Below, one piece after another: positions 1-24,074 of a stretch of DNA of 24,074 nucleotides. The stretch is taken from positions 1-24,074 of IMG/VR virus record IMGVR_UViG_3300007640_000236; one strand, written 5' to 3'. Each line of letters begins with the position of its first letter. Position 1 is the first letter of the stretch. The DNA is from a virus. A program made the translations under genes and the position numbers. A model generated the notes under the pieces. It was not told the origin of the DNA, made no database searches, and saw only the letters and a program-made list of their open reading frames with translations.

Positions 1-93
1 AATGTAACTGGTGATAGCATTGAAGACGTTAAAAAGGCACTTATTCTTATGCTACACGACATCGACAAACACGGAGTAAAAGACTATGAGTGA
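1..93 (+). CDS. Hypothetical protein, C-terminal fragment
   Basis: An open frame runs in from the left edge and ends at TGA 91-93, giving the last 30 residues of a protein (…VKKALILMLHDIDKHGVKDYE). The reading is supported by its 8-nt overlap with the next gene, whose ATG lies at 86, the same tight coupling seen throughout the window. The visible part is a charged, probably helical tail. No family can be assigned from 30 residues. Confidence 0.6.
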   Translation, partial: NVTGDSIEDVKKALILMLHDIDKHGVKDYE

Positions 94-331
94 TGAGCTA
101 CTAATCAAGTTTGTAGAAGAAAGAGTACATGAGGATGGTTCCTCTACTTACACATTTGACATGACTGATGACATGCACCATCTATGTGGTGAGCTAGGTC
201 TAAAGCTACTACTGTATTGTGGTATATTGAATAGATCACCTGAGTATGTCTTCGAGCTACTAGGGGAAGAAATTGATTCAATGCTGGCAAGGCACAAGGG
301 GAACGGGGATGAAGTTCATTCACCAGACTGA
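86..331 (+). CDS. Small acidic hypothetical protein
   Basis: An 81-residue protein, rich in Asp and Glu, with no membrane segment, signal peptide or motif that I recognise. The middle part (about residues 30-60, LCGELGLKLLLYCG then SPEYVFELLGEEIDSML) looks helical. It overlaps the upstream partial gene by 8 nt and its 3' end overlaps the following 56-aa gene by 23 nt, so the three are probably translationally coupled. Its place just ahead of nucleotide-metabolism genes suggests an early or middle accessory protein, but no function can be proposed. Confidence 0.6.
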   Translation: MSDELLIKFVEERVHEDGSSTYTFDMTDDMHHLCGELGLKLLLYCGILNRSPEYVFELLGEEIDSMLARHKGNGDEVHSPD

Positions 332-479
332 GGATGGTACGAAGATTGAATATGAACTCACTGGTTGGATGCCACTTGATGAGGTACTCCAAGAGTTTCA
401 GAACTTCCTTCGTGCTTGTGGCTATGTAATTGACTACAACACAGTATTAGATATTGTAGAAATGGAGGGACAACAATGA
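309..479 (+). CDS. Small conserved-looking phage protein
   Basis: A 56-residue protein. The frame is open from an ATG at 273, but the ATG at 309 is preferred because it has AAGGGG about 7 nt upstream and gives an ordinary start (MKFIHQTEDG). The C-terminal half (EVLQEFQNFLRACGYVIDY) resembles a short helix-then-Cys-Gly pattern that I have seen in many unnamed phage proteins; that resemblance is from memory. It ends 4 nt inside the start of the MazG-like gene. Function unknown. Confidence 0.6.
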   Translation: MKFIHQTEDGTKIEYELTGWMPLDEVLQEFQNFLRACGYVIDYNTVLDIVEMEGQQ

Positions 480-769
480 GCAAGACTAAGGTTTACGAAG
501 AAATGACTTCCGCATTCGAATACCAAGGAACCTCGGAGGCTGTCCTTATGGCTGGTCTCTCCTCGGAGGTTGGCGAGGTGCTTGCAGAGTGGCTCAAGGA
601 AGAGCGACTTGACCGTCACTATGGAGACCGTACTGAAGAGCTATTAGATGAGCTCTCTGACGTTCTTTGGTATGTCTCTCGCATTGCTGCGCGTAGGGGG
701 ACAGACCTACATGCGTTAATGCGCCGTAACATCATCAAACTAGAAGAGAGAGAACTGAATGGCAAATAA
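476..769 (+). CDS. MazG-like nucleotide pyrophosphohydrolase
   Basis: A 97-residue all-alpha protein with the metal-binding signature of the MazG/dUTPase-like superfamily: ExxE at residues 31-34 (EVGE) and ExxD at 59-62 (ELSD), followed by the typical helix LWYVSRIA. Enzymes of this family hydrolyse NTPs or dNTPs to the monophosphate and pyrophosphate using magnesium. Phage copies are thought either to adjust nucleotide pools or to lower host (p)ppGpp; the sequence does not decide between these. It is a single-domain form of usual length. The start overlaps the previous gene by 4 nt and the end overlaps the dCMP deaminase by 11 nt, which ties the two pool-adjusting enzymes together. Confidence 0.85.
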   Translation: MSKTKVYEEMTSAFEYQGTSEAVLMAGLSSEVGEVLAEWLKEERLDRHYGDRTEELLDELSDVLWYVSRIAARRGTDLHALMRRNIIKLEERELNGK

Positions 770-1175
770 CTGGGATGATATGTACATGAAGATGGCTTAC
801 TGTGCAGCACACGCAAGTAAAGCCAAGAGGCGTCAGGTGGGAGCTATTGCTGTCAAGGATGGTAACATCATCGGTATCGGTATTAACGGTACACCATCAG
901 GTTGGATTACTAATGATGACACAGACCCTGATACAGGACATACCTGTGATACAGTACTACACGCCGAGGAAAACCTTGTAGCCAAAATGGCACGGAGTGG
1001 CACGAGTAGTGTAGGGGCTACGGTTTACTGTACCACGGCACCCTGTCTTAAATGTTCTAGGCTCTTGGCACAGTCTGGCATCTCTCGTGTAGTCTACTAT
1101 GAACCTTATAGTGATGAGTCTGGTCTTGTCATGATGTCAATTCTTGGAATCGAAGTGGAGAAGTTCGATGGCTGA
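759..1175 (+). CDS. Deoxycytidylate (dCMP) deaminase
   Basis: A 138-residue zinc deaminase of the CDA fold. The zinc site is complete: His68-Ala-Glu70 (HAEEN) supplies one ligand and the catalytic proton-shuttle Glu, and Pro95-Cys96-x-x-Cys99 (PCLKC) supplies the other two ligands. The N-terminal part (KRRQVGAIAVKDGNIIGIGINGTPSG) is typical of dCMP deaminases, including the GxNG segment before the extra HTCDTVLHAE stretch. The enzyme converts dCMP to dUMP for thymidylate synthesis. It sits directly after the MazG-like gene (11-nt overlap) and before a small Cys-rich protein. A thymidylate synthase is not in the window. A second, unrelated-looking deaminase lies at 10986. Confidence 0.9.
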   Translation: MANNWDDMYMKMAYCAAHASKAKRRQVGAIAVKDGNIIGIGINGTPSGWITNDDTDPDTGHTCDTVLHAEENLVAKMARSGTSSVGATVYCTTAPCLKCSRLLAQSGISRVVYYEPYSDESGLVMMSILGIEVEKFDG

Positions 1176-1371
1176 TTACTACTATCTTAGCAAAGCAGGT
1201 AACGTTGTTGAGTGCTACGGTGAGGTATGTGATAATAGTAACTTTGAAGTTGTATGCGGTGATGAATGGAATGATTGGACATGTTTGGGTTGTAGTGCAG
1301 ACGATTGGGAGGCCGTATGTCGATATGTCGAAAAACGAACACCCGATGTGCTTGAAATCTGTGCTTGCTAA
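1168..1371 (+). CDS. Small cysteine-rich acidic protein
   Basis: A 67-residue protein starting at ATG 1168, inside the stop of the dCMP deaminase, with GGAGAAG about 6 nt upstream. A longer version from 1144 is possible but lacks a ribosome site. It has eight cysteines (VEC, EVC, VVC, WTC, LGC, AVC, EIC, CAC) and is rich in Trp, Asp and Glu. Spacing of the cysteines is irregular, so a metal-binding or disulfide fold is possible but no known zinc-ribbon pattern fits. It is the last gene before the promoter at 1392. Function unknown. Confidence 0.6.
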   Translation: MADYYYLSKAGNVVECYGEVCDNSNFEVVCGDEWNDWTCLGCSADDWEAVCRYVEKRTPDVLEICAC

Positions 1372-1391
1372 GTTAAAGAAACTGTTAAAGT

Positions 1392-1411
1392 AAAATACGA
1401 CGACCTAATGA
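1392..1411 (+). promoter_or_regulatory. T7-like phage RNA polymerase promoter (site 1)
   Basis: The 20-mer AAAATACGACGACCTAATGA lies in an 81-nt gap between genes and matches a second intergenic 20-mer (12291-12310) at 18 of 20 positions. In register with the T7 promoter it keeps AATACGAC, then CTA, then a G where T7 transcription begins (about 1410). The differences from T7 fall mainly at the two positions after ACGAC and in the TATA part. It would drive the exonuclease-to-reductase genes. The cognate polymerase gene is not in the window. Confidence 0.75.
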
Positions 1412-1452
1412 CTAAATGGGTCCGTTAAATATAATTATTAAGGAGGTCTATT

Positions 1453-2163
1453 ATGACCTTAGCAATCTATGATGGAGATGCACTTCTATATCAGGCTATC
1501 TGGGGAAATGAAAACCTAGAAGATGCTAAGTCTAAGTTTTCATCTATTTTTGATGAATTACAAGAATCAGTATTTGCCTCTGATCACTGCATGGCCCTCG
1601 GAGGACCAAACAATTTTCGTTTAGTTCTTCATCCCGGTTATAAGGGACACAGGAAGAAGAACAATAAGCCTGATTGGTTTGATGACCTCAAACTATGGGC
1701 TTCAGAACTTCCCGGTAGCCACTTATGTGATGGTTATGAAGCAGATGACCAAGTGCGTATCTGGGCTTTAGAGGCTGATAAGGCAGGTGTTAATCGTGTT
1801 GTTATCACAGAAGACAAAGACCTAGACTGCATCCCCGGATGGCACTTCAAACCTCGTGCTCGTGTATTGTATGAGGTAGAAGAAAGCTATGCAGAATACT
1901 TTTACTGGAAACAGGTTCTTATGGGTGATAGTACGGATGCTATTCCGGGAATCCCGCGTTGTGGACCCGTTAAGGCTGACAAGCTATTCCACGGGCTTAC
2001 TGAACACAAAGACCTGAAAGCTGCTGTATGTAGGGCTTACCATGACTATTATGGAGAAGATGGTTATAATGCCTTGATCTGGAATGGTCGATTGATCCAT
2101 ATCTGGCGTCATATGAATGACCACTTTAGTATCTCTAGGGAACGTTACGATGCCTCAATCTGA
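1453..2163 (+). CDS. 5'-3' exonuclease (T7 gp6 / FEN-like)
   Basis: A 236-residue metal-dependent nuclease of the 5'-3' exonuclease (PIN-like) superfamily. Visible acidic metal ligands are Asp7 and Asp9 (YDGD), the YEADDQ cluster near residue 95, and EDKDLD near 121; these are followed by the helix-hairpin-helix-like DNA-binding segment GDSTDAIPGIPRCGPVKA. YKGHRKKNN is the basic arch segment seen in phage members. In T7-like phages such enzymes remove RNA primers, take part in recombination and degrade host DNA. The start is decided by a strong AAGGAGGT at 1440-1447. It is the first gene after the T7-like promoter, and its end overlaps the GIY-YIG-like gene by 14 nt. Confidence 0.85.
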   Translation: MTLAIYDGDALLYQAIWGNENLEDAKSKFSSIFDELQESVFASDHCMALGGPNNFRLVLHPGYKGHRKKNNKPDWFDDLKLWASELPGSHLCDGYEADDQVRIWALEADKAGVNRVVITEDKDLDCIPGWHFKPRARVLYEVEESYAEYFYWKQVLMGDSTDAIPGIPRCGPVKADKLFHGLTEHKDLKAAVCRAYHDYYGEDGYNALIWNGRLIHIWRHMNDHFSISRERYDASI

Positions 2164-2608
2164 TATTGGACATTGGAAGTGTTCTTTCGAGTTTGAACCT
2201 AGCAAGTGGTTCGGCTTCTTGTATTGTATTCAGAATACTGTAACTAACCAGTTCTATCTTGGAAAAAAGCAATTCAGGAATATGGGCAAGAAGTCTTCAA
2301 AACACTATGGTAAAGAGATGAGCTGGAGAACTTATACTGGCTCATCAACTCACCTGAATAATGACATTAAGAAGTATGGGCATGATAAGTTCAAGTTCGT
2401 AATCATTGATGTTTACAAAACAAGGAGTGGCCTTTCATACGCTGAAGCCTTCGTTCAAATGCTTGTTGAATGTATGACAACCTACTTAGAAGATGGTAAG
2501 ACGCCTCGTTGGTATAATCGACAAGTGGCAGCTATTCGCTTTGTAACCAAGGAGACTCCTACCGAGCGTACTAGGAACTTTATCAAGAATGTAAAAAGGA
2601 AGTATTAA
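2150..2608 (+). CDS. GIY-YIG-like nuclease, possible free-standing homing endonuclease
   Basis: A 152-residue protein starting at ATG 2150 (AGGGAA about 7 nt upstream); an in-frame ATG at 2117 has poorer support. Near the N-terminus it reads GFLYCIQNTVTNQFYLGKKQF, a variant of the GIY-(10-12)-YIG motif, followed by TYTGSSTHLNNDIKKYG, as in phage GIY-YIG endonucleases of the Seg type. A candidate catalytic Glu lies in YAEAF. The C-terminal third is basic and could bind DNA. In phages such proteins are mostly selfish homing nucleases, sometimes host-DNA nucleases. It lies between the exonuclease and primase genes without disrupting either. Confidence 0.6.
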   Translation: MPQSDIGHWKCSFEFEPSKWFGFLYCIQNTVTNQFYLGKKQFRNMGKKSSKHYGKEMSWRTYTGSSTHLNNDIKKYGHDKFKFVIIDVYKTRSGLSYAEAFVQMLVECMTTYLEDGKTPRWYNRQVAAIRFVTKETPTERTRNFIKNVKRKY

Positions 2609-2802
2609 TGTATAACCTATCTATTGCGCTATACTGGTCTAAGTTAGTAGCCCTACTACTCGGGTTAGCTAACGCTTTAGAAGTGATCCCCGGTAATCCA
2701 CTTTCTAGTGTAATCCTGTTTTTGCTTTTCCAAGAGCTTTCAGAGTTATTCATGATAGTACACATTAAAGGATCAACAAATAATGGGACGGATAGTAAAT
2801 AA
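2608..2802 (+). CDS. Small hydrophobic membrane protein
   Basis: A 64-residue protein with a strong AAGGAAG site just upstream and a start that shares one base with the previous stop (TAATG). Two hydrophobic stretches are visible: about residues 5-25 (SIALYWSKLVALLLGLANAL) and 33-52 (SSVILFLLFQELSELFMIVH), so one or two membrane passes are likely. The polar tail overlaps the primase start by 20 nt in another frame. Function unknown; a small inner-membrane protein inside a replication cluster could be an accessory factor, but nothing in the sequence says so. Confidence 0.55.
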   Translation: MYNLSIALYWSKLVALLLGLANALEVIPGNPLSSVILFLLFQELSELFMIVHIKGSTNNGTDSK

Positions 2803-4435
2803 AAACCAACCATGCGAGAAATGTGGAAGTAGTGACGCCAAGCAAGTCTACGAGGACAATTCTGCATTTTGCTTCTCATGTAGGTCTAACTACCCAGCTC
2901 CGAGAGAAGGTAGAACTATGAAACAAGAAGACTTCGAAGCGGTAGAAGACGACTCTTGGCTTTCCGTTACGGAGATTGCGTCAGAGTACCCTACTCGTGG
3001 TTTTAAGGAACGTAACATCTATAAACAAGTCGCCGAACATTACGGTGTAAAGGTGTCTTATGACCTTGATGGTGTTATTGATACCCACTACTACCCTTAC
3101 TGTATAAAAGATGCTATTGTAGGTTATAAGATTCGTAAGCTGCCTAAAGAGTTTACCTCCGTGGGTAAAGTCCGGGGTGGTCTCTTCGGTATGCAGAACT
3201 ACAACGGTGGTAAGCGACTTGTTATCACTGAAGGTGAGCTTGATGCTATGGCAGTTCAGTCTGCTTGGTATAAAAAATATAAGACCTTCTACCCTGTCGT
3301 GTCACTTCGTTCAGCGTCCTCTGTCAAAGATCTAATCGAACTACGTGACTGGGTTCGTAACTTTAACGAAGTAATCCTGTGGATGGACAAGGATGATGCT
3401 GGTGAAACTGCGCTAAAAGAAGCTGCCCGTATCATCGGTTATGACAAAATCAAGGTTGTTCGTACGGCTGAGAAGGATGCTTGTGACCTGTGGATCAAGG
3501 AACCAGATAAGGTTCTTACTTCCATTTATGATGCTACCAGCTTCACACCTGCTGGTATCTTAACTAAGGATCAACTCTGGTCTCAACTAGAAAAGTATAA
3601 TGAGATTGAGTCGGTGCCTTATCCACCCTTTATGACAGGCCTAAATGAAAAGCTAAAGGGGATGCGCTTCGGCGAGATTACTCTCTGGACTAGTGGTACA
3701 GGTAGTGGTAAGTCGACGCTCCTTCGGGAGATCGCTGTACATCTACTTCAAACGACTGAGGACAAGGTAGGTATCGTATCTCTAGAAGAAAGCCCCGCCG
3801 AGACAGCCCGTAAGATGGCTGGTATGGCTATTAATCGAAACCCTGCAAAAGAGGAAATTTCGCTAGATGAACTTAAAGTTGGTTATGACAAACTTTTTGG
3901 TAGTGATCGCGTACTTGTCTTGGACCATCAAGGTAGTATCAGTGACGGTTCTATTATGGACTTTTTGGAGTATATGTGCCTTTCTGGAGCTAAGTACATC
4001 TTTGTTGACCACATCACAATCTTGGCTTCGGAAGGAGCAGAAGGTCTTACTGGAAACGAAGCCGTGGACCTGATTATGAACCAACTACTACGTTTGGTCA
4101 AGAAATACAATGTATGGATTGGCTTGATCAGTCACCTTCGAAAGACTGATAATAAGGGTAAATCCTTTGAAGAAGGGAAGCTCCCCTCTCTAGATGACAT
4201 CCGTGGTTCAGGTTCTATTAAGCAGATTTCGATGGATGTAATTGCCTTCGCCCGTGACGTAGGTTCAGATAGCCACGAAGAGCGTAACACTATCGTGACA
4301 AAGGTCCTGAAGTGCCGTTATACAGGTCTTACAGGGCCTAGCGGTAGCCTTAAATACGATTTCGATACAGGACGCCTCTCGGCGGGTCCTGATTACACCG
4401 GAGAAAACTATGATCAAGGGTTCCAGCGAGTATGA
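2783..4435 (+). CDS. DNA primase-helicase (T7 gp4-like)
   Basis: A 550-residue bifunctional replication protein. In order: an N-terminal zinc ribbon (Cys11/Cys14 and Cys30/Cys33), a TOPRIM primase domain with ITEGELDAMA near residues 148-157 and WMDKDDAG near 200-207, a linker, and a RecA-type DnaB-like helicase with Walker A GTGSGKST beginning near 305, Walker B YIFVDH near 405-410, and the DIRGSGSIKQ segment near 475. T7 gp4 (566 aa) has the same plan. It makes RNA primers and unwinds the fork as a hexamer. An internal ATG at 2918 (Met46), with its own AGAAGG, lies just past the zinc ribbon and would give a helicase form without it, as in T7 gp4B. The stop overlaps the next gene by ATGA. 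Confidence 0.93.
   Translation: MGRIVNKNQPCEKCGSSDAKQVYEDNSAFCFSCRSNYPAPREGRTMKQEDFEAVEDDSWLSVTEIASEYPTRGFKERNIYKQVAEHYGVKVSYDLDGVIDTHYYPYCIKDAIVGYKIRKLPKEFTSVGKVRGGLFGMQNYNGGKRLVITEGELDAMAVQSAWYKKYKTFYPVVSLRSASSVKDLIELRDWVRNFNEVILWMDKDDAGETALKEAARIIGYDKIKVVRTAEKDACDLWIKEPDKVLTSIYDATSFTPAGILTKDQLWSQLEKYNEIESVPYPPFMTGLNEKLKGMRFGEITLWTSGTGSGKSTLLREIAVHLLQTTEDKVGIVSLEESPAETARKMAGMAINRNPAKEEISLDELKVGYDKLFGSDRVLVLDHQGSISDGSIMDFLEYMCLSGAKYIFVDHITILASEGAEGLTGNEAVDLIMNQLLRLVKKYNVWIGLISHLRKTDNKGKSFEEGKLPSLDDIRGSGSIKQISMDVIAFARDVGSDSHEERNTIVTKVLKCRYTGLTGPSGSLKYDFDTGRLSAGPDYTGENYDQGFQRV
2905..2920 (+). promoter_or_regulatory. Internal ribosome site and start for short primase-helicase form
   Basis: AGAAGG at 2905-2910 stands 7 nt before an in-frame ATG at 2918, which is Met46 of the primase-helicase. 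Everything before it encodes the zinc ribbon. T7 gene 4 uses an in-frame internal start placed in the same way to make the helicase-only 4B form. Use of this site is inferred. Confidence 0.5.
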
Positions 4436-4656
4436 AGACTAATTATATGACAGAAAATGAACTTGTCTATATTAGCCTCATTATGCAACTACTAATAGAT
4501 GGCAAGGCTAATCTGAACAACCTTAGCCCCGGTGTAAAAGGATTCTTAGAAGGAGTCATTAAGGAACACAACAGGGATCCCGAAGAAGAACTAAACTTTA
4601 ACCTATACCATTATGCAACAGTAGCTTTTAACCAAGATAAAGAAGGAATGAACTAG
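4432..4656 (+). CDS. Hypothetical protein
   Basis: A 74-residue protein coupled to the primase-helicase by an ATGA overlap and to the next gene by a one-base overlap of its TAG with a GTG start. It appears mostly helical (ENELVYISLIMQLLIDG, then VKGFLEGVIKEH) with an acidic, Asn-rich end. No motif is recognised. Position between primase-helicase and reductase genes suggests a replication accessory protein at most. Confidence 0.6.
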   Translation: MKTNYMTENELVYISLIMQLLIDGKANLNNLSPGVKGFLEGVIKEHNRDPEEELNFNLYHYATVAFNQDKEGMN

Positions 4657-4964
4657 TGAAAAAACTAAACGTTGAGCTAGACCCTAAGTTCGAGAAGGCT
4701 TGGGAGTATGTAAATAATAAGATGTACAATATCGAGAGTGTCGAGGACGTTAAGTTCTTTCTCTTTGAAAAACCAAGCATGGCCGTCCGATGGACAGCTG
4801 AAGAGCGTGAGTTCATGCTAGATGCTTGGTATGTAATTAAAACAGGTACTTGTTCACCAGAGAATAAGATGGTGCATGAGTCAGAAGAAGAAGTCGAAGA
4901 AGTTGTCAAAGATAGCCCCGAGTATACATCAAAGACAAAAAAGAAACGCAAAACTAAAAAATAA
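4656..4964 (+). CDS. Hypothetical protein with acidic and lysine-rich tail
   Basis: A 102-residue protein with a GTG start, chosen because AAGGA at 4643-4647 lies 8 nt upstream and the previous stop is adjacent. The first ~70 residues look like a small helical domain (ELDPKFEKAWEYV, EEREFMLDAWYVI). The tail changes from an acidic run (SEEEVEEVV) to a strongly basic end (TKKKRKTKK). Such a polar tail suggests contact with nucleic acid or with another protein, but no family is recognised. Confidence 0.6.
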   Translation: MKKLNVELDPKFEKAWEYVNNKMYNIESVEDVKFFLFEKPSMAVRWTAEEREFMLDAWYVIKTGTCSPENKMVHESEEEVEEVVKDSPEYTSKTKKKRKTKK

Positions 4965-4976
4965 TAAGAGGTTACT

Positions 4977-6722
4977 ATGACTGTAGAGAACGGAAATAAA
5001 ATGGCTAACACATACTACGAAGGGCCTAAGCTGCCTATTTCCATCGAAATTGATGAAATAAAATACCGAGATGGGGATGAAACCTTTGACGGTAAGATTC
5101 GACGACTAGCTCGTTCGATGTCTGATAATGCTGAACACGAAATGGAGTTGCAAGAGATTTTCGGTAATCTTCGTTTCCTGCCTGCAGGTCGTGTTCAGAA
5201 TGCTATGGGTTCGCGTAAAATCACTAGTGCATATAATTGCTTTGTATCAGGTGAAATCGAAGACTCAATGGATGCGATTATGACCCGTGCTGCGGAAGCT
5301 GCCGAGACAATGCGTCGTGGAGGTGGTATTGGCTATGACTTCTCTAAGCTACGACCAAAAGGGGCTTTGATTAAATCTCTACAGTCCAAAGCCTCTGGTC
5401 CCGTTAGCTTTATGGGTATCTATGATGCTGTATGTCAAACTATTGCATCATCAGGTCATCGCCGTGGTGCTCAAATGGGGGTTCTCCGTGTAGACCACCC
5501 AGATATCTTTGAGTTCCTACGAGCAAAACGAAATTCAGACAAGCTTACAGGATTTAACGTGTCTGTCGGTGTTACTGACCTCTTTATGGAGACACTTAAG
5601 AAAGACGACGACAGCTTCGACTTAGTATTCGACGGTGTTGTCTATCGTACAGTATCTGCTCGTGAGCTATGGGACGAGATTATGCTGTCTACTTGGGATT
5701 GGGCTGAACCCGGTGTCTTATTCATTGACTGTATTAACTCTCAAAACAACCTATGGTATATCGAAACTATCGGTACAACAAATCCGTGCGGCGAACAACC
5801 ACTTCCGCCAAATGGTGCTTGTCTTCTAGGCTCATTCAATGTTGTTTCTTACCTAGAAAAGAAGGGTGATGCATGGGTATTTGATTATACTAAGTTCAAA
5901 GCAGATATCCCTCATATTGTCCGTGCTATGGATAATGTTATTGACCGTACCATTTATCCACTTAAGGCTCAAGAAGATGAAGCTAAATCAAAGCGGCGTA
6001 TGGGGCTTGGTCTAACAGGTGCTGCAAACGCAGGTGAGATGCTCGGCTTCAAGTATGGCTCCGAGGAATTCCTTGAGTGGCTGGAAGGTATTCTTAAACT
6101 ACTTCGTAACGGCACTTACCGTGCTTCTTCCGACTTGGCTGCTGAAAAAGGAGCTTTTCCTCTTTGGGACGCTAAATGGCTAGACTCTGGTTTTGCTAAG
6201 ACACTACCATACCGTCTCCGTAAGCGAATCAAAGAGCAGGGTATGCGTAACTCTCACCTAACATCTATTGCGCCTACTGGTACTATTAGCTTGGTAGCTG
6301 AGAATGTGTCTAGTGGTATTGAGCCTGTGTTCTCTCACTACTACGACCGCACTATCCAAACCTTCGAAGGTCCAAAAGTAGAACGAGTATCTGATTTTGC
6401 TTATCGTAATGGCGTGAAAGGTGTTACTGCGAATGAGCTATCTGTCAAAGACCATGTTGCGGTATTGGCTCTATGCCAACACTATGTTGATAGTGCTGTA
6501 AGTAAAACCTGTAACGTCGGTGATGATGTCACCTTTGAAGAGTTCAAGGATGTTTACTACAATGCTTGGGAACTAGGCTGCAAAGGTATTACAACATTCC
6601 GAGCAGCAGGTAAGCGTTATGGTATCCTCAATGAAGTGAAGGAAGAAGCAACCGAAGAAGAAGAAGGTGCGGAAGCTTGCTTTATTGACCCAGTAACAGG
6701 TCAAAAGGGGTGTAGTCTGTAA
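4977..6722 (+). CDS. nrdJ: Class II (adenosylcobalamin-dependent) ribonucleotide reductase
   Basis: A 581-residue catalytic subunit that reduces ribonucleotides to deoxyribonucleotides. The active-site segment NPCGEQPLPPNGACLLGSFN has Asn269, the thiyl-radical Cys271 and Glu273. The redox-active pair is likely the Cys of SAYNCFVSG near the N-terminus and the Cys of AVSKTCNV. GCKGITTFRAAGK near the C-terminus is the class II form; the YY pair of class I is absent, and no small subunit (NrdB) gene is nearby. A C-terminal cysteine pair (Cys568 and Cys579) would carry electrons from a thioredoxin or glutaredoxin; a glutaredoxin lies at 11381. The length is at the short end for the class. It requires B12 as adenosylcobalamin. 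The ribosome site AAGAGGT at 4966-4972 decides the start. Confidence 0.9.
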   Translation: MTVENGNKMANTYYEGPKLPISIEIDEIKYRDGDETFDGKIRRLARSMSDNAEHEMELQEIFGNLRFLPAGRVQNAMGSRKITSAYNCFVSGEIEDSMDAIMTRAAEAAETMRRGGGIGYDFSKLRPKGALIKSLQSKASGPVSFMGIYDAVCQTIASSGHRRGAQMGVLRVDHPDIFEFLRAKRNSDKLTGFNVSVGVTDLFMETLKKDDDSFDLVFDGVVYRTVSARELWDEIMLSTWDWAEPGVLFIDCINSQNNLWYIETIGTTNPCGEQPLPPNGACLLGSFNVVSYLEKKGDAWVFDYTKFKADIPHIVRAMDNVIDRTIYPLKAQEDEAKSKRRMGLGLTGAANAGEMLGFKYGSEEFLEWLEGILKLLRNGTYRASSDLAAEKGAFPLWDAKWLDSGFAKTLPYRLRKRIKEQGMRNSHLTSIAPTGTISLVAENVSSGIEPVFSHYYDRTIQTFEGPKVERVSDFAYRNGVKGVTANELSVKDHVAVLALCQHYVDSAVSKTCNVGDDVTFEEFKDVYYNAWELGCKGITTFRAAGKRYGILNEVKEEATEEEEGAEACFIDPVTGQKGCSL

Positions 6723-6748
6723 ATATTATCAAATGGAGACATGTATTA

Positions 6749-6889
6749 ATGAAATCACATCGTTATAAGACAAAGTACGGTATTCACCCAACCCTAGAAA
6801 TCACTGCAAAGCTCCTAGGAATTAGTATTGAACGAGCAGAGGATTCTATTATCCGAAACACTGGTGAAATTAAGGTAGTATCTCTATAA
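6749..6889 (+). CDS. Small hypothetical protein between reductase and envelope operon
   Basis: A 46-residue open frame from ATG 6749 to TAA 6889 with GGAG about 10 nt upstream. The sequence begins basic (KSHRYKTKYG) and continues with a helix-turn-like segment (TAKLLGISIERAEDSIIR) that resembles one helix-turn-helix unit. If real it may be a small DNA-binding protein. It fills most of the 200-nt gap before the envelope genes; the remaining 42 nt (6890-6931) show only the next ribosome site. Confidence 0.5.
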   Translation: MKSHRYKTKYGIHPTLEITAKLLGISIERAEDSIIRNTGEIKVVSL

Positions 6890-6931
6890 CTATAGCCTGA
6901 ATAAGATTCCAAACAACCAGAGGAAATGGAA

Positions 6932-7633
6932 ATGTTTAAGAACATTATTACAACTGTCGCCATCTTTACTGGCTCCACTATTGGGGCTTTTAGTGAGGTA
7001 ATTGACTATATGGAACACTCAATGTACGGTGAGGTGGTTCTATTCGCGGGTAAGATTGAAGAAGGATCTTCTGATCGCCTAGAGGTGTTCCTCACTACTC
7101 ATCCTACTGCAAAATCAATCATTCTTGTGTCACCGGGCGGTTCTAGCGAAGAGGGATATAAAATCGCTGAAGTCCTATCAGATCATAGTATGACTGCTAT
7201 TGTACCTGACGGTTACACCTGTCTGAGTGCCTGTGCAGTCGGGTTTATTGGGGCAAATAACCATGTTGTAGATGGTATCCTTGGTTTCCATAATGCGTTT
7301 CTATCGGATTCTGGCCTCTTTTTGGCTGACCTCCATGAAGCTCTGGGGGGTTCCTCTAAAACAGCTCTAATCCTATTTGGTCAGTACCTTGGTGCAAAGT
7401 CAACGGTATTCTTTATTAAGAGTGGCTTTGAGCTGGAGCTTCCGATCATTATCGCCGGGTTCACTAACCCTAGTACTTTCCTCGTATTCACGTCTACCGA
7501 GGAGCTATACCAGTTTAAAGCAGCTACTAGTAATATTGGCAGCTACACTGTTAGTAATGATTTCATTGATTTTATCTGGATTCAGGATCACCTGTGGGGA
7601 TCTGAGAAACTTTCAGAGTATGAAAAGGATTAA
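6932..7633 (+). CDS. Secreted ClpP-fold protein (COG3904-like periplasmic protease homologue)
   Basis: A 233-residue protein. The start at ATG 6932 is preferred over ATG 6926 because AGAGGAA ends directly before 6926 and gives a 6-nt gap to 6932. Residues 1-21 form a signal peptide (Lys3, a hydrophobic core, cleavage expected near AFS-EV). The crotonase/ClpP-like core shows SPGG at 67-70 (oxyanion region), Ser99 inside CLSAC (97-101) as nucleophile and His120 in GFH, the arrangement seen in COG3904 periplasmic proteins, which also carry the paired cysteines around the Ser. It should act in the periplasm as a serine peptidase, or as an inactive scaffold. It opens the envelope operon; the ExbB-like gene follows after 4 nt. 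Confidence 0.7.
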   Translation: MFKNIITTVAIFTGSTIGAFSEVIDYMEHSMYGEVVLFAGKIEEGSSDRLEVFLTTHPTAKSIILVSPGGSSEEGYKIAEVLSDHSMTAIVPDGYTCLSACAVGFIGANNHVVDGILGFHNAFLSDSGLFLADLHEALGGSSKTALILFGQYLGAKSTVFFIKSGFELELPIIIAGFTNPSTFLVFTSTEELYQFKAATSNIGSYTVSNDFIDFIWIQDHLWGSEKLSEYEKD

Positions 7634-7637
7634 ACCC

Positions 7638-8081
7638 ATGAACACTGCCCGCTTTTGGAAGTTTTGGACAGTAGAAGTACTTTTACTAGCAGCCCTAGCG
7701 ATTGCTCTTGTATACTATGACGTATACACATTCCTGCTTGACAACGATTTCACTTATATTTCGATTGTCAACCTAACTATCCTAACCCTTAGCTCTTTTT
7801 GGGTTGGATTCGATATCGCCAACGGAAGGACCAAGGGTCGTGATACTCAGTGGTTCCTAGCAGATTCTGTCCTATCTTTAGGAATGGTAGGGACCCTTTT
7901 TGGGTTCCTTATCGTCCTGTACTCAACCTTTCATGGGATTGATGTTGGAGATACTGAATCTATGAAAAAGGCAATTGAGACTCTAGCTAGCGGAATGGGT
8001 ACCGCATTGATTACCTCTCTTGTTGGCCTGATCGCTTCTATCGTGATGAAGCTCCAACTTGTAATTCTTGAGGAACACTAA
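7638..8081 (+). CDS. ExbB/TolQ/MotA-like proton channel protein
   Basis: A 147-residue membrane protein. The frame is open from 7377 but the ATG at 7638 has AAGGAT 7 nt upstream and follows the previous stop by 4 nt. Four hydrophobic segments are visible at about residues 12-34, 41-60, 72-98 and 115-140. The last two carry the family signature: SLGMVGTLFGFL, then ASGMGTALITSLVGLIASI, matching the Gly-Thr and small-residue patterns of TolQ/ExbB channel helices. In such motors five copies surround two ExbD/TolR/MotB helices and use proton flow to do work on the envelope. It is shorter than ExbB or TolQ and lacks their long cytoplasmic loop. The partner gene follows after 2 nt. Confidence 0.8.
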   Translation: MNTARFWKFWTVEVLLLAALAIALVYYDVYTFLLDNDFTYISIVNLTILTLSSFWVGFDIANGRTKGRDTQWFLADSVLSLGMVGTLFGFLIVLYSTFHGIDVGDTESMKKAIETLASGMGTALITSLVGLIASIVMKLQLVILEEH

Positions 8082-8083
8082 CC

Positions 8084-8671
8084 ATGAGGAAGTACTCAAG
8101 CAATCTTGCATTTGTGGATCTACTTTTCAATCTTCTGGTAGGTTTTACATCTCTGTTAATTCTTGCTTTCCTCATGATCAACCCTATCTCGAAGACAGGT
8201 GAGGTGACACCCCCTGTTAAAGCCTTTGTGGAAATTAAATGGGACTCGGAGAGTATCAGGGATATTGATCTTTTTGTAAGGGGTCCTGACGGTAATGTAG
8301 TATTTTATGGTAATAAGGACGGGGCTTTCATGATCCTAGATCGTGATGACTTGGGCCTTTCTAATGACTCGTATCAGGTAAATGGTAAGAAAGTAATCAT
8401 CAAGCGTAACTACGAGATTACTAACTTTACAGATCTACCTCCTGGAGAGTACGTAATCGCTGTATTCTACTTCTCTGCTATCGGTGAACCACTAGATGTA
8501 GATTTCAGTATTCGGACAGTTTCTCCTCACCATGTGGTTTACGAGGGTACTGTTGAGGGGTTGACCCCGAGGAAAGAGGTTACTGTCGTATCCTTTGTGG
8601 TAGATGAAATGGGAAACATCTCTGACCTAAATACAGAGTTGCAAATCCCAATTACAGGGAGAAAAAGGTAA
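8084..8671 (+). CDS. ExbD/TolR-like protein with unusual periplasmic beta domain
   Basis: A 195-residue protein. Residues about 8-35 (FVDLLFNLLVGFTSLLILAF) are a single membrane helix with Asp12 at its N-terminal end, the place of the proton-binding Asp of ExbD, TolR and MotB. The rest, about 150 residues, is predicted periplasmic and beta-rich. It contains a segment like IKWDSESIRDIDLFVRGPDG followed by PPGEYVIAVFYFS, reminiscent of the DUF2135/YfaP-type domain (DxDLhV…PdG, pGtYxV); this match is from memory. It is neither the usual ExbD/TolR domain nor the OmpA-type peptidoglycan domain of MotB. With the preceding gene it should form a proton-driven motor. What it pulls on is unknown. Confidence 0.7.
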   Translation: MRKYSSNLAFVDLLFNLLVGFTSLLILAFLMINPISKTGEVTPPVKAFVEIKWDSESIRDIDLFVRGPDGNVVFYGNKDGAFMILDRDDLGLSNDSYQVNGKKVIIKRNYEITNFTDLPPGEYVIAVFYFSAIGEPLDVDFSIRTVSPHHVVYEGTVEGLTPRKEVTVVSFVVDEMGNISDLNTELQIPITGRKR

Positions 8672-9100
8672 ATGGCTATCGTAACAGTACTTTGGTGCTT
8701 TGTTGCGCTATCGATGATCACTCTCACATACACTTCTGAAACCTACAGGATCATCAAACTCATTGCACTTCCAGTTTTTCTAATTGCTTCTTTAGTGTCT
8801 TACATCTTTTATCTAGAAGACCGAGGAAATCCTTCTGTAGGATACATCCCGGAAAACTCACAGTATGTTTTCCACCGGGTTACTAACGAGGAGACTATTG
8901 TGATCTGGATTACAACAGAAAAAGGAGACAGGCTCTATGTCATTCCCTACTCACGGGAGTCCGCGAAAGAACTAGAGGGGGCAAGGGAGAAGTCCGAGGA
9001 AGGGGAACTTCAACGGGTAGAAAACAAAGGAGATAACTCTCAAGTGAAAACTGATGATTGGGAACCTCCTGATCAAAGTGGTCCGCCAAACAAGGGATGA
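8672..9100 (+). CDS. Two-TM protein with long acidic tail
   Basis: A 142-residue protein starting right after the preceding stop, with AAAAAGGT upstream. Two hydrophobic helices span about residues 3-20 and 27-47, followed by a soluble part of about 95 residues. Residues about 60-92 look like a small beta domain (YVFHRVTNEETIVIWITTE). The last 45 residues are highly charged and probably disordered, ending in PPDQSGPPNKG. It lies between the motor genes and the transporter and overlaps the latter's alternative start. It may link the motor to the transporter, but that is guesswork from position. Confidence 0.6.
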   Translation: MAIVTVLWCFVALSMITLTYTSETYRIIKLIALPVFLIASLVSYIFYLEDRGNPSVGYIPENSQYVFHRVTNEETIVIWITTEKGDRLYVIPYSRESAKELEGAREKSEEGELQRVENKGDNSQVKTDDWEPPDQSGPPNKG

Positions 9101-9105
9101 TCTCT

Positions 9106-10083
9106 ATGTTCAATTTCTTCAAAACTAAAGAATGGTTTATCTGGTCTTGGGGTGGTGCAGCTGTAATTGTTGCATCACTTTGGTTTCAAGTTCAGCTAGA
9201 CGTAGCTATTAATGAGTGGTTCGGCGGTTTCTACGATCTCATACAAACTGCGCTCAGCGGTGAAAGCTCCGTGACTATGGGAGAGTATATCACAGGTTTA
9301 CTTAGCTTTGGTAAACTCGCAGGGGTTTATATCGCTGTAGCCTTATCCATTTCTTTCTTTACATCGCATTGGCTATTCCGGTGGCGTACTTCTATGGTTC
9401 AGAGGTACCATGAACTGTTCGATAAAGCTCGTCATATCGAGAATGCTAGTCAAAGGGTTCAAGAAGATACTGTTAAGTTCTCTAGGATCATGGAAGGTTT
9501 AGGTACCTCCTTCGTAGAAGCTATCATGATTCTTGTCGCCTTCTTCCCTATCCTAATGGGGTTGTCCTCTGGTCTTCAAGTTATGTTCTTCGGGGAGTGG
9601 GAGTATGGTCTTGTATCTGCTGCCATTTTATGGTCTGTCGGTATTACTATTGTCCTTCTTGTTGTAGGACAGCTACTACGACTAGTTAGTATCGAGTATG
9701 ACATTCAGGCTCGTGAAGCTTCTTACCGTAAGCTTCTTGTTATTGCTGAAGACGATGTTACTATTCGGCCTAAGCGTCTAAATGAACTCTTCGCGGAGGT
9801 CCGCTCTATTCACTTTAAGAACTATGCTAGGTATGCATGGTTTAATGTGGCTCGGTTATCATGCCTTCAAGCTAACGTTCTAGTTGGTTACGTTGTCCTA
9901 GGTCCAGCCATCGTAGCAGGTTCTATCACCTTAGGGGTAATGCAACAAATTCTAAGGGCTTTCGGTAAAGTTGAAGGTTCGCTAATGTACCTGTTCAAGT
10001 CTTGGTCAACTATCATCGAACTAATCTCTGTTTACAAACGTCTCAAGGAGTTTGAGAATGCAATTTATGAAAAAACTATCTGA
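9106..10083 (+). CDS. SbmA/BacA-family peptide (or cobalamin) transporter, short form
   Basis: A 325-residue inner-membrane protein (start at ATG 9106, AAGGG 9 nt upstream; ATG 9097 is alternative). It resembles E. coli SbmA along most of its length: VAINEWFGGFYDLIQTAL, SHWLFRWRTSM, HIENASQRVQEDT, ASYRKLLVIAEDD, GPAIVAGSITLGVMQQI and SWSTIIELISVYKRL all have close SbmA counterparts. SbmA is about 406 residues; this copy starts near SbmA residue 80, so roughly the first two membrane helices are missing, and the extreme C-terminus is also short. SbmA and BacA are proton-driven importers of peptides and related compounds; a related mycobacterial protein takes up cobalamin. It has no ATPase domain. 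Its end overlaps the ClpP-like gene by 26 nt. Confidence 0.9.
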   Translation: MFNFFKTKEWFIWSWGGAAVIVASLWFQVQLDVAINEWFGGFYDLIQTALSGESSVTMGEYITGLLSFGKLAGVYIAVALSISFFTSHWLFRWRTSMVQRYHELFDKARHIENASQRVQEDTVKFSRIMEGLGTSFVEAIMILVAFFPILMGLSSGLQVMFFGEWEYGLVSAAILWSVGITIVLLVVGQLLRLVSIEYDIQAREASYRKLLVIAEDDVTIRPKRLNELFAEVRSIHFKNYARYAWFNVARLSCLQANVLVGYVVLGPAIVAGSITLGVMQQILRAFGKVEGSLMYLFKSWSTIIELISVYKRLKEFENAIYEKTI

Positions 10084-10687
10084 AACCGAAGAAGAAGAAG
10101 AGACCAATACCACCCCTAAACCTGAAGAAGTGAAGATGCCTCCCTTTGGAGAGGTTATTAGGAATAATGGTTTTCTCCGACTCTCAGGAGAGTTTGATAA
10201 AGATAACATCGATCCTATTGTAACGAGTATTTACGACTACAACTTAATGGATGAGGAGGTTCGTCCAGAACGACTAACACTCATTATTAACAGCCCCGGT
10301 GGACGAGTAGACTACTGCAAGATGCTACTGGATGCAATGTGGATGTCTGACATTCCTGTTGATACTCTGGCCTCTGGTATTGCTATGTCTTGCGGTGTAA
10401 TTACCCTGATGGCTGGTGCCCACCGTATGGCTACCCAGAACAGTGAGATTATGTCACACCAGTACGCAGGAGGTACAAGGGGTAAGGAACATGAGATCTA
10501 CGGACGTATGCGTTCACATGAGATCATGTCCCGTTGGATTGAGGATCATTACAAATCCTGCACAGGACTAAGCCGGAAGAAGATCCGGAAAGAACTTCTA
10601 TCACCAACAGACTTCTTCATGACAGCAAAGGAAGCGAAGAAGTACAACATCATTGATGAAGTTATCAAAACTAAAAGGAACGTATAG
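10058..10687 (+). CDS. ClpP-like serine protease
   Basis: A 209-residue cytoplasmic protease. The ATG at 10058 has AAGGAG 7 nt upstream. After an acidic N-terminal extension of about 25 residues (SETEEEEETNTT) comes a ClpP core with INSPGG near 77-82, nucleophile Ser111 in GIAMSCG, His134 in MSHQYAGG, and Asp185 in TDFFMTAKEA followed by YNIIDEV. All three catalytic residues are present. E. coli ClpP processed is about 193 residues, so the length fits. In phages such proteins serve as head-maturation proteases or as Clp-type proteases. Because it lies with transporter genes and far from the terminase, the second role seems more likely, but no capsid gene is visible for comparison. Confidence 0.85.
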   Translation: MQFMKKLSETEEEEETNTTPKPEEVKMPPFGEVIRNNGFLRLSGEFDKDNIDPIVTSIYDYNLMDEEVRPERLTLIINSPGGRVDYCKMLLDAMWMSDIPVDTLASGIAMSCGVITLMAGAHRMATQNSEIMSHQYAGGTRGKEHEIYGRMRSHEIMSRWIEDHYKSCTGLSRKKIRKELLSPTDFFMTAKEAKKYNIIDEVIKTKRNV

Positions 10688-10804
10688 ATGGAAAAATTTG
10701 TTGGGATGGCTGGGTATGTTATCGGTTATACAGTCGCTATTGCACTCAAGCTAGCCTACCTATGGGCAGGCATCCAAGTACTTCAGTATTTTAATCTAAT
10801 CTAA
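10688..10804 (+). CDS. Single-TM small peptide
   Basis: A 38-residue open frame directly after the ClpP-like stop, with AAAAGGAA about 10 nt before its ATG. Nearly all of it is one hydrophobic helix (GYVIGYTVAIALKLAYLWAG) with Lys near each end. It may be a membrane anchor, a small regulator of the neighbouring transporter, or a holin-like peptide. Too short for family assignment. Confidence 0.5.
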   Translation: MEKFVGMAGYVIGYTVAIALKLAYLWAGIQVLQYFNLI

Positions 10805-10816
10805 GAGGCTATAACA

Positions 10817-11038
10817 ATGTCAGATATCGAACTAGACCTAGAAGATATTACGGAAAACCTATTCGCAGACTTCGTGAATAACTATGAGTTAGACCCTGAA
10901 GGGTCGATTAACGATATGCTCTTTGAGTTCTTCGCAGAAGGATTCATTGCAGCATTGAATATGGCTGAAGAATACGGAGAAAACGATGGGTCGGAGGAAG
11001 AAGAAGAAGATTCTTCGGGAGATCACGAAGAAACTTGA
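10817..11038 (+). CDS. Highly acidic protein without Lys or Arg (possible DNA mimic)
   Basis: A 73-residue protein with 26 Asp/Glu and no Lys or Arg. Acidic residues recur along helix-like stretches (DIELDLEDITENLFADF), with hydrophobic positions between them, and the C-terminus ends in a Glu run. Small acidic phage proteins such as T7 Ocr imitate DNA to block host restriction enzymes; this is similar in charge but shorter and not alignable by eye. The last 18 codons overlap the next gene, where the same GA-rich DNA encodes a Lys/Arg run, so part of the acidic tail may reflect shared coding constraint. The ribosome site AAGAGG lies at about 10803-10808. Confidence 0.65.
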   Translation: MSDIELDLEDITENLFADFVNNYELDPEGSINDMLFEFFAEGFIAALNMAEEYGENDGSEEEEEDSSGDHEET

Positions 11039-11390
11039 AGAACACGAGCCGGTGTTCCGGGCGAGAATTGTAGCTGCTATCGTTCATAAAGGCAAGATAG
11101 TATCTTTTGGTAAAAACCAAAACAAGACTCACCCGGACGCGGCCTTCTATAGTAAACATGATGAGGCTATCTACCTTCATGCGGAGGTGGACGCTATCAA
11201 TAAAGCCAAAAAGAAACTCAGTGCAGAAGAACTATCAAGCTCTAGTACTGAGCTTTACATAGTTAGGATGAAACAAAATGGAACTCTGGGACTATCTCTT
11301 CCTTGTAGCGGTTGTAGCCGTTGCATTAGTGATCACGGTATTGACAGAGTAGTCTACTCTAATAGCTACGGAGAAATGGAATGTATTTAA
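10986..11390 (+). CDS. CDA-fold zinc deaminase, non-dCMP type
   Basis: A 134-residue protein starting inside the acidic gene (CGGAGA 5 nt before ATG 10986). After a basic N-terminus (GRRKKKK) it has a deaminase core: His65-Ala-Glu67 (LHAEVDAI) and Pro106-Cys107-x-x-Cys110 (PCSGC) for zinc, then IDRVVYS, a typical last strand. The spacing, the ARIVAAIVHKGKIVSFGKN segment and LYIVR before the Cys pair differ from the dCMP deaminase at 759 and resemble a group of phage and AID/APOBEC-like deaminases. Substrate unknown: a free nucleotide, or cytosine in DNA or RNA. The stop overlaps the glutaredoxin gene by 10 nt. Confidence 0.75.
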   Translation: MGRRKKKKILREITKKLEEHEPVFRARIVAAIVHKGKIVSFGKNQNKTHPDAAFYSKHDEAIYLHAEVDAINKAKKKLSAEELSSSSTELYIVRMKQNGTLGLSLPCSGCSRCISDHGIDRVVYSNSYGEMECI

Positions 11391-11587
11391 TTATTGGTAG
11401 GGAGAACTGCCCCTACTGTAAACTAGCTCAGAACCACTTAGAGTCAAGGAAGGTCCCTTATATCTATAAAGATATTACTGATGTAGTGTGGAAAGAACTT
11501 CTAGTTAAAGACATAGAGGCTAAAACAGTACCTCAGATCTTCCGGCTAGTCGGTGGGTATGATGAACTATTAGAGGTAGTATGGTAG
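11381..11587 (+). CDS. Glutaredoxin
   Basis: A 68-residue thioredoxin-fold protein with the dithiol active site Cys10-Pro-Tyr-Cys13 (ENCPYCKLA) and the cis-Pro loop TVPQIF. YDELLEVV near the end is the GG(Y/S)DEL-type segment of glutaredoxins. Length is near the lower limit for the family. It probably returns electrons to an enzyme disulfide; the phage-encoded class II reductase, with its C-terminal cysteine pair, is the obvious client. GGAG about 8 nt upstream and overlaps of 10 nt before and 7 nt after show it is part of the run of genes ending at 12179. Confidence 0.9.
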   Translation: MYLIIGRENCPYCKLAQNHLESRKVPYIYKDITDVVWKELLVKDIEAKTVPQIFRLVGGYDELLEVVW

Positions 11588-12012
11588 TGAACGCAGAAGA
11601 TAATAAACGAAAACCGGGGCGACCTAAAGGTTCTAAAGACCCCCGTAAGATCAAGCTAAAACCCTCCCCGAAGACAGCTAAGGAAGACTACGCCAAGTAC
11701 TATAGTGAGCTAGGTATAGTCGCTATCTATGGTGTAGATGACTTCACTAAAGAACTACTCTTCTACATGTGGAATGACCCGTCTCAAGAATTCGTGGCCT
11801 GTGACCCTGTCGAGCAACACCTAGCAAACCTAACCCGAGAGGTTGGTAATAGGGCTAATTCAATGTACAGGTATACCGCAGTACACCACTCTGGGTTTAT
11901 TGAGTCAGGCTATTATCCTGTAGTCGTTGTATCAAAGAAGTATAAAGAGAAAGTAATGGAACTACCTAATCCACATTCTGTAAAGATTATCTGTCTGGAA
12001 GACTACAAATGA
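11581..12012 (+). CDS. Hypothetical protein with N-terminal AT-hook-like motif
   Basis: A 143-residue protein. The N-terminus has KRKPGRPKGSKDPRK, an AT-hook core (GRP flanked by basic residues) that binds the minor groove of AT-rich DNA. The remainder (about 35-143) is a compact mixed domain (YSELGIVAIYGVDDFTKELLFYMW … YYPVVVVSKKY) that I do not recognise. It overlaps the glutaredoxin stop by 7 nt and the next gene by ATGA. A DNA-binding regulatory role is possible because of the motif alone. Confidence 0.6.
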   Translation: MVVNAEDNKRKPGRPKGSKDPRKIKLKPSPKTAKEDYAKYYSELGIVAIYGVDDFTKELLFYMWNDPSQEFVACDPVEQHLANLTREVGNRANSMYRYTAVHHSGFIESGYYPVVVVSKKYKEKVMELPNPHSVKIICLEDYK

Positions 12013-12179
12013 CCGAGTACTTTGTCCCACTGAACCCTAACAAAGAACCCTTTTGGGTTAAAATCGAACTACAGTACGATGACTACCTACTTCTTGAGTC
12101 TGGACAGAAGCTCTACTGGCATACCAACTACAAGTACTATCGTGGTTACATCGATGGTGTAGAGGGGTATATCGTCTAA
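12009..12179 (+). CDS. Small tyrosine-rich protein
   Basis: A 56-residue protein from ATG 12009, coupled to the previous gene by an ATGA overlap, ending at TAA 12179. It is rich in Tyr and Trp (KLYWHTNYKYYRGYIDG) and looks like a small beta barrel or SH3-like strand set, with PFWVKIELQYDDYLLLESG at the start. No family is recognised. It is the last gene before the terminator. Confidence 0.6.
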   Translation: MTEYFVPLNPNKEPFWVKIELQYDDYLLLESGQKLYWHTNYKYYRGYIDGVEGYIV

Positions 12180-12185
12180 ATTAAC

Positions 12186-12258
12186 TAACCGTCCTCACTT
12201 ATGCTCCTTAATAGGGGTGTAGGTGGGGGCGGTTAGGGACCCCCTTTTATTTTTTTTT
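12186..12258 (+). terminator. Intrinsic terminator overlapping a larger alternative hairpin
   Basis: GGGGG at 12225-12229 can pair with CCCCC at 12240-12244, followed at once by a T-tract (12245-12258, TTTT-A-TTTTTTTTT), a good Rho-independent terminator. A larger hairpin pairs 12186-12198 with 12223-12235 over 13 bp including two G·U pairs, with an inner CTCC/GGGG stem. Both use 12225-12229, so they exclude each other. It ends the middle gene run just upstream of the second promoter. Confidence 0.75.
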
Positions 12259-12290
12259 GTAGACAAAACTATCATAAAAATAAGGGGTAA

Positions 12291-12310
12291 AAAATACGAC
12301 GTACTAATGA
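12291..12310 (+). promoter_or_regulatory. T7-like phage RNA polymerase promoter (site 2)
   Basis: AAAATACGACGTACTAATGA differs from site 1 (1392-1411) at only two positions and shares AATACGAC, A, CTA and the start-site G with the T7 promoter. It lies 32 nt after the terminator T-tract and ahead of the late genes, the place expected for a late promoter. Predicted start is near G12309. Confidence 0.75.
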
Positions 12311-12609
12311 TGATGATACATCCGGTGTAAGGCATCGTTAATAGCCCTCAATAGAGACCTGTCAAGGACTACTATAGCTAAAATAGTCTGCTATTACCAT
12401 AAGCGACTAACCCTCTTTGTACATAAGAGGTGGACCCCGACTGGTATGCCCCTAAGTAACTTCGAGGAGTTATGTTACCTAGGTTAAGTTGAAACTCCCC
12501 CCCTCACAACATGAGGCCCTAGCTCAGGGGTCTTTATAGTAGTCCTTGATGTGACTTATTAGAGGCTCCTTAATAATAATAATAAAGAAACTTATAAGGG
12601 GAATGCGTT
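12311..12609 (+). other. Gene-free structured leader upstream of late genes
   Basis: About 300 nt with no convincing reading frame. Several short hairpins are visible: CCTCTT/AAGAGG at 12412-12430 (loop 7), GTAAC/GTTAC at 12456-12478, CCTCA/TGAGG at 12502-12516, and an AGGCCCT/GGGTCT stem with G·U pairs near 12514-12533. The last 50 nt are AT-rich with an ATAATAATAA run and a ribosome site (AAGGGG) before 12610. It may be a long untranslated leader, a small RNA or a packaging-related site. A tRNA was considered and not supported. Confidence 0.5.
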
Positions 12610-12882
12610 ATGTTTTTACACTATATCGATATATTACCTTTTGTTATAGCATTAGGTATCCTATTAATCGGTCCCTCTTACATTACACCAGAGAGGCCAC
12701 TTAGTATTCTTGTTGTTCTTACTTCAGCAGTCTTTATTCTAGCGCAGTCTTCATGGTTTACAGCCTTCATTAATGGTGATGAATGGGGTCGTGATTGGGC
12801 TAACTTAGTCTGGTTTTTCTTTAACTCTCTAACAATGGTGATTTTCGTATGTATTATCCGTTCCAATTCTTGTCAAAAGTAG
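12610..12882 (+). CDS. Small multi-pass membrane protein (lysis candidate)
   Basis: A 90-residue protein with AAGGGG 7-12 nt upstream. Three hydrophobic segments are visible, about residues 5-23 (YIDILPFVIALGILLIG), 31-50 (LSILVVLTSAVFILAQSSW) and 65-83 (LVWFFFNSLTMVIFVCII). Size and topology fit a class I holin, and T7-like phages place lysis genes next to the terminase, but there is no sequence signature and no endolysin in view. The gene is the first of the late run after the promoter at 12291, and its end overlaps the next gene by 34 nt. Confidence 0.6.
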   Translation: MFLHYIDILPFVIALGILLIGPSYITPERPLSILVVLTSAVFILAQSSWFTAFINGDEWGRDWANLVWFFFNSLTMVIFVCIIRSNSCQK

Positions 12883-13334
12883 TAACCCTTGCAGCTGAGT
12901 ACGAAGCAGCATTACATGTTAATCGTGACCCTAGTGTCAGCTTAGAAAAACCTTACCTAAAGTACGAGGTATTTGGGAGAGCCGTAGAGCAGGCTTCTGG
13001 CTTCGCTTTATTGTTGGTAGCTTATACTTTCTCTCTCAGCAGTCGTTACGTGGGTTCTTCTTCATTCTTAGATCTTGACCATACACTCTTAGCTATCCTT
13101 GCTTTTGTAATTGCTTTTGGACAGATAGTCTATAGTAAACTCGTTACAAGGTTAATCATGACGATGATTGCTTCTAGCTTTTGGCTCTCTATTGCTATTC
13201 AGAAGTTCGTTGAGCTAGGGGATTGGAACATTGCCACTTCTGCTAGTGTGTCATTCGCTGTGTTTAATTTCTATGTGTACGGTTACGTATATAACCTGTA
13301 TAAAACTACGGGTTACCAACAATGGAAAAACTGA
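12849..13334 (+). CDS. Membrane protein with four predicted TM segments
   Basis: A 161-residue protein. A polar N-terminal part of about 50 residues (AAEYEAALHVNRDPSVSLEKP) precedes hydrophobic segments near 52-70 (GFALLLVAYTFSLSS), 82-100 (LLAILAFVIAFGQIV), 104-121 (LIMTMIASSFWLSIAI) and 132-152. No family is recognised. It sits between two other small membrane proteins and ahead of the terminase genes; together they may form a lysis or membrane-modifying unit. Confidence 0.55.
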   Translation: MYYPFQFLSKVVTLAAEYEAALHVNRDPSVSLEKPYLKYEVFGRAVEQASGFALLLVAYTFSLSSRYVGSSSFLDLDHTLLAILAFVIAFGQIVYSKLVTRLIMTMIASSFWLSIAIQKFVELGDWNIATSASVSFAVFNFYVYGYVYNLYKTTGYQQWKN

Positions 13335-13528
13335 TACTTGATGTTTTACCAATTGGACTTGGTGTGTTCGTTGTAGTTGCTTCAGCAGGGTTGCTCGGTG
13401 TGTTCCGTTCAGTGGCCCTGTCTAAGCAAGCCTATAATGAAACTGTAGAGTCATTGAAGACTCAGATTGATGTCATTAAGCAAGAAAATGCCCTTCTTAA
13501 ATTACGTATAGCTGAACTTGAGAAATAA
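13322..13528 (+). CDS. Single-TM coiled-coil protein (spanin- or holin-like)
   Basis: A 68-residue protein. One membrane helix covers about residues 7-28 (VLPIGLGVFVVVASAGLLGVF), followed by a soluble heptad-repeat helix to the C-terminus (VESLKTQIDVIKQENALLKLRIAELEK). An N-terminal anchor with a coiled coil is the plan of inner-membrane spanins such as Rz, although those are usually longer, and T7's holin is of similar size. It overlaps the previous gene by 13 nt and is followed by the dyad repeats and the small terminase. Confidence 0.6.
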   Translation: MEKLILDVLPIGLGVFVVVASAGLLGVFRSVALSKQAYNETVESLKTQIDVIKQENALLKLRIAELEK

Positions 13529-13600
13529 GTCCGAAGTGGGACTATTTGGGTCTTGTAGTTAGGTCTAAAGTGGGACTAAAGCAGGTCCAATATGGGACTA
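13529..13600 (+). repeat. Three GTCC-N6-GGAC dyad repeats upstream of the small terminase gene
   Basis: Three 16-nt direct repeats of the form GTCYRAAGTGGGACTA stand at 13529-13544, 13563-13578 and 13585-13600. Each holds an inverted repeat (GTCC, six bases, GGAC; GTCT in the second). The surrounding 13529-13717 gap otherwise holds an AT-rich stretch with TATAAT at 13640 and the strong ribosome site AAGGAGGT of the next gene. Iterated dyads beside terminase genes could be a packaging-recognition or operator site. Confidence 0.55.
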
Positions 13601-13717
13601 TTAATGTGATTATTTTTAAGGGTTTATCTTTGAGTTTTTTATAATAATCACGAAGAATTGTCTTTTTATCTAAATGGAATTGTATCAACTGTCAATCAAG
13701 TCATTAAGGAGGTCCCT

Positions 13718-14050
13718 ATGACAGAAAAACGCGGAGGTAAACGCGAAGGCTCAGGGAGACCTCGTGGATCGCGCAATATATACTCACAAGACTCTGTAAA
13801 GAAGCTTGAGGAACTCGGCTTCGATCCCATAGAGATGCTTGTAGATAAATATCAAGAAATCCAGACAGCTCTTACCGATGGTTCTGTAAGGGTTGGATCC
13901 GGGGCTTATGCCCAGTTGTTAGCTACTCAAGCCCAGATTGTTAACAACCTTATGAGGTACGGGTATAGACAAGTGCCGGAGAAACAAGAGGTCTCTTTTG
14001 AAAATAAGAAACCTATTGCTGTTACTCTTACAGGTAGGAAAAAGGAATGA
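13718..14050 (+). CDS. Terminase small subunit
   Basis: A 110-residue protein with start fixed by AAGGAGGT at 13706-13712; the frame is open further upstream (from a TTG at 13658) without a ribosome site. It begins with a basic AT-hook-like region (KRGGKREGSGRPRGSRN), then a helical segment (VKKLEELGFDPIEMLVDKYQEIQTA) and a second helix (GAYAQLLATQAQIVNNLMRYGYRQ). This plan matches small phage terminase subunits that recognise phage DNA and feed it to the large subunit. The assignment rests partly on the ATGA overlap with the large terminase gene. The C-terminal tail would contact the large subunit. Confidence 0.75.
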   Translation: MTEKRGGKREGSGRPRGSRNIYSQDSVKKLEELGFDPIEMLVDKYQEIQTALTDGSVRVGSGAYAQLLATQAQIVNNLMRYGYRQVPEKQEVSFENKKPIAVTLTGRKKE

Positions 14051-15378
14051 CTGAAGTCGTACTATATGAAGGTCAATCTGATGTTATCAATGATTTGTTT
14101 GTAGAGAATGTATGTCGTTATGCTGTAGTTAACGCAAGCAGAGGATTTGGTAAGAGTTATCTGGCGGCTACTGCTGCCTTGCTGGCTGCACAAGAACTTA
14201 TGGACCTCCCCGCTGATGTCCCTAACAAGAACGTTGCGATTATTGCCCCTACTTATCAACAAACAGTGGACATCTATTACCCTCTTCTAGCCTACCAGCT
14301 AGGTTTAGAGGACTATGCCGAGAAGTCTTCTCGTGCTGCTGGAAACTTTTGGCTACCTAACAACGTACAACTAAAGCTCTGGTCCTATGAAGCATCTCAG
14401 CGAATGCGGGGGACTGGTCAGTACTTCGTGGTGGCTGATGAGGTAACATCGTGGAGGGGCGCTGGTATGAACCTCAAGGAGTCTTGGGAGTCCATTATTC
14501 AACCCTGTGTGTCGACCCGCTGGTCACGTCAGAATGCTGAGTCCTTCGGGGCTAACCCCGGAAGGGCACTTATTATCAGTACACCTAGTGGTTACGATTA
14601 CTTCTATGAGATGTACAATAGACAGGACTACGACGATGATTGGAAGTCCTACCATTTCACTTATAAGGACTCTCCTTTTATTGATGAAGAAGAGATTGAG
14701 AGGGTGAAACTCACACTAGACCCTTTGAAGTTCGCTAGAGAATACACAGCTAGCTTTGAGGATTCAGGGAATAGTGTGTTTTATTGCTTCGACAGAGAGA
14801 AGCATATTGATAAAAGTCTACCTTATTTTGAAGACCGAGAGGACGTTCATGTCGCTGTGGACTTCAATATTGGTGTGATGGCTTCTGTTATTTTTGCCAT
14901 TCGTGGTAATCAAGTACATATTCTAGACGAGATGCAGGGACACCCTGATACAGAGACTCTTGCTAGAGCACTTGTGGAGAAGTATAAAGGTCATAGGATT
15001 ATTTCCTACCCTGACCCTTCTGGACGTGCTCGTAAGAGTTCTGCTGCTGTAGGTCGCACTGACTTCAGTATTCTAGAGTCTGCTAAGATTATCACTAGAG
15101 CGCATAACAAAGCACCACCTATTGTAGATAGCGTTGCTGCTGTTAACAAGAAACTTATGAATGCAAAAGGTGATGTCGATTTGCTTATCCATCCGAAGTG
15201 TGTAAACACTATCAAATCCATTGAACGAACCCAGTGGGTCGAGTCTAATCCTGATACAGCTACTATCTGTAAAAAGGAAGGTGTCGAACACTGGAGTGAC
15301 GGTCTTCGTTATGCTATTGAATACCTCTTCCCTATCAGGGCAGGTACTGCTGTGACGAAACGTGGGTTTGTTTTCTGA
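14047..15378 (+). CDS. Terminase large subunit
   Basis: A 443-residue DNA-packaging motor. The N-terminal ATPase has Walker A SRGFGKSY near residues 31-38, IAPTYQQ after the next strand, and Walker B YFVVADEV near 126-133. The RNase H-like nuclease domain follows, with VAVDFNIG near 272-279 (first metal Asp), the YPDPSGRARKSSA segment near 319-331 and HWSDGLRYAIEYLF near the end (last Asp). The enzyme pumps DNA into the prohead and cuts the concatemer. At 443 residues it is far shorter than T7 gp19 (about 586) and resembles terminases of siphovirus type, which points to a mosaic genome. Confidence 0.92.
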   Translation: MTEVVLYEGQSDVINDLFVENVCRYAVVNASRGFGKSYLAATAALLAAQELMDLPADVPNKNVAIIAPTYQQTVDIYYPLLAYQLGLEDYAEKSSRAAGNFWLPNNVQLKLWSYEASQRMRGTGQYFVVADEVTSWRGAGMNLKESWESIIQPCVSTRWSRQNAESFGANPGRALIISTPSGYDYFYEMYNRQDYDDDWKSYHFTYKDSPFIDEEEIERVKLTLDPLKFAREYTASFEDSGNSVFYCFDREKHIDKSLPYFEDREDVHVAVDFNIGVMASVIFAIRGNQVHILDEMQGHPDTETLARALVEKYKGHRIISYPDPSGRARKSSAAVGRTDFSILESAKIITRAHNKAPPIVDSVAAVNKKLMNAKGDVDLLIHPKCVNTIKSIERTQWVESNPDTATICKKEGVEHWSDGLRYAIEYLFPIRAGTAVTKRGFVF

Positions 15379-15405
15379 AACTACATTTAAATAAGGAATA
15401 AAAAA

Positions 15406-15849
15406 ATGGCAATTATGGATCGAATTCGTAATGCGAAGAAAGCAGTGTACAACTTTACATCCGCACGTAAGGCTGCTCTAATGAAGGCGATTAAGGCTTC
15501 TGCTGCCGCTCGTAAAGTTAAGAGTGCAGCTGGCACTGTAAAGCGCGGTGTCTCAAAAGCACAAATCAAGGCTAATCGTGTAGTGAACCGTGTAACTGGC
15601 TCCAAGACTTCAGCCCTTAAGAAGCGTCAGCAGGCTAAGGCCACCGTTAAGGGTGCTGTTAAGGGTGCTGTCAAATCAGTACGGAGTACCGTAGGTAAGG
15701 TGGAAGCACGTGGCGGTGTCGCTGCTAAGGTTATCAAGAAGGCTGGCTACTCACAGCGCACTGCTGGTAAGGGTACTAAAAAGGCTCGTGGAAGTAGGGT
15801 CCAACGTGGTCTAAGGAAGACCATCAATCGGCTAAGGAAACAAGGGTAA
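15406..15849 (+). CDS. Highly basic Ala/Lys/Arg-rich protein (histone H1-like)
   Basis: A 147-residue protein made almost wholly of Ala, Lys, Arg, Val, Gly, Ser and Thr, with hardly any acidic residue (one Asp near the start, one Glu near residue 100). Low-complexity segments such as AAARKVKSAAGTVKRG and TVKGAVKGAVKSVRSTVGKV resemble the tail of histone H1 or HctA-like chromatin proteins. It should bind DNA or RNA without sequence preference. Position right after the large terminase gene suggests a virion-internal DNA-condensing protein or a packaging aid. The ribosome site AAGGAA lies 8 nt before the ATG. Confidence 0.6.
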   Translation: MAIMDRIRNAKKAVYNFTSARKAALMKAIKASAAARKVKSAAGTVKRGVSKAQIKANRVVNRVTGSKTSALKKRQQAKATVKGAVKGAVKSVRSTVGKVEARGGVAAKVIKKAGYSQRTAGKGTKKARGSRVQRGLRKTINRLRKQG

Positions 15850-15853
15850 TCCA

Positions 15854-15948
15854 TTGGGTGTACTATCGAAACTAGCAAAAGTTGCCTAATTGCAGCTGAT
15901 CACTACAAAGACAAGCTTCTTGAGAAGTATAAACCCAAGAAGGGTTAA
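15854..15948 (+). other. Possible small gene needing a -1 shift, or decayed small gene
   Basis: From TTG 15854 (AGGG 7 nt upstream) the frame reads MGVLSKLAKVA and stops at TAA 15887-15889. The -1 frame at the same point continues as LIAADHYKDKLLEKYKPKKG to TAA 15948. Joined, the two make a sensible basic peptide of about 31 residues. The -1 frame is also that of the preceding basic protein, directly after its TAA. No classic slippery heptamer is visible. It could be programmed shifting, a recent one-base change, or chance. Confidence 0.3.
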
Positions 15949-15956
15949 TAAACAAC

Positions 15957-15982
15957 GAGGAGGTCCCTAACGGGGCTTCCTC
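15957..15982 (+). other. Intergenic hairpin A (11 bp, wobble-rich)
   Basis: GAGGAGGTCCC (15957-15967) pairs with GGGGCTTCCTC (15972-15982) over 11 bp with two G·U pairs and a TAAC loop. No T-tract follows. It lies 35 nt before the next ATG. Its right arm is shared with the hairpin at 18841-18864. Confidence 0.65.
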
Positions 15983-16017
15983 CCACTAACCATCTTAGTA
16001 ATTATCAGGAGAACATT

Positions 16018-16314
16018 ATGGCTAATAAGGTCTCAAAGCTAACAGACCCTTCTGGGAATTACTCAGGGGGTTATACTTCTGACATTTATAAATGTTCAGC
16101 TAATAACAACTCAAACAACAACACACAGCGAGGTGTTATCCAAGTACATATAGACTCTGGTGAGGTATATCTCCAGATGCGTCTATTAAGTGATTGTCCT
16201 TGGTTCACTGCTCGTAAGTACACTTCTAGTATTGTAGAAGAAATGGTGCTTGCTGGAGAAATCCGTATTGTTGCAACTAACAAAGCAGAAGCTTGGGTCG
16301 CCGAGCTACTTTAA
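16018..16314 (+). CDS. Hypothetical protein of the structural region
   Basis: A 98-residue protein with CAGGAGAAC 6-10 nt upstream. The N-terminal third is polar and Asn-rich (CSANNNSNNNTQRG). The rest forms a likely small alpha/beta domain (GVIQVHIDSGEVYLQMRLL, then SSIVEEMVLAGEIRIVATN). It is followed closely by a run of predicted virion proteins and may be one of them. No family is recognised. Confidence 0.55.
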   Translation: MANKVSKLTDPSGNYSGGYTSDIYKCSANNNSNNNTQRGVIQVHIDSGEVYLQMRLLSDCPWFTARKYTSSIVEEMVLAGEIRIVATNKAEAWVAELL

Positions 16315-16326
16315 GGAAAATCAAAT

Positions 16327-16911
16327 ATGACTATGATTACAGATGGCACTGGCACTGGTGTCAAGGCAAAAGTAAACTCTGAGAATAAGCTTCTTGTAGA
16401 ATCAGTAACAGAAACTGCATTCGAGAATCAAGCAGAAGAGGGTAATGCCTTCAACCTAAACACTGAAGATATCGTCCTAGATGGTGGTATTTCTGGTGAA
16501 CAAGGACTTCTCTATATAAAGAATAACGAGAGTTCAGACCTAGAAATTGTTGGTTGGTTTATCGGTATCCGGGATGCTGACCGTACAGGTGCTACCTCTG
16601 ATACGAACCTATTTAAGCTTATTGCTAACCCCACTGGTGGTACTCTTATTAGTGATGCTTCAGAAGCCGCTGTAGCTAACCGTAACCTTGGCTCACCCCG
16701 TGTCTTTGATGTTACCGCTTATAAAGCCTCTGGTGATGGTAAGACAGTAACTGGTGGTGAGGCTACACTACTATACCAATACCATACAGCAGGTCGTATC
16801 TTCGGGACGGTTACCTTTACCATTCCTCGTGGTTCTTCTTTGGCTATTTTAGTTAATACCTATGGTGCTAACATGACACTCTATACAGGGTTTACTGGGT
16901 ACCTAGCATAA
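16327..16911 (+). CDS. Predicted virion structural protein, copy 1 of a paralogous pair
   Basis: A 194-residue beta-rich protein. It begins DGTGTGVKAKVNSENKLLVES, a short N-terminal motif whose pattern (G.G…VN..N.LL) recurs in the protein at 17135. The core (GLLYIKNNESSDLEIVGWFIGIRD) and the end (GRIFGTVTFTIPRGSSLAI) align in order with HIKNTSQDSVQVITYIRWQI and GAALLIPGSAFT of that second copy. The pair therefore arose by duplication, with a small helical protein between them. A jelly-roll virion decoration or appendage protein is likely. The start overlaps nothing; the end shares a base with the next ATG. Confidence 0.6.
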   Translation: MTMITDGTGTGVKAKVNSENKLLVESVTETAFENQAEEGNAFNLNTEDIVLDGGISGEQGLLYIKNNESSDLEIVGWFIGIRDADRTGATSDTNLFKLIANPTGGTLISDASEAAVANRNLGSPRVFDVTAYKASGDGKTVTGGEATLLYQYHTAGRIFGTVTFTIPRGSSLAILVNTYGANMTLYTGFTGYLA

Positions 16912-17132
16912 TGTCAAGAGATAATGTCTTCACAAACATGATTCCTCTGGGTCCTGAAACGGCATCATCAGAGGAAACTGTTTCCAATATTGACGAGTAT
17001 GGTCGTACGTTACAGTTCACCATGCTTATCGAGATTCTTCGTGAACTCAAGATAATGAACATGCACTTGGCTTCTATGTCCGAAGAGAAGATTCTTCGTG
17101 ATGACATTGAGCTACAAATAGGAGAAGAATAA
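16911..17132 (+). CDS. Small helical protein between paralogous virion proteins
   Basis: A 73-residue protein starting on the last base of the previous stop (TAATG). The middle is an amphipathic helix (LQFTMLIEILRELKIMNMHLASM) flanked by acidic ends. Such a helix could bridge neighbouring virion proteins or oligomerise as a coiled coil. Conserved placement between two related structural genes suggests it works with them. No family is recognised. Confidence 0.5.
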   Translation: MSRDNVFTNMIPLGPETASSEETVSNIDEYGRTLQFTMLIEILRELKIMNMHLASMSEEKILRDDIELQIGEE

Positions 17133-17134
17133 CC

Positions 17135-17728
17135 ATGATTATCGAATCAGGTATCGGTAATGGTAAGATGGCTGCGGTAGATGGTGATAATCGCCTCCTA
17201 ACAGCCTCCTTTAACATTCCCTTTCAACATCTAGTCGCTAAGGACTATGCTAAGACCTTCCAAGTGTGGGGTGAAGCCACCCTAGCCTCTGGTACTGTAA
17301 CACCACTACACATTAAGAACACCTCACAGGACTCTGTACAGGTTATCACTTACATTCGTTGGCAGATTATCGATGAAGCTAACGGTACAGCACTACCTAA
17401 TGTTTCTAACTACATGGAGTTTGGTTATGGTGCCGCCTATGCATCTGGTGGTACTGTTGTTACCCCTGTTAACATGACCTCAAGCTCCTCTGTGATTTCT
17501 TCTGTGTCTGCCTTCCAAGGTAATCCAACACTATCAGGTACTCCTACTGTGTTTGACCGTCATTACCCTAAATCAGAGGGTGACATGTATAGCTACAACA
17601 AAGAAGGTGCTGCTCTACTAATCCCCGGCTCCGCTTTCACAGCACAATACACAGGAGACCACACAGCAGGTAAAGTATACTGTCGTTTAAGCTTCTTAGA
17701 AGTTAACCTAGACAATTATAGTGGGTAA
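17135..17728 (+). CDS. Predicted virion structural protein, copy 2 of a paralogous pair
   Basis: A 197-residue beta-rich protein with GGAGAAG about 10 nt before the ATG. Its N-terminus (SGIGNGKMAAVDGDNRLL) has the same pattern as the start of the protein at 16327, and the order of core segments is the same. Sequence identity by eye is low, about a quarter, so the duplication is old or the copies have specialised. The Thr/Ser-rich middle (TVVTPVNMTSSSSVISSVSAF) is typical of exposed phage appendages. Likely role: part of the virion surface. Confidence 0.6.
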   Translation: MIIESGIGNGKMAAVDGDNRLLTASFNIPFQHLVAKDYAKTFQVWGEATLASGTVTPLHIKNTSQDSVQVITYIRWQIIDEANGTALPNVSNYMEFGYGAAYASGGTVVTPVNMTSSSSVISSVSAFQGNPTLSGTPTVFDRHYPKSEGDMYSYNKEGAALLIPGSAFTAQYTGDHTAGKVYCRLSFLEVNLDNYSG

Positions 17729-17733
17729 TTGCT

Positions 17734-18828
17734 ATGAGTGTCAAAACAAAGATTATTGGTGGTGATAGTGGTAAGCTAGAAGCTCATGTGTATAAAGCAG
17801 ATAGCCCATTCCATAAGCTACATCCGGGGTTGGTTACTTATAACCACCCTGTAGACCGTAAGACTATCACTACCGGATTCTTTACCAATGATACTTACGG
17901 TGCTGACCAGAACCAAGCAGCAACCACCCCTGAAACAGTCACAGTAGTCCATAATGGTGGAGATACTGTTGCCTTCACAGCAACTAACGTCTCTGGTAAC
18001 CGTTATGTGTTTGACTCTACAGACTTTGCTAATAGTGGTACTGCCAGTATTGACGCTTCAGGTACGCGTAATGGCGATATTGCTAGTTTTGTATGGCCTG
18101 TAGGTGGTTCAGATTTATTAGTATCTAGCTATGACTCTTTAGATGGTTATATCTACATCACTTCATGGCCTGCTAACGGCAACAAAGACTTCTTACTACA
18201 GCTATATCTAGATAGCGCCCCTATTGGTGTGGCTATCCCCCTTAGTACTTATGTGGATACGAATAACCACGATGTTTGGCAGTTATTCTCTACCCCTATG
18301 ACAGCCTTCCAATCTGCTTCACCTAGCTTCGATGAGATTCGAATTCAGACAGTAGATGCTGGTCAAGGAAATGCCCCTAGTATCTATCTTGATGACCTTC
18401 AGTTGGTATCTGCTGGACAGTCTCGTAGTATCTTCTATAACTACTGTGCGCAACCCGGTGAGCTTATTGAAGTAAGAAAGATTAAGTGGATTGCTGCTGT
18501 TACTAAGCTGAAAGTCGAGTATGATGAGTTCTTTGGTATCAGTCAGCTAACCAATGGCTATACACTGTCATTTAAAAGGAATGGTTCTACACTATCACAG
18601 TACTTCTCTAAAGACTTCTATGATATGCTACAGTTCCCCAATGTCCACTTAGATACATGGGAAGGGTCTACGGAGACAATCTATCAGCTAACGATGGAAA
18701 TTCCGGAAGAGCATTACATCCTTAATGGTACTCTTGAAGAATGTATCGAGTTGTCTGTTCGTGATGACCTATCAAGCTTAATTCGCTTTAGGGCTTCTGT
18801 ACAGGGTGCTTTAATCACCAAATGGTAA
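17734..18828 (+). CDS. Virion protein with carbohydrate-binding-like insert
   Basis: A 364-residue protein. The first ~65 residues and the last ~135 (from about 230) look like one structural protein (SIFYNYCAQPGELIEVRKIKWIAAVTKLKVEY … LIRFRASVQGAL). Between them, about residues 65-228, is a beta-sandwich-like part (DSLDGYIYITSWPANGNKDFLLQLYLD … NAPSIYLDDLQLVSA) that resembles the sugar-binding modules of galactose-binding-like type, in which a late strand reads YLDDLQL. This suggests a virion surface protein that gained a glycan-binding domain. The assignment comes from fold pattern, not from a matched motif. Confidence 0.55.
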   Translation: MSVKTKIIGGDSGKLEAHVYKADSPFHKLHPGLVTYNHPVDRKTITTGFFTNDTYGADQNQAATTPETVTVVHNGGDTVAFTATNVSGNRYVFDSTDFANSGTASIDASGTRNGDIASFVWPVGGSDLLVSSYDSLDGYIYITSWPANGNKDFLLQLYLDSAPIGVAIPLSTYVDTNNHDVWQLFSTPMTAFQSASPSFDEIRIQTVDAGQGNAPSIYLDDLQLVSAGQSRSIFYNYCAQPGELIEVRKIKWIAAVTKLKVEYDEFFGISQLTNGYTLSFKRNGSTLSQYFSKDFYDMLQFPNVHLDTWEGSTETIYQLTMEIPEEHYILNGTLEECIELSVRDDLSSLIRFRASVQGALITKW

Positions 18829-18840
18829 AGAAATAACACT

Positions 18841-18864
18841 AGGGAGTCCTTTATGGGGCTTCCT
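18841..18864 (+). other. Intergenic hairpin B
   Basis: AGGGAGTCC (18841-18849) pairs with GGGCTTCCT (18856-18864) over 9 bp with two G·U pairs; loop TTTATG. The right arm GGGGCTTCCTC is identical to that of hairpin A. No T-tract follows. It lies 47 nt before the next ATG, which has a strong AAGGAGG. Confidence 0.6.
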
Positions 18865-18911
18865 CAACAACAACTCTAATAAGCCCAACCGAGGTTCGGC
18901 AAGGAGGAAAT

Positions 18912-19361
18912 ATGGCACGTTCACGAATTAACTCTCGCTCAAAAGACCTTATCAGCGATGATGGTGCAGTTCTTGTATCTCTCGTAGAAGGCGAGCAAAT
19001 TCAAATGGATATTACACTAAGCTGGCTGACTAACCTCACAGGCTATACCTTAACAGCTAAAATTGTTGAGGCCGACATGGCAGGTGCAGTAGATGAGGAT
19101 GGCTACCCTACTGGTGTCAAGGCAGGTGGCGTAGTAACAACTCTTGATATCCTTGATGCTACCGTTACTGACAATACATTTAAAATCGTTATTCCAGAAG
19201 ACCTTATCGACTCATGGACTACACAGCCTTCCCCCGAAGCACCTACTTATGGGTGGATTGGGCTTGAAGTTCGTGATACAGGTGTTGGTAATGCACAACT
19301 TATCTGGAAACCTTTTCGTGGTCTTGTAGAAGTACTTTACAGCCCTTCTGAGGAGGTCTGA
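18912..19361 (+). CDS. Structural protein, baseplate/fibre-connector-like
   Basis: A 149-residue protein. After a short basic start (RSRINSRSKD) comes a beta-rich domain with EGEQIQMDITLSWLTNLTGYTLTAKIVEA, the kind of N-terminal Ig-like domain found in BppU-like baseplate upper proteins and other phage adsorption proteins. The later part (YGWIGLEVRDTG … WKPFRGLVEVLYSP) completes the sandwich. It precedes the first repeat-bearing fibre gene by 2 nt, so it likely connects the virion to the fibre. Start fixed by AAGGAGG about 4 nt upstream. Confidence 0.6.
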   Translation: MARSRINSRSKDLISDDGAVLVSLVEGEQIQMDITLSWLTNLTGYTLTAKIVEADMAGAVDEDGYPTGVKAGGVVTTLDILDATVTDNTFKIVIPEDLIDSWTTQPSPEAPTYGWIGLEVRDTGVGNAQLIWKPFRGLVEVLYSPSEEV

Positions 19362-19363
19362 GT

Positions 19364-20665
19364 ATGACTTACAAGGTAACAGCTAAGAACGACAAGATTT
19401 CAATTAATGTTACCACTACTGATAACAATGTAAATATCGTATCACCAAACCACTCTGTATCTCTATCCCGTACAGGTGGACAGGGTGCTAAAGGTGATTC
19501 TATCACTGATGTTTATGTAACAGAGGGTATCCTCTATGTTGAGGTATCTAACAGCGCGGGAGATGTTGTTGATACAATCAATGCAGGAGACTTTTCTGAG
19601 ATAATCCGTGCTAATATTGTTGTTGGAAACCTATCAGATGTGACAATCTCTGGGTTGTCTACTGACCAAATCTTAAGATACAACAGTGTATCAGGTGATT
19701 GGGAAAACTACTCACTTACTGACGATTTCTATACAGAAACAGAAGTGGACTCACTACTGTCTGGTAAGTCAGATGTTGGCCATACCCATGACGATCGCTA
19801 CTATACTGAAACAGAAGTAAACTCTTTGCTCGCAGGTAAAGAGAACGCCGATGCTACTATCCTTAAAGATGCAGATATCGGTGTTACTGTTCAAGCTTAT
19901 GACGCTACTCTTCTTAATGATGCTGATATTGGTGTCACTGTTCAGGGTTACGATGCAACTATCCTCAAGGATGCTGATATTGGTGTCACTGTTCAGGGTT
20001 ACGATGCAACTATCCTCAAGGATGCTGATATTGGCTCAACAGTGCAAGCTTATGATGCAGGTTTAACAAGCATTGCGGGTCTACCTACAATCGCTGACAA
20101 GATGCTCTATACCACTGGTACAGACACTTGGTCAACAACCTCTCTAACAAGCTACATCAGGGCCCTACTTGATGATCCTGACGCAGTTACTGCTCGTAGC
20201 ACTCTTGGGTTAGTTATTGGTGCAGACGTACAAGCTTATGACCCTAATAACGTCGTAGATGCTGACTATGTTCATACCGATAACAACTTTACAGACTCAT
20301 TGAGAAGTAAACTCATTGGTGTAGAATCAGGTGCTACAGCTGACCAGATCGCTTCCGAGGTTCCATTCCTTAATACAGACTCTGGGTTAATAGCTACAGA
20401 CGTTCAAGAAGCTATCGACGAGGTAGTCGTACTTATAGAGTCTACTACTCTTGGAGATCTATCTGATGTAGCAGATACCGCCTCAATCACAGGCGAAACT
20501 GTAATGTTTGATTCCACAAGTCATACTTGGGTAACACGAAAAGCAACAACAAACGATATTTCTGATATTGACAACACTAACAAAGCCGATGGAGCGGTAT
20601 TAGTGTATAGCTCAACAAGCCAGAAATATGAGTCAAATGTATATTTACAAGGAGGTAGCTTCTAA
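19364..20665 (+). CDS. Tail-fibre-type protein with tandem repeats
   Basis: A 433-residue protein. The N-terminal domain ends in GGQGAKGDS, a short collagen-like stretch common as a hinge in phage fibres. YYTETEVDSLLSGKSDVGHTHDD and a second copy follow, then four 17-residue units of the DATILKDADIGVTVQGY type at residues 163-230, then RSTLGLVIGADVQAYDP and the segments LGDLSDVAD and TNKADGAVLVYSSTSQKY. Such modules form trimeric beta-structured shafts in marine phage fibres. The C-terminal end is not a receptor-binding head that I recognise, so this may be a proximal fibre piece. AGGAGGT stands 6 nt before the ATG. Confidence 0.75.
   Translation: MTYKVTAKNDKISINVTTTDNNVNIVSPNHSVSLSRTGGQGAKGDSITDVYVTEGILYVEVSNSAGDVVDTINAGDFSEIIRANIVVGNLSDVTISGLSTDQILRYNSVSGDWENYSLTDDFYTETEVDSLLSGKSDVGHTHDDRYYTETEVNSLLAGKENADATILKDADIGVTVQAYDATLLNDADIGVTVQGYDATILKDADIGVTVQGYDATILKDADIGSTVQAYDAGLTSIAGLPTIADKMLYTTGTDTWSTTSLTSYIRALLDDPDAVTARSTLGLVIGADVQAYDPNNVVDADYVHTDNNFTDSLRSKLIGVESGATADQIASEVPFLNTDSGLIATDVQEAIDEVVVLIESTTLGDLSDVADTASITGETVMFDSTSHTWVTRKATTNDISDIDNTNKADGAVLVYSSTSQKYESNVYLQGGSF
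19850..20053 (+). repeat. Four 51-nt tandem repeats in the fibre gene
   Basis: Units begin at 19850, 19901, 19952 and 20003, each coding 17 residues. Units 3 and 4 begin identically, and DNA between about 19919 and 20034 is an exact 51-nt periodic copy, while unit 1 differs at several third positions. Recent tandem duplication of one unit is the simplest reading. Confidence 0.9.
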
Positions 20666-22116
20666 TGGCAACCAAAATTATTCTAAAGAAGTCTACCACA
20701 GGTGGCTCAGCCCCCTTAAGCGGTGACTTAGATGTAGGCGAACTAGCCGTAAACCTAGCTGACCGTAAGATCTATGCTAAGAACGGCGGCGGGACTATTA
20801 TCACACTAAATGGTGCTTATGTTGATTCAACAGCACCGGGGAACCCTCAAGAGGGCGACTTATGGTATGACTCTACAAACAATACTCTAAAGTCATACAA
20901 TGGATCTGTTTGGGCAGGTGCAGGCTACTCAACGCTAGGTGCTCTTGAAGATGTGACAATCGATACTATTGCTTCTGGGGAAATCCTTAAGTGGAACGGT
21001 TCTGCATGGGTTAATAATACACTTGCTGAAGCAGGTATCCAACCAGCTGGCTCTTATGCAAGTGCCACACATACCCATTCTATTTCTGATGTGACAGGTC
21101 TACAGACCGCGCTTGATGGAAAATCATCAACATCTCATAACCACACCCTAGACTCTCTAAGCGATACTACTATTACTTCTATCGCTTCAGGCGAGCTTCT
21201 AAAATGGAATGGCACAGCTTGGGTTAATAACACTATTGCAGAAGCTGGTATTCAACCCGCTGGTAGCTATGCTGCAGCTTCCCATACACACACTTTAGAC
21301 TCCTTGAGTAACACAACAATCACCTCTATTGCTTCAGGGGAAATCCTCAAGTGGGATGGTACAGCTTGGGTTAACAATACTCTCGCAGAAGCTGGTATTG
21401 CTGCCTCTTCTCATACACATGCACTAAGTGCTATCACTGATGTAACAGCTACTGCTGCCGAGGTTAACGTTCTTGATGGCATTACTGCAACAACCGCTGA
21501 GTTGAACTATACTGACGGTGTTACTTCAAACATCCAAACTCAGTTGAACGGAAAGGCTTCAACAAGTCATAACCACACCCTAGACTCTCTAAGCGATACT
21601 ACAATCACAGCCAACTCTTCGGGTGAAATCCTAAAGTGGAACGGTACTGCTTGGGTGAATAATACACTGGCAGAGGCAGGTATCCAACCTGCAGGTTCTT
21701 ATCTAACCTCCGAGAGTGATACTCTGGCGACTGTTACTGCCCGTGGTGCTACTACTTCTAACGCCATTGGTATTACTAATAATACCGCATCTTCCTCCAC
21801 AAGTACAGGTGCTCTAACGGTAACAGGTGGTGTCGGTATTGGGGGTGCCCTCAATGTTGGTGGTAACACTATCATCACTGGTAACTTGACTGTTAACGGT
21901 ACAACAACTACAGTTAACTCTAATACTGTCAACATTGGCGACAACATTATTGTTCTTAACGCTGATGAAACAGGTGTCCCTTCTCAAGATGGTGGTATTG
22001 AAATTGAACGTGGTACTTCTTCTAATGTATCTTTCCTTTGGGTTGAAGCTTCTGACCACTGGTCACTTGGCAACCAAACCCTTGCAGATGTTACATTGGA
22101 TGGGGGTTCCTACTAA
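20665..22116 (+). CDS. Tail-fibre-type protein with Mtd-like N-terminus and repeat modules
   Basis: A 483-residue protein starting on the last base of the previous stop, with AAGGAGGT upstream. Residues 1-48 (GELAVNLADRKIYAKNGGGT) form the short N-terminal domain known from major tropism determinant-like phage proteins. Then come four related modules containing ASGEILKWNGSAWVNN and SHTHTLDSL-type segments, where HxH motifs of phage fibres can bind metal ions. NYTDGVTSNIQTQLNGK and the closing domain (GGNTIITGNLTVNGTT … SQDGGIEIERG … HWSLG) are widespread in marine phage fibres. Likely a long trimeric shaft. Module copies share DNA identity: 36 nt at 21135-21170 recur exactly at 21567-21602. 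Confidence 0.75.
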   Translation: MATKIILKKSTTGGSAPLSGDLDVGELAVNLADRKIYAKNGGGTIITLNGAYVDSTAPGNPQEGDLWYDSTNNTLKSYNGSVWAGAGYSTLGALEDVTIDTIASGEILKWNGSAWVNNTLAEAGIQPAGSYASATHTHSISDVTGLQTALDGKSSTSHNHTLDSLSDTTITSIASGELLKWNGTAWVNNTIAEAGIQPAGSYAAASHTHTLDSLSNTTITSIASGEILKWDGTAWVNNTLAEAGIAASSHTHALSAITDVTATAAEVNVLDGITATTAELNYTDGVTSNIQTQLNGKASTSHNHTLDSLSDTTITANSSGEILKWNGTAWVNNTLAEAGIQPAGSYLTSESDTLATVTARGATTSNAIGITNNTASSSTSTGALTVTGGVGIGGALNVGGNTIITGNLTVNGTTTTVNSNTVNIGDNIIVLNADETGVPSQDGGIEIERGTSSNVSFLWVEASDHWSLGNQTLADVTLDGGSY

Positions 22117-22123
22117 TACCCTT

Positions 22124-22149
22124 GGGGCGTCCCTCTATAGGGGCGTCCC
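22124..22149 (+). other. Intergenic hairpin C formed by a self-complementary direct repeat
   Basis: GGGGCGTCCC occurs at 22124-22133 and again at 22140-22149. The two copies pair with each other over 10 bp, using two G·U pairs, around the loop TCTATA. It is thus both a direct repeat and a stem. No T-tract follows; the next ATG is 25 nt away. Confidence 0.65.
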
Positions 22150-22174
22150 TCCTCACACATAGGAGAAAAGCCCA

Positions 22175-23440
22175 ATGGCAACCAAGATTATTCATAAAAA
22201 GTCTTCAACAGCTTCCAGCGTACCTGCTTCAGCTAGTTTGGAGCCGGGGGAGCTAGCTGTAAACCTAGCCGATAAGAAAATTTATACAAAGACTACCGGT
22301 GGTACTGTAATTGAGCTTGCTGATGGTGCTAAGCTAGCAGGTATCGAAGCTGGGGCAACCGCTGATCAAACGGCCTCTGAGATTCTAACTGCGATTTTGA
22401 CCGTTGATGGTTCCGGTTCTGGTCTTGATGCTGACACCCTTGACGGCCAACATGCGTCTGCCTTCCTAACAGGGAACCAGACTATTACTCTGTCGGGTGA
22501 CTTAACAGGTTCTGGCACCACTTCGATCAACGCACAGATCGCAGCCAACGTGGTCGGGGCGGATGAGTTGAACGTAACAGGCAACGGTACTACATCACAA
22601 TACCTTCGTAGTGACGGTGATGGGAGCTTCACATGGGAAACCCCACCAGACACTAACACTACCTATAGTGCTGGTAACGGTATTAGCCTCTCAGGGACTA
22701 CATTCAGTGTAGCCGCCGGGACAGGTCTTACACAAGATGCCTCTGGTCTATCTGTAACAGCTAACGGTATTGGTGCTACTCAGCTTAATGTTGTTGGCGA
22801 TGGTACTACTGCTCAGTATCTCCGTAGTGATGGTGATGGTTCGTTCACTTGGGATACACCTACAGACACTACCTACAGTGCTGGTAATGGTATCAGTCTC
22901 TCAGGGACAACCTTTAGTGTAGCTGCTGGTGGTGGTCTTACTCAAGACGCCAGTGGTCTGTCACACTCCGACACTTCCACTCAGGCAAGTGTCGACAACT
23001 CCGGTGCAACTGTCATTCAAGACGTGACTCTGGATACCTATGGCCACGTCACCGCACTTGGCAGTGCTACACTGACGGCTTCGACGGTAGGTGCTGTTGC
23101 TGCAAGTTCCGGCACTGCTACGAACCTGACGTTAGTAGGAACGCCCGTCGAAGACATCTACACTGTCACTGGCACAACTCCCGTTCTGGAGCCTGACAAC
23201 GGTTCTATTCAGGAATGGACGTTGAGTGGTAACTCTACACCGACTGACGGCTTCTCTGCTGGTCAAGCAATCACACTTATGATCGACGATGGTACCGCCT
23301 ACACGATCACTTGGCCGACTACTACTTGGGTGAACAATGGCGGCTCTGCACCCACGCTGGCAACCACTGGGCGTACTGTCATTGCTCTCTGGAAGGTCTC
23401 CACGACGCTGTATGGCGCACTAATTGGGGATGGTTCGTAA
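22175..23440 (+). CDS. Tail-fibre-type protein paralogous at its N-terminus to the previous fibre
   Basis: A 421-residue protein. Its first ~48 residues (GELAVNLADKKIYTKTTGGT) are clearly related to those of the preceding fibre, so both probably attach by the same domain. The middle holds DADTLDGQHASAFL, then two 72-residue units (YLRSDGDGSFTW … TYSAGNGISLSGTTFSVAAG … LTQDASGLS) whose starts are 216 nt apart. The last ~160 residues (from DNAs near 22960) differ in base composition from the rest and end in a beta-rich domain (AGQAITLMIDDGTAYTITW … TLYGALIGDGS) typical of a fibre tip. The stop shares a base with the next ATG. Confidence 0.75.
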   Translation: MATKIIHKKSSTASSVPASASLEPGELAVNLADKKIYTKTTGGTVIELADGAKLAGIEAGATADQTASEILTAILTVDGSGSGLDADTLDGQHASAFLTGNQTITLSGDLTGSGTTSINAQIAANVVGADELNVTGNGTTSQYLRSDGDGSFTWETPPDTNTTYSAGNGISLSGTTFSVAAGTGLTQDASGLSVTANGIGATQLNVVGDGTTAQYLRSDGDGSFTWDTPTDTTYSAGNGISLSGTTFSVAAGGGLTQDASGLSHSDTSTQASVDNSGATVIQDVTLDTYGHVTALGSATLTASTVGAVAASSGTATNLTLVGTPVEDIYTVTGTTPVLEPDNGSIQEWTLSGNSTPTDGFSAGQAITLMIDDGTAYTITWPTTTWVNNGGSAPTLATTGRTVIALWKVSTTLYGALIGDGS

Positions 23441-24074
23441 TGCTTACAACAGGTAAACTGATAGGCGCTGGCGGGTTTGGTGGTGCCCTTGAAGTTTCAT
23501 ACATCACATCCAGCAACTATGGCGCATCGACTGGCGGAACGCTAACGATGCCCTCCTGCCAAGATGGTGACATCCTGCTCGTTCTTCAGGCGGCAAATGC
23601 CAGTATTAATTCGGGCATCCCCGCCGCCAGATATGGGACTGGGTTCACCTCCATCACAACGCGGGGGGCTCTAACAGAGGGCAGAGGCGAAACTGGGTCA
23701 AGAATATGCGCCTCATATAAGGTTGCAGTGGCTGCGGATAGTGGGGCCGCAAAAACTGGGTTTATGAATAGTTATAGGGAGTGGGCAAAAGTTTATGTCT
23801 ATCGTCCAAGCTACACCGTCTCTTCCGTAAACATCCTTGACGTTGAGGGTGGTGCGACTAGTGGAAATCCGCCAGCATTAACCGCAAATTGCAGCGCCTC
23901 GTCTTATCCAACGATTAGCGCAGCGGCGGCTCGTGGCGGCTCCGGATCGATTTGGTCTGTTACACTGACTTCCACTACGCCAACAGCCGATTCTTCATAC
24001 ACAGGCATGTTTGCGCTGGGACAAAATCCGACAGCGACTGATTTCGTGTCGGATGCAAGTGATGGTGGGACAGC
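23440..24074 (+). CDS. Phage fibre-tip or adhesin-like protein, 5' part
   Basis: Starts at ATG 23440 on the last base of the previous stop (TAATG) and stays open to the window edge, giving 211 residues. The start (GKLIGAGGFGG) and the following beta-rich stretch (GGTLTMPSCQDGDILLVLQAANA … WAKVYVYRP … GSIWSVTLTSTTPTADSSYTGMFALG) look like a phage tip or receptor-binding protein. Codon use is visibly more GC-rich than in the genes before 22960, as in the end of the preceding gene. The C-terminus is cut off, so no final assignment is possible. Confidence 0.55.
   Translation, partial: MLTTGKLIGAGGFGGALEVSYITSSNYGASTGGTLTMPSCQDGDILLVLQAANASINSGIPAARYGTGFTSITTRGALTEGRGETGSRICASYKVAVAADSGAAKTGFMNSYREWAKVYVYRPSYTVSSVNILDVEGGATSGNPPALTANCSASSYPTISAAAARGGSGSIWSVTLTSTTPTADSSYTGMFALGQNPTATDFVSDASDGGT

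Follow-up and report, generated by a model that had tools for sequence, protein, structure and literature searches.

A putative three-protein envelope motor with a DUF2135/YfaP-related output domain in phages and bacteria

Motors of the ExbB/MotA type whose role is known carry few kinds of output domain, namely ExbD/TolR domains working with TonB or TolA, and OmpA-like peptidoglycan binders. A gene in a marine phage genome raises the question of whether the same engine has been coupled to something else. The window analyzed here is a 24,074-base IMG/VR virus record that encodes a B12-dependent ribonucleotide reductase (RNR), a primase/helicase and a terminase. Its open reading frame at 8084–8671 on the plus strand, the coordinates of which were confirmed exactly, specifies a protein of 195 amino acids. 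The first-pass annotation had described the product as an ExbD/MotB-type helix with an aspartate at position 12, followed by a DUF2135/YfaP-like beta domain unlike those of ExbD, TolR or MotB, and had argued that a different output domain implies a different partner. What does such a protein do, and together with which partner? Taking architecture and role together, we assign a probability of about one half to the reading that it serves as the ion-coupled subunit in an envelope motor made of three proteins. The architecture by itself, comprising a motor channel, an Asp-bearing helix, a DUF2135-related output domain and a third subunit, is in our view highly probable.

The gene lies in a tightly packed group on the plus strand between positions 6926 and 10083. 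The first gene of this group (6926–7633) encodes a ClpP-like serine protease candidate with a signal-peptide-like start and a match to phrog_26024 ('protease', 2.1e-9); it is a putative periplasmic protease, and the motifs SPGG, CLSACA and GFHNAF were noted in it. It is followed by an ExbB/TolQ/ZorA-like channel subunit of 147 amino acids (7638–8081), the ExbD/ZorB-like motor subunit under study (8084–8671), a proposed third subunit of 142 amino acids (8672–9100) and an SbmA/BacA-like inner-membrane importer (9097–10083). The latter is full-length (PF05992, E = 2.4e-123; NCBIfam PRK12369, 385.3 bits versus a cut-off of 385). The intergenic gaps are 4, 2, 0 and −4 nt, the third gene and the SbmA/BacA gene overlapping by 4 nt. 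These genes form an operon, with gaps like those of a translationally coupled one. A second ClpP gene comes after the SbmA/BacA gene, and the RNR gene (4977–6722) is located upstream of the operon; no cobalamin riboswitch or other RNA was found in the window. Elsewhere in the window, a Lys/Ala-rich, histone-like basic protein of 147 amino acids (15406–15849) is encoded between the terminase and the structural genes, and two paralogous repeat-rich proteins (20665–22116 and 22175–23440) share the start MATKII.KKS and are probably of the tail-fibre type.

By its sequence, the 7638–8081 protein belongs to the ExbB/TolQ/MotA/ZorA superfamily. Four transmembrane helices are predicted, the Pfam model MotA_ExbB reached 23.5 bits against a gathering threshold of 22.9 when 7449–8081 was scanned, and the best matches in PADLOC and NCBIfam were ZorA2 (3.9e-11) and ZorA_4 (4.5e-6), respectively. 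Translation likely starts at the ATG at 7638, just after the stop codon of the ClpP-like gene, and not at the listed TTG at 7377. Both pore helices carry polar Thr/Ser residues, as is characteristic of the channel superfamily, although this feature is weaker in Rhizobium phages. Thr86 (in a VGT motif) and Thr126 are kept in all 44 marine-phage sequences and in 45–46 of 49 bacterial ones; in the Rhizobium phages position 86 is a threonine in 5/8 channels, and position 126 varies too. Three bacterial homologues (L132, L138 and L139), which we would guess from their sequences to be betaproteobacterial, have lysine in place of Thr86.

The channel, the 8084–8671 protein and the third protein constitute a conserved trio. 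Relatives with the same order of genes are encoded at 63 IMG/VR loci and in 27 records of phages, every one a phage of Rhizobium or Sinorhizobium, with phage 16-3 and members of the Pootjesviridae among them. In phage 16-3 of Sinorhizobium meliloti, p038, p040 and p042 appear to represent the trio. The isolates that bear the trio have genomes of about 59–171 kb and comprise the temperate phage 16-3 as well as large myoviruses. This recurrence is far beyond chance, and the ORF at 8084–8671 is a real gene. Strong matches in bacteria came from approximately 55 of the 385 genomes that were sampled within one class (Alphaproteobacteria) and from 16 of 398 genomes sampled across the phylum. In Alphaproteobacteria, and in a few other bacteria, the trio is an operon of the chromosome. 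At 50 cellular loci (L073–L106 and L126–L141), some of which represent one place counted twice, the channel gene is present in 50/50 and the third gene in 48/50; of the exceptions, L105 is where a contig ends, and none was detected at L140. The bacterial trio sits amid ordinary bacterial genes and hence is not a matter of prophages alone. A tree built from 62 sequences, and rooted by midpoint only, places the bacteria in two main groups and splits the Rhizobium phages between two positions, one of which adjoins a bacterial sequence. This split placement suggests that the unit was probably exchanged between phages and their hosts more than once. The trio was not described in the open-licence literature searched, and its second and third proteins were in no family library searched.

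The bacterial neighborhoods provide a lead to function. In a Pelagibacteraceae MAG (L074, belonging to the alphaproteobacterial class), the trio comes last in a cluster with genes for a siderophore-type TonB-dependent receptor, for the permease (PedC-type) and ATPase of an ABC system, for TIGR03866, a propeller protein of PQQ-dependent catabolism, and for the binding protein TIGR03863. Together with the SbmA importer of the window, the TonB receptor and the ABC importer point by association to envelope transport. To analyze the linkage to PQQ, the positions of TIGR03866 and PF01011 (PQQ enzymes) were determined in 36 genomes that carry the trio. In statistics that ignore shared ancestry, and thus treat related genomes as independent, the trio was within 12 kb of PQQ-dehydrogenase-cluster genes in 17 of the 36 genomes versus 1.0 expected at random (0 of 200,000 random-placement simulations reached 17), and TIGR03866 was present in 12/22 trio genomes versus 13/168 others (odds ratio 14.3, p = 5e-7; the 190 genomes of this comparison are assumed to be the leading 190 of the 385 drawn). 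No such linkage was seen in the second bacterial clade (L145–L150) or in phages. One bacterial group (L082, L084, L087, L088 and L090) has a conserved gene for a lipoprotein-like product (YFPL.GG..W.Y.I) after the trio, the L087 copy of which had no NCBIfam match. Two papers on lanthanides mention exbB/exbD only generically (PMC10848612; PMC9301485).

These distributions bear on a rather unlikely alternative, namely that the trio serves superinfection exclusion or counter-defence, either as a Zorya-like motor that senses, through its beta domain, the envelope perturbation caused by another phage and sets off a response, or by jamming the ExbB, TolQ or ZorA of the host through mixed complexes. 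Membrane-located exclusion genes are frequent in phages, the channel is matched best by ZorA models, and the trio occurs in very different phages beside early or middle genes and not beside tail or lysis genes, all of which would fit. However, there is no adjoining ZorC/D/E or nuclease gene, no ZorA tail and no peptidoglycan-binding domain, and many bacteria carry the trio as a normal operon of their chromosome, linked to PQQ and not to defence.

A structure model of the 8084–8671 protein was built with 33 homologues (mean pLDDT 87.5). It predicts a helix spanning residues 3–32, inside which Asp12 is located. All distinct phage homologues have the aspartate (42/42 from marine phages and 8/8 from Rhizobium phages, 50/50 in total), and the proposed N-terminal helix with Asp12 is borne out. 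The helix is single and N-terminal and has a conserved Asp, as in ExbD/TolR (PF02472), and the register of Asp12 (FVD) equals that of the ExbD aspartate in the motif TPFVDVMLVLL. Among bacteria the membrane Asp is replaced in 14 of 49 distinct sequences, in 12 of them by valine; the valine variants make up most of the loci L104 and L127–L137 and come mostly from large genomes. The channel threonines are mostly kept in these Asp-replaced homologues. Either another residue carries the charge in the Asp-less versions, or they are no longer run by protons. By analogy with known motors, the trio would likely be driven by protons, although approximately 14/49 bacterial versions have no Asp. These natural variants amount to a built-in test of the need for proton flow. 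In three contigs (L023:3161–4614, L069:4568–5435 and L070:3781–4648) the channel gene is duplicated, and residues 1–31 of the ExbD-like protein form the start of the second copy, reflecting either a real fusion or an assembly artefact at a tandem duplication.

What follows the helix does not resemble the familiar motors. No model in Pfam, NCBIfam, PADLOC or PHROG matched the 8084–8671 protein above threshold. In the structure model, residues 47–183 consist essentially of strands only, forming an all-beta domain, and the ExbD/TolR profile aligned by hhalign to only about 12 residues around the Asp (1.5%, not significant). A standard ExbD/TolR periplasmic domain was therefore rejected, as was an OmpA-like peptidoglycan-binding domain of the MotB/ZorB kind, for which there was neither a Pfam or PADLOC match nor the alpha/beta layout of OmpA. 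Structure prediction of the whole protein, which the first-pass annotation had proposed as a check, thus agrees with its claim of a domain that is not of the ExbD, TolR or MotB type. The suggested relation to DUF2135/YfaP was likewise upheld, as a profile of 58 homologues compared with eight DUF2135/YfaP sequences by hhalign scored 97.9% (P = 5.7e-13, 88 columns), versus 0.2% in a control with reversed columns. The motif D-x-DL-x-V-x-x-P, a later Asp and Glu, and a GxYxVxxN strand align between the two. The gathering cut-off of DUF2135 (PF09906) itself was not reached, 2/30 members giving a match with a best E of 0.05. Furthermore, none of the DUF2135 proteins met here, which were VIT-domain proteins or YfaP, is fused to a motor helix.

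The predicted fold of the domain is TerD-like (PF02342). VIA-align of the predicted model returned TerD structures with Z scores of 11.2 (3ibz), 10.3 (2qng), 9.9 (2qz7) and 8.9 (2kxt, a Ca2+-binding TerD), with 132–140 residues aligned at an rmsd of 3.4–4.1. A radial-spoke chain (7jtk, Z 9.6) and an integrative model (9a6r, Z 10.2) also matched, and the next unrelated folds had Z < 6. Foldseek ranked 2qng (E = 4.1e-5) and 2qz7 at the top, and its strong matches were TerD-like only. TerD homology at the sequence level was rejected, with hhalign giving 0.9%, the same as the reversed control, and no Pfam match; hence, the likeness to TerD is a statement on fold only. TerD is a cytoplasmic protein without a membrane anchor. 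A search of a viral structure library returned as best match an uncharacterised 713-residue Cellulophaga phage protein (E = 4.3e-6), which was uninformative, and a profile search of PDB sequences gave nothing significant, the best match being a virion protein with a DVD..V..P motif (E = 0.046). Phages and bacteria share five near-invariant acidic residues in the domain (D60, D62, D88, D89 and E111). These are suggestive of a metal site, which may bind Ca2+. One contig (L151:7018–8254, G366:C7) encodes two adjoining copies of the protein, the second of which (7718–8254) has a signal-peptide-like start in place of the membrane helix and would be a soluble periplasmic beta domain. This paralogue supports a periplasmic location of the domain.

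Could the beta domain act without a motor? The trio might be a passive channel or envelope-stress sensor that does no mechanical work, with the TerD-like domain sensing Ca2+ or another metal and the channel acting as a leak or in signalling. The fold would suit such a role, and the acidic cluster is conserved better than the membrane Asp and outlasts it, also in the Asp-less bacteria. Against this stands the presence of the channel threonines and of Asp12 in all marine-phage sequences, as expected of a working ion-coupled motor, and we rate passive sensing as somewhat less probable still than exclusion.

The first-pass annotation had expected a different partner, and a candidate exists in the third gene, which at almost every locus, phage or bacterial, comes after the 8084–8671 gene and the product of which had no match in any family library tried. 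This third protein is predicted to have a transmembrane hairpin (residues 2–21 and 26–52), followed by a domain of the order beta-beta-beta-alpha-beta-beta with a weak likeness to OB-like barrels (Z of about 5–6.5). The loop between the helices tends to positive charge, suggesting that both ends and the soluble domain are periplasmic. We propose that it is the partner, TonB/TolA-like by position only. NfeD, which the hairpin, the OB-like fold and the ClpP neighbor had suggested as its family, was rejected (hhalign 0.3%).

In phages of the window type the order is RNR, ClpP-like protease, channel, 8084–8671 protein, third protein, SbmA/BacA and ClpP. SbmA/BacA is kept in most of these phages and missing in some. 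Several Rhizobium phages instead have a trypsin/HtrA-like protease near the trio (that of L005 matches HtrA models), and in other phages, including large T4-like ones, the trio stands alone. Thus, the trio is the core, and SbmA and the periplasmic ClpP-like gene, missing from many trio phages, are lineage-specific. The RNRs upstream of the operon are either NrdJ-like or RTPR-like. In window-type phages, the four RNRs near the trio that were classified all belong to B12-dependent types; different kinds precede the same operon in related phages (the window, L017, L032 and L036). A role in lysis or its timing, with the channel dissipating the proton-motive force or the protease and beta domain acting on the envelope late, is improbable, for although the operon of the phage combines small membrane proteins with a protease that may be periplasmic, the trio lies among replication and nucleotide genes and not with an endolysin or spanin, the lysozyme of the Rhizobium phages is encoded elsewhere, and free-living bacteria have chromosomal homologues.

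The three-protein envelope motor could work as follows. Five channel subunits would surround two copies of the Asp12 helix, and protons passing Asp12 would turn or shift the helix pair. The beta domain in the periplasm would receive this movement and act on the third protein, perhaps while its acidic cluster holds Ca2+ or a lanthanide. What the motor drives would be a process of the envelope, with transport (uptake) more likely than anchoring to peptidoglycan; a specific transport role is nonetheless tentative. In bacteria the unit may serve the periplasmic PQQ-alcohol-dehydrogenase pathway or the uptake of its cofactor or metal, and the linkage to PQQ-dehydrogenase clusters makes this a concrete and easily testable role. 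Phages would have captured the unit, and the lineage of the window would have added the periplasmic protease and the SbmA/BacA importer, additions that point to a probable aid to uptake during infection, be it of peptides or of B12 for the B12-dependent RNR. The B12 idea is weak, since B12-dependent RNRs may be common in marine phages.

How does this unit compare with known systems? In ExbB-ExbD, TolQ-TolR, MotA-MotB and ZorA-ZorB, protons pass an Asp and turn or shift a helix pair inside a ring of channel subunits. Akin to TonB-ExbB-ExbD and TolA-TolQ-TolR, the three genes would provide a channel, a single-helix Asp subunit and another protein of the inner membrane that has a domain in the periplasm, and the channel threonines are conserved in the same motifs as in ExbB/TolQ (VGT..GF and T.L.GL). 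In contrast to ExbD/TolR, canonical forms of which are also present in 40/41 sampled genomes of the alphaproteobacterial class, the second protein has an all-beta, DUF2135/TerD-like domain in the periplasm. Unlike TonB and TolA, which have a one-helix anchor and a long rod, the third protein combines a hairpin with a small OB-like domain, and no periplasm-spanning rod is evident in it. Zorya is approached in that ZorA models score best for the channel and in the ion-coupled two-protein motor with an Asp helix; however, the channel of 147 residues has no long cytoplasmic ZorA tail and an OmpA-like peptidoglycan-binding domain is absent. A Zorya system proper was rejected on account of the missing tail and ZorC/D/E, the neighbors being the protease, the third subunit, SbmA and ClpP. 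With another output domain and a third subunit of its own, in phages and bacteria, the trio would represent the same engine re-tooled. It is possible, though on balance doubtful, that Ton, Tol, Mot and Zor are joined by the trio as one more class of envelope machine that runs on the proton-motive force. In Alphaproteobacteria it would power the handling of PQQ, Ca2+ or lanthanides for periplasmic quinoprotein dehydrogenases, and the phages of these bacteria would have captured it repeatedly for uptake across the envelope during infection.
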